Source of the DNA: Bacteroidales bacterium
Lineage (GTDB): Bacteria > Bacteroidota > Bacteroidia > Bacteroidales > P3
Assembly: GCA_017479385.1 (NCBI GenBank)
Contig: JAFVCE010000010.1
Location: forward strand, 1-64,000
Length of the DNA stretch: 64,000 bases
Direction: 5' to 3'
A model generated the notes under the pieces. It did not search any database. It saw only the letters and a list, made by a program, of their open reading frames with translations, and was not told where the DNA came from. Of this stretch, positions 1 through 64,000 are shown one piece after another. Positions within the stretch are counted from its first letter, which is position 1, and the number at the start of each line of letters is the position of its first letter. A program made the translations under genes and the position numbers.

Positions 1-1
1 A

Positions 2-331
2 GACCCGAACAGGAACTACGACGACACCATCGTGGCGCCCGATACTACAGATGTCGACACCACGCATAGCGCCATCGTCTCGGCACAGTTGCTGCAACAG
101 TACACCATCCTCACTCCCAGCGCAACAACGGCTGGAACGGCTGTCGACGTGCTCTCCTCGTTCCACCTCAAAGCCATAGAGGTCTACGACGCCACAGGCC
201 GCCTCGTTTCGCGCACCGCGGCCAGCGGCCTCACCGCCCAACTCGACACCTCGCACCTGCCACAAGGCTCCTACCTCGTCCGCCTCGTAACAACCGCCGG
301 CGCAACCACCAAGAAACTGCTAATACAGTAA
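2..331 (+). CDS. C-terminal fragment of a T9SS-secreted protein (5' end outside window)
   Basis: The reading frame is open from the first bases of the window, so this is the 3' end of a longer gene and no start should be assigned here. The last ~75 residues have the layout of a type A T9SS C-terminal sorting domain: a strand around KAIEVYDATGRLV, then a segment ending LPQGSYLVRLVTTAG, then a basic end KKLLIQ. Such domains direct export through the SprA translocon and are removed or replaced by a lipopolysaccharide anchor at the cell surface. The sorting domain closely resembles those of the three complete cargo proteins downstream. The catalytic or adhesive part of the protein lies outside the window, so its function cannot be given. 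Confidence 0.85.
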   Translation, partial: DPNRNYDDTIVAPDTTDVDTTHSAIVSAQLLQQYTILTPSATTAGTAVDVLSSFHLKAIEVYDATGRLVSRTAASGLTAQLDTSHLPQGSYLVRLVTTAGATTKKLLIQ

Positions 332-349
332 GCCCCATCTTAGTAAAGA

Positions 350-396
350 GCGTGCTGGTGGCGCACACAACGCATAGCAGCGCACCACCAGCACGC
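350..396. terminator. Inverted repeat after the T9SS cargo gene
   Basis: Arms 350-364 and 380-396 are complementary apart from one bulged base, with a 15-nt loop. The repeat starts 18 nt after the stop codon. It is probably part of the terminator of the upstream gene. A second imperfect inverted repeat follows at about 418-463 (CCCTCTCCC against GGGGGAAGAGGG) and is followed by TTTTAT, which makes it the better intrinsic terminator. The rest of the 332-781 gap holds only the dispersed repeat at 552-642 and no convincing gene. Confidence 0.5.
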
Positions 397-551
397 CGAA
401 AAGGGGGCTGGACACATTATTTTCCCTCTCCCTTCTGCGCTCAGCAGGGGGAAGAGGGAATTTTATGTAGTACACCGCCGACACATGAGGCTCGCTGCAA
501 GGAATTATTGCCAGTGAGCCTAACGTTCCGGATTCCCAATTTTTCGCGGCA

Positions 552-642
552 CATAACTACTTGATTTACAGTGCTTCGGTCGTATTAAAGAGGGGTTAGG
601 GTCGTATTGAGGTCGAACAGCGATTGATATTCAGATAGTTAG
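552..642 (-). repeat. Dispersed 11-nt-unit repeat, copy a
   Basis: This is one of seven related ~90-bp intergenic repeats in the window and the only one on the minus strand. Read on the minus strand, a left arm (642 downward, CTAACTATCTGA) is followed by a core starting at 617 with the 11-nt units TTCGACCTCAA, TACGACCCTAA, CCCCTCTTTAA and TACGACCGAAG. A right arm ending TCAAGTAGTTATG then partly complements the left arm. It lies between two convergent genes. Function is unknown. Confidence 0.85.
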
Positions 643-781
643 CTATCGAAAGAAAGGGCTCTCCTGCCCGAGTGTGAGGCGAGGAGAGGTGGTGCCTGGA
701 CCATTGAGGAAGGGTTGTTTTTGGCTTTGCGGGGCTGTGCTGGATTGTGCTCGTGGGCCTGCTGCAACGAGGTTTGGACGG

Positions 782-1345
782 TCAGAGTTTGATGATGGAG
801 CTGACTGGGGCTATCTGCTCCAAGAGTTTGGCACCACCGAGCGAGCAGAGTTCGGCTACAAATACAAAGCCGTCGACACAGACGCGGCACTGGTGCCCAC
901 CTACGCTGAGCGTCTCGCCCTGTAGCGCGCGAGCTATGCCGGCAGCTGTGCCGCCGGTGGCCAGTATGTCGTCGACAAATGTGAGGTGGAGCATACCATC
1001 GCTTACGCGGCCGGCTGCCAGGTCGCTAAGGCGGTAGAAGACCTCGTCGGCACCATATTCCTTCACTATCTCGACTCGGCGCAGGTCGCCTTCGGCAAAC
1101 GGCAGTTTGCCTTTTTTGCGAATGGGGACAATGTTGGTTACGTGGTCAGACACAGCCAGCAAGGGTGCGGCAAAGAGGAAGCCGCGAGCCTCGGCAGTAG
1201 CCACCGTGGACGAGGGGCAGAGGCGGTCGATTTCGCTCACCAAGTCGCGAAAAACGGTAGGGTCTTGCATGAGCGGCATGACGTCTATGAAATCAATTCC
1301 CTCGACAGGGAAATCGGGGTAGTGCTTTACAACATTCTCGAACAT
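782..1345 (-). CDS. apt: Adenine phosphoribosyltransferase
   Basis: Converts adenine and PRPP to AMP in cytosolic purine salvage. The 187-residue protein carries the family N-terminal signature PDFPVEGIDFIDVMPLM near residue 10. It also has the PRPP-binding motif LTFVDDILATGGTAAG near residues 121-136. The length is slightly above the usual 170-180. It is the last gene of the minus-strand run that starts near 8953, separated from atoE by 70 bp, so it may share the operon transcript or have its own promoter in that AT-rich gap. No TAnnTTTG box is obvious there. The start is an ATG placed correctly for the family. Identification is firm. Confidence 0.95.
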   Translation of the reverse strand: MFENVVKHYPDFPVEGIDFIDVMPLMQDPTVFRDLVSEIDRLCPSSTVATAEARGFLFAAPLLAVSDHVTNIVPIRKKGKLPFAEGDLRRVEIVKEYGADEVFYRLSDLAAGRVSDGMLHLTFVDDILATGGTAAGIARALQGETLSVGGHQCRVCVDGFVFVAELCSLGGAKLLEQIAPVSSIIKL

Positions 1346-1415
1346 AGCGGTTTCGGTTCTTTTCTGTTAACAATAACGCAGCGACGGCGATTTTATTGTG
1401 TTGTGGCTATTTTTT

Positions 1416-2756
1416 TTACAACGCCCAGACAATGAGGCCTGTGCAGATAATGACACCCGTCACCAGCAGGTCTACCAAGCAGTAGCCCATTATGTCTTTG
1501 GCGCTTAGGCGCGCGATGGCCAAGGCTGGCAGAGCCCAAAAGGGTTGAATGAGGTTGGTCCAAGCATCGCCCCACGCAATGGCAGTGCCAGTGAGGCCAG
1601 GGTCGACACCGAGGTTTGCGCCAGCGGCAAACATGATGGGCGCCTGTATGGCCCAGTGGCCACCGCCCGAGGGAACGAACATATTGAGCACCGCAGCGCA
1701 GAGGAAGGTGAGCAGTGGGTAAGTGACCGGCGTAGAGACGGCAATGCAGGCATCGCTAATCACAGTGCCGAGGCAGAGGCCGCTCGCCCCGACGCCCGTA
1801 ATTATGCCCATAATGCCGGCATAGAATGGGAATTGGAGTATGATTCCGGCCGCACCAGTGGCTGCTTTACCAAAAGCACGGACGTAGGCCAGCGGGGTGC
1901 CGTGGAGCAGGAGGCCTGCAAAGAGGAATATCATGATTACGGCATTGAGGTCGAGGCTGCCGCGCTCGATAGCAAAATGGTAAACCAAGTATGCAATGCC
2001 CAACAGAGCCACAATCCAAGTAAGCAGGCGGGAATACTCCATGCGCTCGGCCGGGGTGGGGCTCGAGGGACGGGTGGGCACCTGGGCGTCGTCGGCAAGC
2101 AATGAGGGGTCGACCGTAACCACGTCGCGCCGAGGGTGCATGAGCGAGTTGACGAGCGTTATGGCGACCATGACGACGGCCACCATAACGAGGTTGTGTG
2201 GGTTGAGTATGGTTTGGCTCACTGGCACAGGGCTGTTGAGGACGCCGTTGGTGGCTTTGGCAAGGGCGTCGCCGGGGGTGGCCATGGTGAGGGGGATAGA
2301 GCCCGAGAGACCAGCGTGCCACACCACGAAGCCGCTATAGGCCGAAGCTATGAGCAGGCGGTAGTCGACCCCCTGCAGTCGACGCGCAATTTCTTTGGCA
2401 AAAATAACGCCCACAATGAGGCCGAAACCCCAGTTGAGCCAGCAGGCCACGGCCGAGACAGCCGTCACCACAGCGATGGCAGCCACCGGCGTTTTGGGCA
2501 CCGAGGCCAGCGCCGCAATGCCGCGCTTGACGAGTGGGGCCGAGGCCAGCGCCGAACCGCTGACCAAAACCAGCGCCATCTGCATCGAGAAAGCCAGCAG
2601 GCCCCACATTCCCGAACCCCAATGGCCGAGCACCTCGACCGGAGTTTGGTGACACACCGGTATGGCCACTACGGCCGCCACGAGGGTGAGCAGAACGGCA
2701 AACACGAACGGCTCGGGCAGCCAGCGCTGCACCAGTTTGACGCAGAACTTAATCAT
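1416..2756 (-). CDS. atoE: AtoE-family short-chain fatty-acid transporter
   Basis: A polytopic inner-membrane protein of 446 residues with about ten or more hydrophobic segments. It matches the AtoE (short-chain fatty-acid uptake) family: an N-terminal LVQRWLPEPFVFAVLLTL, a central LNWGFGLIVGVIFAKEIAR, and AYSGFVVWHAGLSGSIPL near residue 140. The family imports acetoacetate, butyrate or similar acids. In a fermenter it could also work in export, which is inference. Its ATG overlaps the last codon of the upstream phosphatase gene by 4 nt, so the two are translationally coupled. The true substrate cannot be read from sequence. Confidence 0.9.
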   Translation of the reverse strand: MIKFCVKLVQRWLPEPFVFAVLLTLVAAVVAIPVCHQTPVEVLGHWGSGMWGLLAFSMQMALVLVSGSALASAPLVKRGIAALASVPKTPVAAIAVVTAVSAVACWLNWGFGLIVGVIFAKEIARRLQGVDYRLLIASAYSGFVVWHAGLSGSIPLTMATPGDALAKATNGVLNSPVPVSQTILNPHNLVMVAVVMVAITLVNSLMHPRRDVVTVDPSLLADDAQVPTRPSSPTPAERMEYSRLLTWIVALLGIAYLVYHFAIERGSLDLNAVIMIFLFAGLLLHGTPLAYVRAFGKAATGAAGIILQFPFYAGIMGIITGVGASGLCLGTVISDACIAVSTPVTYPLLTFLCAAVLNMFVPSGGGHWAIQAPIMFAAGANLGVDPGLTGTAIAWGDAWTNLIQPFWALPALAIARLSAKDIMGYCLVDLLVTGVIICTGLIVWAL

Positions 2757-3919
2757 AGACCGAGCAGATAGATAATTTTGCGGGCAATATCGGTATTCTG
2801 CTGAATACCAGTAAAATAATCAGCACCAGGACCATAACTGAACACGGGCACCATGACGCCGGTGTGGTAGTCGGTACTAAAGGCAAAACGGTTTGTGCGC
2901 CCCTCGATGTCGCCACCAGGAAGGGTGAGCCCCCCCGTTTCGTGGTCGGCAGTGACCACAACAAGGGTGTTGCCGTCGTGTTCGGCAAAGTCGAGCACAG
3001 TCTTCAGAGTGCGTTCAAAATCGTTAAGTTCGGCCACGAGGTAGGCCGAGTCGTTGTTGTGGCAAGCCCAGTCAATCTGCGACCCTTCGACCAGCAGGGC
3101 AAAACCTTTGGGATTTCGGCCGAGGGTGGCGAGGGCTTTTTGTACCCCCTGCGAGAGCATATCGCCGCGCATGGGAGCATTTTCGGGGTAATACTCGTCG
3201 TAGACCAGCGCGCAAAGCTTGTCGGCACTGCTGCGATGCATATCCTCGAGGGTATAGACCACGTCGTAGCCACGGGCTTTGAGGGTATCGATTGGCGAGA
3301 GACCATCGTGGCGGTTTTCGGGACGGAAGTTTATTCTGCCTCCCCCAATCATCACATTATGAAAACATTGCGACATCTGGCGGCTGATGGTGTCGAACAT
3401 ATGTCGCTCGGGCACATGGGCGTAGGTGCTGGCTGGGGTGGCATCGAGCACACTGCTGGTCACCACAAATCCGGTGGCCATGCCGCTGTCGGCCGCCATC
3501 TTGAAGAGCGAGGGCCAGAACACAGTGTCGGGAGACTGACCCACGGCCGACTTGTTGACCTTGTGGCCCGAGACGAGAGCAGTGCCGCCTGCACCAGAGT
3601 CGGTGGTGTAGTTGTCGAGGCAGTAGGTGCGCGAAAATCCGCTGTAGGGGAAGCGCAAAAACTGCGAGTTGTCGCCACCTTGGAGCGCGATAGACGAGTA
3701 GACCTGGGCCACACCCATGCCGTCGCCAATAACAAATATGACGTTTTTCGGATAGCTATATTCGGGCTGCGAGGCACTGGCTGCTGGCTGCTCGCCGGCC
3801 TCGAGTTCGTCGGCCAAAGCTAAAAGTTCGGCCAAGTCGACCGAAAGCTCCGAACTGGAAAAACAACTGCTGCAGCCCAGTGCCAGCAGGAGCGACAAAA
3901 GTATGGTCTTTATTTTCAT
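2753..3919 (-). CDS. Alkaline phosphatase, lipoprotein
   Basis: A PhoA-superfamily phosphomonoesterase of 388 residues. A lipoprotein signal (LLALGC, Cys16) suggests anchoring in the envelope rather than release. Metal- and nucleophile-bearing motifs are visible: IGDGMG (Asp66), the nucleophile motif TTDSGAGGTAL (Asp107-Ser108), and later TADHETGGL plus TDYHTG, which supply zinc-binding Asp/His. It would scavenge phosphate from organic esters outside the cytoplasm. The coding sequence overlaps the upstream lipoprotein gene and the downstream atoE gene by 4 nt each. The neighbouring tatAC genes might suggest Tat export, but the signal has no twin arginine and looks Sec-type. Confidence 0.92.
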   Translation of the reverse strand: MKIKTILLSLLLALGCSSCFSSSELSVDLAELLALADELEAGEQPAASASQPEYSYPKNVIFVIGDGMGVAQVYSSIALQGGDNSQFLRFPYSGFSRTYCLDNYTTDSGAGGTALVSGHKVNKSAVGQSPDTVFWPSLFKMAADSGMATGFVVTSSVLDATPASTYAHVPERHMFDTISRQMSQCFHNVMIGGGRINFRPENRHDGLSPIDTLKARGYDVVYTLEDMHRSSADKLCALVYDEYYPENAPMRGDMLSQGVQKALATLGRNPKGFALLVEGSQIDWACHNNDSAYLVAELNDFERTLKTVLDFAEHDGNTLVVVTADHETGGLTLPGGDIEGRTNRFAFSTDYHTGVMVPVFSYGPGADYFTGIQQNTDIARKIIYLLGL

Positions 3920-4527
3920 ATTTCTTCTTCGTTAATTAGTGGCAACAATTCCTTTTCAAATATTTCACGCGCTATTATACGATAAAAATAGGAATAAGTT
4001 TCATTGAAATGTCGACTGTGATGCATAACATATTGACCTGCCGAGAGTAGGCTGTCGATTTTTTTTTCGTCGACATCAAAATTCAGTGGGCGGGGGTCAA
4101 TTTCATTCAGCTCGCGCTGATAGTTGCGCCATGTTTTGGCCCACTGCTTCTGTGTCATGCTGGGTGGCTGCTGGGCACTGCGAGCCACAGCGCTGACCAC
4201 CTGCTCGATTGTCAATGTGCCGTCGGCCACCAACGATAGGTTGACGCGCACATAGCGACCGTCAGGGCCTGTGTAGTAATATGGTGGGGCCGAATGGGTA
4301 TCGGTCATGTGGGCCAGCTCGCTGCGCACATAGGCGGCCGAGGCTGCTGTATCGGTCACCAAATGAGCCACCCCAAACACATCTTGGAAGCACCATTTAT
4401 AGACATCGCACAACGACGATTCGGGAAAGGTCTGCATATACTCCTCGAACTCGGGGTGCACAGTTGGCGATGGTGAACAGGCTGCAAAAAGCATGGCCGC
4501 GATTGGCAGGGCAAACAATTTTTTCAT
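3916..4527 (-). CDS. Putative lipoprotein of unknown function
   Basis: I do not recognise this 203-residue protein. It has a clear lipoprotein signal (MKKLFALPIAAMLFAAC, Cys17) and is then predicted soluble. Possible conserved points are a CDVYKWCFQDVFG segment near residues 40-52, YYTGPDGRYVRV in the middle and a charged C-terminal helix ending LLPLINEEEI. The two Cys in CDVYKWC could form a disulfide. It overlaps tatC (ATGA) and the phosphatase gene by 4 nt, so it is co-translated with both. An accessory role for the phosphatase is possible but only inferred from position. Confidence 0.75.
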   Translation of the reverse strand: MKKLFALPIAAMLFAACSPSPTVHPEFEEYMQTFPESSLCDVYKWCFQDVFGVAHLVTDTAASAAYVRSELAHMTDTHSAPPYYYTGPDGRYVRVNLSLVADGTLTIEQVVSAVARSAQQPPSMTQKQWAKTWRNYQRELNEIDPRPLNFDVDEKKIDSLLSAGQYVMHHSRHFNETYSYFYRIIAREIFEKELLPLINEEEI

Positions 4528-5273
4528 TTTTTTTCTGTCTTTTTGACAATGACGATACTAAATTCGTAAAGCAAATAGAGAGGCAACGCCACCACCATTA
4601 GGGTGAATGGGTCGCCCGTGGGGGTGATGATGGCGGCAAGAACGAGGATGACGACCACAGCATAGCGCCTAACACGACTCATGGCCGACGAGTGCAACAC
4701 CCCAACCCTTGCCAACAACCAACCCACGACTGGCATTTCGAACATCAAGCCCATGGCCACGCCGAGCAGCACAAACACCGATATGTAGGATGTGAGCGTT
4801 ATGTGGTTTTCGACAGTGGCGTCGACCTGATAGGTTCCCAAAAAGCGAAACGTGAGTGGAAATATCACAAAATAGCTAAGCAGTAGTCCCAACACAAACA
4901 TGACATAGCCACCCGTGGCTGCCCACGCAGTATTGTGGCGTTCGTGGTCGTAAAGTCCTGGCGACACAAAACGAAAAAGGACGAAGATAATGTAAGGCAT
5001 AACTATTACAAAACCGGCCATTAGCGCCACTTTCATGTGCACTAAAAACTGCTGAGCGAGGTCTACACTAACCAGGCCCACGTCGAATGTTTGACGCAGG
5101 CCTGTCAGTTTTTCTATCAAACGGTAGGTAACGAACTGTGGGCTCTTGGGCGCAAGAACTATCGAGAAGAGGGTATCTTTGAAACAAAAGCAGACCACCG
5201 AACTCACCACCACAGCAATGAGTATGCGTATGAGGCTGCCCCTCAGCTCGTCGAGATGCTCCCAAAAAGTCGT
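4524..5273 (-). CDS. tatC: Twin-arginine translocase subunit TatC, no canonical start codon
   Basis: TatC is the substrate-receptor subunit of the Tat pathway, which exports folded proteins across the inner membrane. Six hydrophobic segments are present. The family's conserved N-terminus, TFWEHLDELRG, is encoded in this frame, but the frame has no ATG, GTG or TTG between the tatA stop (5286-5288) and a GTG at 5213. That GTG lies inside the first membrane helix and would delete the conserved part. The codon immediately before TFWEHLDELRG is ACG (5271-5273), exactly where ATG would be expected and 12 nt after the tatA stop. I place the start there. An ACG start, stop-codon readthrough from the in-frame tatA, or a base error are all possible. 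Confidence 0.85.
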   Translation of the reverse strand, partial: TTFWEHLDELRGSLIRILIAVVVSSVVCFCFKDTLFSIVLAPKSPQFVTYRLIEKLTGLRQTFDVGLVSVDLAQQFLVHMKVALMAGFVIVMPYIIFVLFRFVSPGLYDHERHNTAWAATGGYVMFVLGLLLSYFVIFPLTFRFLGTYQVDATVENHITLTSYISVFVLLGVAMGLMFEMPVVGWLLARVGVLHSSAMSRVRRYAVVVILVLAAIITPTGDPFTLMVVALPLYLLYEFSIVIVKKTEKK

Positions 5274-5285
5274 ATGCTTCCTGTT

Positions 5286-5477
5286 TTAATTGTCAGACTT
5301 GGGCACACTGTCGTCTTTGGGGTCATCGGTACCGTTCATACCATCGCGGAAACTTTTAACTCCACGACCGACACCCTTCATGAGTTCGGGAATTTTCTTT
5401 CCTCCGAAGAGAATCAACACTACGAGGACAATGAGGACAATCTCGCCTGTTCCAATTCCAAAAAGCAAAAGTTTCAT
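5286..5477 (-). CDS. tatA: Sec-independent translocase protein TatA/E
   Basis: A 63-residue protein with the TatA pattern: one N-terminal membrane helix (GEIVLIVLVVLILFGGKKIPEL, residues ~11-32), the conserved hinge FGGKKIPEL, an amphipathic helix GVGRGVKSFRDGM and an acidic tail. Oligomers of TatA form or weaken the membrane at the point of translocation. It is encoded directly upstream of tatC in the same reading frame, separated by the TAA stop and four codons before the proposed tatC start. A second TatA/B homologue is not present, which is usual for a minimal TatAC system. Confidence 0.93.
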   Translation of the reverse strand: MKLLLFGIGTGEIVLIVLVVLILFGGKKIPELMKGVGRGVKSFRDGMNGTDDPKDDSVPKSDN

Positions 5478-5517
5478 ACCGTTAAAAATATTTTTTCAGT
5501 CGATTGTTGTATCAGTC

Positions 5518-6471
5518 TCAACGGCTCTCGGCTTCGGCCTTGATGGCTTTTTTCTTGCTGTTTTTGGTCCAGAGGCCATAAACTTCGCTCACGTTGCCGG
5601 CCGTGGTGAAAGCATTGATTTCGTTGGTCTTAAGATAGTTGAGCAACGACGAAAATTCATCCTTGGTGAGGAGAACTTCGAGCTCGATAGATTTTTCGTT
5701 AGTGTAGCCACCAATAACCTCGTAGAGGGTGCAGCCGCGATGGAGAGTATTGATGATGTAGTGGCGAATGCGCTCGTAGTCTTTCGACACGATGCAGACA
5801 CGCTTGCGATTGTTGAGCGTGGCGGTGAAGTAGTCGACTACCAAACCGTTTATCCAAGTGCCGATGAGGCCGATGATGACCATACGGATGGGGTTGTTGG
5901 GGATGAAGAAAGCCGAGCAGCAGATGACGGCACCAGCAACCGAGACCGAAGCTCCAATGTCGAAGTGCAGGAACTTGTTGACGATTTTGGCCAGAATGTC
6001 GAGGCCGCCAGTCGAGGCATTGATACTGAACAAGATAGCCTGCGAAGCGCTAAGCATAAGCACAAAGCAGCAGAGGTCGAGCCAAGGGTCGCCCATAACC
6101 GACGGGGCATCGATGACGGGGTTGTAGGTGGCCAGTTTTTGCCACGGGAGGACGGCAGCCCAAAAATCGGTCAGCGGGCCGAGAATAAGAGCAGTGTAGA
6201 CTGTCTTGAAACCAAACTCATGGTCGATTATCAAGAATGCCAGTATCAGCAATATGATGTTGATGACCACGATGTAGACCGACAGTTTGCCGCCGAAAAT
6301 GCTAACCAGCACCAGCGAGAGACCCGAGATTGTGCCAATAATGAGTTTGCTCGGCACGAGGAAGTAGTAGACGGCCGCAGCGGTCACCATCATTCCTAAA
6401 GTCATAATTATCAGTTCTTTCCAGAACTTACCCGTTTTTACGACGCTGATTGCGTCAAGAAATTTTGACAT
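5518..6471 (-). CDS. YitT-family integral membrane protein (DUF161/DUF2179)
   Basis: A 317-residue protein with about five to six hydrophobic segments in the first ~210 residues, typical of the YitT family. Recognisable stretches include YYFLVPSKLIIGTISGLS and, near residue 160, the segment INASTGGLDILAKIV. The C-terminal ~80 residues (from RKRVCIVSKDYERI) form the cytosolic DUF2179 domain, a ferredoxin-like fold. The family's molecular role is not established. It lies 32 bp after the regulator gene and 40 bp before tatA on the same strand. The start is an ATG followed by a cytosolic amphipathic stretch, as usual for the family. Confidence 0.9.
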   Translation of the reverse strand: MSKFLDAISVVKTGKFWKELIIMTLGMMVTAAAVYYFLVPSKLIIGTISGLSLVLVSIFGGKLSVYIVVINIILLILAFLIIDHEFGFKTVYTALILGPLTDFWAAVLPWQKLATYNPVIDAPSVMGDPWLDLCCFVLMLSASQAILFSINASTGGLDILAKIVNKFLHFDIGASVSVAGAVICCSAFFIPNNPIRMVIIGLIGTWINGLVVDYFTATLNNRKRVCIVSKDYERIRHYIINTLHRGCTLYEVIGGYTNEKSIELEVLLTKDEFSSLLNYLKTNEINAFTTAGNVSEVYGLWTKNSKKKAIKAEAESR

Positions 6472-6503
6472 TGGTGTACAATTTTTTTAGGTTATTTGAG
6501 TTA

Positions 6504-7367
6504 TTATTTATTATATCCGTTGAGGGTTGCGTAAACGGCGAGAGCTGCCACCGACTTCATGCCGGTTTTTTTGCTAATATTTTTGCGATGGGTGTTGACT
6601 GTGTTGACCGCAATGTTGAGCTTGGCAGCAATGTCTTTGCTGCTCATACCTTGAGCCAAGAGGGCCAGCACATCGAGCTCGCGTTCACTCAGGTCGTAGT
6701 TTTCTTCGGGGGCGAAGATGAGGTTTTCGATTAAGGTGTGTTTCTCTATGTCCTTCGTCAACTGCAAGACACCGAAAACGAGTTCCATGATTTCCTCGGT
6801 TATGTAGTCGCCTGGAACATACTTGTAGATGAGCGGAGTGAGGTCGGCCAACTTGTCTTTGAGCGTTTCGTGAGAATGGGCGTAGGCCGACACACGCAGA
6901 CTCTCGATTTTCTGGCCAGGTTTGAGGGTTCGCAGATAGGGGAAAATGCTTTGCTCTTCGCTCTTGAAGTGCTCGGCGACCTCGGCGCGATAGTCGGAGA
7001 AATATTTTTTGAGCACCTCACAGGCCTGCGAACCAGAACGTTCGGCAATGCGGTCGAGGTGACGTTGCATATGTGGCATACGCTCGTTGAGGTAGTAGCG
7101 GTGCGAAGCTTCGAGGTAGGAAACGAGGGCCGACATATTGACCGAGGAGAGGAACTCGGCATCGGGCAGGTAGTCGTCGAAGGTATAGATGTTGCAAATC
7201 ATGAGGAAGAAATCGGCATCCACTCCCTTTTGGGCACACACCTCTTTGATACTTTTTTCGCCAAAGCCTAGGGTAAGTCCAAAGCGCGGCAACATCAGTA
7301 TCAAGTCGCGGTTGGCAGCTATGAGGTCTGCCATTTTCATTCTTTTCGAAAAAATATGTTGTTGCAT
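6504..7367 (-). CDS. Hemerythrin/RIC-like domain fused to LuxR-type helix-turn-helix
   Basis: A 287-residue two-part regulator. Residues ~12-60 resemble the ScdA/RIC N-terminal region, including a single Cys44. Residues ~80-215 form a hemerythrin-like four-helix domain. His89, His133, Glu137, His164, His210 and Glu214 have nearly the spacing of the di-iron ligands of E. coli YtfE as I remember them. Residues ~225-285 are a LuxR/GerE DNA-binding domain (SERELDVLALLAQGMSSKDIA, then NTVNTHRKNI). The inferred role is an iron-, oxygen- or nitric-oxide-responsive transcription factor, possibly with repair activity. Its start lies 2 bp after the cargo gene's stop, so it is probably co-transcribed with that gene. 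An internal Met (KMADLI) is an alternative start. Confidence 0.85.
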   Translation of the reverse strand: MQQHIFSKRMKMADLIAANRDLILMLPRFGLTLGFGEKSIKEVCAQKGVDADFFLMICNIYTFDDYLPDAEFLSSVNMSALVSYLEASHRYYLNERMPHMQRHLDRIAERSGSQACEVLKKYFSDYRAEVAEHFKSEEQSIFPYLRTLKPGQKIESLRVSAYAHSHETLKDKLADLTPLIYKYVPGDYITEEIMELVFGVLQLTKDIEKHTLIENLIFAPEENYDLSERELDVLALLAQGMSSKDIAAKLNIAVNTVNTHRKNISKKTGMKSVAALAVYATLNGYNK

Positions 7368-7369
7368 TG

Positions 7370-8953
7370 CTATTTTTTTAGTAATTTTGCAGTCGCGATT
7401 CCACCGTCGGAGACCGCAACCGCAATATACGCTCCGGCCGGCAAATCGTTGAGTTCTATGACATTGTTGTAAAAAATTCTAATGAGTCGGCCATGTATCG
7501 AATAGATTTCGACACGTTGCAAACCTTTTACCCCAACTTGCACACGGCCGGTTGTAGGGTTGGGCCAAAAAGTAATCTGCGGCGATGCCAACGTGCCTCG
7601 AATGGCAAGGTTTGGACCAAGGGCCACGTCGTCGATTCGTAACGAGCCCTCGCCCGAGCAAGCATGATGGCGAAAAGCCACTCTGACCTCGCTGCCTGCA
7701 AAAGCACCGAGCTGGACCCGACGAGCAACGTAACCCACTGTGGTATCGAGCGTTTCGGACCAAACCTCGACCGTATCGCTGCCCGAAATAAGAGCTACGC
7801 TGTAATGCTCGGCTGGGTGCAAAAGACTGCCCGACGCCACATTCCAAGCCAAGTCTGCGCCTTCGGTAACCATAATCGGAGGACTAACCAACCAGTTGTC
7901 GGGCGCCAACGGGCCATAAACCAGGTATGATTCCGACTCGGCATAGCCGCTGCCACTCAGAGCCTCGTCGCCACGCTCGAATTTCCAGCCGTAGCCGTCG
8001 CCATCCGCGTCGATTACGGTCCAGCAACCAAGTGTGTCGTCGAATGTTTCAAGGTAGTTGCCGTCGGCTGTTGCGGAAGAGCAATCCTCAACCACAATCG
8101 TGGTCACAGCCGAGTCGCGGCCAGCGTTGTTGGCAGCCAGCAACTTGACCGAGAAGCGACCAGCCGAATCCCACACAGCCGTGGCTGGCGACCCCGACAC
8201 CTGCTCTACCCTCGCACCACCGAAATGCCAGCCCACCGAGGCCTGCACTCCGTTGAGCACTCTGTGGTGGAACATAACCTCCTCGCCAACAGCTACTCGG
8301 CGCGGAGCAGTAATGGCTAATCGCGGTTTTTCGGGCGATGAGACCTCGAAATCGTCGACCATCAGCGCGAAGGCGCCAACAGTTCGGTGTTCGAAAACGC
8401 AGCGCACAGGCCGCGCAGATGAGGTGCTGAGGTCTATAAAACAGCGGGCATAACCCATTGTGGATGGGACGAAATTTGTTGTGGAGAGCGTCGTGCCCTC
8501 GTCGTCGACCAGCGTCACCACCAAAGTGTCAGGCCGCAAATCGGGCCGCCAAGCCGCCAACCAAAAGCTCAATGTTAGTCCCTCTTGTGGCAAGACGAGC
8601 CAGGGCGACGCCATACGGTTGACGCTCGCAAGCGCCAAACTCTCAACACGCCAGTAGCCAACGCCACGCACGGGGCGGCTCGAGAGCGATACCATTGCGC
8701 CGCTGCCGCTGTGGGCCACGAAATCTGGTTCGGCGTAGCCGTCATCGACAAGCAACGAGTCGAGACTCTGCCACGAGGCGCCATCGCCATCCACATCCTC
8801 GCAACTCCACCCATCGGGCAGGCCACTGTCGAAACTTTCGGTGTAGGGAAAGAGCCTCACCGTGTCGGCCGTTGCGCACTTCGCAACCTTGCCGCCACAC
8901 CACGGCGCCACGCACAACAGCATGACAATCAGCGTAGAACAAAATTTCTTCAT
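7370..8953 (-). CDS. T9SS-secreted protein with two choice-of-anchor-J domains and a PKD domain
   Basis: A 527-residue secreted protein, from the ATG of MKKFCSTLIVMLLCVAPW. The in-frame TTG five codons upstream is not preferred. Order: signal peptide (~1-27); a jelly-roll choice-of-anchor-J (cleaved-adhesin) domain (~35-195, FPYTESFDSGLPDGW...); a PKD/Ig-like domain (~205-285); a second anchor-J domain (~290-430, ETFDDTLGCWTVIDADGDGYGW); and a T9SS sorting domain (~455-527, ending IATAKLLKK). Such proteins usually act as surface adhesins or carbohydrate-binding scaffolds, and no catalytic domain is visible. A TAAATTTGC promoter box lies just upstream. It heads the run that continues into the hemerythrin regulator. 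Confidence 0.88.
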   Translation of the reverse strand: MKKFCSTLIVMLLCVAPWCGGKVAKCATADTVRLFPYTESFDSGLPDGWSCEDVDGDGASWQSLDSLLVDDGYAEPDFVAHSGSGAMVSLSSRPVRGVGYWRVESLALASVNRMASPWLVLPQEGLTLSFWLAAWRPDLRPDTLVVTLVDDEGTTLSTTNFVPSTMGYARCFIDLSTSSARPVRCVFEHRTVGAFALMVDDFEVSSPEKPRLAITAPRRVAVGEEVMFHHRVLNGVQASVGWHFGGARVEQVSGSPATAVWDSAGRFSVKLLAANNAGRDSAVTTIVVEDCSSATADGNYLETFDDTLGCWTVIDADGDGYGWKFERGDEALSGSGYAESESYLVYGPLAPDNWLVSPPIMVTEGADLAWNVASGSLLHPAEHYSVALISGSDTVEVWSETLDTTVGYVARRVQLGAFAGSEVRVAFRHHACSGEGSLRIDDVALGPNLAIRGTLASPQITFWPNPTTGRVQVGVKGLQRVEIYSIHGRLIRIFYNNVIELNDLPAGAYIAVAVSDGGIATAKLLKK

Positions 8954-8978
8954 ACCGTTACGGCACAAATTTCAATTT

Positions 8979-8987
8979 GCAAATTTA
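8979..8987 (-). promoter_or_regulatory. Bacteroidetes -7 box (TAAATTTGC)
   Basis: Minus-strand TAAATTTGC fits the TAnnTTTG -7 element. It lies 25 nt before the ATG of the cargo gene at 8953, giving a short leader. The 258-bp divergent gap 8954-9211 holds this box and the plus-strand box at 9127. Confidence 0.6.
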
Positions 8988-9126
8988 CACTTTTTTCTCA
9001 AACCACAGATAATTTTGTGCAAACCCACCACATTTTGAGACTGAACGAGATACAAATTATAGTGTTCGCACGAATCTAAAAAGATGTTAAAAATACATAA
9101 AATTTGGCTAATTGAGAAAAAAAGCG

Positions 9127-9135
9127 TAACTTTGC
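9127..9135 (+). promoter_or_regulatory. Bacteroidetes -7 box (TAACTTTGC)
   Basis: TAACTTTGC preceded by a TTTGG around 9102-9106, about the right distance for a -33 element. It drives the large cargo gene and leaves a leader of roughly 105 nt, long compared with most genes here. Confidence 0.7.
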
Positions 9136-9244
9136 CTTGCTTATTTCATAACAACAAACAACGCAACAAACTGAAACTCAATAATTAATAAATAAAAACA
9201 CAACAGAACCGATGTGGCAAATGGTTAATAACATGCCAAAAAAA

Positions 9245-12200
9245 ATGATGAAAAAAGTATTTACTGCAATGTTTGCACTGCTGTTGCTGGCCACCACCGT
9301 ACAGGCTCAGCGCAGCAACCGTGCACGCATGGACTTTACTCGTAATGTCCAAACCGAACAGGCAGCCGCCAGCGCAACCAATATGCGCCAAGCTTCACCT
9401 GCCATGACCCCGAAGAAAGCCATCGCACTGAAAGCCACTTCGGCAGAGGTCAGCACCTTCCCGTTCGTTGAGAGCTTCGAGAATGGCACCAGTTTCTGGA
9501 GCTTTATCGACGGCGACGGCGACGGCTACAACTTCAACTTCGGCGCCTACCAAAACGCTCACAGCGGTGGCAACGTGGCCTACAGCGAGAGCTACGTGTC
9601 GAGCTACTACAGTGGCCAGGCTCTCACCCCCGACAACTGGATTATCAGCCCCAAAATGGTTATCCCCGAGGACTCGCAGCTGAAGCTTTCGTGGTGGCAC
9701 ATGATTCTCGACGGAGAATACTGCGCTGAAAAATATTCGGTCTATATTGCCACCGAGAACACCGTGGCAGCCATGACCGCCAACGCCAGCAACTGCAAAT
9801 TCACCTACACTGGCACCCCCAGCGACACCATCTGGAACTCTCCCACCCCTATAGACCTCTCGGAGTATGCTGGCAGCGCAATCTATATTGCTTTCCGCCA
9901 CTACGACTGCACCGACCAGTATGTGCTGATGATAGACGACGTGGTGATTGCCCCCGAAGGCACCCCCATTGCCGACATCAGCGGCGACACCTACGCCGAA
10001 GTTAACGGCAACGCCACCCTCAACGCCATTGCCATTTCTGGCGACAACCTTACCTACACCTGGGCTTCGACCCTCGGCACCGTTACCGCCACTGGCAGCA
10101 ACGCCTCTATCGCCTACACCGCCGCCGGAATCGACACCGTGACCCTCACCGTGAGCAACGGCAGCACCAGTGCTACCTACACCCACCTCGTCACCGTTAT
10201 CGACTGTGGCGAAAGCGACCTGCCCTACTTCGACGGTTTTGAGGCTGGCCACTTCATGTGCTGGAGCATCGACGACCTTGACTCGAACCAAGACGTCTAC
10301 TGGCAAGTTATGAACGGTGGCTACGAAGGTAGCTACTGCGCCGCCATAAACTACACCGAAAGCGCCGGCGACAACTGGCTCATCACCAAGCAACTCAGCA
10401 TTCCCCGCGCCGACGCTATCGAACTTTCGTTCTACTATGCTGTGCGCTCTGAAATGTATCCCGAAGACTTCGAAGTGCTGATTTCGAGAACCGGCAACCA
10501 GCCCGCAGACTTCACCACCGTACTCTTTTCCGACACCGCTGCCGACAACACCGACTGGCGCCGCGTATCGATAGACCTCTCGGAATACACCACCTCCGAC
10601 GTCTACATTGCTATCCACCACCGCAGCACCGACGCTTGGACCCTCTATATCGACAACTTCTATGTTGGCGAACCTCTGCCCCCGACGATTACCATCAACG
10701 CTCCCAGCAGCGCCCTCTCTACCGAAACAGTCAACCTGACTGCTACCATCACCTCGTTCGAAGAGGTGGTCGACAATAACATTGCTTGGACCATCGGCAA
10801 CACCACGCTCTACGGCCCCAGCATCGACTACCAGTGGGACGAAGAGACTGGCGACTACGAGTACTCTGTGAAGTATCACGACTCGTTTGGCACCGACTCT
10901 GTCAACGGCACCATCCACATCATCAACTGCAGCACCCCCATCAGCGAGTTCCCCTACTCCCTCAGTTTTGGCAGCACCCAAGTGTGCTGGGAATATGAAG
11001 GTTGGGAGCCCTACAACGGCAACAACATCAGCTACCTCATTTCCGAAGCCACTGCCGACGACGAATCGCAGATTAGCCACACCTTCAGCACCAACATCTA
11101 TGCCATACCTGGTGGCGACGCTCCTCAATATGAGCTCGAACTCTGGCTGGCCAACATAGGCGCTGCCTCATTCAAACTCGAAGCCACCGACGTCGACGCT
11201 GGTACCACTACCACCATCACCAGTGGCGAGCTCAACATCGGCACCTATTTCGCCCCACAGCGCTACGACCTCTCTGCCTTTGCTGGCAAAAACATCCGCT
11301 TCAGCGGTACCCACACTGGCGACACCTCGACCGGCGTAGCTATACAATATATGTATATCCGTCCCATCGAGGCCCCGAGCGTCTACATCACCGTCCCCAC
11401 CGAAGGCCGCACCGGCACCGACATTGAGCTGACCTCCATCGTGGCTTCGGCCATCAACGCCACCTACCAGTGGACCATCGAGGGCGCCTCTCCCGCCACT
11501 GCCACCACCGCCAACGCCACCGCCACTTGGTCTGCCGCCGGCACCTACACCGTGACCCTCACCGTGACCAACGCCGTCGGCTCCAACTCCGACACCGCCA
11601 CCATCACCATTTGGGACTGCTCGCAGCCTATCAGCCAATTCCCCACCACCCAAGACTTCGAAGAAGGCCTCGGCTGCTGGGAAACCTGGCGCGCTGAAGA
11701 GACCGACCAGCAAAGCAACTTCGGCCTCCTCTACAACAGCAACATTGCTTACCGCGGCAACTACTGCTTCACGTTCGACCCCTATGCCCAAGTCGAGTTC
11801 GACTACACCCAGTACCTCATCAGCCCCGAACTCAACCTCGGTGGCGTCGACCGCGGCATAGAGTTCTACGTCTCTAAATACCAGGAATATGCAGCTGTGC
11901 CGTTCGAGGTGCGCTACTCTACCACCGACAACCGCAACACCAGCTTCAACAACGTGGCCCGCGCCAGCGGTGGCAACTTCACCGGCTTCTCGCGCTTCAA
12001 CGCCGTTATCCCCGCCAACGCTAAATACGTCGCCATAACCTACACCGGCTCGCAAGCCCAAGGCTACCTCTTTATCGACGACATCACCTTCCTTGCTGCA
12101 GCTCCCACCGAGCTCACCGGCATCGAGAGCGCCAACACCGTCCAGGTTAGCCTCTTCCCCAACCCCGCCACCAGCGTCCTCAACATCCAGGCCGACGGTC

Positions 12201-12352
12201 TGCGCCAGGTTGAAGTGCTCGACATCAACGGCCGCGTGCTCCTCACCAGCACCGAGGCCACCATCGACCTCAGCACCCTCGCCAACGGTATGTATATGGT
12301 TCGCACCATCACCACCGACGGCATTGCTATCAACAAGATTGTCAAGCAATAA
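9245..12352 (+). CDS. Giant T9SS-secreted adhesin-like protein, alternating anchor-J and PKD domains
   Basis: Start chosen at the ATG of MMKKVFTAMFALLLLATTVQAQ, which gives a clean signal peptide; in-frame ATGs at 9212, 9221 and 9233 would only lengthen its n-region. The 1035-residue product alternates jelly-roll anchor-J modules (near residues 65-230, 325-475, 565-720, 810-955) with PKD/Ig-like modules (near 240-318, 480-560, 725-800). It ends with a type A T9SS sorting domain (VSLFPNPATSVLNIQ ... INKIVKQ). It is probably a surface-attached adhesin or carbohydrate-binding scaffold. No catalytic motif was seen. Each module junction carries a Cys (VIDC, IINC, IWDC) followed 15-25 residues later by CW. 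The facing gene at 13164-16838 is a homologue. Confidence 0.88.
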   Translation: MMKKVFTAMFALLLLATTVQAQRSNRARMDFTRNVQTEQAAASATNMRQASPAMTPKKAIALKATSAEVSTFPFVESFENGTSFWSFIDGDGDGYNFNFGAYQNAHSGGNVAYSESYVSSYYSGQALTPDNWIISPKMVIPEDSQLKLSWWHMILDGEYCAEKYSVYIATENTVAAMTANASNCKFTYTGTPSDTIWNSPTPIDLSEYAGSAIYIAFRHYDCTDQYVLMIDDVVIAPEGTPIADISGDTYAEVNGNATLNAIAISGDNLTYTWASTLGTVTATGSNASIAYTAAGIDTVTLTVSNGSTSATYTHLVTVIDCGESDLPYFDGFEAGHFMCWSIDDLDSNQDVYWQVMNGGYEGSYCAAINYTESAGDNWLITKQLSIPRADAIELSFYYAVRSEMYPEDFEVLISRTGNQPADFTTVLFSDTAADNTDWRRVSIDLSEYTTSDVYIAIHHRSTDAWTLYIDNFYVGEPLPPTITINAPSSALSTETVNLTATITSFEEVVDNNIAWTIGNTTLYGPSIDYQWDEETGDYEYSVKYHDSFGTDSVNGTIHIINCSTPISEFPYSLSFGSTQVCWEYEGWEPYNGNNISYLISEATADDESQISHTFSTNIYAIPGGDAPQYELELWLANIGAASFKLEATDVDAGTTTTITSGELNIGTYFAPQRYDLSAFAGKNIRFSGTHTGDTSTGVAIQYMYIRPIEAPSVYITVPTEGRTGTDIELTSIVASAINATYQWTIEGASPATATTANATATWSAAGTYTVTLTVTNAVGSNSDTATITIWDCSQPISQFPTTQDFEEGLGCWETWRAEETDQQSNFGLLYNSNIAYRGNYCFTFDPYAQVEFDYTQYLISPELNLGGVDRGIEFYVSKYQEYAAVPFEVRYSTTDNRNTSFNNVARASGGNFTGFSRFNAVIPANAKYVAITYTGSQAQGYLFIDDITFLAAAPTELTGIESANTVQVSLFPNPATSVLNIQADGLRQVEVLDINGRVLLTSTEATIDLSTLANGMYMVRTITTDGIAINKIVKQ

Positions 12353-12386
12353 GCCATACCACACATGGCCGCAAGGCCACTCACCC

Positions 12387-12414
12387 AAAGGGCACCTCCG
12401 AAAAGGTGCCCTTT
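12387..12414 (+). terminator. Intrinsic terminator of the cargo gene
   Basis: A perfect 11-bp stem (AAAGGGCACCT with AGGTGCCCTTT) and 6-nt loop, followed by CTCTTTG. It lies 35 nt after the stop codon. Confidence 0.8.
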
Positions 12415-12633
12415 CTCTTTGTCCAACGAGCCACCAGCGCCAGTTTGCGCTATGGGTAGCGTCTGGTTCTCGTCGGGATTACATCGGTGGGGCGTCGCGG
12501 GAAGGCCGAGGTGGCGTCGAAACAACGTCGCTCAACAATAGGGCTAAAATCGAGAAAAATATATGCCAACGTGGCGAAAACAACGTAGCAACACGGCCTC
12601 GAAATCGGGCAAAAATGGGCTTTTTGCCGAGTG

Positions 12634-12723
12634 CTAAATAACTGATACACAAGCCTTATTCGACCTCAATACGACCCTAACCCCTCCTTAACACGACCGA
12701 AGTACTATAAATCAGGTAGTTAC
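12634..12723 (+). repeat. Dispersed 11-nt-unit repeat, copy b
   Basis: The core starts at 12659: TTCGACCTCAA, TACGACCCTAA, CCCCTCCTTAA, CACGACCGAAG. The right end (ACTATAAATCAGGTAGTTA) matches copies a and f rather than c and g. The sequence before it, GGGCTTTTTGCCGAGTGCTAA, resembles the TTTTTCGAG...TAA stretch seen left of copies d, f and g. It lies between convergent cargo genes. Confidence 0.85.
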
Positions 12724-13163
12724 GAGCGCCGAAAATTCAGAATTTGAGATAAAAAATTGAGAATTGAGGATTGAATCTTTTTTCGGGGCACGGGGTCTTT
12801 TTTGTGGTGCTAAAATGAGTGCTTCGAGCACCCATTTTAGCGCCTTCGGTCTACGGGGAAAGAGCGTTTGGCAGCGCGCACCTCTACCCCACCCCACCGC
12901 AGCGCGCCTTCGGCGCGCTGCGGTGGGGTGCCTGCCTCAACGAAAGGTTGCGACCTGCAGCCTCGCACTTTGGCTTGGCCACTTATTGCGGCGAACTTTC
13001 GGACTTCACCGTGCTGGTGTTCTTTGCGTCGCGCCCTCGTGAGTAGGCGCGACGCTCTTGGGCCATTTCGTTCGCCTACGCTTGTGCAGACTGAACGCAC
13101 CACATAACGCACTGCGCAGGCTGCGCCATTTTAATGCCCTGTTTTCGGCTCTGAGCGGCTAAA
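12724..13163. other. Structured spacer without a convincing gene
   Basis: This 440-bp stretch lies between two convergent cargo genes. It starts with an AT-rich direct-repeat-like part (TTGAGAATTGAGGATTGA), then has two strong hairpins. Arms 12809-12823/12827-12841 match at 14 of 15 positions. Arms 12891-12908/12912-12929 form a perfect 18-bp stem with a 3-nt loop. Open frames of 75-92 codons exist on both strands, but their composition is arginine- and cysteine-rich and unlike neighbouring genes. I treat them as non-coding. The hairpins may end transcription of the minus-strand gene at 13164, though no T-run follows either stem. Confidence 0.5.
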
Positions 13164-16100
13164 CTATTGCTTAACCACTTTGAGGGCGGCCACGCCATCG
13201 GTGGTGACTATGCGAAGCAGGTAGACGCCTTGTGTAATGCCATCCAGCGGCATGACGTTGCCCTCGGTGAGCGTGAGCAGCCTACGCCCGTTGATGTCGA
13301 ACAGCTCGGCCGAAAGCAGGTGCTCGGCTTCGATGTAGAGTTGGTTGGTTGCAGGGTTGGGGTAGCACGAGGCGGCCACGGTGCCGGAGGCAGCAAAAAT
13401 ATCGTTAAGCGGAACGATGACAAGGTCGTCTATCAGCACGCCATACTTGCCAGCGTCTGTGTGTTCAAAAGCCATGCGCACCGTCTGCCCGGCGAAATTG
13501 GCCAGCGAATACTGGCGGTGTGTGAACTGCGGCGAGGTGTAGAGGCTGATGGGCATGACAATGTGTGCAAAGTCGTCGATGTCGGCACCGCTTGTCGAGA
13601 GGCGCAGGGCCACCTTGTCGGGCGTGGTGGGGCTGAACGAGCGGATGTAGAACGAGAGCGCGCGCGGCTCGGCCGGCAACTGCAGTGGTGGCGAGATGAG
13701 CAGGTTGTGCGAGCGCGTGGGTAGCCACGTGCCGTCTTTTTGTGGCATACTTGACCACGAAACCAGGGCGTTGTTGCTGCCGCCATTGGTCAGAGCAAGG
13801 TCAGAGTCGAACAACGAGGGTACGATGGAGGCACGTGTGGATACCGACTCCCAGGTGTAGCCGTCGCCATCGTCGTCGATGGGGAGCCAGCAGCTCAGTC
13901 CCTGCTCGAAGTCTACGGTATAGTTGTCGGCCACAACGGGGTCGTTGTTGCAGTCGGTGACGAGTATTTGCAGCGAGTCGTCGGCCGTGCCCGAGCGGCT
14001 GTCGACATGGAGCTTCACCCAATGCCGGCCAGGTGTTGACCACCTGATGAACGCTTCGGGCTGCGAAGAGGTGTCGGGCAGGCCCGACTCGAAGGTCCAG
14101 CTGTAGGTTGGCGATGGGTCGGGCGTGACAATATCAGACTCGATGCGGACCAACTCGCCCACTTGAGCCTCGCTCTGCACGATGATTGAGGCTGTGGTAG
14201 AAATGAGTTCGGGCCGTAGCACGAACTTGGATATATAGCAAGTCGCATCCCCTGTGTTGTAAATATTAAAAGAGACCACATCGCCAGAATCGGCGGCAAA
14301 TTCTACCGTGGAGAGGTGGCCTGTGCTGCTACTGACCAACATGGTATCGAAGAAGATGGTATCGACCGACGCGGCTGTGCATTTTTCTATCAAGAACCGG
14401 ACCGGACGTGTTTGCTCTTCCCAAGACATACCGAGCACAGGCTGCAAATCTATCGCGTAGGTGCCATAGGCTGGTATTCGGAAACGTGGTGTGCGGTAGC
14501 CATCGGAGAGAGAGGTCCCTGGGTACAAATCCAAGCCTAAGCCATAACTGCACCTCAAGCCCCCTTTGTAGCAAATGCTAAAAGTGTCGGGGGCGGTGGT
14601 AAAATCGAGCGATAAAGGTAGGGTGCTAATGGTGTCGTTGCAATTGACGATGCGAATAGAGTCTTCGGCGAGTGTACAGCCCATACGATTACAGAGCGTG
14701 TAGCGATACTTGTAGAACCCGTCGGGCACGCCAGCCCAGCGCAGTCTTGCCGAGAAGGTATCGGTCTCGACAAGCACGCCCGAACCACCATCCCAACGGT
14801 AGGACGTGAGCGGGATATAGCTTTCGCGCGTTGCTTTAACAGAGAGAACATGGCCCGCTATCAAAGAGAGTGCAGGGCCGTCGTTGACGTTTCTGATATC
14901 TTTCGACAGAGTAATTGATGGTGCAGAAACGCGTTCTATAGAAATATTCGAAATTAAAGCAGTGGCGGATGTATAGACGAATGCTATTTGGATGGTTGAG
15001 CCACCGTAGTTTTGGAGTAACACATGGTAATGACCAACAGATGAGGTTTGTACATCGACTCGCACAAAACTACCGAAACCAGCACCTGGGTTCCGCGACA
15101 CCCATACTTCAACTGTAGGCTGAGTAGTCTTCGAGAAACGCAGCACTAAATTATTTTCGCCTTGTGGTATGGCAAACGTCGGACTGTAGAGCGTATCGTT
15201 TGCACCCATTACCGCATCCGCAGGACTATAATATTGAATGTTACCATTTGCCGAATGCCAGCAGCCCAACACATCGTTGGGGAACGTCTCGATGTATGGG
15301 AATTCGGTGATTGTGGCACACGTGTTGACATAGATGACAAATCTTTTGGTAACACTGTAGCCGAGGCTGTTGGTAACGGTCACGCTGCAGTTGAGGCTGT
15401 CTGACACATTACCGGTCCAAACCACTTTGGCAGTTGTGTCGGCGGCGACCACCACGGCGTTAGGGCCGAAGTCCCACTGGGCTGTTGTGGGCAACGAGCT
15501 GTTTGTACTGAAAGCGACGTAGGCCGTGTCGCTGCCGAAAACATATGGAGTGGCGGTTAGCTCGACATCAAAATTTGTTGGTGGGCCCACTACAACATCG
15601 TCGATTGCGAGTTTTTTCTCAGTAACCGAGTTAACTCCAATGGTGCGGAAAGCGAATCTGACCGATGAGCCGGCGCCCGCCGTGCCTACCGTCAAGTGCA
15701 TTGTGCGGTTTATCTGAGTACTGACATCGTAGGAAGCCAACATCTCGGTGAAGTCGCTAATGCTGGAACCACTGGTCGAGAGCCATACCTGATATTTGGC
15801 TCCCGGGAAGCCCCCATCGGTCATGACCTTCCACGACAGTTCGTCGGTTTCGTTATAAATAACAATAGGGGGGCTTATTAGCCACTGGTCGTCGGATGGT
15901 GGTGCCGAGAGCGACGAAGTTGCCGCATATAAGCCTCGCCCGTTGAGCCAGACTTCGGGGCGCCAATAGGCAGAGCCGGAGGTTTCAGCCGTCCAACAGC
16001 CGAGGCCGCCGTCCTCGAAATATGCCTCGTAGGGTAGGCTTTCGACAATCGCGTTGCACTGGCTAATAAAAACGGGGCGGTAGGCTGCGCAAATGGTGTC

Positions 16101-16838
16101 GCCGCTGGTGTCGATAACAAAAAAGTCGATAGTGTCGTAGCCGGGAGACGACCAAGTAAAGACAGCCGAGTCGCCAAGACTTCCTTCAACATTGATATGC
16201 GCTTCGGGGTCGAGAGAACGCCCCTGCCACACATATATGAGGTTGTCGTAGTGGGCAACGTTGCTATCGAGCACGGCCGAGATGCGCAAACTGTCGTCAA
16301 CCGCGACCGAAGCCTCGTTACAGACCAGGGTTGCACGCGGTTTGCCGGCAGCAAATATAGAAATGTCATCAACCAAAACAGCATAACCGTCTCTGAACAC
16401 AATCATTATGGTTACCCATTGACCGGCATAGGCCGAGAGGTCTATCGTGTACAAACCTATTGGAGCGTTTTGTGAGTACCAAATGGTACCACTGCCACGT
16501 GTGTCGCTGGCAAAATCTTCGTCGGTCGATATCTTCAGCTCTATTGTGTTCCGAGACATATTGTTGAATGTAAGTAAGACCGAATCGCCAGGCTGAAAGA
16601 GCTTCATTCGAGGGCTGATGAGCCCCACGTTGGTGGCGGAAATATGTGCCGTGGCATGGAAAATATGGTTATCGGTGGCGCTTGTAAGAGAGCGGAGCGA
16701 AACCAAATCGGATGGGTAGGCTGTCCAACCATTAAGGCCACACTCAAAATCTAAATCGTAGGGCGGATTTTGACCCGCAGCAGCCATTGGGGTCAAAAGC
16801 ACGAGGGCGAGAGCCGCGAAGAGTTGCAATTTTTTCAT
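13164..16838 (-). CDS. Giant T9SS-secreted adhesin-like protein, 1224 residues
   Basis: Signal peptide MKKLQLFAALALVLLTPMAAAGQ, then a chain of choice-of-anchor-J and PKD/Ig-like modules. Recognisable module starts are YDLDFECGLNGW (~28), a CNAIVESLPYEAYF...CW junction (~265), TCATITEFPYIETF...CW (~510), NCNDTISTLPLSLDF (~740) and DCNNDPVV...CW (~965). The C-terminal ~75 residues are a T9SS sorting domain (CYPNPATNQLYIEAEHLL ... ALKVVKQ). It should be exported through SprA and attached to the surface. No enzyme motif was seen. It is a homologue of the convergent gene at 9245-12352, with the same Cys-containing junctions. A TATATTTGC promoter box lies ~115 bp upstream. Confidence 0.88.
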   Translation of the reverse strand: MKKLQLFAALALVLLTPMAAAGQNPPYDLDFECGLNGWTAYPSDLVSLRSLTSATDNHIFHATAHISATNVGLISPRMKLFQPGDSVLLTFNNMSRNTIELKISTDEDFASDTRGSGTIWYSQNAPIGLYTIDLSAYAGQWVTIMIVFRDGYAVLVDDISIFAAGKPRATLVCNEASVAVDDSLRISAVLDSNVAHYDNLIYVWQGRSLDPEAHINVEGSLGDSAVFTWSSPGYDTIDFFVIDTSGDTICAAYRPVFISQCNAIVESLPYEAYFEDGGLGCWTAETSGSAYWRPEVWLNGRGLYAATSSLSAPPSDDQWLISPPIVIYNETDELSWKVMTDGGFPGAKYQVWLSTSGSSISDFTEMLASYDVSTQINRTMHLTVGTAGAGSSVRFAFRTIGVNSVTEKKLAIDDVVVGPPTNFDVELTATPYVFGSDTAYVAFSTNSSLPTTAQWDFGPNAVVVAADTTAKVVWTGNVSDSLNCSVTVTNSLGYSVTKRFVIYVNTCATITEFPYIETFPNDVLGCWHSANGNIQYYSPADAVMGANDTLYSPTFAIPQGENNLVLRFSKTTQPTVEVWVSRNPGAGFGSFVRVDVQTSSVGHYHVLLQNYGGSTIQIAFVYTSATALISNISIERVSAPSITLSKDIRNVNDGPALSLIAGHVLSVKATRESYIPLTSYRWDGGSGVLVETDTFSARLRWAGVPDGFYKYRYTLCNRMGCTLAEDSIRIVNCNDTISTLPLSLDFTTAPDTFSICYKGGLRCSYGLGLDLYPGTSLSDGYRTPRFRIPAYGTYAIDLQPVLGMSWEEQTRPVRFLIEKCTAASVDTIFFDTMLVSSSTGHLSTVEFAADSGDVVSFNIYNTGDATCYISKFVLRPELISTTASIIVQSEAQVGELVRIESDIVTPDPSPTYSWTFESGLPDTSSQPEAFIRWSTPGRHWVKLHVDSRSGTADDSLQILVTDCNNDPVVADNYTVDFEQGLSCWLPIDDDGDGYTWESVSTRASIVPSLFDSDLALTNGGSNNALVSWSSMPQKDGTWLPTRSHNLLISPPLQLPAEPRALSFYIRSFSPTTPDKVALRLSTSGADIDDFAHIVMPISLYTSPQFTHRQYSLANFAGQTVRMAFEHTDAGKYGVLIDDLVIVPLNDIFAASGTVAASCYPNPATNQLYIEAEHLLSAELFDINGRRLLTLTEGNVMPLDGITQGVYLLRIVTTDGVAALKVVKQ

Positions 16839-16954
16839 ATCACTACCTTTGTCTTATTACTAATCAACCTTTGGCGGAAGTTGGCAGGCCAATTACGACA
16901 CAACAGATTGATTATCACCAATTTTGTACCACTCTGCAACAAACCTCCGACACT

Positions 16955-16963
16955 GCAAATATA
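16955..16963 (-). promoter_or_regulatory. Bacteroidetes -7 box (TATATTTGC)
   Basis: Minus-strand TATATTTGC in the 217-bp divergent gap. It is oriented to transcribe the 1224-residue cargo gene with a leader of ~110 nt. Confidence 0.55.
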
Positions 16964-17015
16964 CAAATTTTCTTGATACTCACAAAATTTTTTCCGATAT
17001 TTCAGATTTTGTGCG

Positions 17016-17024
17016 TAACTTTGC
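17016..17024 (+). promoter_or_regulatory. Bacteroidetes -7 box (TAACTTTGC)
   Basis: TAACTTTGC 31 nt before the ATG of the C1B peptidase gene, in the standard position for a Bacteroidetes promoter. Confidence 0.75.
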
Positions 17025-17055
17025 ACTATAAAAAATTGTAACCCAACTTCGAAGT

Positions 17056-18486
17056 ATGAATAAGAAATACATTGTCTTGGCACTTGCCGCCACCCTGCTC
17101 ACAGGCGGCGTTATGGCCCAAAAGAAAAACCAAACCACCAGCCCGACCGATGGCGGTGGCATAAGTACCGAAATGATGCAACAAATCAAGCAAGGCTTTG
17201 GCAACTCTGCCTCCGACAAAGCCCTGCGCAACATCATGGTGAACCAAAGTCCGGCCAAACTGGCTATGAACTACGAAAACGCCACTAAGTTCGACTCGCA
17301 CTTCAGCAACCGCGTGGAGAGCCGCGCCGTGACCGACCAAAAATCGAGCGGCCGCTGCTGGATGTTTACCGGCATGAATGTGCTGCGTAACCAAGCCATA
17401 CGCAAACACAACCTGCCCTCCGATTTCCAGTTCTCGCAAGCCTACCTCTTCTTCTACGACCAGCTGGAAAAGGCCAACCTCTTTCTCCAAGCCATGATAG
17501 ACACCTATCAAAAACCCATCGACGACCAAGAAGTGCAGTGGCTCTTCAAAAACCCAATAGGCGACGGTGGCCAATTCACTGGCGTGGCCAACTTGATTGA
17601 CAAATATGGTCTTGTTCCTGCCGACGTTATGCCCGAGACCTACAACACCAACAACACCTCGTCCATAAGCAACCTGCTCAGCCTCAAGTTGCGCGAAGAC
17701 GGCCTCGCCCTGCGCGAACTGGCAGCACAAAAAGGCACCACCCAAGCCAAATTACACCAAACCAAGACCGAAATGCTGGCCACCATCTACCGTATGCTTG
17801 CCCTGACCATGGGCGAACCTCCGGCACAATTCACCTGGCAACAAAAGAACGCCAAAGGCGAGATAGTCGAAACCGCCACCTACACCCCGAAAGAGTTCTA
17901 CGAAAAGTTCGCCAAAACCGATTTCAGCAAATACTATATGGTGATGAACGACCCCACACGCGAATACTATAAAGTATACGAAATACAGTACGACCGCCAT
18001 GTCTATGACGGCCAAAACTGGCGCTACCTGAACCTCCCCATGGAAGAGATTGCCCCCATGTGCATAGCCTCTATCAAAGACAGCACGATGATGTACTTTA
18101 GCTGCGACGTGGGAAAATTCCTCGACCGCGAAAAAGGCTTTATGGACATGAACAACTTTGACTACGCCTCGCTTTTCGGCACCGAGTTCGGTATGGACAA
18201 GAAGCAGCGCGTTGCCACCTACGCCAGCGGTAGCAGCCATGCCATGACCCTCTGCGCCGTAGACCTCGACAAAGACGGAAAACCACTCAAATGGATGGTC
18301 GAAAACAGCTGGGGCCCCAACTACGGCTACCAAGGCAACCTCATCATGACCAACGACTGGTTCAACGAGTATATGTTCCGCGTGGTGCTTGAAGAGAAAT
18401 ACATCCCCGCCAAACTCCGCGCCATGATGGACCAAAAGCCCATCATGCTCCCCGCCTGGGACCCCATGTTCGCCCCCGAGGAATAG
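17056..18486 (+). CDS. Secreted C1B cysteine peptidase (aminopeptidase C / bleomycin-hydrolase family)
   Basis: The 476-residue protein starts with a Sec signal (MNKKYIVLALAATLLTGGVMA). This differs from classical cytosolic PepC and places it in the periplasm or outside. The papain-like active site is complete: Gln95 and Cys101 in DQKSSGRCWMF, His395 in SSHAMTL, Asn417 in VENSWG. Family enzymes are hexameric aminopeptidases whose C-terminus reaches into the active site. Here the chain ends MFAPEE rather than in a run of basic residues. It probably trims peptides taken up as carbon and nitrogen source. A shorter paralogue lies at 53491-54750. It has its own promoter, and the next gene is promoted separately. 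Confidence 0.92.
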   Translation: MNKKYIVLALAATLLTGGVMAQKKNQTTSPTDGGGISTEMMQQIKQGFGNSASDKALRNIMVNQSPAKLAMNYENATKFDSHFSNRVESRAVTDQKSSGRCWMFTGMNVLRNQAIRKHNLPSDFQFSQAYLFFYDQLEKANLFLQAMIDTYQKPIDDQEVQWLFKNPIGDGGQFTGVANLIDKYGLVPADVMPETYNTNNTSSISNLLSLKLREDGLALRELAAQKGTTQAKLHQTKTEMLATIYRMLALTMGEPPAQFTWQQKNAKGEIVETATYTPKEFYEKFAKTDFSKYYMVMNDPTREYYKVYEIQYDRHVYDGQNWRYLNLPMEEIAPMCIASIKDSTMMYFSCDVGKFLDREKGFMDMNNFDYASLFGTEFGMDKKQRVATYASGSSHAMTLCAVDLDKDGKPLKWMVENSWGPNYGYQGNLIMTNDWFNEYMFRVVLEEKYIPAKLRAMMDQKPIMLPAWDPMFAPEE

Positions 18487-18535
18487 CCCAAACATTTTTT
18501 TCTCACTACAAAGCCGAATATTCATTATTTTTGCG

Positions 18536-18544
18536 TAACTTTGC
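18536..18544 (+). promoter_or_regulatory. Bacteroidetes -7 box (TAACTTTGC)
   Basis: TAACTTTGC 67 nt before the EF-hand membrane-protein gene, after a T-rich stretch that may end the peptidase transcript. Confidence 0.7.
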
Positions 18545-18611
18545 AGCAGAAAAAAAAACGACAACAATATTTTTTTGATAAAGAACAAAAACCAAACCGA
18601 CAATACGAACT

Positions 18612-20555
18612 ATGGCCAAAATCAAACAGATTGAAAGCCTGCAAAACAAAGGCTACAATTGGAAATTCAGCACCGTGGGTGGAGTGACGCGCGTTAACAT
18701 AGAAACGGGCGACGACATTGCCCACCTCGGCGAACTCGACCAGAAACTCTGGACCGTACTCAGTTGCCCAGTCACAGGGCTCGAATTCGACGAGAAAACC
18801 CTTGCCCTTATCGACGCCGACCACGACGGCAAAATTCGCGTAGCCGAAATGGTGACCGCCTCGCAGTGGCTCTGCCGCGTGGTGCGCGACCCCAACCTGA
18901 TTGTCGACAGCAACGCCACACTCAACTTTAGCGACCTCAATACCGAGAGCGAAGAGGGTCGCACAGTGCTCGAAGCTGCCAAAACCATACTCGCTCGCAT
19001 TGGCAAGGAGAAAGAATCTATCGACATCGCCGACGTCGACGAATATATGGCCGTGTTCGAAGAGAAATGTCGTGCCGAACACGCTGCTAAGCAGCAGACC
19101 GACGACACCTATACCCCACCCTACGGCGACAACACCGAGACCGCTCTCACCGCCGTAACCGCACTCAAGGAGAAGATGGCCGACTTCTATATGCGCTGCA
19201 AACTCATACAATTCGACGACAACTGCTCGTCGGTGCTCGACGTGTCGGTAGAGCGCGTCGGAGCCATCAGCGCCGGCAACTTGGCCGACAGTTCGGCCGA
19301 GATTGCCTCCTACCCACTCTCGCGCCCTAACCGCAACGCCGTGCTGCCCATTGCCGAAGGTATCAACCCCGCCTGGCAAGCCACATTCGACACACTGAAG
19401 GCTACGGTCCTCGACACCGATTTTGCCGGCCGCGAAAGCATTACCGAAGCCGATTGGACCGCCATCATGGCCAAACTGGACGAATACGTAGCTTGGCGCG
19501 ACGCCAAAGCTGCTGCCGACAACGAGGCCATTGATGCCGAGTTGGCTCGCGAGTCGGCCGCCATCGAACCCGTCGACCGCGCCATTCGCTACTGTCGCGA
19601 TTTCTACCACCTGCTGCTCAACTTTGTAGTATTCAAAGACTTCTACAACCGCAACAACGACCGCCAAGCCGTGTTCCAGGCTGGCCAGCTATTCCTCGAC
19701 CAACGCTGCTGCAAGCTCTGTATCCGCGTTTCGGATATGGCTAAACATAACGCCATGGCCGGCATGAGTGGTATGTACCTAATCTACTGCCACTGCGTGT
19801 CGAAAACGCTTGGCCACGAAATGGATATTGTTGCCTCGCTCACCACAGGCGACGTCGACAACCTTTATGAGGGCAAGAACGCTGTGTTCTACGACCGCGC
19901 TGGCAACGACTACGACGCCACCATAACCAAAATCATAGACAACCCCATAAGCATAGGCCAGGCTTTCTGGAGTCCCTACCGCAAGTTTGGTAAATGGATA
20001 ACCGACAAAGTTACCAAGTCGGCTTCCGAAAAGGAAAGCAAACAGTTCGACCAAATGACAGCCCAAGCCGATACCGCTACTGCAAACCTCGCCAACAAAG
20101 AGGGCGCTCCCGAAGGCGCTCCCGAGGGTAAGGCCCAGATGTTCGACATAGCAAAGTTTGCTGGTATTTTTGCCGCCATTGGCTTGGCTGTAGGTGCCAT
20201 TGGCGGCGCGCTGGCCGCTCTGGGCGGATTTGTGGTTGCCAAGTGGTATAACATCATCCTTTTGGTTGCCGCCATCGTTATCATCATCAGCGGTCCCTCA
20301 ATGTTCTTGGCATGGCTCAAGTTGCGTCGTCGCAATCTCGGCCCCGTGCTCAACGCCAACGGCTGGGCCATCAACTCCAAGATACTGGTCAACGCCACTT
20401 TCGGTTCCACCCTCACGAGCGTGGCTCGCTACCCCAAAATCAATGTCAAAGACCCGCTGGCCGACAAAAAGATGCCCGTGTGGCTGCGCATTGTGATTTT
20501 GCTGGTAGTGATAGCAGCCGTGGTTGGTGTGCTCTACTGGCTGGAAGTTATTTGA
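18612..20555 (+). CDS. Membrane protein of unknown function with an EF-hand
   Basis: I do not recognise the family of this 647-residue protein. It has no signal peptide. Residues 68-79 (DADHDGKIRVAE) form a canonical EF-hand loop, with Asp at positions 1, 3 and 5 and Glu at 12, so one calcium ion is likely bound. A long mostly helical region follows (~100-460), then an Ala/Glu-rich linker (GAPEGAPEGK). There are hydrophobic segments near residues 515-545 and 550-570, and a final one at ~622-645 (LRIVILLVVIAAVVGVLYWL). This suggests a large N-terminal cytosolic part anchored by C-terminal helices. It is a single-gene unit with its own promoter and a hairpin terminator. Confidence 0.8.
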   Translation: MAKIKQIESLQNKGYNWKFSTVGGVTRVNIETGDDIAHLGELDQKLWTVLSCPVTGLEFDEKTLALIDADHDGKIRVAEMVTASQWLCRVVRDPNLIVDSNATLNFSDLNTESEEGRTVLEAAKTILARIGKEKESIDIADVDEYMAVFEEKCRAEHAAKQQTDDTYTPPYGDNTETALTAVTALKEKMADFYMRCKLIQFDDNCSSVLDVSVERVGAISAGNLADSSAEIASYPLSRPNRNAVLPIAEGINPAWQATFDTLKATVLDTDFAGRESITEADWTAIMAKLDEYVAWRDAKAAADNEAIDAELARESAAIEPVDRAIRYCRDFYHLLLNFVVFKDFYNRNNDRQAVFQAGQLFLDQRCCKLCIRVSDMAKHNAMAGMSGMYLIYCHCVSKTLGHEMDIVASLTTGDVDNLYEGKNAVFYDRAGNDYDATITKIIDNPISIGQAFWSPYRKFGKWITDKVTKSASEKESKQFDQMTAQADTATANLANKEGAPEGAPEGKAQMFDIAKFAGIFAAIGLAVGAIGGALAALGGFVVAKWYNIILLVAAIVIIISGPSMFLAWLKLRRRNLGPVLNANGWAINSKILVNATFGSTLTSVARYPKINVKDPLADKKMPVWLRIVILLVVIAAVVGVLYWLEVI

Positions 20556-20582
20556 CGATAGCTGCCCTACAGCAATAACAAC

Positions 20583-20613
20583 ACAGAGGCCGCGCTTTCA
20601 GCGCGACCTCTGT
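20583..20613. terminator. Bidirectional terminator between convergent genes
   Basis: Arms ACAGAGGCCGCGCT and AGCGCGACCTCTGT pair at 13 of 14 positions around a 3-nt loop and are followed by TATCTTT. It serves the EF-hand gene and possibly folA from the other side. Confidence 0.75.
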
Positions 20614-20626
20614 TATCTTTCCCCCC

Positions 20627-21124
20627 TCACACCTTGAGTTCGTAATCGGCGTAGGAGTAGCATAAGCCCGAAGTCTCGTCAACGGCTTGCTGGCTTAACG
20701 AAAGGCAGCGGTAGCGACTCAAATCGAGTGGTGGGAAGTAGACGTCGGCCTCGAAGTCGGCATGCACCCAAGTCACGTAGAGCCTTTTGGCCAACGGCAG
20801 GAACTGTTTGTAGACCTCGGCACCGCCGATGACGAAAGCCTCGTCTTCGCCGGCTACCGCAGCGGCAGCCTCGGCCACCGAATGAAAAATTTCGGCACCC
20901 TCATACGAAAAATCAGAATTTCGCGTTATTACTATGTTGCGACGCTTCGGAAGCGGACGCTTCGGAAGCGACTCGAAGGTGCGACGCCCCATAATCACCG
21001 TGTGGCCGGTGGTGAGTTGTTTGAATCGGCGCAAGTCGTCGCCAATGTGCCACAAAAGGTCGTTATCTTTGCCAATGGCCATGTTTTGCGCCAACGCCAC
21101 TATGATTGAAATATTTGATTGCAT
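20627..21124 (-). CDS. folA: Dihydrofolate reductase
   Basis: Reduces dihydrofolate to tetrahydrofolate with NADPH. This is the trimethoprim target and supplies one-carbon carriers for thymidylate and purine synthesis. The 165-residue length is typical. Visible signatures are the N-terminal ISIIVALAQNMAIGKDN, the substrate-site WHIGDDLRRFKQLT (Asp in the active site), the NADPH-binding GHTVIMGRRTFESLP and FVIGGAEVYKQFLP. It follows hydF by 6 bp on the same strand, so the two are co-transcribed from the hydF promoter. The pairing with a hydrogenase maturase is probably not functional. Confidence 0.95.
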   Translation of the reverse strand: MQSNISIIVALAQNMAIGKDNDLLWHIGDDLRRFKQLTTGHTVIMGRRTFESLPKRPLPKRRNIVITRNSDFSYEGAEIFHSVAEAAAAVAGEDEAFVIGGAEVYKQFLPLAKRLYVTWVHADFEADVYFPPLDLSRYRCLSLSQQAVDETSGLCYSYADYELKV

Positions 21125-21130
21125 GGTTGT

Positions 21131-22345
21131 TTATTTTTGCGGTTGATGATGGTCGAAGATGGCCGTAGAGCGGTCGAAAATACCTGTCATATAGGCAATT
21201 GCCAAGCCATAATTGGTAACCGGCACCCCGGCTGCGAGGGCTGGTTCGAGGCGAGCTTGCAGCTGACGGCGCGTAGCCACACAGCCACCACACTGCACCA
21301 CCAGCGCGTATCGCCCCACGTCGCCCACAATGGGCGACGAGCCAGCCAGGACGTCGCACTGCAGCTGAGCCCCAGTGAACCTGGCCAGCAGGCGCGGCAA
21401 CTTAACACGGCCAATATCCTCGCACGTAACGTTGTGTGTACAACTCTCAAGCAGTAGCACACGGTCGCCATCGCGCAGGCGCGAAATGCTTCTGGTGCCC
21501 TCCAAGTAGTTAGCGAACAAACCTTTGGCTCGAGCCAATACCACACTGAAGCTGGTCAAGTACACCTCTTGTGGCACCACTTGGGCCACTTGGGCAAAAA
21601 CCTGGCTATCGGTCACCACCAAGCGCGGTGGTTCGCGCAGGCGGCCAAGTGCTGTAGCAAGCTCAGTTTCGCGACACACTACGGCCGTGGCGTGATTGTC
21701 CATCAAGTCGCGTAACACCTGCACCTGCGGCAGTATCATGCGGCCTTCTGGTGCCGAAGAATCTATCGGGGTAACCATCACCACCGTGTCGCCAGGCGCC
21801 ACAACGTCGCCCAACAACGAGGGGGAGCGATAGGCCGACTCAGGCAGTGCTTCGCGCACTCGTTGCAAAAATGGTTCGTGCCGTTCGGGGTCGGTCACAC
21901 TTAGGCAGAACACCTCGGCACCACACTCGCGACCCACCTGTACCAACCAATCGGCCTCGGGTTGCAACCTGTCTACCTGCGAGCAAACTGGTAGCAGCGG
22001 CACATTGCGGCTGCGACAGGCTTCGACAATGGCGCGCTCCTCAGCGCCAAAGTTGCCTGCTGTGAAAAGCAGCACCGCCAAATCCACTGTCGGCAGCACT
22101 GCGAGCGAGCGTTCCACACGCTCTTGACCCAGCGAGCCCACGTCGTCGGTGCCAGCCGTATCGACCAACACCACGGGGCCCACGCCACCAATCTCCATCG
22201 ACTTGCGCACTGGGTCGGTGGTGGTTCCAGCTTCGGCCGAAACGATGGCCACCTGCTGCCCGGTGACGAAATTAATCAACGAACTTTTGCCGCTATTGCG
22301 ACGCCCGAAGAAACCCACGATGGGCTTGTTCTCGTTTCCTTTCAT
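21131..22345 (-). CDS. hydF: [FeFe]-hydrogenase maturation GTPase HydF
   Basis: HydF is the scaffold on which the 2Fe subcluster of the H-cluster is built before transfer to the hydrogenase. The 404-residue protein has an N-terminal Era-like GTPase domain: P-loop GRRNSGKS at 14-21, switch region TTTDP at 41-45, DTAG at 62-65. A dimerisation region and a C-terminal cluster-binding domain follow. Cluster ligands appear as Cys302-x-His304 and Cys352-x-x-Cys355. The usual His before the second pair (HCxxC) is replaced by Gln351. HydE and HydG are not in the window; the client hydrogenase is encoded at 56029-60786. Its promoter box is only 3 nt from the ATG. Confidence 0.95.
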   Translation of the reverse strand: MKGNENKPIVGFFGRRNSGKSSLINFVTGQQVAIVSAEAGTTTDPVRKSMEIGGVGPVVLVDTAGTDDVGSLGQERVERSLAVLPTVDLAVLLFTAGNFGAEERAIVEACRSRNVPLLPVCSQVDRLQPEADWLVQVGRECGAEVFCLSVTDPERHEPFLQRVREALPESAYRSPSLLGDVVAPGDTVVMVTPIDSSAPEGRMILPQVQVLRDLMDNHATAVVCRETELATALGRLREPPRLVVTDSQVFAQVAQVVPQEVYLTSFSVVLARAKGLFANYLEGTRSISRLRDGDRVLLLESCTHNVTCEDIGRVKLPRLLARFTGAQLQCDVLAGSSPIVGDVGRYALVVQCGGCVATRRQLQARLEPALAAGVPVTNYGLAIAYMTGIFDRSTAIFDHHQPQK

Positions 22346-22348
22346 AGT

Positions 22349-22357
22349 GCAAAGTTA
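22349..22357 (-). promoter_or_regulatory. Bacteroidetes -7 box (TAACTTTGC) abutting hydF
   Basis: The minus-strand TAACTTTGC ends 3 nt before the hydF ATG. Since transcription usually begins a few nucleotides after this box, the hydF message should be leaderless or nearly so. Confidence 0.65.
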
Positions 22358-22574
22358 CAACATTTTTCCGACACGGCGGAAAAAAACTATCCTCACCCAC
22401 CCTCGTTCGGCTCTCGGCCAACGATTTCGGTGGGTTGCGCAGTGCCGTTCTTAACCGCCAGAAGCAGGCTGTGCGAGCCACCTCGCCCAGCTTGGAAAAG
22501 GGACACTACAAGGTTTTGAAGCTCACAGAAAAGAACGACGGTGAAAAAAATTCTGCTATTCAAAAAAAAAAGCG

Positions 22575-22583
22575 TAACTTTGC
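22575..22583 (+). promoter_or_regulatory. Bacteroidetes -7 box (TAACTTTGC)
   Basis: TAACTTTGC 38 nt before the pspC-domain gene. It probably drives the pspC-pyrG-mtnN-luxS series. Confidence 0.7.
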
Positions 22584-22599
22584 AGATTGAAAATTTTGA

Positions 22600-25157
<2,558 letters not shown>

Positions 25158-25162
25158 CCAAT

Positions 25163-25657
25163 ATGGAAGTAATTCAAAGTTTCACCATAGACCACACGCA
25201 CCTGAAGCCTGGCATATACGTGTCGCGAATCGACAAGGGGTTCACCACGTTCGACCTGCGCATAACCGAGCCCAACCGCGAGCCCGCCGTGGCCCCCGCG
25301 GCCATGCACAGCATGGAGCACTTGATGGCCACCTGGTTCCGCAATTCGGAGGCCAAGGACGACGTTGTTTACGTCGGGCCAATGGGCTGTATGACAGGTA
25401 TGTACGTCATCATGACCGGCAACTATAACGTTGACGATATGCGCCGCCTGACCGTGGAGTGCCTCGACTGGATACTGACCCAGACCGAGGTGCCAGCCAC
25501 CACGCCCGAAACCTGCGGCAACTACCTGCTGCACGACCTGCCCATGTGCCACTGGGAGTGCCGCCGCTACCGCGACAGGCTGCTCAACGACTTCCATAGC
25601 GAATACACCAAGCTCGAGGTGAAGCTCGCCGACGGGCGCATTTTTGCCGATGCTTGA
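25163..25657 (+). CDS. luxS: S-ribosylhomocysteine lyase
   Basis: Splits S-ribosylhomocysteine into homocysteine and DPD, the precursor of autoinducer-2. The 164-residue protein has the metal-binding HSMEH motif (His49, His53), in which the common Thr/Leu are Ser/Met. It also has the catalytic Cys76 in GPMGCMTG, and Cys118 in TCGNYLLHDL as third metal ligand. The C-terminus is typical (DRLLNDFHSEY...). It is directly after mtnN. Whether it has a signalling role beyond methyl-cycle recycling cannot be judged from sequence. Confidence 0.96.
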   Translation: MEVIQSFTIDHTHLKPGIYVSRIDKGFTTFDLRITEPNREPAVAPAAMHSMEHLMATWFRNSEAKDDVVYVGPMGCMTGMYVIMTGNYNVDDMRRLTVECLDWILTQTEVPATTPETCGNYLLHDLPMCHWECRRYRDRLLNDFHSEYTKLEVKLADGRIFADA

Positions 25658-25675
25658 GGCAAAGCGAAGAGTTCG

Positions 25676-25705
25676 AGGGGCCTCACCGCTTGCGGTGAGG
25701 CCCCT
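25676..25705 (+). terminator. Intrinsic terminator of luxS operon
   Basis: A perfect 14-bp stem (AGGGGCCTCACCGC) with a TT turn, followed by ATTGTTTTC. It begins 18 nt after the luxS stop. Confidence 0.85.
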
Positions 25706-25873
25706 ATTGTTTTCGACACAAGGAGCTGGAGGGCGCGCCACAACTTCGGGGCAAGGGGCGGATTGCTTCGAGAAAAAATCGTCGCAGCGAGGGCCGTTAC
25801 GCGGCCCAGAGAGGGGTTTTCATCGGCCCGGCGTCGGGGTGTTTTCGGCCCCAAAAGGGGCAATTTTCGGGGC

Positions 25874-25963
25874 GTAAGTGGCTGATTGATAGGCGTTGTT
25901 CGACCTCAATACGACCTTAACCCCTCTTTAACCCCTCCTCAACCCTGTTAATCAGCCACTTGC
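25874..25963 (+). repeat. Dispersed 11-nt-unit repeat, copy c
   Basis: The core starts at 25899: TTCGACCTCAA, TACGACCTTAA, CCCCTCTTTAA, CCCCTCCTCAA, CCCTG. This copy has the best arms: AAGTGGCTGATT on the left and AATCAGCCACTT on the right are perfectly complementary over 12 bp. It lies after the luxS terminator and 24 bp from the stop codon of the convergent TPR gene. The sequence between the terminator and the repeat (25706-25873) shows no gene. Confidence 0.88.
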
Positions 25964-25986
25964 AAAATCGAGCGTAGCGGCTTTTT

Positions 25987-27420
25987 TCAACGCTGCCGAG
26001 CGTCGGCAAGGAGGGTGCCAACTTCGGGGTCGTCGGCCATCTCGGGGCAGAGGGTGAGAAGCGTGTCGATGGACTCGCTGCCACTTTGCAAAGCCACAAG
26101 GAGAAAGTGGAACATACTGTTGCGCTGGCCGAGGCGGAAGTAGATTGCGGCAAAACGTATGGCGAACTGGGGGCCGTCGTCGGCCGCGGCAGCCCCCTGC
26201 AGGGCTTGGTCGAGCGCGTCGGCATAGCGGCCGGCGCGTATGAGGTAGTCTATGTATGAGGTCCAGTTCTCGTCGGCTTCTGGCTCGCGTTCTATGGCAC
26301 CGCGCAGGGCGAGCTCGGCCTGCTCATGCTCGCCATACTCTTCGTGTAGCGAGCCGAGAAAGCGGAGCACTCGTGCGGGGTCGGGGCTTGAGGTGAGGGC
26401 TGTGGTGGCGCTCTGCACAGCCAGGTAGTACTCGCCCATGGCGCGATAGCAGTCGGCCAACGAGGCGTAGAGGTCGCTCACCAGCAGCGGCGTCGAGAGG
26501 AGCGCAGTGGCACGTATCTCCTGTTCAGCCTGTTTGAAGTATGGCAGGGCGGCCTCGCAGTTGTTCATACGCAGATAGACAGAGCCTATGGCAAAGCTCA
26601 CCACCTCTTTGTGCTCGGCATAGTCGAGGCTGCGGCGCAGGCTCTCGACAGCTTTTAGGGGCTGGCCGGCATCCTCGTAGCAGTCGGCTATTGCCATATA
26701 GGCGTCGAAAAAAGTTTTGTCTATGGCAATGGCGTACTCGAAGGCGTCGATGGCGTGTTCGTACATTCCGAGGGTGTAGTAGGCCTCGGCCAGACAATAC
26801 CAGGCGTAGTGCGAATAGGGTTCGCGCTCCACCATTTTGCGGAAGTAGTCGGCGGCGGCTTCGGGCTGGTCCATATCGGAGTAGGCGTCGAGCAGGCCGA
26901 GCAGCACGTGGTGGTCGTCGGAGCCTGCGGCTACGGCCTTTTTGTAGAACCGGGCCGCGTCGTCGTAGCGGTTAAGCTTGTAATACTCGTCGGCAATATT
27001 GGCATAGACGGTGCCAAGCATATAACCATCGGCTGCAGCTTTTTGGAAGTAGGCAATGGCCATTTCGGGGTGGTCGGTCATGCTGTAGAGTGCACCGAGG
27101 GCGTAGGCCACGTCGGTATTGGTCGGGTCTTTACGCTCGAGGTCGGAGAGTATGGCGAGCGATTGGTCGAACTGGTTGCGGGCGCTGTAGAGGTGCGAGC
27201 GGCGCAGGCGCACCTCGGCCGAGCCAGGGTAGAGGTTTTCGGCGTAGAGTATGGCGGTCTCCATCTTGTCGAGGTCGGCCGTTTCGAGATAGAAATCGAT
27301 GATGACTTCGATTTCGTCGGTGTCGAAGAAGTGGCTTTGGCCTTTGAGTATGGTGTTCTCAAATTCGTTGACGAGGGTTCGAACTTCGTCGTCGTAGTCT
27401 TTGAAGCGGTCGTTGAGCAT
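25987..27420 (-). CDS. Tetratricopeptide-repeat protein
   Basis: A 477-residue cytosolic protein without a signal peptide. Most of it is consecutive TPR-like helix pairs: repeats from ~residue 70 onward such as DVAYALGALYSMTDHPEMAIAYF, VYANIADEYYKLNRYDDAARFY and YAWYCLAEAYYTLGMYEHAID. TPR arrays are protein-binding scaffolds. It begins 21 bp after sprA and is surely co-transcribed with it. That suggests, without proving, a role in envelope assembly or secretion. The C-terminal ~60 residues are less repeat-like. No specific partner can be named. Confidence 0.85.
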   Translation of the reverse strand: MLNDRFKDYDDEVRTLVNEFENTILKGQSHFFDTDEIEVIIDFYLETADLDKMETAILYAENLYPGSAEVRLRRSHLYSARNQFDQSLAILSDLERKDPTNTDVAYALGALYSMTDHPEMAIAYFQKAAADGYMLGTVYANIADEYYKLNRYDDAARFYKKAVAAGSDDHHVLLGLLDAYSDMDQPEAAADYFRKMVEREPYSHYAWYCLAEAYYTLGMYEHAIDAFEYAIAIDKTFFDAYMAIADCYEDAGQPLKAVESLRRSLDYAEHKEVVSFAIGSVYLRMNNCEAALPYFKQAEQEIRATALLSTPLLVSDLYASLADCYRAMGEYYLAVQSATTALTSSPDPARVLRFLGSLHEEYGEHEQAELALRGAIEREPEADENWTSYIDYLIRAGRYADALDQALQGAAAADDGPQFAIRFAAIYFRLGQRNSMFHFLLVALQSGSESIDTLLTLCPEMADDPEVGTLLADARQR

Positions 27421-27441
27421 GGCGTGGTCTATCTTTTTTTG

Positions 27442-30400
27442 TCAGAACGAGATGCGAGCTGTTATGCCCCCTTTGGTTGTAGAGTTGTCGTAAGAGCTCG
27501 AGATGTAGGGATGGTTGATGTTGGTTGTGATGAAGGCGCGGAGGGTGATGGCAGTGCTGACGGCATATTCGGCCGAGAGTTCGGCCATCCAAACCTGGTT
27601 GCCCGAGGTTATCTGTCCGCCCAAGGCGGGGTTGTAGCTATTAATTTTGCGGATGTTGGTCTTGTTGCTGGTGTAGGTCAGGTTGAGTTGCAACACGAGG
27701 TCGCTCTTGAGCTTGTGGGTGGTTCCGCCAATCTGCACATCGACAGCCACGTCGCGAAAACGGTAGCCAGTGCCGAAGGTGACTCCATCGCTCGAAGTCT
27801 CGGTGAGCTGGTTGTTCGAGAACGAGAGGGCGAGGTTGCGAGTTTTTTTGACCGAGAAGTTGAGGTTGAAACTATTCACCATATTGAGCGAGAGGCGAAT
27901 AAGGGGGTTGAACTGCTCGCTTATCTGCACAGCGTCCATGGTCATGGGCGGAATGTAGTCGCCCGTGCTGTTGAGCACCGTTTCGAGACCGTAGTCATAG
28001 TCGGTGGCCGAGGCTATTGCCGCGTCGGTATAGAAGTTGCCAACGGTGTAGGTAGACGTGTATTTGTGCGACATTGTGATGTTTGTAAACCACTTCTTGA
28101 GGAACTGAACCTTGTTCAAACCGTTATAGTTTATGGTCCAGTTGGGCAGTGGTAGCTTTAGGAACGGCGAGAAAGCCTGGGCTGCAGGGTCGTGGCCGAG
28201 GTAGGTAGCCAAGAACGAGGTGAGGAGCACCGACTGACTGTTGCCGCTATAGCCTGCCGGGTAGAGCTGGCCGTTCATCGTGTCGAGCACTTGCTGCGAG
28301 GTGTAGGGGTCGGGGTTGAGGCTGGCCAAGCGGTTGGCCACGACGGTGCGGTTATCTAGAAAGCGCTGGAAAAGCTCCTCGCTGTTGGCAAAAGCAGTAG
28401 CAAAACTCCAGATGGTGGTATTATACGAGCCGGTCATGATGCGAGACAGGGGTCCGTCGACACGGCCCAAGTCGTTCATATACTTATAATAATACGATTC
28501 GCGCGAGGTGTAGTTCTGTGTAGCGTTGAGCTTGATAGAGAAGTCGCGTATTGGCTCAACCGTGGCGGTGGCCGAGAAGACTCGGTTGGCTGTTAGCTCG
28601 TGAGGCGAGTTGAACAACGTGTCGCTCGACAGTAGGTCGTGGTACAGCAGGCTTTCGGCCACGTCGGTGTCGAAGCCCAAAACGTAGCCCAAGCCAGGCG
28701 ACCAGCTGGTGCGTGGGTCGAGGCCGACAAGCATTGGTTCGCCCAAGTAGCCAGGCAGATGCGAACCACTGGTAGAGTTATAGTTCAAGTTAACATCCTT
28801 AACACTCGAGACCAGTCGCAACCCGAAGTAGGCAACGTTCTTGAGCGTTTCGAGCATCTTGGCGTGGCGTAACGAGTCGGCGTTTGCAGTCGAGTCTACG
28901 GCTTTCTTTGGTTGCTGCTTGGGCTGTGGCAAACGGGGGTTGCGGCCGTTGGTCGGGGTTTGTGTTGCGTAGGCTTTCTTGAGCAAAGGTATCTTGTTAT
29001 AGAGCGTCTGAAAGTTGGCCGAGAGCGAGGTTTGCATGGTTGTCGAGTTCTGCATAGAGCCACCCATCGTGGCCAGTGCAGGCGTGGTCCCTTCATACTT
29101 ATATGTAGTGCGGTAGGTAAAGGGCATTTGAACAAAATCGAGATACGGCAGCTTGTTGATTGGCAGGTTCCAAGTGAGGTTGACTGCCTGCTGGAAGTCT
29201 TGCATGGTGCCACCACGCGAGAGCGAATGCCAAATCGAGTCGCTCGCCGAGCCAGAGTTGATTGGGCCGATTGGCTCGTCGATTCGGGCGTTGGCATTGG
29301 CCGAATAGGTGATGTGTATGCTGCGGGCAAGGTCGTACTGCACCCCATAGTTGCGTTGCCAAGTGAATTGTTTGAAGTATGTCGGCTTGAGTATGACGAG
29401 TGCTGCACTCTTGTTGCGAAGCATGGTCTCCTCGTAGTCGCGATAGACCTCGGTGCTGAACGAGACGTTCTTGGGTAGATAGTAGAAGTTTATGTCTTTA
29501 ATCAGCTTCAAATTATTGTTGTTGAAGAGTTTAACCTTGTCGAACGGACGAATGTTCTTTGGCGAAGTGGGCGAGAAATTATACTGCAAACTGCCACGAT
29601 GTTGGTCTTTGTGGTAGTAGGCTGTTTCGTCGTCGGAAGAGCGTTCTCGGCTGTATGCATACGACATGGTGAAGTTCTCAACATCGTAGAAGTGTGGCGT
29701 CAGCGACTTGGTGCTAATGCGGTCCTTGCGGATGTTGGTAAAGGTGAGGTTGGTGGCCGACTTCTGCTTCTGCGTCATACTGCGCACACTGTCGCGGTCG
29801 TCGACAGAGGTATAGGTCTTCAGGTCGTCGGCAAGCAACACGTCGGGGTCGTATGGGTTATATTCTGGACTGCCAATCTCTTTGTTATAGTCGAGATACA
29901 TGGGCAGATGTACGCCCCACGACTCGGGCAAGAACTTGCCGAGCTCCATGTCGAGGGTGGTCTGGAAGTTGAAGCTGTTGACGAGGTCTACCTTCGACAG
30001 GTGGTCTTCGAGATTGCCAAAACCCGACGAAGAGTAGGCCGTGTAGAGCGACAGGTTGCCGAGGTCGGCCAGATTGGTTCTTGCCAAAGCCATGGCAGCC
30101 CAGCCACCGCGGTTGATGTAGTCGGCCAAGCGCAACTCGTTGACCCACACTATGGCCGACTTGGGCAGCATATTATTGCCGTCGTTCAGGCTCTTCTTCT
30201 TCGGGTTGCGGACGCCTATCATTATCACCTTAACCTTACCCAAGTTGGGCGAACCAAGCACAGAATATTTGCAGCCTTCGATGTTTTCGGTGTAGAGCAT
30301 GACCGACGATACGTTGCCTCCACTGCGAGCCTGACGGTTACGGTTGGTCTTGATTTCGACAAACTTCTGGAGGTCGATGTCTACATTATTTTCGGTGGGC

Positions 30401-33400
30401 CAGATGGCCTCGCGACTGTCGGCAGAGGTGTACCACGGAGTTAGTTTCAGCGGCAGCTCGTATTCGTAATAGTTATTGGTATAGTCGCTGCCAAGGCGCA
30501 CAAAGAGCGCAAGGTCGTCGTCGTCGAGATTATCGGTGGCATACTTCTTCTCGGCGTGTGCATACATTCGCAACGAGCCATAGTGACGCAGGTCGTAGCT
30601 CGAATTGCGATAGATGGCACGGGCGTCGCCGGTGTTGAGGTTATCGATATCGAGCGAGACGGCTTGTTCGTTGAGTTTGGTAAAAGCCGACGAGGATGTA
30701 TACCACGACTCGCGGTACACCCCCGGGGGCAGGACGTAGGGTACAGGCTGGCGACTGCCGTTCTCCTCGATACTGACTGTGGAGATAGAGAAGGAAGTGT
30801 TGGCGTCGCCACCGGTCTGGTAATCGCCTGGTTGGAGGAGGTCTTCGCTATACTTACGCCAAGTGGAATAGACCAAATCGAGTGTGGCGAAACGCAGAAT
30901 GATTGGCTCCGAAAACTGGCTGAGGAACATACGGATAAAGCGTATAGACTGGTAACCGTTGACCTTGCCCACCGTCTGGTCTGGCTCGCGGATGGGTATG
31001 CGGAACTGATACCACTTGCAAGTAGTGGTCTGACCGTTACGCAGTTGCACGCTCGACTCCTGGATGTCGACAATATGGTTCTCGCCAATCTGCATCTTGT
31101 CGGGCGAGAGATTGATGACGTATTGGTAATAGTTTTCGGCCTCGCTGAGGGTATTGTCGTTGTTTATGTCTTCGACGTCGGGGTAAGAGGTAGCCGAGGT
31201 GTTGACTCCGCTGCTGTTGTCGCTATCGCTATTGACTGGCGAGTTGCCTTCGGGATTGTTGTAATATTTGTAACGCTCCACGATACCGGCACCGATTTCG
31301 TCATAATAGTTGCTTGCATAGTGGCGGAAATCGTCGCTCGACGGGTCCGAACTTGCTTGTTGATACGACCCTGACCCGACCCCAAAACGGTCGGCTATGG
31401 CCTGAACATAGTCGGCAAAAAACGACTGCTCGTCATCCATGCCGTGGGTAGAGCTGAGACCGTCGTAGCCAATATCTTGGTATTTGCGGGCAGTTTCGTC
31501 GTTATCGAAGGCGTTGACCATGGGTTGCGTATTAGGCACACGGCCCCAGATAGTGGTATCCACGCCGAGCACATCGTCGGTCGGAGGCAGGCCGTTTTCG
31601 AAACTTTTTCGACCGTCGCGCAAAATATCCTCGCTCACGTCGCCGAGGTTGATGTAGAACTTACCGCCCGTATGGTTTGGATTTTCTATAAAGGGGTCCA
31701 TGAGCCAAAACTCGATAGTTTCGATGTTCTGTGTCTCAAAATCTGTATAATCCAGTTTGCGCATAATGCCAGCCCAACGCGACTGAGGATTGTTAAGGTT
31801 GCCGTCGGCGTCGACGCCTGCGCTGTATGGGCCAGGTGCCACATCGTAGTTGTACGGTCCGCGCTCCGACGGATAGTAGGCCAAGTTTAGGTCGTAGATA
31901 ATGGTCGGTGTGTTAGCTGCAATTTCCTTGTTTGGGAAGACCTCTTGCTCGTATACGCGGCGCGCATATGGCCGAGAAATCTCATCATCGTCAATGCCTG
32001 TAAATCGATTGTTTCGTTCGTAGAAACGATTATCTACGCGGTACCAGGCCATGTGTGCTCTGTTGTAGCCATAGGCAAGGCCTGTACCTGGCGCCGTTTC
32101 GGGGAACATGGGGAGCGTGGTAGCATAATCTTGTGGCGTACTGGCCAAATGCCAAAAGTTGGTACCGCGGAGGTCGATGCTGCTTTCCGCGCCCTCAAAG
32201 TCGTCGATATACGACACGTTGCCCTCGGCCATACCAGTGCGGCTCATGCCGGGGATGAAGTGCGCAAATTCGGCCGTGAGCGAGAGGGTAGACGGGGCTT
32301 TGGTTTGAATGCCTGGCAGGAGGTCTACAGCTTTGGTTATCCATGGCACCTCGTGCCTATAGGTAAGGTCCAAGCCCCAAATTGAGTTGCTCGTGGGCTC
32401 GTCGCCAAAGTTATTTTTTTGCGTCAGAGGCTGCTCCGAAAGGCTCATAAACGTACCTCCGACATTGAAGTCGGGTTCAACTTCGTAATTCAGATGTAGG
32501 CCGAGCATTGTCTTGGTCATCATGCTGAACGAATTGTTCTCGCTACTGACACTGATGGGGGTTCCGCTCGAGAGTATGCTTTCGTTGATTATGCGCACGG
32601 TTCCCATGGTGTAATCTACGGTGTAGTCTACATTTTCGATAAGCGGCACACCGCCAGCTGTCACCGTAACCGAACCTTGAGCCACGCTGTAGCCGAGCGA
32701 TATTTCGCCACTGACGGTTGTGGTGTAGTAGCCTTCGAGGTAGAATTTATTTTTGTCGGCATATTGTTGCGCCAGTGTTTGCGTCATTGTGTAGAGCGAG
32801 TCGAAACAGTAGATGTTGGCGAACTCGTCGTTGTTCAAAATGGCACGTAAATCCTTACCGAATGGTTCAACGTAAGGGAAAAACACTCGACCTGTGGTAG
32901 ACTGAATGAGGCCACCTTTGTAGGCTGCGCTGTCGAACCAGTCGAACACGCCGTCGGCATAATAGTAACTTTGCGAAGCGTCCATACGGTCGAGGCCAAA
33001 AACCTCAATGAGCGGAGTGCCCTCCTTGGGGCCTTCTGTGAAGTAGCCTATCCCAACACCACCCTCACTGCTTTCGTACAGGACATTGAGGCGGAAACCA
33101 TCTTGGCTCAACTGGCTACTTTTCAGGAAGTATACGTTCTTCATCATCAGGCGCCATAGTGGGCCGTGGGTATCGACAGTGGTACTCTTTAACAACTTGA
33201 CTATCAGTGTATTGGGGTCGTTTATACCGTCGGTGGTCAGTTCGCCGACTTGATAGACATTGGTGTCGCCAACAATTTGGTATTGGAAAGCGACGGCCAA
33301 CACTTGGTCGTTGCTCAGCGGCTGGTTGAGGGTAATGAAGCCCAGTTGACGGTTGAAAGTGTACTCGCTGGGGTTGAGCAGGCGGGCGCTTTCGATTTTT

Positions 33401-34620
33401 TCGTAGTCGGTGGCGTTCTCGAAACCGAGTCCCTGCATATACTCGGTGGTGCTGTTAATACTGCGCACAGCTTGCGTGTTGATGAGTTGCAGGAGGTTGT
33501 TGCTTTGGTTCGAAGGGAGAGTTCGGCCGGTGCCGGAAACGCGACGGTTCGACGGGTTCGCCTCGCCCAAATCGGTAAGTGCCAGCAGGTTACGATTTTG
33601 CGTAACCGCAGCTCCGACATTGGTTCGCCACACTTCGAGGCGTATTATCTTGATGTTAGAATTGACTATCGGGAGGGTCGCCATAGCGGTGTTGTAGTTG
33701 TCGTAGAAGTACTGCGCTATGAAGTAGTGGCGGTTTTCTTCGTACTCGTCGGCACGAATTTCGAACTCGTGGCTGCTGGCTCCGCCTTTGACCTGCATAT
33801 TCTCGGTGCTGGTTTGTTTTTGCGACCAAAGAGCATCGACAGAGAATTTGCCGAACTTGAGTTTGGTGTGGAAGCCCATCAACTGCTGACTGCCCTGGAT
33901 GAGAGTGGTGTTGAGCGGGAAGGAAATGTTGCCCACCTCGATTAGTTGCAGGATGTCGTCCTCCTTGCCTTCATGGCGAAGCTTGATTTGGTTCTCGAAA
34001 TCGAAGGTTGCCAGGTTGTTGTAGTTGACATCGAAGTCGAGGAGGTCGCCCAGTTTGACGTTGAGGTTTAGTTGGACGTTGGCGTCGAAGTCGAAGTTGA
34101 CGTAGCTGCGCCTATTGAGGTCGAGCGAAGGGTTGTCGCGATAGTTGTGGATGAGCTGGAAGGTGAGTTCGACGCTGCCACTGGGTGATATTTTTGGTTC
34201 GATGTTACCACCCATGATGCCTTCGATTTTGCGACTGATTTCGCTAAAGCCCGGAATTTTGTCCAAGAAACCTTGCTCCTCGTCCGAACCGTTGTCGGCC
34301 GCGATTTTTTCGTTCCAATATTTATTCATCAGCTGGTCCATCTGCCAGTCTTGATATTCTTGGAACGAGAGGTAGTCGCGACTGAGAACAGTCTCGCCCA
34401 CTTTGGTAATGCGGACATAGGTGCCCGACTGCTCGTCGTACTCTACCGAGGTCGTGATGCCCTGTGGCGTGTAGCCACTGCCCATTTGTTGGAACTGCGA
34501 AGTGTCGGTTTGCGCCTCGACCACGGCCGACGACAAGAGCAACACCAACGCCACCATGAGCGCACAGATGAGGGTGCGCAGGGGCGATTTGGGGGTGGAT
34601 TGGAGTCGGGTTGAGGTCAT
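27442..34620 (-). CDS. sprA: T9SS outer-membrane translocon SprA/Sov
   Basis: At 2392 residues this is the largest gene in the window. It encodes the SprA (Sov in Porphyromonas) giant beta-barrel that forms the type IX secretion channel. The signal peptide (residues 1-36, ending SSAVVEA) is followed by a SprA-type N-terminal region (QGITTSVEYDEQSGTYV, SFQEYQDWQMDQ) and a very long strand-rich barrel domain ending in ITARISF. The terminal Phe is usual for BAM-inserted barrels. It should export the sorting-domain cargo proteins encoded nearby. The ATG lies inside a degenerate unit of the 11-nt array upstream. An in-frame TAA four codons earlier rules out a longer start. The ruvA-sprA order is one I recall from other Bacteroidetes. 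Confidence 0.95.
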   Translation of the reverse strand: MTSTRLQSTPKSPLRTLICALMVALVLLLSSAVVEAQTDTSQFQQMGSGYTPQGITTSVEYDEQSGTYVRITKVGETVLSRDYLSFQEYQDWQMDQLMNKYWNEKIAADNGSDEEQGFLDKIPGFSEISRKIEGIMGGNIEPKISPSGSVELTFQLIHNYRDNPSLDLNRRSYVNFDFDANVQLNLNVKLGDLLDFDVNYNNLATFDFENQIKLRHEGKEDDILQLIEVGNISFPLNTTLIQGSQQLMGFHTKLKFGKFSVDALWSQKQTSTENMQVKGGASSHEFEIRADEYEENRHYFIAQYFYDNYNTAMATLPIVNSNIKIIRLEVWRTNVGAAVTQNRNLLALTDLGEANPSNRRVSGTGRTLPSNQSNNLLQLINTQAVRSINSTTEYMQGLGFENATDYEKIESARLLNPSEYTFNRQLGFITLNQPLSNDQVLAVAFQYQIVGDTNVYQVGELTTDGINDPNTLIVKLLKSTTVDTHGPLWRLMMKNVYFLKSSQLSQDGFRLNVLYESSEGGVGIGYFTEGPKEGTPLIEVFGLDRMDASQSYYYADGVFDWFDSAAYKGGLIQSTTGRVFFPYVEPFGKDLRAILNNDEFANIYCFDSLYTMTQTLAQQYADKNKFYLEGYYTTTVSGEISLGYSVAQGSVTVTAGGVPLIENVDYTVDYTMGTVRIINESILSSGTPISVSSENNSFSMMTKTMLGLHLNYEVEPDFNVGGTFMSLSEQPLTQKNNFGDEPTSNSIWGLDLTYRHEVPWITKAVDLLPGIQTKAPSTLSLTAEFAHFIPGMSRTGMAEGNVSYIDDFEGAESSIDLRGTNFWHLASTPQDYATTLPMFPETAPGTGLAYGYNRAHMAWYRVDNRFYERNNRFTGIDDDEISRPYARRVYEQEVFPNKEIAANTPTIIYDLNLAYYPSERGPYNYDVAPGPYSAGVDADGNLNNPQSRWAGIMRKLDYTDFETQNIETIEFWLMDPFIENPNHTGGKFYINLGDVSEDILRDGRKSFENGLPPTDDVLGVDTTIWGRVPNTQPMVNAFDNDETARKYQDIGYDGLSSTHGMDDEQSFFADYVQAIADRFGVGSGSYQQASSDPSSDDFRHYASNYYDEIGAGIVERYKYYNNPEGNSPVNSDSDNSSGVNTSATSYPDVEDINNDNTLSEAENYYQYVINLSPDKMQIGENHIVDIQESSVQLRNGQTTTCKWYQFRIPIREPDQTVGKVNGYQSIRFIRMFLSQFSEPIILRFATLDLVYSTWRKYSEDLLQPGDYQTGGDANTSFSISTVSIEENGSRQPVPYVLPPGVYRESWYTSSSAFTKLNEQAVSLDIDNLNTGDARAIYRNSSYDLRHYGSLRMYAHAEKKYATDNLDDDDLALFVRLGSDYTNNYYEYELPLKLTPWYTSADSREAIWPTENNVDIDLQKFVEIKTNRNRQARSGGNVSSVMLYTENIEGCKYSVLGSPNLGKVKVIMIGVRNPKKKSLNDGNNMLPKSAIVWVNELRLADYINRGGWAAMALARTNLADLGNLSLYTAYSSSGFGNLEDHLSKVDLVNSFNFQTTLDMELGKFLPESWGVHLPMYLDYNKEIGSPEYNPYDPDVLLADDLKTYTSVDDRDSVRSMTQKQKSATNLTFTNIRKDRISTKSLTPHFYDVENFTMSYAYSRERSSDDETAYYHKDQHRGSLQYNFSPTSPKNIRPFDKVKLFNNNNLKLIKDINFYYLPKNVSFSTEVYRDYEETMLRNKSAALVILKPTYFKQFTWQRNYGVQYDLARSIHITYSANANARIDEPIGPINSGSASDSIWHSLSRGGTMQDFQQAVNLTWNLPINKLPYLDFVQMPFTYRTTYKYEGTTPALATMGGSMQNSTTMQTSLSANFQTLYNKIPLLKKAYATQTPTNGRNPRLPQPKQQPKKAVDSTANADSLRHAKMLETLKNVAYFGLRLVSSVKDVNLNYNSTSGSHLPGYLGEPMLVGLDPRTSWSPGLGYVLGFDTDVAESLLYHDLLSSDTLFNSPHELTANRVFSATATVEPIRDFSIKLNATQNYTSRESYYYKYMNDLGRVDGPLSRIMTGSYNTTIWSFATAFANSEELFQRFLDNRTVVANRLASLNPDPYTSQQVLDTMNGQLYPAGYSGNSQSVLLTSFLATYLGHDPAAQAFSPFLKLPLPNWTINYNGLNKVQFLKKWFTNITMSHKYTSTYTVGNFYTDAAIASATDYDYGLETVLNSTGDYIPPMTMDAVQISEQFNPLIRLSLNMVNSFNLNFSVKKTRNLALSFSNNQLTETSSDGVTFGTGYRFRDVAVDVQIGGTTHKLKSDLVLQLNLTYTSNKTNIRKINSYNPALGGQITSGNQVWMAELSAEYAVSTAITLRAFITTNINHPYISSSYDNSTTKGGITARISF

Positions 34621-34784
34621 GCTAAGGTCGAGTTAAGGTCGGGTTAAGGTCGGGTTGAGGTCGGGTTGAGGTCGGGTTAAGGTCGGGTTAAGGTCGGGTT
34701 GAGGTCGGGTTAAGGTCGGGTTAAGGTCGGGTTGAGGTCGGGTTAAGGTCGGGTTGAGGTCGGGTTGAGGTCGGGTTGAGGTCG
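34602..34784 (+). repeat. 11-nt tandem array between ruvA and sprA
   Basis: The plus strand shows units of AAGGTCGGGTT or GAGGTCGGGTT repeated head to tail: 14 full units and one partial from 34624 to 34784. Two degenerate units (34602-34612, 34613-34623) run into the first codons of sprA. The other strand reads CCCGACCTTAA or CCCGACCTCAA, the same unit as the core of the dispersed repeats. The array is transcribed with the operon. The 11-nt period puts stop codons in all frames, so no protein can be made through it. It fills the whole ruvA-sprA gap. Confidence 0.95.
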
Positions 34785-34788
34785 AAGG

Positions 34789-35391
34789 TTATAGGCGCTT
34801 GAGGGCTTCTTTGATTATCTCCTCTACGGTCATGGGTTGACCGCTGTCGGTGGTCCACTTGCCGGCAGCGAGCACTTTGTCGACCGCTGTCTTGGGGAAG
34901 CCGAGCATGGTGAGAGCCACGGCGGCCTCTTCTTGCTGCTGCGACGACGAGGGGGCTGCGTTGCCAGCTGCAGCACGGAGCTCGGGTGCACCCACCTTGT
35001 CGGCCAGCTCGAGGGCTATGCGCTGTGCCGTCTTGGCTCCTATTCCTTTTATTTTCTGTATCTTCTTGATTTCTTGGGCAGCGATGGCGGCGGTTAGTTC
35101 GTCGACCGTCATCGACGAGAGCATGACCCTCGCAGTTTGCACTCCAACGCCGCTCACCTCGATGAGGAGGCGGAAGAGCGAGCGCTCGGCCTCGTCGGCA
35201 AAGCCGTAGAGCAGGTGAGCATCGTCGCGTATCACCTCGTGTACCAGCAGTTTCACCTCCTGCGCGGGCGAGGCGTTGATGGTTTGATAGGTGTTGAGGC
35301 TGATTTCGAGCAGGTAGCCCACACCGCCACAGTCGACGACGGCGCGAGTGGGTTCGAGGGTTGAAAGATGGCCTGCAATGTATTCGTACAT
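34789..35391 (-). CDS. ruvA: Holliday-junction DNA helicase subunit RuvA
   Basis: RuvA tetramers bind Holliday junctions and load the RuvB motor. Start at the ATG of MYEYIAGHLSTLEPTRAVVDC, giving 200 residues, the usual size. The three family domains are visible: an OB-fold (1-65), tandem helix-hairpin-helix motifs (FRLLIEVSGVGVQTARVML and IKKIQKIKGIGAKTAQRIALEL, ~75-130), and after a Ser/Gln-rich linker the C-terminal RuvB-binding domain (EEAAVALTMLGFPKTAVDKVL). The frame is open 76 codons further upstream, but that part has no family similarity. The stop is 4 bp from the edge of the 11-nt array. Confidence 0.96.
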   Translation of the reverse strand: MYEYIAGHLSTLEPTRAVVDCGGVGYLLEISLNTYQTINASPAQEVKLLVHEVIRDDAHLLYGFADEAERSLFRLLIEVSGVGVQTARVMLSSMTVDELTAAIAAQEIKKIQKIKGIGAKTAQRIALELADKVGAPELRAAAGNAAPSSSQQQEEAAVALTMLGFPKTAVDKVLAAGKWTTDSGQPMTVEEIIKEALKRL

Positions 35392-35414
35392 AATTGGTTT
35401 CGCTGTTTTTGTGG

Positions 35415-36746
35415 TTAATCGTTGAATTGGTAGCCTATGCCCGCGGCCGGCGAACCATCCTGCAGGTGGAAGTCCTCTTCGTCGGGGTCGACAAAGAGCG
35501 GGTCGTCGTTCCATGAGCCGCCTTTGACGATGGAGTGAACAAAGCGGTAGTTGAAGTCGCTCAATCCGCAGTCGTCGAGGCGCACCTCGGTTCGGTCGTA
35601 TGAACCATATATTATACAATCGGTAAAGGTAGCCTCGGTGAGGTTGCGTGGCACAACGTTGCCCTCTGCCGAGAGATACCAGTTGTTGAGTATCACGCCC
35701 TCGCAGTTGCGCGAAGCGTAGCGCCAGTAGTTGGCAAAGGTAGACTGGGCAAAGGTGTATCGGCCACCCATTTGGAGGGCCAAAGTGGCTGTGCCACAGG
35801 TATGAATAAGCACGTTGGTTCCTTCAATCCAAGCACCGCGCCCCAGCAAGCCGCCGTCGGAGCAGTGGCGCACTTCGGCGTTCGATATGCGGAGCGTGGG
35901 GCTGAAGTTGACGTTGGTATCGGCCACGATGCCGATGGTGCTGTTTTCGACGAGCACGTGGTCCATCACGTTGTCGCGGCTGCCAGCCATGAGGTGAATG
36001 TAGCCCCATTGTCCGGGCAGGTAGTCGTACCAGCCATCGTGGCGTAGCGAGCTGAAGACGACCGGCTGGTCGGCGCTGCCTTGCGCCACGAGCGAAGCTC
36101 CGTCGATTACCATGAGGTAACTTTCGGGGGCAAAATAAAGTTCGTCACCAGCTTGCAGGTTGAGCACCTGGAGCGAGTCGACGCACGCAATGCCAAAGAT
36201 GACGTGCGGACGCTGATGGTCCCACGTGGCACAATCGAGGGCATAGGCGCGACCGACGCTGTCGGGCAGGTGATACACCGCGTTGCGACCCCAAGCCAGC
36301 AACGGCAACGACTGCGACGAGCCACCTTTATAAGTAAACTCGACAGCGTCGTCGTCGACCACAAAGGGCGAAAGTTGGTCGTTAGGGTCTATGTTGGCAT
36401 GAACAAAAATAAAAATACTGTCGCCAGCCGCAAGCTCCACATTGCGAGCCACGAGCGAGGTGTCGCCGTCGACATTGAGGCGGAAACGGCTCGAACGGCC
36501 TTTTTTTAAAGTGACCGAGGTGATGAGGACATCGTCGTGGTGGGGATTATAGACCTTGAACCTGCGCGTTGTCGACCCCATGGTGGTAAACACCGTGTCG
36601 AAGGTAAGTGTATCGCAGTCGAACTGCAGTTTCAGACCGCTATCTTGCAGATACACAGGCTCGTTGGTGCAAGCCGTTGGCATCAACTGCAACACTACTG
36701 CCACCAAGATGGCGAGCACGATTGAGGTTGTTTTGTTCAATTTCAC
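35415..36746 (-). CDS. Probable parallel beta-helix lipoprotein
   Basis: A 443-residue exported protein. The N-terminal hydrophobic segment ends in MPTAC, so lipid modification at Cys26 is likely, though the lipobox is not ideal. Residues ~30-140 look like a beta-sandwich (DTVFTTMGSTTRRFKVYNP). The rest has the repeating short-strand pattern of a right-handed parallel beta-helix (VVFSSLRHDGW, VLVENSTIGIVADTNV, TDCIIYGSYD). Such folds often bind or cleave polysaccharide, but I see no catalytic residues. The start is GTG, because no ATG fits. A perfect 14-bp palindrome (36746-36759) overlaps the start codon. It lies between the M64 peptidase gene and ruvA in the sprA operon. Confidence 0.8.
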   Translation of the reverse strand: MKLNKTTSIVLAILVAVVLQLMPTACTNEPVYLQDSGLKLQFDCDTLTFDTVFTTMGSTTRRFKVYNPHHDDVLITSVTLKKGRSSRFRLNVDGDTSLVARNVELAAGDSIFIFVHANIDPNDQLSPFVVDDDAVEFTYKGGSSQSLPLLAWGRNAVYHLPDSVGRAYALDCATWDHQRPHVIFGIACVDSLQVLNLQAGDELYFAPESYLMVIDGASLVAQGSADQPVVFSSLRHDGWYDYLPGQWGYIHLMAGSRDNVMDHVLVENSTIGIVADTNVNFSPTLRISNAEVRHCSDGGLLGRGAWIEGTNVLIHTCGTATLALQMGGRYTFAQSTFANYWRYASRNCEGVILNNWYLSAEGNVVPRNLTEATFTDCIIYGSYDRTEVRLDDCGLSDFNYRFVHSIVKGGSWNDDPLFVDPDEEDFHLQDGSPAAGIGYQFND

Positions 36747-36773
36747 GTTATATATAACGCAGAAATTGAAATA

Positions 36774-38123
36774 TTATTTTGTGTAAAGGTCAAAAATATC
36801 GTTCATTCGTTGGCTACACACAGGGCAATAGGGCGCGTAGTCGCGCATCATACAGTGCATCGTGGGTCTGAAAATGCCTGTAGCCTGGTATCCGGCGCCC
36901 TCGTAGCAGCCCACTGGGCCACACTGGGTTGGAGGGAGCGTATCGTTGTCGGGTGTTGGTATCGGTACGCCGGCGGCCACGAGGTTGCGCCACTTGGCAC
37001 CGAAATCGATGAGCGCGGTAATGTTGGGTTCGAGGGGTTCGAAGCGCGACGAATGGATGGAATTGTAACTCAAATCGGGGTCTACATATTCGTCGGCCAA
37101 GCCACCAATCGAGTGTCCCAACTCGTGGGTAAGGATAAGGGGGGCCATGCGGTCGGTCGAGACTGTGGCGTAGAAGTTATAGATTGCTCCGCCGCCATAC
37201 TTGTCGGCTCCGACCATGATAACAATATAGTCGAACGGCACAGCGTCGAGCAGGTCGTGCAGACGGAATAGGTTGAAAGTCATCAAGTAACGGTCCGACC
37301 CGAACACGCCGTAGGTGCTTCCCAAAGCGCTCTCGACCTTGCGGCCGAGGGCTGGGTTCGACACTCCTTCTTCGTCGCCCAAAAGGAGCAAGCCACGCAC
37401 GTTGAAGTCGGTGTGGCGGCTGGCGAAGGGGGCGTGGCCAAAAATGTAGTCGGCAAAACGGCGCAGGTCGTCGCGCATACGGCGGTCGTCGTTGGGGCCG
37501 TAGCCTTCGGGCACAATCACGATGTCGACCTTGCGCTCCGACGGGCCGTTCAGTAACAGGTCGCGCACTTGGGCCGACTGTTGAACGTGTTCGACCGCAG
37601 TCTCGCGAGGCGAAAAAACAAACGAAGCTTGTTTTACGAAGCGCTGGCGGTCGTCGCGTTTCTCGAACACTATCAAGGTTTTAGCTTGCGGCCAGGGCAG
37701 GTTGACCACCTCTTCGAACTCGCGACTTTGGTGCTTGGCCTCGTAGGTGTCGCGATACTCGCGGAAGAGGGTGTTGTAACATTTGGTATAAACCGTGCGG
37801 CCCGACTCGACGTCTATCATCGACACACGATAGTCTCCGTTGTCGAATGGGTCAATCAACGTCGTGCGAGAGCCGCTCCAGGCAGTGCTTTTCTCGACAA
37901 AACGAGAGAGTTCGATGGTGTCGCCCGCGGCGTTGCCGCGACGGATGTAATCAACGCGAAGCGTGCGGCCGTCGAACCAGCGGCCAAAGTCGTCGGCCGA
38001 TGCGACAAGGGTCGAAACGAGCAAAATCAGCACTAAACTGGCTTTTTTTGCGGTTGCCAAAAAGTTCGTGTAATTTTGGTGCCTGAGTGGGTTCGGGTTC
38101 ATACTTTTGATTACTTTTTTCAC
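36774..38123 (-). CDS. Secreted M64-family metallopeptidase (IgA peptidase M64 type)
   Basis: A 449-residue exported zinc peptidase. The catalytic motif HELGHSIGGLADEY starts at His333 (zinc ligands His333 and His337, catalytic Glu334). The region before it (KVDIVIVPEGYGPNDDRRMRDD..., VIMVGADKYGGGA) is typical of M64. An N-terminal M64-type beta-rich domain precedes the catalytic part. The signal segment is KKASLVLILLVSTLVASA; the first ATG is used, and a second Met seven codons later is an equally good start. No T9SS sorting domain is present, so it is probably periplasmic or released by another route. It is the first gene of the run ending in sprA and the TPR gene. Confidence 0.9.
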   Translation of the reverse strand: MKKVIKSMNPNPLRHQNYTNFLATAKKASLVLILLVSTLVASADDFGRWFDGRTLRVDYIRRGNAAGDTIELSRFVEKSTAWSGSRTTLIDPFDNGDYRVSMIDVESGRTVYTKCYNTLFREYRDTYEAKHQSREFEEVVNLPWPQAKTLIVFEKRDDRQRFVKQASFVFSPRETAVEHVQQSAQVRDLLLNGPSERKVDIVIVPEGYGPNDDRRMRDDLRRFADYIFGHAPFASRHTDFNVRGLLLLGDEEGVSNPALGRKVESALGSTYGVFGSDRYLMTFNLFRLHDLLDAVPFDYIVIMVGADKYGGGAIYNFYATVSTDRMAPLILTHELGHSIGGLADEYVDPDLSYNSIHSSRFEPLEPNITALIDFGAKWRNLVAAGVPIPTPDNDTLPPTQCGPVGCYEGAGYQATGIFRPTMHCMMRDYAPYCPVCSQRMNDIFDLYTK

Positions 38124-38138
38124 GTTTTTCGATTTGCA

Positions 38139-38147
38139 AAGTTACAA
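38139..38147 (-). promoter_or_regulatory. Bacteroidetes -7 box (TAACTTTGC)
   Basis: Minus-strand TAACTTTGC 15 nt before the first ATG of the M64 gene. It probably drives M64, beta-helix, ruvA, sprA and TPR together. The short leader slightly favours the second Met as start. Confidence 0.65.
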
Positions 38148-38334
38148 ATTTTTGTCGACATGACAAAATAAAAAGAGGCTGGCCGAACCGACATATTTGT
38201 AGCACATTGACGTTCAGACTGGTCGAGACACGGACGCAACTTCCGGCTCGACAGGCATTAGACGGGGCTTCACGCGCAGGATAAAAAAAGTGTGGATTGG
38301 GAAAGTTTTTTGGCGCCGATTCGGTTTTTTTGTG

Positions 38335-38343
38335 TAACTTTGC
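38335..38343 (+). promoter_or_regulatory. Bacteroidetes -7 box (TAACTTTGC)
   Basis: TAACTTTGC 72 nt before lysS, with a TTG at 38310-38312 about where a -33 element would be. The rest of the 292-bp divergent gap shows nothing else. Confidence 0.7.
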
Positions 38344-38415
38344 ATTTGCTTTAATTGTGCGCAAAGCGCAAGAAGGCTCATTTACAAATTTGAGAACCAA
38401 CAACATATCGACACC

Positions 38416-40137
38416 ATGACCGAACTCACCGAACAAGAACAAGTGCGCAGAAACTCTCTCGCCGAACTGAAAAAGCTGGGCATTAACCCCTATCCCGCCG
38501 CCCTCTACGAGGTCAACGCCAAAAGCAGCGACATCTTGGAGCAATTTCCGAGCGACAACTCGCTGTTTCAACAAGTGTCGATAGCCGGTCGCATTATGAG
38601 CCGCCGTATTATGGGCGCCGCCAGTTTTGTGGAGTTGCAAGACCCCTACGGCCGCATTCAACTTTATGTGAAGCGCGACGAGATTTGCCCCGACGAAGAC
38701 AAGACGCTCTACAACACCGTGTTCAAACGACTACTCGACATTGGCGACATTATTGGCGTAACGGGCTACGTTTTCGTTACCCAAATGGGCGAAACCTCCA
38801 TCCACGTAAAAAGCCTCACCGTGCTCAGCAAAAGCTTGCGCCCGCTGCCCATCGTGAAAGAGAAAGACGGGGTGGTTTACGACGCTTTTAGCGACCCCGA
38901 ACTGCGCTACCGCCAACGCTATGTGGACCTGATTGTGAACCCAGCCGTGCGCCAGACCTTCGTCAACCGCGCTAAAATAATGAACGTTATGCGCGAATTT
39001 TTCAACGCGCAAGGCTACCTCGAGGTCGACACCCCCATCCTGCAATCAATACCCGGCGGCGCAACAGCCCGCCCCTTCATAACCCACCACAACGCGTTAG
39101 ACATTGACCTCTACCTGCGCATTGCCAACGAGTTGTACCTCAAGCGTTTGATTGTGGGCGGATATGCCGGTGTGTACGAATTTGCGCGCGACTTCCGCAA
39201 CGAGGGTATGGACCGCACACACAACCCCGAGTTTACCTGTATGGAGATTTACGTGGCCTATAAGGACTACAACTGGATGATGACTTTTGCCGAGACCATG
39301 CTCGCCAGAGTGGCCACCGCCCTCCACGGCACCACCGAGCTCACCGTCTGGGGCAACCAGGTGAGCTTTGCCGCACCCTTCCGTCGCGTGCGTATGTGCG
39401 ACCTTATTAAAGAAATGACGGGCTACGACGTGGAGCCCATGACCGAGGAACAACTGGTCGAGACCTGCAAAGCCCTCGACGTGCCCTACAACGAAACCAT
39501 GGGCAAAGGCAAACTCATCGACGCTATTTTTGGCGAAAAATGCGAGCACACCCTCATCCAGCCCACCTTCGTAACCGACTACCCAATCGAGATGTCGCCC
39601 CTCTGCAAGCGTCATCGCGACAACCCCAACCTCACCGAGCGCTTCGAGCTCTTCGTCTGTGGCAAAGAGTTGGCCAACGCCTACTCCGAGCTCAACGACC
39701 CCATAGACCAGTTAGAGCGCTTCCAAGAGCAGCTGCGTCTGAGCGAGAAAGGCGACGACGAGGCCATGTTTATCGACATGGACTTTGTGCGCGCCCTCGA
39801 ATATGGTATGCCCCCCACCAGCGGTATGGGCATTGGCATAGACCGCTTGGTGATGATGATGACCGACGAGCAGAGCATACAAGACGTGTTGCTCTTCCCG
39901 CAAATGAAGCCCGAGAAGAAGGCCGCCACCTCGACCGACGACGACTTCGTGGCCTGCGGCGTACCGGCCGAGTGGGTGCCCGTGTTGCGCAAAGCCGGAA
40001 TCAACACCGTGGCCCAACTCCACGAAGCCAACCCAAACAAACTACTCAACGACCTCGGCGGGCTGCGCAAAAAGATGAAGCTCGACATTCCTGCCGTGCA
40101 AAAAGAGCAAATCGAAAGCTGGGTTAACAGCAAATAA
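38416..40137 (+). CDS. lysS: Lysyl-tRNA synthetase, class II
   Basis: Charges tRNA-Lys. The 573-residue protein has the N-terminal OB-fold anticodon domain (~55-165, VSIAGRIMSRRIMGAASFVELQD) and a class II catalytic core. Motif 2 is FRNEGMDRTHNPEFT and motif 3 is GMGIGIDRLVMM. It is ~70 residues longer than E. coli LysS. The extra C-terminal part (from ~505) contains a helix-hairpin-helix-like segment (VLRKAGINTVAQLHEANPNK), a tail I associate with Bacteroidales LysS. It is followed after 57 bp by the MBL hydrolase gene. Confidence 0.96.
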   Translation: MTELTEQEQVRRNSLAELKKLGINPYPAALYEVNAKSSDILEQFPSDNSLFQQVSIAGRIMSRRIMGAASFVELQDPYGRIQLYVKRDEICPDEDKTLYNTVFKRLLDIGDIIGVTGYVFVTQMGETSIHVKSLTVLSKSLRPLPIVKEKDGVVYDAFSDPELRYRQRYVDLIVNPAVRQTFVNRAKIMNVMREFFNAQGYLEVDTPILQSIPGGATARPFITHHNALDIDLYLRIANELYLKRLIVGGYAGVYEFARDFRNEGMDRTHNPEFTCMEIYVAYKDYNWMMTFAETMLARVATALHGTTELTVWGNQVSFAAPFRRVRMCDLIKEMTGYDVEPMTEEQLVETCKALDVPYNETMGKGKLIDAIFGEKCEHTLIQPTFVTDYPIEMSPLCKRHRDNPNLTERFELFVCGKELANAYSELNDPIDQLERFQEQLRLSEKGDDEAMFIDMDFVRALEYGMPPTSGMGIGIDRLVMMMTDEQSIQDVLLFPQMKPEKKAATSTDDDFVACGVPAEWVPVLRKAGINTVAQLHEANPNKLLNDLGGLRKKMKLDIPAVQKEQIESWVNSK

Positions 40138-40194
40138 TATCCCTTTCGACCACAGTCTACCGCACTAACCAAACCCGCAAAAAACGCAATCGAA

Positions 40195-40833
40195 ATGATA
40201 ACCCGACTCGAACAAAACCACTACCAGGTTAACTGCTACATCGTGGCCGACACAGCGTCGCACCAATGCGCCATAGTCGACCCAGCGGCCGAAACTGCGG
40301 CCGAGCGCGACGAGTTGGAGGCCACCATCGAGCAGCAGGGCCTCGCCCCCACCCTGCTGCTGCTCACCCACGCCCATGTGGACCACATTGCCGGCCTGCG
40401 GTTTGCCTGCGAGCGCTACAACCTGCCCGTAACCCTACACCCCGACGGCCAGCGCCTGCTGCGCCAAGCCGAGGCCTACGGCTCTGTGATGGGCTTCGCC
40501 CCCGGCAAGGTAGACAACCTGTCGCTCCAGTTCATAGCCCCAGGCGATGTGCTGACTCTTGGCCAGACGCTCATCGAGTGCCGCTACACCCCAGGCCACT
40601 GCCCAGGCAGCATGAGTTACTACATTGCCAGCGAAGGGGCCGTAGTCACGGGCGACGCGCTGTTTCACTTCTCTATCGGCCGAACCGACCTGCCGGGCGG
40701 CAACTACGAGCTGCTAATCGAAAGTCTGAAAACGCAACTACTCACCCTGCCCGACGCCGTGCGCGTGCTGCCAGGCCATGGCATTGCCAGCACCATCGAG
40801 CGCGAACGGCGCTACAACCCCTACCTGCAATGA
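40195..40833 (+). CDS. MBL-fold hydrolase, glyoxalase II-like
   Basis: A 212-residue metallo-beta-lactamase-fold protein without signal peptide. The zinc motif THAHVDHI (THxHxDH) lies near residues 62-69. Further His and Asp ligands are in TPGHCPGSM and VTGDALF, and the last is in LPGHGIAST. The size and the FSIGRTDLPGGN segment place it with the YcbL/glyoxalase II-like subgroup, which hydrolyses thioesters, but the substrate is uncertain. Its stop overlaps the start of ung. Confidence 0.9.
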   Translation: MITRLEQNHYQVNCYIVADTASHQCAIVDPAAETAAERDELEATIEQQGLAPTLLLLTHAHVDHIAGLRFACERYNLPVTLHPDGQRLLRQAEAYGSVMGFAPGKVDNLSLQFIAPGDVLTLGQTLIECRYTPGHCPGSMSYYIASEGAVVTGDALFHFSIGRTDLPGGNYELLIESLKTQLLTLPDAVRVLPGHGIASTIERERRYNPYLQ

Positions 40834-41513
40834 CCACCGAGCCCAAAATAGAACCGTCGTGGCTCGAAGTGTTGCGTCCGCAGTTCGAGGCACCCTACTT
40901 TGCCCAGCTCAAAGAGTTTCTTGTGGCCGAGCGGCAGAACTACACCTGCTACCCACCGGGGCGACAGATTTTTGCCGCCTTCGACCGCACACCGTTCAAC
41001 AAGGTGCGCGTTGTCATTCTCGGCCAAGACCCCTACCACGAGCCCGGGCAGGCCATGGGGCTCTGTTTCTCGGTGCCCGAAGGGGTGGCAGTGCCGCCAT
41101 CGCTGCAAAACATTGTTAAAGAAATCAACGCCGACCTGGGCACCAACATAGAGCCTGGCCACGGCGACCTCGGCGCTTGGGCCGACGCTGGAGTGCTGCT
41201 GCTCAACGCCACCCTCACCGTGCGTCAACATCAGGCGGGCTCGCACCAGGGCCACGGCTGGGAGCAGTTTACAGACGCTGCCATCAGTGCACTCAGCCAG
41301 CGACGCAGTGGGCTCGTGTTCCTGCTGTGGGGCTCGTATGCCATACGCAAGGCGGCCCTCATCGATGGCTCGCGCCACCATGTGCTGACCGCTCCACACC
41401 CCTCGCCGCTCTCGGCCTACCGCGGCTTTTTTGGCTGCCGCCATTTTTCGCAAACCAACGCCCTGCTGGCCCAGCAAGGCCAGCCACCAATCCCTTGGAG
41501 CGACATCAGGTAG
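40830..41513 (+). CDS. ung: Uracil-DNA glycosylase, family 1
   Basis: Removes uracil from DNA as the first step of base-excision repair. The start is the ATG overlapping the MBL gene stop (ATGA), giving 227 residues, the usual size. The catalytic motif GQDPYHEPGQAMGLCFSV (Asp water-activating residue) and the C-terminal HPSPLSAYRGFFGC (His active-site loop) are intact, as is LLLNATLTVRQHQAGSH. The open frame extends much further upstream over the MBL gene, but only in shadow. No obvious hairpin follows the stop. Confidence 0.96.
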   Translation: MTTEPKIEPSWLEVLRPQFEAPYFAQLKEFLVAERQNYTCYPPGRQIFAAFDRTPFNKVRVVILGQDPYHEPGQAMGLCFSVPEGVAVPPSLQNIVKEINADLGTNIEPGHGDLGAWADAGVLLLNATLTVRQHQAGSHQGHGWEQFTDAAISALSQRRSGLVFLLWGSYAIRKAALIDGSRHHVLTAPHPSPLSAYRGFFGCRHFSQTNALLAQQGQPPIPWSDIR

Positions 41514-41704
41514 GGGGCGCGCTCGTTGTGGGCTCGCCCGAACCTCGAACCGAGGTTGGGGAAACTTCGGGTTGCCATCGAGCATACATCGAGCCGACAT
41601 TAAGCTAAAATCAAGCCAACATTGGGCAAGAATCGGGCAAAAATCGAGGTATTATTAGGATAAAAACAGAGCGATATGGGGCCAAATTAGGGCTTTTTTC
41701 GAGG

Positions 41705-41796
41705 GTTAAATGCCTCAGTATCAAGCGTTGTTCGACCTCAATACGACCTTAACCCCTCTTTAACCCCTCCTCAACCCTGGTTTTCAAGTGTTTAGA
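41705..41796 (+). repeat. Dispersed 11-nt-unit repeat, copy d
   Basis: The core starts at 41731 and is identical to copy c over all four 11-nt units plus CCCTG. The arms here are weakly complementary. The 41514-41704 stretch before it has no gene. It has several GGGCAAGAATCGGGCAAAAATCG-like phrases that also occur left of copy b (near 12605), which suggests the mobile or duplicated unit was once longer. The repeat lies between the convergent ung and exbD genes. Confidence 0.85.
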
Positions 41797-41972
41797 GAAT
41801 GGCAACGTAGCCGCTCATGGATGGAATTTTTTGTCACCGGTTTTGTGAGCTTTTTGCGCACGCGGTTTGGGGGGTGAAAAGCGATGCACGACGGGGCGAG
41901 AAGGGCCGACCTGGGTTCGGACGAGAGTTGGCGAATGGGTTGCGAAGAGTACCAGCGATGGCCATAAAGAAA

Positions 41973-42000
41973 CTGGCCGCCCCCCTTCGGGGTCGGCCAG
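41973..42000 (-). terminator. Terminator of the exb operon
   Basis: CTGGCCGCCCC pairs with GGGGTCGGCCAG with one bulged base around a short CCTT-type loop. On the minus strand it is followed by TTTCTTTATGG. It lies 45 bp beyond the exbD stop. The 41797-41972 stretch shows no gene. Confidence 0.6.
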
Positions 42001-42044
42001 CAGTGGTTGGGTGTTCCACAAGTGGGTGGACAACTCGTGCTACT

Positions 42045-42515
42045 CTATTTGCGCTCGGCTTTGCGGGCGTTGTAGAATATCTTGAGTGCGCCGGCGTTGC
42101 GGAGCTCTTGTTTGATGTCGGATATCATGCCCATACGGACGTCCTTATCGGCCTTGATGGCGGTGGTGATAAAGGGACGGTCGGCTTCGTTGCGCTGTTG
42201 CTTTTCTTGCTCGACGAAGAGTCCGATGTCGGAGACCTCGGCAATCTGGTCGTTGAGCTGAATGCGGGGCTCGGTACCATATTTGCCTTGGTGCTCTTGG
42301 AGGGGTGTGCCGACGTTGATGTAGCTGACGAGGCTTTTCTTTTCGAGCTTGTTGGCCTCGGAGCCTTGCGGGGGCACAATCTTCACGTAAAGCGAGCTTT
42401 CGCGCATGGTGGTGATGACCATGAAGAAGAACAGGAGCATGAAGATAATGTCCGACATGGAGCCCATGTTGAGGGCGGGCGTTTCTTTAGCTTTTTTTCC
42501 AGTGAATCTTGCCAT
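42045..42515 (-). CDS. exbD: ExbD/TolR-family proton-channel subunit (second copy)
   Basis: A 156-residue protein with one N-terminal membrane helix. The helix carries the essential Asp in MSDIIFMLLFFFMVITT (Asp22), followed by a periplasmic ExbD domain. Together with ExbB it uses the proton gradient to energise TonB-dependent outer-membrane transport. Its start overlaps the last base of the preceding exbD-like gene. The two ExbD paralogues differ in their periplasmic part, so they probably form a mixed complex or serve different outputs. Confidence 0.93.
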   Translation of the reverse strand: MARFTGKKAKETPALNMGSMSDIIFMLLFFFMVITTMRESSLYVKIVPPQGSEANKLEKKSLVSYINVGTPLQEHQGKYGTEPRIQLNDQIAEVSDIGLFVEQEKQQRNEADRPFITTAIKADKDVRMGMISDIKQELRNAGALKIFYNARKAERK

Positions 42516-43087
42516 TACTTCTTATCTCCTATTTTGGTAGGCTCGGCCTCCGAAATAGCCACTGGGATGGCTTGGTCGATGGCTTCGCGTTGGGGTTCGG
42601 TGAGGTCTGCATACTTGCGGCCGAATTTTTGCGTCGAGAGGTCGTTGCGCATTTCGCTGATAGCAGCAGAGAGTTCGTTTTGTACTTGGAGGTACATATC
42701 GTAAGATGTGCCGCGGTCGTTTCGCAAAGAAATAACGCCTTTGGATACGTCCATTCTGCCCAAGAGGGGAATATCGGTCGGTACTTTTTCGGGGAGGTTG
42801 GGGAGGTTGTTAGGATTGCCGAGGAATTCCTTGGCACGGTCCTTGAGGTCCTCGATGCGACCATATTCCTTGTTGAACAGCAGACGGTCGTCCTTGTTGA
42901 CCATGACCACGAAGATGTTGCGTTCGCGCACTTCGGGGGTGTCCTGGTTGGGCGGCAGTGGAGGCGGCAGCTTACGAGCTATGCCCGAGTCGCTATTGAT
43001 GTTGGACACCATCAAGAAGAAGGCCAACAGCAGGAACGAGATGTCGGACATGGCGCTTGTGTTCAATCCAGGAGTTTTTCTGCCCAT
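42515..43087 (-). CDS. exbD: ExbD/TolR-family proton-channel subunit (first copy)
   Basis: A 190-residue ExbD homologue. The N-terminal helix is MSDISFLLLAFFLMV with the conserved Asp (Asp15). A Pro-rich stretch (KLPPPLPPNQDTPE) follows, then a longer periplasmic domain than in its neighbour (residues ~45-175, including LLFNKEYGRIEDLKD) and a charged tail. It lies 3 bp after the small membrane-protein gene and overlaps the next exbD by one base. This order with two exbD genes is one I recall as common in Bacteroidetes TonB-energising operons. Confidence 0.92.
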   Translation of the reverse strand: MGRKTPGLNTSAMSDISFLLLAFFLMVSNINSDSGIARKLPPPLPPNQDTPEVRERNIFVVMVNKDDRLLFNKEYGRIEDLKDRAKEFLGNPNNLPNLPEKVPTDIPLLGRMDVSKGVISLRNDRGTSYDMYLQVQNELSAAISEMRNDLSTQKFGRKYADLTEPQREAIDQAIPVAISEAEPTKIGDKK

Positions 43088-43090
43088 AGT

Positions 43091-43540
43091 TTATTTCTTT
43101 TTAAAAAGTTTGGAGCACTCTACATAGAGGATGGAGCAAGCGGCACCAATAACCAGTATGTAGACCATGATGCAGGCGGCGCCGATGAGTTTCGACGAGC
43201 CTTCGGTGAGGTTGTTTTTCTCGAGGAGGGCACTGCTGACGTCGTTGCCAGTAGCCAGCAGGTAGGAGGCAACGCACACGACGACGACAAGGCCGATGAG
43301 GATGAGGAATTTTTTGAGGTAGCCAGGCTGTGTCTTGAAGCGGTTGGCGAGTTTGAGTACCAGGAAGACAAGTATTCCGACTATGGCCACGGCGACCATG
43401 ATGAGGAGCATGGTGTAGGTTATGCCGTAGAAGGCGGAGTTGCCGCTGGTGTTGAGCGCAAAGACTATGGCGAATACCGCAGCCAGAACTGCAAGAGCGA
43501 GGCAGACGATGGTTACCAGCTTATCGGTTTTTTCTTTCAT
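43091..43540 (-). CDS. Small four-helix membrane protein in the exb operon
   Basis: I do not recognise a named family. The 149-residue protein has four hydrophobic segments (residues ~8-28, 38-62, 74-95 and 118-140) with short charged loops and ends CSKLFKKK. It sits between exbB and the two exbD genes, 55 bp after the former and 3 bp before the latter. Membership in the ExbB-ExbD complex or its assembly is therefore a fair guess but only from position. Confidence 0.8.
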   Translation of the reverse strand: MKEKTDKLVTIVCLALAVLAAVFAIVFALNTSGNSAFYGITYTMLLIMVAVAIVGILVFLVLKLANRFKTQPGYLKKFLILIGLVVVVCVASYLLATGNDVSSALLEKNNLTEGSSKLIGAACIMVYILVIGAACSILYVECSKLFKKK

Positions 43541-43595
43541 AACAGCTTAAGGATTTAATGGTTAACAATCTGAGTTTCAATATCTCCTTAGACTA

Positions 43596-44423
43596 TTATT
43601 TCTGGTTCTTGACGAGGATGTCCATGAAGGAGATGGAGCCGTCCTCCATCTGAGCAACGAGGCTTTCGATTTTGGTAAGGAGGTAGTTGTAGAAAATCTG
43701 AAGGATGATGGCGACGATGAGGCCGAAGATGGTTGTCAACAGAGCGACCTTCATACCACCAGCAACGACGGTCGGGCTAATATCGCCAGCGACTTCAATG
43801 TCGTCGAAAGCTTGGACCATACCGACCACAGTGCCGAGGAATCCGAACGAGGGGGCAAGGGCGATGAAAAGCGAAATCCAGGTCATGTTGCTTTCGAGGC
43901 GAGCCATCTGGACACCACCGTAAGAGGTAACAGCTTTTTCGACGTTGTCGAGACCTTCGTTAATGCGGTCAAGACCTTGATAGAAAATGCTTGCCACGGG
44001 GCCACGGGTGTTGCGGCAGAGCTCTTTGGCACCTTCGTAGTTGCCGTTTTTGACGTTGTCTTCAATGCCTTCGAGCAGTTTCTGGACATTGGTGGTGGCC
44101 ATGTTGAGATAGAGGATACGCTCGATTACGAGGGCCATACCGAAAATGAGGCAGATGAGCACAGGGGTCATCCAGCCAGCACCACCTTGAATGTACTTTT
44201 CTTTCAGCACCTGATGGAAGGATTTGGTGGTCTCTTCGGCAACAGCAGTGGTCTCTTCGGCTATGGTTTCGGTCTCGACAACGGCTTCGTCGTTGGTATC
44301 CTCAACCAGTGCTGCGTTTTCTTCGGCGGCAGGAGCTTCAACAGCCTCCTGAGCCATCAATCCGTTGAGATTGGTGAATGCCAATAAACCAAATATTGAC
44401 ATCATTGCAATTACTTTTTTCAT
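43596..44423 (-). CDS. exbB: MotA/TolQ/ExbB proton-channel protein
   Basis: A 275-residue ExbB homologue. A hydrophobic N-terminus ending GLMAQ looks like a cleavable signal peptide. It is followed by an acidic linker (~25-65, rich in Glu and Ala) and then the ExbB core: a membrane helix at ~85-105 (WMTPVLICLIFGMALVIERI), a cytosolic helical region, and the two-helix channel part (LFIALAPSFGFLGTVVGMVQAF and ALLTTIFGLIVAIILQIFYN). The conserved GFLGTVVGM and the Thr/Pro residues of the proton path are present. It is first in the exb operon and follows a TATATTTGC promoter box. Confidence 0.94.
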   Translation of the reverse strand: MKKVIAMMSIFGLLAFTNLNGLMAQEAVEAPAAEENAALVEDTNDEAVVETETIAEETTAVAEETTKSFHQVLKEKYIQGGAGWMTPVLICLIFGMALVIERILYLNMATTNVQKLLEGIEDNVKNGNYEGAKELCRNTRGPVASIFYQGLDRINEGLDNVEKAVTSYGGVQMARLESNMTWISLFIALAPSFGFLGTVVGMVQAFDDIEVAGDISPTVVAGGMKVALLTTIFGLIVAIILQIFYNYLLTKIESLVAQMEDGSISFMDILVKNQK

Positions 44424-44489
44424 GACTTGTTTAGTTAGTGTTTTGATTATTAATTAATTGTTCAATTTTTCTTTTTGTCAAATTTCTAT

Positions 44490-44498
44490 GCAAATATA
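44490..44498 (-). promoter_or_regulatory. Bacteroidetes -7 box (TATATTTGC)
   Basis: Minus-strand TATATTTGC 66 nt before exbB, in the AT-rich gap after the prenyl synthase gene. Confidence 0.6.
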
Positions 44499-44538
44499 CA
44501 ATATTTTTCTAATTTACAAGTGTTTTGCGTCATTTTTT

Positions 44539-45519
44539 TTATTTTTTACGGCCAAAAAGGGCTTCGGTGAGCTGCATGAGTGGCAGCTTTGCAGGCTGTG
44601 GCACACCGATGGCGTCGAGACAACGAGCCGCCTCGTCGAACTCGGCGGCGATGGCCTCGTTGGTTTTGGCCGATAGGCCGAGGGTGTTGTAGATGGCGAG
44701 CACGCGCTCTATTTTTTCGGCAGCTTCACTGCCCTGTGGCTTGGTGGCGAAGAGGGCGAGCAGTTGGTCGCGCTGCGCGGCGTCGGCCTCGGATAGGGCA
44801 CGAAGGTAGAGGTAGTTTTTCTTGTTGTCTGCAATGTCTTGAGCGGTCTGCTTGCCGAGCACGGCGGTGTCGCCATAGGTGTCGAGCAGGTCGTCTTGAA
44901 GTTGGAACGCAAGGCCAAGATGGATTCCGAAATCGTAGAGCCGGGCTATTTCTTCGTCGGCCGCGGTGGTGGACAATGCGCCTATTTTGAGGGCTCCGGC
45001 AAGAAGGACGGCGGTTTTTTGGCGAATCATGGTCATGTATTCGGCTATAATTACGTCGTTGCGCTGCTCAAATTCCATATCGAGTTGCTGCCCTTCGTAC
45101 ACGCCAATAGTCGTTTCGTTGAAGCACTCGAGGGCTTGGTCTTTGCGGTTTTGGTCATAGCGCAACATATAGCGCCATGCGAGGGCACACATGGCGTCGC
45201 CCGAAAGTATGGCCACGTTGGGGTTCCACTTGCGATAGACAGTGGGTTGCCCACGGCGTAGCGGCGACTGGTCCATGAGGTCGTCGTGGAGCAGGGTGAA
45301 GTTGTGGAACAGTTCGATGGCGATGGCGGCATTGCGCAGCCGACTCATATCGCCCCCAAAGAGGTGGCTCGCTGCGAGCAATAGCGTGGGGCGTAGGCGT
45401 TTTCCGCCCAAGCCCATGGTGTAGGCAATGGGCTGGTAGAGACCTTCGGGCTGACCGAGGAACGGTTCGGTGGCGAAGATGTCGCCCACTTGGGTAAGTA
45501 TCGACTTCAAATCTTTCAT
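44539..45519 (-). CDS. Polyprenyl diphosphate synthase (FPP/GGPP type)
   Basis: Condenses isopentenyl diphosphate with allylic diphosphates. The start is the ATG of MKDLKSILTQVGDIFA, 10 bp after the tamL stop, giving 326 residues. The two Asp-rich motifs are DDLMD (79-83) and DDLLD (209-213), with GGKRLRP (38-44) for IPP binding. Phe74, five residues before the first motif, suggests a short C15-C20 product rather than a long quinone tail; this is inference. It closes an operon with waaA and tamL. Confidence 0.92.
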   Translation of the reverse strand: MKDLKSILTQVGDIFATEPFLGQPEGLYQPIAYTMGLGGKRLRPTLLLAASHLFGGDMSRLRNAAIAIELFHNFTLLHDDLMDQSPLRRGQPTVYRKWNPNVAILSGDAMCALAWRYMLRYDQNRKDQALECFNETTIGVYEGQQLDMEFEQRNDVIIAEYMTMIRQKTAVLLAGALKIGALSTTAADEEIARLYDFGIHLGLAFQLQDDLLDTYGDTAVLGKQTAQDIADNKKNYLYLRALSEADAAQRDQLLALFATKPQGSEAAEKIERVLAIYNTLGLSAKTNEAIAAEFDEAARCLDAIGVPQPAKLPLMQLTEALFGRKK

Positions 45520-45529
45520 ATTCAAGTGG

Positions 45530-47896
45530 TTAAAATGGATAATCAATACCAATATTTGTTACCAGCTGGTCCATCTGCCAATGTGGCGGACGCCAGCGCA
45601 GCGCTTGGTCGAAGCCCGGGTCGTAGAGCGGTATACCTACGTCGAGCCTCAAAGTCACAATCGAGATGTTGGCTCGCAAGCCGAGGCCGAACCCGACGGC
45701 CACCTCAGAAGGTGCGCGGCCGAGGTTGAACTCGCCGTTGGGAAACTGGTCAGACGGGTTGAGCAGCCACACGTTGCCCATGTCGGCAAAGACGGCTCCT
45801 TCGAACATTCCGGCTATTGGGAAACGCTCTTCGAGGTTGATAACGAGCGACAAATCGCCCATACGCTCTATGGCGTAGCCCGTAGCTCGCGGACTCGACC
45901 CTGGGCCGAGGTAGCGCAACTGCCAGGCTCTGATGGTAGAAGGACCGCCACCGAAGAAACTTTTTTCGTATGGCATCGACTCTGAGTTGGCATAAGGCAA
46001 GCCTATGCCTACCAATGCGCGAGCCACGAAAGCGCTTTTATATCCGTGGTAAAAATAGCGCTTATACTCGGCGTTGAATCGAACATATTGCGAATATGGC
46101 ACCTCGAAAATCTGGCGTATTCCGTTGTCGTCGATAGGCCCATTAAAGGCGTGGCTAAGCAGCGAGAGGAGGTTGCCTGCCGTCTCGACTTGAAAATGGA
46201 AGTAGTCGAAGTTGGTTCTCGAGCCAACCGTTTGGGTGGTATGGATGTAGTCGTAGCGCGAATCCATTATGAAGTGGTCACTATATAGGTATTTGAGCCT
46301 CAGGTCGTTGAGCGACGACATTCGCGACACGAAGTTTTGGTCGAGGTTGAAGAAGTTGGCGTATGTAAACTCGACCGGCAGCAACTGGTGGTTTGTTGTG
46401 CGGTTGTGGTTCCAACTGTAGCCGAACGAGATGTTGGCAACCATTCTTTCGAAGTAACTGCGATACTGGTAGTTAGCACCGAGCGAGATAACCGTATGGG
46501 GTTTGACGCGTTGCCAAATCAGGTTACTGGTGAAGGGCAGTAGCAGACGAGGTGTACTAAGCGAGATGTCGGCTCCTGCCTCGAAGGCTCTAAAGTCGTT
46601 ATGGAATTCGCCCGAGCCAGTGCTGATAATATTTTTTGGCAACTCTACGAGGAGAGAGGCTTGGGCTTTGAGCATTTCGGCTCCGCCAAAAAGGTTCTTG
46701 TGCTGGTACTCGATAGCACTTTCTACGCCGAAGTTGCCGTTGGTTATGAAGTTGCCTGTGCCATTCGACCCCAAGGTCGAGGAGTTGGTAAGCTCGAGCG
46801 AGAGGCTGGCTTTTTGCTGCGTGCTGTTAAGCAGGCGTATTCGGGCGTCGACCAATCGCAGCGAGTCTGAACTGGCTGGCGATTCGGCAAACTCGATGTC
46901 GATATACCTAAAGTTTTGCAAGTCCAACAGCGAAGTATAGGTAGTCGAAACATTGCGTGGCCGATAGGTCTGGCCTGGAAAGAGAAAGAGTGCTCGGCTG
47001 ATGGTTTGCGGATTGAGCGTCATTTTTTTGGCGTAGACAAACTGGTAATCGACCGTCCGGTTGGTTATGGGATAGGTGTAGATTAGCGTGTCGTAGTTTG
47101 AGCGCTCATCGGCTATACCGACATTGCTGTTTGGGTAAACGTATATATTGTTAATGTGGAATACCTGCAGGTCGGTGCCACGCACATCGACCAAAATGCT
47201 GAGTAAGCCTTCGGCGTAGGTGGTATCGACCTCGAACCGCACAAGGTCGTTAGTGAATTTGAAATAGCCTTCGTTGCGCAACTTTTCGACAATGCGACTG
47301 CGCTCGGCTACAATCTTGTCTTGGTCGTACCAGTCGCCAACCTTGAGTGGAGACTCGTCGCGCCAGCGCTCTAACAAGTTGCCCACAGCTTCTGTTTCGG
47401 CACGGTACTGAATTTCGTCGATTTTATAGCGTGGGCGAGCGTGAATATGGTAGGTGATGGCTATATCTTTACCTTTAATCGAGGCCGTGTCGAATGTCAC
47501 TCGCGAGCCGAAACAGCCTTTTTGAGACAGAAGGCCCTCGAGTTGCTGGGTGGTGCGCATAGTCGCGTATTCGTCGTAGACCACGGGGGCTTGGCCCGTG
47601 CGGCGCAAGTAGCGGTTCAAGAAACCATTTCGGTTCGGGTTAGAGAGGCAGTATACCCTCATAGAAAGCCGCACTGTGCCCAGAATACGACTATTGGGCT
47701 TCTGTGTGGCGTAGTTGCGTTTTGAGGCGAGGGCATCATTGATTTCGCGCGGCACTTGTGTGGTGTCTGCCACTTCGACCTCATACTTGACACGGCTAAG
47801 CACGAGGTCGTCGTCGCCTACAAATTTTGTGACGCTACACGATGTCAACAATGAAAGACAAATCGCTATATAAAATATGAACCTATATTTATTAAT
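45530..47896 (-). CDS. tamL: Lipidated Omp85-family protein (TamL-like), unusual start codon
   Basis: A BamA/TamA-type outer-membrane protein: POTRA-like domains (~30-330, e.g. FHINNIYVYPNSN) and a C-terminal 16-strand barrel (from ~380) with the Omp85 motif GGPSTIRAWQLRYLGPG, ending IGIDYPF. Bacteroidetes TamL proteins are lipoproteins. A lipoprotein signal (NKYRFIFYIAICLSLLTSC) is encoded here in frame but has no ATG, GTG or TTG before it. The codon at its head is ATT (47894-47896), sharing one base with the waaA stop. I place the start there. The first TTG in frame (47851) would remove the whole signal. The coding frame is otherwise intact. It lies between waaA and a prenyl synthase gene. 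Confidence 0.85.
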   Translation of the reverse strand: MNKYRFIFYIAICLSLLTSCSVTKFVGDDDLVLSRVKYEVEVADTTQVPREINDALASKRNYATQKPNSRILGTVRLSMRVYCLSNPNRNGFLNRYLRRTGQAPVVYDEYATMRTTQQLEGLLSQKGCFGSRVTFDTASIKGKDIAITYHIHARPRYKIDEIQYRAETEAVGNLLERWRDESPLKVGDWYDQDKIVAERSRIVEKLRNEGYFKFTNDLVRFEVDTTYAEGLLSILVDVRGTDLQVFHINNIYVYPNSNVGIADERSNYDTLIYTYPITNRTVDYQFVYAKKMTLNPQTISRALFLFPGQTYRPRNVSTTYTSLLDLQNFRYIDIEFAESPASSDSLRLVDARIRLLNSTQQKASLSLELTNSSTLGSNGTGNFITNGNFGVESAIEYQHKNLFGGAEMLKAQASLLVELPKNIISTGSGEFHNDFRAFEAGADISLSTPRLLLPFTSNLIWQRVKPHTVISLGANYQYRSYFERMVANISFGYSWNHNRTTNHQLLPVEFTYANFFNLDQNFVSRMSSLNDLRLKYLYSDHFIMDSRYDYIHTTQTVGSRTNFDYFHFQVETAGNLLSLLSHAFNGPIDDNGIRQIFEVPYSQYVRFNAEYKRYFYHGYKSAFVARALVGIGLPYANSESMPYEKSFFGGGPSTIRAWQLRYLGPGSSPRATGYAIERMGDLSLVINLEERFPIAGMFEGAVFADMGNVWLLNPSDQFPNGEFNLGRAPSEVAVGFGLGLRANISIVTLRLDVGIPLYDPGFDQALRWRPPHWQMDQLVTNIGIDYPF

Positions 47897-49130
47897 AACT
47901 ATCCTCCTGAAATTTGTTGAGTATTTCGAGACTGCTCCCGATGTTTTGTTTCACGTAGAGCTCGCATTGCTGGCTGGCGTGGCGATAACGCTCGCTGTCG
48001 TTAAGCAAGGACGAGAGGGCCTTTTCGAGGCCAGAGAAATCGGAGTAGCTAAAACCACCTCCGCAAGCAATCAGGTCGTGAGCTTCGCGGAACTTGTGAT
48101 AGTTTGGACCAAAGACGACAGGCTTGCCCCAAGTAACGGCTTCGAGCAGGTTATGTATTCCTTTCCCCCAACCTCCGCCGATATAAGCCACTGTTGTATA
48201 GCGATATAGCGACGAAAGTTTGCCTATATTGTCGATAATCATAACCGTTTTGGTGTCGGGACAACCATATTGGGCAACTCGTGAATAGCGTATGCACTTT
48301 TCGTTGCCAAAAAGTTGCTCGATTGCTGCGAGGTGAGATTCTTCAATCTGGTGTGGCGCCAACACGAGGCCGAGCTCACTGTGGTAGGCGTCGACAAAGC
48401 GCTTGATGTAAGCCTCGTCTTGCTGCCACGAACTGCCGGCAAGAAGCACTTTAACAAAGCGTGAGGCGAAGTTGGCTACGATTTCGTCGTCTTTAGCATT
48501 GGCAACGATGTCGGCCACACGGTCAAAACGGGTGTCGCCAGCCACCGACACGGCCGAGACACCTCTCTTCTTGAGCAGGTTGAGCGAAGCCTCGTCCTGC
48601 ACAAAGATATTGGTAAAACAGGTTTTAAGTTGCTTGCAGAACCAACCGCCATAGGGTTTGAAGAAATATTGCGACGGGCGGAATATGGCCGAGAAGAGAC
48701 AGGTTCTTACCCCACGCTTGCGCAGCTGACCGAGGTGGTTGTACCAAAAATCATATTTTACGAAGAAAGCCACGCTGGGATTGATAGCCTCGACCATCTT
48801 GGCGGCGTTGGTGGGTGTGTCGAGAGGGAGGTAGCGGACAACGTCGGCCATTGAGTAGTTTTTGCGAATTTCGTAACCCGAAGGCGAGAAGAAGGTAAGC
48901 ACTACGCGCCAATTAGGGTTGCGTTGGCGGAAAAGTTCGATTACAGGTCGAGCCTGCTCAAATTCGCCGAGGCTCGAGGCGTGGAACCACACTGTGGGGC
49001 TGTCGGAGTGCGGTATCTGCGTCGACGAGCGCCACCCTTCGACCATCAAGCGAGCTTTGCCGCCAAAGAGGGCAGCCAACCTTATGCCGAGGCCATAGAA
49101 GAAGATTCCGATTGTGTAGATTATTCTCAT
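47892..49130 (-). CDS. waaA: 3-deoxy-D-manno-octulosonic acid (Kdo) transferase
   Basis: Transfers Kdo to lipid A precursor in lipopolysaccharide synthesis. The 412-residue protein begins with a membrane-anchoring helix (IIYTIGIFFYGLGIRLAALF). An N-terminal GT-B half follows (VWFHASSLGEFEQARPVIE, LPLDTPTNAAKMVEAINPSVAFFVKYDFW). The nucleotide-sugar half has AYIGGGWGKGIHNLLEAVTWG and VVFGPNYHKFREAHDL, both typical of WaaA. The gene is 16 bp after the outer-membrane protein gene and overlaps the proposed tamL start by one base plus its stop. Confidence 0.95.
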   Translation of the reverse strand: MRIIYTIGIFFYGLGIRLAALFGGKARLMVEGWRSSTQIPHSDSPTVWFHASSLGEFEQARPVIELFRQRNPNWRVVLTFFSPSGYEIRKNYSMADVVRYLPLDTPTNAAKMVEAINPSVAFFVKYDFWYNHLGQLRKRGVRTCLFSAIFRPSQYFFKPYGGWFCKQLKTCFTNIFVQDEASLNLLKKRGVSAVSVAGDTRFDRVADIVANAKDDEIVANFASRFVKVLLAGSSWQQDEAYIKRFVDAYHSELGLVLAPHQIEESHLAAIEQLFGNEKCIRYSRVAQYGCPDTKTVMIIDNIGKLSSLYRYTTVAYIGGGWGKGIHNLLEAVTWGKPVVFGPNYHKFREAHDLIACGGGFSYSDFSGLEKALSSLLNDSERYRHASQQCELYVKQNIGSSLEILNKFQEDSY

Positions 49131-49146
49131 TTACAGCTATTTAGGT

Positions 49147-50004
49147 TTAGTAGAAATAGTATTCATAGGCTGTTCGTCCACGGAGGGGGAACATCCATGT
49201 AAACTTAACGCCGAGCATTAGGTCGAAGTAAGTGTTGCCGTCCTTACCATTGAGGCCAAGGCGATTGTCGAGCATATAGTTGCGCGACGACCAACTGAGG
49301 CATTCCGACAGGGTAATCTCGGCCGAGAAGTTGACAAGATTGAGATTGTTGCTCATAAAGAGGAAACCCACGGCCTCGGTCAGTATCACACCGTTGCGAT
49401 AGTGGTCGTAGAGGCGGCGGTAGCGGTCGCTCAGCTGCGGAACGGGGGTTTCATTACGGTCTTGACTAAAGACGGTGCGCTGCGAGAACCAGCCACCACT
49501 CATGCGGGCCATAATGCCCGAGTTGTGATTGCTCTTGATGACGGGGAAGAAGCGCCCACCGCCTGCCCTGACAGCAATGCCGCGGTTGTAGCAGGTAACA
49601 ACGCCATCGTAGCCACCAAAGCTGATGACAATATCTTCGGGGGTGTAGACGTCGCCCATACGCTCGGTGCGGTGGGTTAGATTGTCGCTCGAAGCGCCGA
49701 ACCACAGGTCGCCCTCGAGGGTTGCAAGCCAATTGCTCTTGAACTTGTAGGCAGCCAAGACTCCAAAATCGAGGTATGGCGCCGAGTAGAGGTCGGCCAT
49801 AGTGCCTTGAGTCGAGGTTGAGCCGTCTTCGGCCGTGGCCATAGACCAGCCTGGAAGTGGAGCGTTAAGGCCAACACCGAAGCCTATGATGGGGCAGGCT
49901 ATGGTATCATCTTTTGGCTTGATTTGGGCCTCTGCCACGCCGCAAAAAATGGCGGTTGCGAGGGCAAAAATTGCCGAAAAAAATATTTTTTTGTCTATTT
50001 TCAT
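49147..50004 (-). CDS. Predicted outer-membrane beta-barrel protein of unknown function
   Basis: A 285-residue exported protein (signal peptide to GVAEA, ~residue 25). Alternating hydrophobic strands with aromatic ends fit an eight-stranded or similar barrel: IIGFGVGLNAPLPGW, FGVLAAYKFKSNWLATLEGDLWFG, FDLMLGVKFTWMFPL. The last residues are YEYYFY, ending in an aromatic as BAM substrates do. The pattern is of the porin-like family seen in Bacteroidetes, but no precise function can be assigned. It is the first gene of the operon with waaA, tamL and the prenyl synthase, so a role in envelope biogenesis is possible. Confidence 0.8.
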   Translation of the reverse strand: MKIDKKIFFSAIFALATAIFCGVAEAQIKPKDDTIACPIIGFGVGLNAPLPGWSMATAEDGSTSTQGTMADLYSAPYLDFGVLAAYKFKSNWLATLEGDLWFGASSDNLTHRTERMGDVYTPEDIVISFGGYDGVVTCYNRGIAVRAGGGRFFPVIKSNHNSGIMARMSGGWFSQRTVFSQDRNETPVPQLSDRYRRLYDHYRNGVILTEAVGFLFMSNNLNLVNFSAEITLSECLSWSSRNYMLDNRLGLNGKDGNTYFDLMLGVKFTWMFPLRGRTAYEYYFY

Positions 50005-50035
50005 TTTTTTAATCGCCTAATTGCTATTATTTTCG

Positions 50036-50044
50036 TAACTTTGC
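50036..50044 (+). promoter_or_regulatory. Bacteroidetes -7 box (TAACTTTGC)
   Basis: TAACTTTGC 65 nt before proS. Its predicted start of transcription lies close to that of the minus-strand box at 50063. Confidence 0.7.
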
Positions 50045-50062
50045 ACTTTGTTATAAATAACG

Positions 50063-50071
50063 GCAAAATTA
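50063..50071 (-). promoter_or_regulatory. Bacteroidetes -7 box (TAATTTTGC)
   Basis: Minus-strand TAATTTTGC 59 nt before the outer-membrane protein gene. It faces the proS box, so the two transcripts overlap at their 5' ends. Confidence 0.5.
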
Positions 50072-50108
50072 CAAAATTATTTGATAATAAGGAAATAAAA
50101 TTATAAAA

Positions 50109-51581
50109 ATGGCAAAAGATTTTGTTAAACGCTCCGAAAATTACTCCGAATGGTACAACGAGTTGGTGGTTCGCGCCGACTTGGCCGAGAACTCGGCCGT
50201 GCGCGGCTGTATGGTGATTAAACCCTACGGCTATGCCATTTGGGAAAAGATGCAACGTGCCCTCGACGATATGTTCAAGGCCACTGGTCACCAAAACGCT
50301 TACTTTCCCCTCTTCATTCCCAAATCGTTCCTCAGCCGCGAGGCCGAACACGTGGAAGGCTTCGCCAAAGAGTGCGCCGTGGTAACCCACCACCGCCTCA
50401 TGAACGACCCCAACGGCAACGGCGTGGTGGTGGACCCTTCGGCCAAGCTCGAAGAGGAGCTCATTGTGCGCCCCACCAGCGAAACCATCATCTGGAGCAC
50501 CTACAAAAACTGGATTAAATCGTATCGAGACCTGCCCATTCTCTGCAACCAGTGGGCCAACGTGGTGCGCTGGGAGATGAGAACACGAATGTTTCTTCGC
50601 ACCGCCGAATTTCTCTGGCAGGAAGGCCACACCGCCCACGCCACCCGCGAAGAGGCCGAGGCCGAAACCCGCAGAATGCTCGACGTCTATGCCGACTTTG
50701 CCGAGAACTACTTAGCCATGCCCGTCATCAAAGGCCACAAGAGCCCCAACGAGCGTTTTGCCGGCGCACTCGACACCCTCTGTATCGAAGCCATGATGCA
50801 AGACGGCAAGGCCCTACAGGCCGGCACCAGTCACTTCCTGGGGCAGAATTTTGCCAAAGCCTTCGAGGTGCAATTCCTCAACAAGGAGAACAAGTTAGAG
50901 TATGTTTGGGCCACCTCGTGGGGCGTAAGCACACGCATGATGGGCGCCCTCATCATGACCCACAGCGACGACAACGGCCTCGTTCTGCCGCCCAAGCTCG
51001 CCCCTATCCAAGTTGCCATTGTGCCAATATGCAAAAACAGCGAGCAGATGGCCGAGCTCGACGCCCACATTGCCCCCGTTATCGACGCTCTCAAAGCCAA
51101 AGGCTTGAGCGTTAAATACGACAATCGAACCGAGTATAAACCGGGTTGGAAGTTCAACGAATACGAGTTTAAAGGCGTGCCTGTGCGCATCGCCATTGGC
51201 CCGCGCGACCTCGAAAACGGCACCTGCGAGGTGTGCCGCCGCGACACGCTCGAGAAGATTACCATGCCCATCGAAGGCATTGCCGACCACGTGGCCGACC
51301 TGATGGACCAAATTCAGCACAACCTTTATCAGAAGGCGGCCGACTTTCGCACCTCGATGACTCGCAAGGTCGATACTTGGGACGACTTTAAGGTCGAAAT
51401 CGAGAAGAGCGGCTTCCTGCTCTGCCACTGGGACGGCACCCCCGAAACCGAAGAGCGAATCAAAGAAGAAACCAAAGCAACCATTCGCTGCATACCCTTC
51501 GACGCTCCCGACGAGGAGGGCCACTGCATATACAGCGGCAAGCCCAGCCATCGCCGCGTAATCTTTGCCAGGGCTTACTAA
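50109..51581 (+). CDS. proS: Prolyl-tRNA synthetase (eukaryote/archaeal-type)
   Basis: Charges tRNA-Pro. The 490-residue enzyme lacks the insertion domain of E. coli ProS and matches the shorter eukaryote/archaea-like form. The class II motifs are present: [17 protein letters not shown] around motif 2, and the substrate loop [18 protein letters not shown]. The C-terminal zinc-like extension has CEVCRRD, and the chain ends in the usual Tyr (IFARAY). This form lacks the built-in editing domain for Ala. It is 86 bp upstream of glyS on the same strand. Confidence 0.95.
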
Positions 51582-51667
51582 CCGTCTGTCCACGCTTGAT
51601 TATCGGGAAAAAACACACCCAAAAACAAACAAAAACCCTTAACCCTACAACAACCCAACAACAATAA

Positions 51668-53194
51668 ATGGCAAACCAAGAGGATTTTTTCAAGAAAGTG
51701 GTAGCCCACGCCAAGGAGTATGGCTTCATATTCCCTTCGAGCGAAATATACGACGGTCTGGCTGCCGTTTACGACTACGGCCAGCTCGGCACCGAACTCA
51801 AAAACAACATAAAGCAATATTGGTGGCGCTCGATGGTGCAATACCACGAAAACATTGTCGGCATAGACTCGGCCATCTTCATGCACCCCAAGATATGGAA
51901 AGCCTCGGGCCACGTCGACGCATTCAACGACCCCCTCATCGACAACCGCGACAGCAAGAAGCGCTATCGCGCCGACGTCCTTATCGAGAACCACATTGCC
52001 AAAATCGAAGACAAGATTGAGAAAGAGTGTGCCAAAGCCCAGAAGCGCTTTGGCGACGCTTTCGACCGCCAGCAATTTGTCAGCACCAACGCCCGCGTGC
52101 TCGAGCACCAACAACAAATCGACTCTATCCGCGCGCGCTACGCCGAGTGTATGAACGACAACGACCTGGCCGGCCTCAAACAGATGATTCTCGACCTCGG
52201 CATAGTGTGCCCCATTAGCGGCACGCGCAACTGGACCGACGTCCGCCAGTTCAACCTTATGTTCGCCACAAAAATGGGCTCGGTCGAGGGCGAGAACGAC
52301 ACACTCTACCTGCGTCCCGAGACGGCACAAGGCATATTCGTCAACTTCCTCAACGTCCAAAAAAGCGGCCGCATGAAGGTACCCTTCGGCATAGCCCAAG
52401 TGGGCAAAGCCTTCCGCAACGAGATTGTGGCGCGCCAATTTATCTTCCGTATGCGCGAATTCGAGCAGATGGAGATGCAATTCTTTGTGCGCCCCGGCAC
52501 CGAACTCGAATGGTTCCGCTATTGGAAAGAAGAGCGCCTCAAATGGCACCTCAGCCTCGGCATCGACGCCTCCAACTACCGCTATCACGACCACGAAAAA
52601 CTGGCCCACTACGCCAACGCCGCCACCGACATCGAATTCCTCTTTCCATTCGGATTCAAGGAGTTAGAAGGCATCCACAGCCGCACCAACTTCGACCTCT
52701 CGCGCCACAGCGAGTTCAGCGGCAAGAAGTTGCAATACTTCGACAGCGAACTCAACGAGAGCTACACCCCATACGTCATCGAGACCTCTATCGGTGTAGA
52801 CCGCACCTTCCTCGCCATCTTCAGCCACGCCCTGAAAGAGCAAACCCTCGACGACGGCAGCAGCCGCACACTGCTCAGCCTGCCGCCCGTGCTCGCACCC
52901 TACAAAGCCGCCATCCTGCCATTGGTCAAGAAAGACGGCCTGCCCGAAAAAGCACGCGAAATAATGGATTTGCTGAAATACGACTATATGCTCCAATACG
53001 ACGAAAAAGACGCCATCGGGCGCCGCTATCGCCGACAGGACGCCATCGGAACACCCTTCTGCATCACCGTCGACAACGACACGCTGCAAGACAACAACGT
53101 CACCGTGCGCCACCGCGACACCATGCAACAAGAGCGCGTGGCCATCGACCAACTCCACACCTACCTCAACCAGCAGCTCAAACCGCTGCGCTAA
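51668..53194 (+). CDS. glyS: Glycyl-tRNA synthetase (single-chain, alpha2 type)
   Basis: Charges tRNA-Gly. The 508-residue chain is the homodimeric eukaryote-like form: FKKVVAHAKEYGFIFPSSEIYDGL at the N-terminus, then VYDYGQLG, the class II motif 2 region (GKAFRNEIVARQFIFRMREFEQMEMQFF), and motif 3 SIGVDRTFLAIF. The anticodon-binding domain (VLAPYKAAILPLVKKDG...) ends the protein. The unrelated alpha2beta2 type is not present. A strong hairpin terminator follows. Confidence 0.96.
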   Translation: MANQEDFFKKVVAHAKEYGFIFPSSEIYDGLAAVYDYGQLGTELKNNIKQYWWRSMVQYHENIVGIDSAIFMHPKIWKASGHVDAFNDPLIDNRDSKKRYRADVLIENHIAKIEDKIEKECAKAQKRFGDAFDRQQFVSTNARVLEHQQQIDSIRARYAECMNDNDLAGLKQMILDLGIVCPISGTRNWTDVRQFNLMFATKMGSVEGENDTLYLRPETAQGIFVNFLNVQKSGRMKVPFGIAQVGKAFRNEIVARQFIFRMREFEQMEMQFFVRPGTELEWFRYWKEERLKWHLSLGIDASNYRYHDHEKLAHYANAATDIEFLFPFGFKELEGIHSRTNFDLSRHSEFSGKKLQYFDSELNESYTPYVIETSIGVDRTFLAIFSHALKEQTLDDGSSRTLLSLPPVLAPYKAAILPLVKKDGLPEKAREIMDLLKYDYMLQYDEKDAIGRRYRRQDAIGTPFCITVDNDTLQDNNVTVRHRDTMQQERVAIDQLHTYLNQQLKPLR

Positions 53195-53212
53195 ACGACA
53201 GAGATATAGCCA

Positions 53213-53247
53213 GTTGCGGCCGCGAAGCTTCGCTTCGCGGCCGCAAC
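53213..53247 (+). terminator. Intrinsic terminator after glyS
   Basis: A perfect 15-bp stem (GTTGCGGCCGCGAAG) with a 5-nt loop, followed by TTTAA. Confidence 0.85.
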
Positions 53248-53290
53248 TTTAACCCCACCAAAAACGCCCCAACATCGGCCAACTGTCGAC

Positions 53291-53384
53291 AACTAACTGC
53301 CTCAATATCAAGCCTTGTTCGACCTCAACACGACCCTAACCCCTCTCTAACACCTCCCCAACACTGACAATCAAACACTTACAC
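53291..53384 (+). repeat. Dispersed 11-nt-unit repeat, copy e
   Basis: The core starts at 53318: TTCGACCTCAA, CACGACCCTAA, CCCCTCTCTAA, CACCTCCCCAA, CACTG. It is the most diverged copy, and its arms match at about 9 of 15 positions. It lies between glyS and the next co-directional gene, after the glyS terminator and ~60 bp before the promoter of the peptidase. Confidence 0.8.
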
Positions 53385-53446
53385 CACCCACCTCTACCAC
53401 ACACCACAACACACAAAAAATATTCCCCAAATCGCAAAAAAAGTTG

Positions 53447-53455
53447 TATCTTTGC
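53447..53455 (+). promoter_or_regulatory. Bacteroidetes -7 box (TATCTTTGC)
   Basis: TATCTTTGC 35 nt before the second C1B peptidase gene. Confidence 0.7.
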
Positions 53456-53490
53456 ACCGCGAAAACAAAACATAAACAAATAAAAACACA

Positions 53491-54750
53491 ATGAAAAAAA
53501 CCATCCTCACCCTCGGCGCCATCGCCATCTGCGCCACCTCCATCACAGCGCAAGACAACAAGTCGAGCGACGAAGGCTACAAATTCGACACCATCAAAAT
53601 GCTCCCCATCACCCCGGTCAAAAACCAAAACAACGCCGGCACCTGCTGGAGCTATAGCGCCATCGCATTCCTCGAGAGCGAACTCCTCCGTATGGGCAAA
53701 GGCGAATACGACCTGAGCGAAATGTACGTGGTCGAAAAAACCTACAACGACCGTGCCGCTGCCGCAGTGCGCACCCATGGCGACGTCAGCTTCAGCCAAG
53801 GCGGCGCCTTCAACGACGTCATCTACTGCCTCCGCAACTACGGCATGGTGCCCGACGAGATTATGCCCGCCGGCGCTATGTATGGCGACACCCTCTCTAA
53901 CCACACCGAACTGAGCGCCCTCACCGACGTCATGGTCGAAGCTGTGGCCAAAGGCAAACTCAAAAAACTCCAATCCTCGCCCGATGGCCAAGCCCTCTGG
54001 CTCAAAGCCGTGGCCGCCGTCCACGAAATCTACCTCGGCAAAATACCCGAAAAATTCACCTACAAAGGCGTTCAATACACCCCCAAAAGCTTCGGCGAAA
54101 GCCTCGGTCTGAACCCCGACGACTACGTCTCCATCACCTCCTACACCCATCACCCCTTCTACGAAAGCTTCGTTCTCGAAATCCAAGACAACTGGCGCTG
54201 GGGACAAAGCTACAACGTCCCCCTCGACGAGATGATGGAAATCATGGACTACGCCATCGACAACGGCTACACCGTGGCCTGGGGCTCCGACGTTAGCGAA
54301 CCCGGCTTCCGCTACACCCGCAAAGGCTACGCCGTCCTCCCCGCCACCGAGGCTCCCAAGAGCGGCGTTGGTAGCGACCAAGCCCGCTGGAGCGGCATGA
54401 AAGCTGCCGACATTGCCGACGAGGCTGCCAAACACCCCACCCCCCAACGCTGGGTTACCCAAGAAGAACGCCAGCAGGCCTACGACAACTGGGAGACCAC
54501 CGACGACCACGGTATGCTCATCTTCGGCACCGCCAAAGACCAACTGGGCAACGAATACTACATGGTTAAGAACAGCTGGGGCCACTACAACGGCGAATTT
54601 GGTGGCAACTTCTTTGCCAGCAAAGCTTTCGTGCGCTACAAAACGATGAACATCGTAGTCCACAAAGACGCCATCCCTGCCGCCATCAAAGCCAAACTCG
54701 GTATCGAGAGCAGCAACAGCAATGCCACCAAGAAAGGCAAAAAGAAATAA
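53491..54750 (+). CDS. Secreted C1B-like cysteine peptidase, short form
   Basis: A 419-residue paralogue of the peptidase at 17056-18486. The signal peptide (MKKTILTLGAIAICATSITA) places it outside the cytoplasm. Active-site residues are Gln46 and Cys52 (NQNNAGTCWSYS), His340 (DDHGMLIFG) and Asn361 (VKNSWG). It is ~57 residues shorter than the paralogue. The C-terminus is a Lys-rich tail (KKGKKK) rather than MFAPEE. It is a single-gene unit with its own promoter and a strong terminator. Confidence 0.9.
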   Translation: MKKTILTLGAIAICATSITAQDNKSSDEGYKFDTIKMLPITPVKNQNNAGTCWSYSAIAFLESELLRMGKGEYDLSEMYVVEKTYNDRAAAAVRTHGDVSFSQGGAFNDVIYCLRNYGMVPDEIMPAGAMYGDTLSNHTELSALTDVMVEAVAKGKLKKLQSSPDGQALWLKAVAAVHEIYLGKIPEKFTYKGVQYTPKSFGESLGLNPDDYVSITSYTHHPFYESFVLEIQDNWRWGQSYNVPLDEMMEIMDYAIDNGYTVAWGSDVSEPGFRYTRKGYAVLPATEAPKSGVGSDQARWSGMKAADIADEAAKHPTPQRWVTQEERQQAYDNWETTDDHGMLIFGTAKDQLGNEYYMVKNSWGHYNGEFGGNFFASKAFVRYKTMNIVVHKDAIPAAIKAKLGIESSNSNATKKGKKK

Positions 54751-54808
54751 ACCGAAGTGAGCACTCCGGCGACCGAAGCAAGTATCGGCCGCCAATGTCT
54801 CGACCCCT

Positions 54809-54842
54809 GTCAGGGCCCAGCCGATTGCAGTTGGGCCCTGAC
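54809..54842. terminator. Intrinsic terminator between convergent genes
   Basis: A perfect 11-bp stem from GTCAGGGCCCA, a 12-nt loop including the terminal mismatch, then CTTTTTTC. It serves the peptidase gene. The 54843-54945 remainder shows nothing else. Confidence 0.85.
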
Positions 54843-54945
54843 TTTTTTCTGCTCGCTCACGCACATTGCGCAAGAAAAGTGAGCAATACCGCTCGGCGTT
54901 GCTCACTATTTCTCGTTACCAAGAGACGAGTATTTGGCCTGACCT

Positions 54946-55572
54946 TTATTGTACCTGGCGATACTGGTCGAGCAGGCGCTGAATGTACTTGCCAATGACG
55001 TCGAACTCGATGTTGACCACTGTGCCGGGCTTGAAGTTATGGAAGTTGGTGACCTGGTAGGTGTAGGGGATGATGGCGACCGAGAATTTGCCTGGTTCGG
55101 AATCGACAACCGTGAGGCTCACCCCATTGATGCTTATCGACCCTTTGGGCACGGTGATGAAAGCCGAGGCTTGGCCGGGTTCGGGTTTGGCATAGTTGTA
55201 TTCGAAAAAGAAACGCCACGAACCGTTATCGTCGACCACTTTGGTACAGACAGCGGTCTGGTCTACATGGCCTTGCACGATGTGGCCATCGAAGCGTCCA
55301 TCCATCTTCATGCTGCGTTCCACGTTGACCTCGGTGCCGACCTGCCAGGTGGAGAGGTTGGTTTTGAGCATGGTTTCGTCCATGGCTGTTACGGTGTATT
55401 GTTTCTTAGCCTTGTCGACACGCACCACGGTGAGGCAGCAGCCGTCGTGGGCCATGCTTTGGTCGATGGCCAGCTCGTCGCCAAAGGGAACTTCGAGGGT
55501 GAAGTGGTAGTTGGTATTTTCTTTCTCGATATTGACCACACGGGCCGTTGTTTCGATAATTCCTGTGAACAT
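54946..55572 (-). CDS. ribE: Riboflavin synthase, alpha chain
   Basis: Catalyses the last step of riboflavin synthesis, dismutation of two lumazine molecules. Start at the ATG of MFTGIIETTARV, giving 208 residues. This is the family's fixed N-terminus, so the 15 upstream codons are excluded. The two lumazine-binding repeats are visible, each with its GCCLTV / GVSLTV core (residues ~45 and ~140) and the GHVDQTA motif at ~102. The other riboflavin genes are not nearby. No FMN riboswitch is visible in its short leader. Confidence 0.95.
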   Translation of the reverse strand: MFTGIIETTARVVNIEKENTNYHFTLEVPFGDELAIDQSMAHDGCCLTVVRVDKAKKQYTVTAMDETMLKTNLSTWQVGTEVNVERSMKMDGRFDGHIVQGHVDQTAVCTKVVDDNGSWRFFFEYNYAKPEPGQASAFITVPKGSISINGVSLTVVDSEPGKFSVAIIPYTYQVTNFHNFKPGTVVNIEFDVIGKYIQRLLDQYRQVQ

Positions 55573-55603
55573 GATTGGTGTGTTTTTTACTTTTTTTCGG
55601 ACT

Positions 55604-55612
55604 GCAAAGATA
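55604..55612 (-). promoter_or_regulatory. Bacteroidetes -7 box (TATCTTTGC)
   Basis: Minus-strand TATCTTTGC 31 nt before ribE. Confidence 0.7.
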
Positions 55613-55832
55613 CGCATTTTATTTCAATTGCGCGAGAATATTTTCGATGGCGGTTGCAGATGGGGCTGAGAAGGGGCTTGTATGGAGCGTTTAATAGCGC
55701 TCGATGGGTTTCAAAAAGTTCATGTTTGCATTTTTTGAGTTTTGATGAAGCCTCGTTGCCTGCGTGAAAAAGGAGTAGTAGGCTGCTCATCTATCTGTAT
55801 TACTACACTTTTCGAGCGTTTTTTTGAGGTTC

Positions 55833-55923
55833 GTAAGTTACTGATTGTCAATGCTTGTTCGACCTCAATACGACCTTAACCCCTCTTTAACACGACTTAA
55901 GGACTATAAATCACGTAGTTAGG
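55833..55923 (+). repeat. Dispersed 11-nt-unit repeat, copy f
   Basis: The core starts at 55858: TTCGACCTCAA, TACGACCTTAA, CCCCTCTTTAA, CACGACTTAAG. The right end ACTATAAATCACGTAGTTAGG matches copies a and b. TTTTTTTGAGGTTCGTAA precedes the core. It lies between the ribE promoter and the terminator of the hydrogenase operon, so here both flanking genes are on the minus strand. The 55613-55832 stretch shows no gene. Confidence 0.85.
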
Positions 55924-55976
55924 TGGTGAGAATTTTGTGGTTGGATGGCTGAGGCAGGTTGTTTTTGGGGGTAAAA

Positions 55977-56010
55977 AGCGAGGGAGCCGCCTTTGGGCGG
56001 CTCCCTCGCT
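55977..56010 (-). terminator. Terminator of the hydrogenase operon
   Basis: A perfect 15-bp stem (AGCGAGGGAGCCGCC) with a 4-nt loop. On the minus strand it is followed by TTTTT. It lies 18 bp beyond the last stop codon of the operon. Confidence 0.88.
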
Positions 56011-56028
56011 GGTTTGTGTGGGTCCGAT

Positions 56029-56505
56029 TTATTTGTATTCGGCAATGATGCCGGGGACCATGTCGGGGGTGAGGCGGCCATAGACTTTTTCGCCAATCAT
56101 GGCCACGGGTGCCAGACCGCAAGCACCGACGCAGCGGAGGGTGTTGAGGCTGAATTTGCCGTCGGCGGTGCATTTGCCAACGGGGATGTTGAGGGCACGC
56201 TGGAAGGCGTCGAGTACCTTTTCGGCTCCGCGCACGTAGCAGGCGGTTCCCAAGCAGATGTCGATGGGGTGTTCGCCTTTGGGCTCCATGGTGAAGAAGC
56301 TGTAGAAGGAGACGATGCCGTAGACCTTCGAGACGGGCATATCGAGCTCGTGGGCGATGACTTCCTGGACCTCGGCGGGCAGGTAGCCGAACTTGCCTTG
56401 CACCTGGTGGAGGACGTTGATGACCTCGCCGCTCTTGTTGCCAAAGCTCTTGCAGATGTCTTTGATGATGTTTATTTTCTCTTCAGAAATCTTGATGTTA
56501 GCCAT
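56029..56505 (-). CDS. hydC: Hydrogenase NuoE-like [2Fe-2S] subunit
   Basis: A 158-residue protein of the 24-kDa NADH-dehydrogenase (NuoE) family. It serves as the small electron-transfer subunit of trimeric [FeFe]-hydrogenases. An N-terminal helical part (INVLHQVQGKFGYLPAEVQE, VYGIVSFYSFF) precedes a thioredoxin-like domain. That domain binds one [2Fe-2S] cluster through CLGTAC and CVGACGLAP. It is the last gene of the operon, separated from hydA by ~100 bp that contain an inverted repeat. Confidence 0.93.
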   Translation of the reverse strand: MANIKISEEKINIIKDICKSFGNKSGEVINVLHQVQGKFGYLPAEVQEVIAHELDMPVSKVYGIVSFYSFFTMEPKGEHPIDICLGTACYVRGAEKVLDAFQRALNIPVGKCTADGKFSLNTLRCVGACGLAPVAMIGEKVYGRLTPDMVPGIIAEYK

Positions 56506-56520
56506 ATCTTTTCTTAATTC

Positions 56521-56595
56521 GTGAATGTGTTATTGCGCTGCCTTTTCGGCACATGGATTAGTGTTGGTTTAGCATTGACGTAATAACACATTCAC
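56521..56595. repeat. Long-range inverted repeat in the hydA-hydC spacer
   Basis: Arms 56521-56534 (GTGAATGTGTTATT) and 56582-56595 are perfect complements 47 nt apart, inside the operon just after the hydA stop. Similar but imperfect phrases (GTGTTAGTGCGTTAATGTG, ACACATTTACACATTC) occur in the next spacer at ~58395-58470, and CACATTCATAA occurs at ~60379. It may form an mRNA hairpin that shields or separates the segments. Confidence 0.6.
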
Positions 56596-56606
56596 TGGTT
56601 GAACAT

Positions 56607-58373
56607 TTATTTCGTTACTTCCGTTTTGTCGCTACGGTCGAAGTAGTGGGTGTGGAGCTGCTCGTGGCTGAGGTGGCCGCAGGGTTCACCGTAGTACTCC
56701 TTGTAGATAGCTTGGATTTCGGGGTTCTCATGGCTCTTGCGGATGGGTTTGCCAGCGTCTTCGCGGTAGATGGCTTCCATACGCTTGCGAATGATGTCGC
56801 TCTTGCCATGGTGGTAGGGCTGGCCGGCGCCGCCAATGCAGCCACCGGGGCAGGCCATAACCTCGATGAAGTGGTAGCCATTGGGGTTACCCTGGCGCAC
56901 TTCTTCCATCAGTTTGCGGGCGTTGCCGAGGCTGTAGGCGACGGCAATCTTCAGCGGGAAACCATCGAAGTCGATGACGGCCTCTTTGATGCCCTTGAAA
57001 CCGCGGGTTTCTTCGAAGTCGACGCGCGGAAGGGTCTTGCCGGTGTGGACCTCGTAGGCGGTACGGAGGGCGGCCTCCATAACGCCGCCGGTGGTGCCGA
57101 AGATGACGGCAGCGCCGGTGGACTGACCGAGCGGGCTGTCGAAGTCCTCTTCGGGCATGTTGTTGAGGTCGATGTTGCTTTGTTTGAGCATGTGGGCCAG
57201 CTCGCGGGTGGTGAGGCTGAAGTTGACGTCTTGGTCGGTGCCAGTGCCGAGTTCTTCACGGGCGCACTCGCTCTTCTTGGCGAGGCAGGGCATGATGGAG
57301 ACGACTACGAGGTCTTCGCGTTTGACGCCCATCTTCGGTGCAAGGTAGTTCTTGGCGGCGGCGCCGAACATACCTTGGGGCGACTTGGCAGTCGAGGGGT
57401 ACTCGAGCAGGTCGGGGAAGTTTTTCTCGTAGAAAGCGACCCAAGCGGGGCAGCAGGAGGTGAACATGGGCAGTTTGACCTCTTCGCCAGCCAGGGCTTT
57501 CTTGAGGCGGCCGAGGAGCTCGGTGCCTTCTTCCATGATGGTGAGGTCGGCGCTCCAGTCGGTGTCGTACACACCGTCGAAACCGAGGCGGCGGAGGGCG
57601 GCGGCCATCTTGCCGGTAACGATTTCGCCGGGTTGCATACCGAACTCTTCGCCGAGGGCAACGCGGACGGCGGGAGCGGTTTGGACGACGACTTTCTTGG
57701 TCGGGTCGGCAAGGGCTTTGCGCACATCGTCGATGTTGTCGACAAGGGTGAGGGCGCCCACAGGGCATACTTGGACGCACTGGCCGCAGTTGATGCAGCT
57801 GCTATCGCCCAGTTTTTGCTCGAACGCGGGGGCGACAACCGACGGGAAGCCGCGGTTGACACCGCTCAGCGCGCCAGCGGTTTGGAACTTGCTGCACATG
57901 GTTTCGCAACGGCGGCAGTAGACACATTTGTCCATGTCGCGATAGACGCTCAAGGTGCTATCTTTCTCGTAGTGGCTTTGTTCGCCTTTGAAGGGGATTT
58001 CGCGGATACCCATGCGGGCAGCGAGGTTCTGCAGTTCGCAGTCTCCGCTCTTTTCGCACTGGAGGCAATCGTTCGGGTGGTCGCTGAGAATCAGCTCGAG
58101 AACGGTCTTGCGGGCGTTGATGGCACGGGGCGAGGCGGTGAGTATTTCCATGCCTTCCATGACGTCGGTGGCGCAAGCAGGGGCCAGATTGCGGCGGCCT
58201 TTGACCTCGACCATGCAGACGCGACATCCGCCAGGTTTGTTTTCAAAATTCATCCCGTCGAGTTCGAAATAGCAGAGGGTCGGGATATCGATACCAGCCA
58301 TACGGGCAGCTTTGAGAATGGTGGTGCCTTCGGGGACCTGTATCGTTTTATTATCTATCGTTACGTTAATCAT
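56607..58373 (-). CDS. hydA: [FeFe]-hydrogenase catalytic subunit (trimeric, NADH-linked type)
   Basis: A 588-residue catalytic subunit. Order: an N-terminal plant-type [2Fe-2S] domain (Cys34, 50, 53, 67); a His/Cys [4Fe-4S] site (His99, Cys103, 106, 112); two [4Fe-4S] clusters (Cys150, 153, 156, 160 and 193, 196, 199, 203); then the H-cluster domain. The three H-cluster signatures are intact: TSCCPAW (305-311), MPCLAKKSE (361-369), MACPGGCIGGAGQP (506-519). A small-subunit-like C-terminal tail follows. It reduces protons or oxidises H2, probably bifurcating electrons between NADH and ferredoxin with the NuoF- and NuoE-like partners. Maturation requires HydF, which is encoded at 21131-22345. 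Confidence 0.96.
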   Translation of the reverse strand: MINVTIDNKTIQVPEGTTILKAARMAGIDIPTLCYFELDGMNFENKPGGCRVCMVEVKGRRNLAPACATDVMEGMEILTASPRAINARKTVLELILSDHPNDCLQCEKSGDCELQNLAARMGIREIPFKGEQSHYEKDSTLSVYRDMDKCVYCRRCETMCSKFQTAGALSGVNRGFPSVVAPAFEQKLGDSSCINCGQCVQVCPVGALTLVDNIDDVRKALADPTKKVVVQTAPAVRVALGEEFGMQPGEIVTGKMAAALRRLGFDGVYDTDWSADLTIMEEGTELLGRLKKALAGEEVKLPMFTSCCPAWVAFYEKNFPDLLEYPSTAKSPQGMFGAAAKNYLAPKMGVKREDLVVVSIMPCLAKKSECAREELGTGTDQDVNFSLTTRELAHMLKQSNIDLNNMPEEDFDSPLGQSTGAAVIFGTTGGVMEAALRTAYEVHTGKTLPRVDFEETRGFKGIKEAVIDFDGFPLKIAVAYSLGNARKLMEEVRQGNPNGYHFIEVMACPGGCIGGAGQPYHHGKSDIIRKRMEAIYREDAGKPIRKSHENPEIQAIYKEYYGEPCGHLSHEQLHTHYFDRSDKTEVTK

Positions 58374-58476
58374 TTCTTTTAATAATTCGTTGATGTGTTA
58401 GTGCGTTAATGTGTTGGTGGCTTTGGGGCCGACTCACGAGTTTACGATTTCACACATTTACACATTCTATATTATT

Positions 58477-60291
58477 TTATTTAATCGAAATAGCACCGAA
58501 TTTGCAGTTTCCGATACAGGCACCGCACTTGATGCACTTGGTGCTGTCTATAGCCATCGAAGCCAGCTTGTGGCCAGGGGCAGTGTAGTCGGTGCGCGTG
58601 ATGGCCTCGACGGGGCAACCCTTGGCGCATTTGCCACAGCCAATGCACTTTTCGGGGTCGATAACGTACTGCATGAGCTTTTTGCAGACGCCAGCACGGC
58701 ACTTCTTGTCGACAACGTGCTCCACATATTCGTCCCAGAAGTTGTCGAGGGTGCTGAGCACGGGGTTGGGCGAGGTTTGGCCGAGGCCGCAGAGAGCGCT
58801 GTCTTTAATGACGGCGGCCAGGTTGCGCAGGGCGTAGAGGTCGTCCATGGTGCCACGACCGTCGGTGATTTTTTCGAGCAACTCGCAGAGGCGTTTGTTA
58901 CCAACACGGCAGGGGGTGCACTTGCCGCAGCTTTCTTCGCAGGTGAATTCGAGATAGAACTTGGCGATAGCAGGCATGCAAGAGGTTTCGTCCATAACGA
59001 CCATACCGCCCGAGCCCATCATCGAGCCAGCAGCAACGAGGCTATCGTAGTCGATAGCGGTGTCGAGGTGTTTGGCAGTGAGGCAGCCGCCCGAGGGGCC
59101 ACCAGTTTGAACGGCCTTGAATTCGCGACCGTCTTTGATACCGCCACCAATTTCGTAGATAATTTCGCGGAGGGTGATGCCCATCGGGACTTCGATGAGG
59201 CCCACGTTGTTGATTTGTCCGGCAAGGGCAAATACTTTGGTACCTTTCGATTTCTCGGTTCCGATGCTGGAGAACCACTCAGCGCCTTTGGTGATGATGA
59301 CAGGCACGTTGGCAAAGGTCTCGACGTTGTTGACGTTGGAGGGTTTGCCCATGTAGCCACTAACAGCGGGGAATGGGGGTTTGAGGGTAGGTTCGCCACG
59401 CTGGCCTTCCATGGAGTGGATGAGGGCGGTTTCTTCGCCACAGACAAAGGCACCAGCGCCGTAGCGGAGCTCGATGTCGAAGTTGAAGCCGGTTCCGAGG
59501 ATGTCGTCGCCGAGCAGGCCATATTCGCGAGCCTGGTTGATGGCAATCTTCAAGCGGTCGATTGCGAGGGGGTATTCGGCACGGATGTAGACCAAGCCCT
59601 TGCTGGCGCCAATGGCGTAGCCGCAAATGGCCATAGCCTCGACAATGCTGTTGGGGTCGCCCTCAAGGATGGAGCGGTCCATGAATGCACCGGGGTCGCC
59701 CTCGTCGGCGTTGCAGATAACGTATTTTTGGTCGGCTTTATTTTTGGCACAGAGTTCCCATTTGAGGCCGGTGGGGAAACCAGCACCGCCACGGCCGCGG
59801 AGGCCAGAGGCTTTGACCTCGGCAATGACTTGCTCGGGGGTCATCTCGGTGAGGCACTTGGCCAGGGCTTCGTAGCCACCACGCGAGATGCTTTCTTCGA
59901 TGTTTTCGGGGTCTACAAAGCCGCAGTTGCGGAGGGCGATACGGATTTGCTTTTTGTAGAAATCCATGTGTCTCGAGTCGCTCACGTGCTCTTTGTTTTC
60001 GGGGTTGGTGTAGAGCAGTTCGGGGACTTTACGGCCTTTGATGATATGTTCGTTGACAATGCGGTCGACATCTTCGGGGGTTACTTGGGTGTAGAAGGTG
60101 TTGTCGGGCATGATTTTGACAATGGGGCCCTTCTCGCAGAAACCGAAGCAACCGGTTTTGATGACCTGCACCTCGTCCTGAAGGTTGTGGGCGGCGAGGG
60201 CGGTGTGGAAGTTCTCAATAATCTGCATGCTGTTCGACGACTTACAGCCGGTACCGCCGCAGATGAGGATATGCATTTTGTATTTTGCCAT
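58477..60291 (-). CDS. hydB: Hydrogenase NuoF-like flavoprotein subunit
   Basis: Start at the ATG of MAKYKMHILICGGTGCK, giving 604 residues. A [2Fe-2S] thioredoxin-like domain (~1-110; GGTGC, TGCFGFCEKG) precedes the NuoF core with its FMN/NADH site (GLRGRGGAGFPTGLKW, ~170; RYGAGAFVCGEETAL). The NuoF [4Fe-4S] motif is ESCGKCTPCRVG. A C-terminal 2[4Fe-4S] ferredoxin domain (CIGCGKCAKGCP, CIKCGACIGNC) ends the protein. It carries the NAD(H) site of the trimeric hydrogenase and the flavin at which bifurcation is thought to occur. Confidence 0.95.
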   Translation of the reverse strand: MAKYKMHILICGGTGCKSSNSMQIIENFHTALAAHNLQDEVQVIKTGCFGFCEKGPIVKIMPDNTFYTQVTPEDVDRIVNEHIIKGRKVPELLYTNPENKEHVSDSRHMDFYKKQIRIALRNCGFVDPENIEESISRGGYEALAKCLTEMTPEQVIAEVKASGLRGRGGAGFPTGLKWELCAKNKADQKYVICNADEGDPGAFMDRSILEGDPNSIVEAMAICGYAIGASKGLVYIRAEYPLAIDRLKIAINQAREYGLLGDDILGTGFNFDIELRYGAGAFVCGEETALIHSMEGQRGEPTLKPPFPAVSGYMGKPSNVNNVETFANVPVIITKGAEWFSSIGTEKSKGTKVFALAGQINNVGLIEVPMGITLREIIYEIGGGIKDGREFKAVQTGGPSGGCLTAKHLDTAIDYDSLVAAGSMMGSGGMVVMDETSCMPAIAKFYLEFTCEESCGKCTPCRVGNKRLCELLEKITDGRGTMDDLYALRNLAAVIKDSALCGLGQTSPNPVLSTLDNFWDEYVEHVVDKKCRAGVCKKLMQYVIDPEKCIGCGKCAKGCPVEAITRTDYTAPGHKLASMAIDSTKCIKCGACIGNCKFGAISIK

Positions 60292-60390
60292 GTTCTTCAA
60301 TTTAGCTGATGCGATTTTTACGCTTAGGACATCGGTTAGAGTTGACAATCACCTCTAAACCAACGCGTTGGCGCATTCACACATTCATAA

Positions 60391-60786
60391 TTATTTGTCA
60401 ATCGTTTCGTAGTTAACGGGGATGATGCCTTCGACCAGTTCGCCCTGTTGGACGTATTTGGTGAGGATTTCGTCGGCACGGTTGTTGTCGACATGGCCGA
60501 AAACGATGGGGTCTTTGCCCGGTATGCGCACCTCGAGGGTGGGCTCGGCGTGGCAGTAGCCCATACAACCAGTCTGGGTGAACACGGCAGCAATTTGGAG
60601 CTCATCGGCTTTCTGCATCATGTGCTCCATCACCTGCTTGGCTCCGGCTGCGATGCCGCAGGTTGCCATAGCAACTTTGATTTGCACCAGGCTCTCGGGG
60701 TGCTCGGCTTTTTCGCGCACATCGAGGTTCGCCTGGAGCTTCTCTCTCATGGCCTTAAGGTCGGCCAGTGATTTTACTTTTGTCAT
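60391..60786 (-). CDS. Thioredoxin-like [2Fe-2S] ferredoxin of the hydrogenase operon
   Basis: A 131-residue protein from the ATG of MTKVKSLADLKAMREK; 17 more codons lie upstream in frame, with an earlier Met at 60837. It has the thioredoxin-like [2Fe-2S] layout: MATCGIAAGAKQV and TGCMGYCHAEP supply four Cys. Similar small genes precede hydB in many NADH-linked hydrogenase operons. It probably acts as an extra electron-transfer subunit. It is first in the operon, ~86 nt behind a TATCTTTGC promoter box. Confidence 0.9.
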   Translation of the reverse strand: MTKVKSLADLKAMREKLQANLDVREKAEHPESLVQIKVAMATCGIAAGAKQVMEHMMQKADELQIAAVFTQTGCMGYCHAEPTLEVRIPGKDPIVFGHVDNNRADEILTKYVQQGELVEGIIPVNYETIDK

Positions 60787-60872
60787 ATCTACTCCTTTTT
60801 GTTTTAGGTTATTTCTTACTAATTGTTTAATAAACAATGAGATACAATCATTTCACAACGATTGCACTCTTT

Positions 60873-60881
60873 GCAAAGATA
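60873..60881 (-). promoter_or_regulatory. Bacteroidetes -7 box (TATCTTTGC)
   Basis: Minus-strand TATCTTTGC in the 221-bp divergent gap. It is oriented to transcribe the hydrogenase operon. No clear box was found for the helicase gene on the other strand. Confidence 0.7.
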
Positions 60882-61007
60882 CGTTTTTTTTGCAATTTGG
60901 CAATTTTTTTTGTTTATTTTATTTTTTTTCTTTTTAAGAACGGCGTTTTTAAGATTTTTTAAGGCGTGTTGAACACAATTTTTTGTGTTTTTCGACGTTG
61001 TGATTGT

Positions 61008-62900
61008 ATGGAAAGTTCGCTCCGACACATCGAACGGCTCAAGCAACTGCTGGCCGACGAACAGCGCTACGAGGCCGAGTGCCACGACGTTGAGTTGGAC
61101 CCCTCGCGCTTTGCCGTGACGGTGGCCGAGCCCGACTGCCGCTACCCGGTAGACGTGGTGCAGGAGGCCGACTATAACGCTCTGGGCCAGTTGGTGATGA
61201 GTGTGGTTTACGAGGTGCGCCCCGACGACCCCGACACCGAGATGGAGCCGGGCTGCGCGGTCGAGTTTTTCTACCTCGTGCGCGACGGACACGAGGTGTC
61301 GCGCCTGCCGCAGACGGGCTTTGTGAGCCGCGCCCTGCCGGGACGGTTCGAGGTGGTGATGCCCTCGCAGGCAGCCTTCAAGTCGGTCAAATCGGTGGCC
61401 GCTACCCGCTTTTTGGGCATGAGGAAGAGCATCGACAACACCTCCTACGCCGTTATGAACGAGGCCCTCGACCGCTTGGCTCGTACCGACAGCGAACGCC
61501 TCATCGCCCTGCGCGAAACCCTCATAGGCAGCCGCCAGCCGCAATTTGCACATCGCCTTTTTGGCGGTTGCCCGTGGCTCAACCCGAGCCAAAATGCAGC
61601 CATACAGAAGGTAGTCGACGCGCGCGATGTGGCCATAGTCCACGGCCCTCCGGGCACCGGCAAAACAACCACTCTGGTCGAGGCCGTGGTCGAAACCTTG
61701 CGCCGCGAAACGCAGGTTATGGTTTGCGCCCCGAGCAATGCCGCCGTCGACTGGATTAGCGAGCAACTTGCGCGCCGCGGCGTGGCAGTGCTGCGCGTGG
61801 GTAACCCACTGAGAATGAGCGACACAATGCTCGAATGCAGCTACGAGCGCCGCTATGCCGCCCACCCCGACTACCCCGAGCTGTGGAAAATTCGTCGCTT
61901 GCTGCGCGAGGGGGCTACAAGTGCCTCACAGCGACAAAAAATGCGCGAGCGCGAGACCGAACTCGACATCAAGATTGGCCAAGATTTGATGGAACAAACC
62001 TCTGTTGTGGCCTGCACCCTCATCGGGTCGGCCTACCGGCTGCTGGAGCGCCGCCACTTTGGCACCCTCTTCATCGACGAGGCTGCCCAGGCTTTGGAAC
62101 CGGCTTGCTGGGCCGCCATCAGCAAAGCCGACCGCGTGGTTTTTGGCGGCGACCACCACCAACTGCCACCCACCGTCAAGTGCCGCCAAGCCGCTGCCCT
62201 CAACCACACCCTCATGCAGCGCGTGGCGACCGAGAAGAGGCAGTGTGTGGCTTTGCTCGACACGCAATACCGCATGAACAGCGCGATTATGGGCTTCTCG
62301 TCGCGTCGTTTCTATGGTGGAAAACTAAAGGCTGCCCCCGAGGTGGCCAACCGCTTGGTTACACCGCTCGACACGCCGCTCACTTGGTTCGACACGTCTG
62401 CCCTCGACTACAACGAGCGGCAGCACCGCAGCGGCAGCCGCACCAACAGCGGCGAGGCGCGCCTCATACTACGCCTGCTGCGCGAATATGTGGAGTTCGT
62501 CACCCCCACCCGAGTGCTCGACGAGCGCCTCAGTTTTGGCATCATCACTCCCTACCGCGCCCAGGCGCGGCTCATCAGACGGCTGCTGAGAATGCAACAT
62601 TTCTTCCGTTCGCTCCACCGAGCGGTGACCGTGGGCAGCGTCGACGGTTTTCAAGGGCAGGAACGCGACGTTGTGATTATCAGCATGGTACGCGACAACG
62701 ACAGCGGCTCTATAGGCTTTTTGAACGACCTGCGGCGCATGAATGTGGCCATAACCCGCGCCCGGATGAAGCTCATCATCGTGGGCAACGTCGCCACACT
62801 GACTCGCCACAATTTCTACCACGAGTTGGCCGACTACTGCGAAGCCCACGGCGAGGTGGTGACCTTGAGACCCGACAACGAGCAACCCGAACAGCAATAA
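61008..62900 (+). CDS. SF1B DNA/RNA helicase (IGHMBP2/Upf1-like)
   Basis: A 630-residue helicase from the ATG of [15 protein letters not shown]. Order: an N-terminal beta-barrel-like region (~25-130), Walker A GPPGTGKT (213-220), APSNAAVD (motif Ia), Walker B FIDEAAQ (DEAA at 357-360), GGDHHQLPP (motif III), and TQYRMNSAI (motif IV). Motif V is [14 protein letters not shown] and motif VI is [10 protein letters not shown]. The order and sequences match the Upf1-like SF1B group, which unwinds 5'-3'. Its cellular role in bacteria is not settled. It is a single gene, convergent with rnr. Confidence 0.93.
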
Positions 62901-62923
62901 CCTCTCCCACTCCACCTCTCAAG

Positions 62924-62945
62924 GTCGGCCCCAGAAGGGGCTGAC
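62924..62945 (+). terminator. Intrinsic terminator of the helicase gene
   Basis: GTCGGCCCC pairs with GGGGCTGAC (one G-T pair) around AGAA, followed by ATCGGTATTTTTTCG. Confidence 0.7.
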
Positions 62946-62963
62946 ATCGGTATTTTTTCGAAT

Positions 62964-63055
62964 CCTAACTGTCTGATTATCAAGCGTTGTTCGACCTCAA
63001 TACGACCTTAACCCCTCTTTAATACGACCTCAACCCTGAGAATCAGTCATTTAGG
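62964..63055 (+). repeat. Dispersed 11-nt-unit repeat, copy g
   Basis: The core starts at 62990: TTCGACCTCAA, TACGACCTTAA, CCCCTCTTTAA, TACGACCTCAA, CCCTG. The arms 62964-62981 and 63038-63055 match at 15 of 18 positions (CCTAACTGTCTGATTATC against the complement of GAGAATCAGTCATTTAGG). It lies between convergent helicase and rnr genes, directly after the helicase terminator. Confidence 0.88.
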
Positions 63056-63259
63056 AGGGGGTATTTTTTAGCAATCCAACAGCTGTTTTTGGGGATTGTG
63101 GAAGTGGGTCCGCCGAGGTCGGCGAGGTGTTTTTTGCGAGCTTGGCGGCAGGCTGATAAAAAGAGTTGGCGAGGCTGATAGTGGGGAGGGAGGAATGGTT
63201 TGCGGGTTCGCTGGCGGGGAGGAGTGAGTGGTTGGCAGGAGAGCTGGGTGGTCTGAAGA

Positions 63260-63306
63260 CGTTGTTAATGAGGCGCCCGCCTGCGGCGGGCGCCTCATTA
63301 ACAACG
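63260..63306. terminator. Strong hairpin before rnr 3' end
   Basis: A perfect 22-bp stem (arms 63260-63281 and 63285-63306) with a 3-nt loop. It begins 13 bp beyond the rnr stop and is placed to end rnr transcription on the minus strand. The 63056-63259 stretch before it shows no gene. Confidence 0.8.
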
Positions 63307-63318
63307 CTTTACAAACTA

Positions 63319-64000
63319 TCACTTGGTTTTCTTCGACCCCTTGTCCGATGCCTTTTTGCGTCCTTTGGGGGCCGACTTTTTGGCCTTGGCAGAACCTTTG
63401 TCGGGCTGCGACTTGGCTTTCTTCGACTTCGGCTTCGACTTGGCAGCGGGCTTAACCTCGGCCGCCTCGTCCACGAGCTCGAAGTCAATCTGCTTCTTGA
63501 GCATATCCACCCTGCGCACACGTATGGTGACCGGAAAACCGAGTTTGTAGGTCCGCCCGTGGCGCCGACCGATAACCTGGTAGTTATCCTCGTCCAGCAT
63601 ATAATAATCGTCCTTGAGCGAGCCAATCGGAATCATACCCTCGCAACGCGAACCCTCGATTTCGGCATAAATGCCCCACTTGCTCACGCCCGAAATGAGC
63701 GCCGGAAACACCTGCCCGAGCTTGTCGGCCAGGTATTCGGCCTGCTTGTATTTTACGCTGGCGCGCTCGGCGTCGGCTGCCCGTTTTTCCATCAACGAGC
63801 AATGCTCGCAATAGGTTTCGAACTCCTCGGCCGACACCGAGGCACCGCCCTCCATATAGCGCTCCAGCAAACGGTGAACCATGAGGTCGGGGTAGCGGCG
63901 TATTGGCGAGGTGAAGTGCGTGTAGTGGCTAAAGCCGAGGCCATAGTGACCAATGTTGTGGGTAGAATACTTGGCCTTGGCCATAGTGCGGATGGCAATG
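63319..64000 (-). CDS. rnr: Ribonuclease R, C-terminal part (5' end outside window)
   Basis: The frame stays open to the window edge (the last codons read ...IAIRT before MAKAKYST), so no start is assigned. Present are the end of the RNB catalytic domain (GHYGLGFSHYTHFTSPIRRYPDL), the S1 RNA-binding domain (~residues 90-160 of the fragment, ISGVSKWGIYAEI), and a Lys/Ser/Ala-rich basic tail of ~50 residues (KPKSKKAKSQ...). The tail is typical of RNase R. The enzyme degrades structured RNA 3'-5' and takes part in RNA quality control. Confidence 0.93.
   Translation of the reverse strand, partial: IAIRTMAKAKYSTHNIGHYGLGFSHYTHFTSPIRRYPDLMVHRLLERYMEGGASVSAEEFETYCEHCSLMEKRAADAERASVKYKQAEYLADKLGQVFPALISGVSKWGIYAEIEGSRCEGMIPIGSLKDDYYMLDEDNYQVIGRRHGRTYKLGFPVTIRVRRVDMLKKQIDFELVDEAAEVKPAAKSKPKSKKAKSQPDKGSAKAKKSAPKGRKKASDKGSKKTK

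Follow-up and report, generated by a model that had tools for sequence, protein, structure and literature searches.

An 11-nucleotide tandem array fills the ruvA–sprA junction of a Bacteroidales genome and varies in copy number between sister species

The junction between ruvA and the secretion gene sprA in this genome of an uncultured Bacteroidales bacterium is occupied by about 16 head-to-tail copies of an 11-nt unit. We interpret this array, with a probability of roughly 55%, as a minisatellite that expanded in this lineage at a junction inside an operon, thereby uncoupling sprA from ruvA, and that acts, if at all, on the RNA; the part of this reading that concerns origin is, taken by itself, likely. 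Copy number differs between sister species at a conserved gene junction ahead of a core part of the T9SS, and if array length affects sprA, the array would constitute a heritable control of protein secretion, exerted through the message rather than the promoter.

Among the 16 rows returned by Tandem Repeats Finder for the window (the whole stretch of 64,000 nt analysed), the top score belongs to this array (34605..34784, minus strand; period 11, 16.4 copies, 91% match, 0% indels), whose unit reads CCCGACCTYAA in the sense direction of both ruvA and sprA. Thirteen exact units lie at 34633-34775 on the minus strand, seven ending in TTAA and six in TCAA, and the two variants are mixed, in the order C C C T C T T C T T C C T T T C from the ruvA side. 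With up to one mismatch allowed, 21 matches to the unit are found across the window; shuffled sequences average 1.9, and none of 100 reached 21. The gap from the ruvA stop (end 34789) to the sprA ATG (start 34620) measures 168 nt, all of it repeat except the 4 nt CCTT adjoining the stop, and decayed units (..TCGACCTTAGC|ATGACCTCAAC|CCGACTCCAA) span the ATG and continue over the first sprA codons, such that the start codon sits in the decayed end of the array. The array is real, and its copy number could be misstated by the draft assembly. The original prediction of an array of some 16 units with mixed TTAA and TCAA variants, filling the gap and containing the start codon in decayed units, thus holds on all these points, the gap being filled to within 4 nt and the decayed units following from the unit register over the ATG. 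It had also equated the array unit with that of the dispersed repeats in the same DNA; the two are related but not identical, the exact unit being confined in the window to the array. Across the whole genome, overlapping exact unit pairs number 16, of which 12 fall within the array and the other 4 are spread over three sites. When a looser pattern of three units is allowed up to two mismatches, the 2.28-Mb genome yields 88 matches; among the matches listed (40 of 88), 20 are exact three-unit matches, 12 of them within the array. The array is the longest exact run, and a long run of diverged units may be present among the other 48 matches.

The genes on either side are well defined. sprA (also sov; 27442..34620, minus strand, 2392 aa) encodes the T9SS outer membrane translocon (TIGR04189, 2361 bits against a cut-off of 200), and ruvA (34789..35391, minus strand, 200 aa), whose stop lies 4 nt before the array, matches the equivalog TIGR00084 (196 bits against a cut-off of 85). 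Both belong to a run of five same-strand genes in the order M64 peptidase, 443-aa protein, RuvA, SprA and TPR protein, with successive gaps of 27, 23, 168 and 21 nt. The run starts with an M64 peptidase family gene (36774..38123, minus strand; PF09471 and PF16217), followed by a 443-aa open reading frame (35415..36746, minus strand) that has no Pfam or NCBIfam match at 1e-5 and ends 23 nt before the ruvA start, and closes with a TPR-repeat protein gene (25987..27420, minus strand) 21 nt after sprA.

The promoter motif of Bacteroidota, TANNTTTG, is over-represented, with 55 occurrences in the window against 24.7 expected. On the sprA strand it is absent between sprA and 35735, a stretch that includes the array and ruvA; a promoter in or beside the repeat, as in promoter-tuning repeats, was thus not found by this search. 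Further upstream on the same strand the motif stands alone at 35735, 36404 and 36791, the fuller TTTG-N19-TANNTTTG occurs with one mismatch at 36404-36434, and its nearest exact match (TTTG-N19-TAACTTTG, 38137..38167, minus strand) lies 3.5 kb upstream, directly ahead of the M64 gene. No intrinsic terminators were found on the sprA strand in 34500-35700. Because the promoter motif is absent nearby and the nearest exact match precedes five same-strand genes, the array probably forms part of a shared operon transcript, as a 168-nt spacer that is transcribed but not translated, with stop codons in all three frames of the gap. As a counterpoint to co-transcription, the lone copies of the motif, or promoters of other types, may start transcription closer to sprA.

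The nearest relatives differ sharply at this junction. The SprA N-terminus, used as query against 120 genomes of the genus, gave a match in 113, and a tree of RuvA and the SprA N-terminus from 27 of the 30 nearest loci (three without a RuvA match were dropped) places the window species with G115 and G089 in one clade with a support of 100/100. G115 (apparently one genome with G099 and L039, which show an identical gap) has an ATG in frame with sprA immediately after its ruvA stop, so that the gap is apparently 0 nt; it would be 51 or 60 nt if a later in-frame start were used. The G089 gap is 66 nt long and, by eye, its last 44 nt are four 11-nt units of a variant of its own, positioned relative to the ATG in the register found in the window species; this gap was not called significant by the array detector of the genus survey described below. 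On the basis of one genome per species, the three sisters therefore have about 15, about 4 (by eye) and apparently 0 units before the ATG in the window species, G089 and G115, respectively. The tree does not settle which of the three branched off first, so growth of the array in the window species, shrinkage in G089 and loss in G115 are indistinguishable.

For the wider genus, we surveyed 90 of the 113 genomes, namely the 30 closest ones plus the 60 that rank next by score, G006 left out (the L261 stretch being shortened by a contig end), and RuvA is encoded directly upstream of sprA in 81 of them. The tested region begins at the ruvA stop and ends where the SprA alignment starts, any unaligned sprA start included, and is shorter than 20 nt in 3 of the 81. 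Arrays were called where the score beat both the second-best of 100 base shuffles and 12, a rule whose shuffle part leads one to expect about one false call. A significant array is present in 27 regions and none in 51, with periods of 11 (nine regions), 22 (two, each unit being two 11-nt units by eye), 7 (seven), 8 (seven), and 9 and 12 (one each); the window array has the largest copy number. Unit sequences are mostly unrelated, and some near relatives have units in common, so the 27 arrays do not amount to 27 independent events. Neither is the ruvA–sprA gap unique, since arrays were found elsewhere in the relatives' loci too.

These comparisons bear on the original proposal that units spaced by about one helical turn place protein-binding sites on one face of the DNA. 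A helically phased array of DNA-bound protein tuning the sprA promoter by copy number would agree with a period held at 11 without indels, and 11 nt is, by a small margin, the commonest period in other species (8 regions, or 10 with the two 22-nt arrays, whereas periods of 7 and 8 nt account for 7 regions each). Such a promoter-proximal operator nevertheless has no copy of TANNTTTG to act on in the array or ruvA on the sprA strand, the nearest exact promoter match stands before five genes, and in G115 the two genes apparently touch. One conserved binding protein is ill-suited to arrays of mostly unrelated units with periods of 7, 8, 9, 11, 12 and 22 nt in other species. Phasing is also weak for B-form DNA, as 11.0 against 10.5 bp per turn gives a drift of about 17 degrees per unit and some 270 over 16 units, although an in vivo helical repeat nearer 11 bp would relax this objection. 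We regard this reading as very improbable.

Relatives of the array unit are scattered through the genome as short elements in which, by eye, two to four 11-nt units lie between inverted ends of more than one type. The window contains seven of their cores, at 596..618 on the minus strand and, on the plus strand, at 12658..12680, 25898..25920, 41730..41752, 53317..53339, 55857..55879 and 62989..63011, which use CGACCTCAA-NN-CGACCYTAA and further variants. In the whole genome the core has 191 matches with up to three mismatches, a count that includes the array and partial copies, against 0 for the reversed control. A two-unit pattern, which differs from the core pattern used for the window genome, has 310 matches in G099, 56 in G089, 18 in G003 (reversed control 2) and 2 in G103 (control 1), with none in G100, G101 and G102; three-unit matches occur in 3 of 99 sampled genomes (the window genome, G089 and G003; G099 was outside this sample). 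The unit family is abundant in the three sister species, rare in the genus and, given the G003 matches, not confined to the three-species clade. CCCGACCTYAA itself is common among the matches listed in G099 and nearly array-confined in the window genome.

A census of gaps of at least 80 nt, based on a home-made gene caller and counting runs of two or more units, shows where these elements reside. In contig C5 plus the window, unit runs occupy 29 of 36 convergent gaps, 3 of 37 divergent gaps and 12 of 87 tandem gaps, the sprA array being one of the 12, with runs in 1 of 160 shuffled gaps; in 744 kb of G099 the counts are 44 of 51, 3 of 56 and 23 of 118 (shuffled control 0 of 120 gaps). This pattern fits elements that are tolerated or used at gene ends and that act as DNA or not at all. 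In tandem gaps of 60-900 nt, 19 elements are sense and 16 antisense, which speaks against a strand-specific RNA role for the dispersed elements and led us to reject Rho termination as their general function; four tests linked their orientation significantly neither to the local GC skew nor to the strand of the genes (p 0.06 to 0.45). Only four orthologous convergent gene pairs could be compared between the window genome and G099 (elements in both for one, in the window genome only for one, in neither for two), and the idea that elements replace intrinsic terminators met a mixed outcome. With clade-specific 11-nt units in most convergent gaps of two species and mostly unrelated arrays before sprA across the genus, the old question of why short-period repeats spread in some bacteria becomes open to direct comparison.

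Several other accounts of the dispersed elements were rejected. A single stable fold does not describe them: two of four folded well beyond shuffles (z -8.9 for the element at 25898..25920, whose ends form a long stem, and -6.1 for one in G099) and two did not (z 0.15 and 0.05). No RNA family matched the window at gathering score, and among 20 element loci there were three weak sub-gathering matches (E 0.12 to 0.64), all in L160, which we took as chance. Unit runs also enter coding frames, with about seven units in antisense within a FolC/Mur ligase-like gene, so assigned by eye (L146, C5:78420-78498), and three units in a variable loop of a membrane-protein-like frame (L147, C10:29171); such coding-region runs cannot be read as clean insertions, as the loop varies in all orthologues seen.

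Turning to the RNA, the array contains 48% C and 10% G, is among three stretches with such a C excess on either strand of the 64 kb, and its transcript would fold no better than shuffles (minimum free energy -6.1 against a shuffled mean of -6.8). Rho utilization (rut) sites have more C than G across 78 nt and a cytosine every 11-13 nt, according to the accessible part of one study (PMC6407284), and the array conforms to this composition, being C-rich, G-poor and unstructured with cytosines about 11 nt apart. A rut site is further expected to be free of ribosomes and to have a hairpin behind it at which RNA polymerase pauses. It differs from rut sites in being a near-exact tandem repeat whose dispersed relatives have no strand preference. 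The genome encodes Rho (642-aa frame), and the Rho of Bacteroides thetaiotaomicron is, as far as the accessible sources go, under active study. Because the dispersed elements lack strand bias and many arrays of other species are not C-rich, Rho loading would at best be a property of this array's own unit, and an effect of Rho on the sprA message seems doubtful. Another of the three strongest C-over-G stretches lies at 63147-63266 on the minus strand.

Combining these observations, we propose that a small group of 11-nt units of the clade's own type, located at the ruvA–sprA junction, expanded head to tail to about 16 units, presumably by replication slippage. The array would then be co-transcribed with the operon and not translated through; being transcribed and having stops in all three frames, it would separate sprA from ruvA by 168 nt of C-rich, G-poor and unstructured RNA. 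Such a spacer would remove ruvA–sprA translational coupling and offer a Rho-loading-like stretch, and through these two effects more units would give less sprA message per ruvA message. We infer that any effect on sprA is most likely exerted at the RNA level, where the copy-number tuning put forward in the original prediction is possible and would be more likely to operate.

Neutral repeat expansion, without selected or measurable consequences, is a possible though not the favoured reading; any spacer would then serve transcription and translation of sprA equally well. That 27 of 81 species carry arrays, mostly differing in unit and period, and that none was detected in the other 54, suggests a loosely constrained spacer, and the unit run in a non-conserved loop of a membrane protein points in the same direction; operon gaps of apparently 0 and 168 nt, however, differ greatly in coupling. 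A broader reading that takes in the whole genus strikes us as improbable: its short-repeat families would change fast, with spacing kept (11 nt in this clade) and sequence free, would serve as transcription insulators or supercoil buffers in convergent gaps (more than 80% of them in two species sampled in part), and the sprA array would be an operon-expanded, length-tunable attenuator of the translocon.

The reading we rate lowest is that of a ribosome standby leader, in which the unstructured array helps ribosomes, for example via protein S1, to start at sprA. Its premise is an organism that relies little on Shine-Dalgarno pairing, and the array RNA has no more predicted structure than shuffled sequence does, with its end at the ATG; the sister species G115, however, apparently does without any gap. 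Binding of S1, cold shock or Csr proteins has been proposed for start-codon-adjacent TAACTGA repeats in the accessible part of a report on these heptamers (PMC4679880).

Those TAACTGA heptamers, direct repeats of Beggiatoaceae, Cyanobacteria and some Bacteroidetes, resemble the array in being intergenic and often placed just before a start codon, and in forming long arrays in single Bacteroidetes species, which close relatives with a shorter gap at the matching place lack; they differ in having a 7-nt unit of other sequence, and the accessible text describes no dispersed element with inverted ends (PMC4679880). The nearest published counterpart that we found is BrickBuilt of Porphyromonas gingivalis, a 23-nt minisatellite in a MITE present at 19 genomic places in 1 to 22.8 copies, with a leader and a tail with IS5-like terminal repeats in most copies and both missing in 3 of 19; one copy adjoins sprA (PMC4596501, accessible part). 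From the locus-tag order and strands in Table 1 of that report, this copy (BrickBuilt_13) appears to lie downstream, not upstream, of sprA. Like BrickBuilt as described there, our array is an intergenic tandem array of one short unit, a head-to-tail minisatellite belonging to a scattered family of variable length. Unlike it, the array has an 11-nt rather than 23-nt unit and no leader, tail or terminal inverted repeats, abutting the coding sequences of ruvA and sprA directly (CCTT aside), and because leader, tail and unit length all fail to agree, we do not file it as a BrickBuilt member.

The dispersed elements, as distinct from the array, resemble REP/BIME sequences, as far as the accessible sources describe these, in being short, mostly outside genes, bounded by inverted ends and present in more than 100 copies per genome; they differ in their internal 11-nt units. 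A REP/RAYT origin was rejected, as the REP-associated Y1 transposase (PF01797) has no match in the window genome or G099; G089 and G003 have one match each. Searches of the open-licence literature for 11-bp tandem repeats, REPs of convergent genes in Bacteroidetes and dispersed repeats of rumen Bacteroidales returned nothing on this system.

The surveyed loci contain further features of their own. The motif GCGTTT..GTTAA, with one substitution allowed, precedes sprA in 28 of the 81 regions (among loci L229-L310), the match in L260 being a chance one within that locus's own array, and a CAATA motif lies 21 nt upstream of it in 21 of the 28, often in a hairpin loop by eye. Together they are possibly a conserved sprA leader or promoter, missing in the other 53 regions, the window's clade included. 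By eye, an approximate reverse complement of the unit stands ahead of the 11-nt arrays in the ruvA–sprA gaps of L240, L246, L247 and L251, so that the unit itself could be the 3' arm of a hairpin with its tandem copies behind it. In another Bacteroidales genome, a 144-nt tandem repeat of 4.7 copies with 95% match lies upstream of ruvA (L058:1533-2207).
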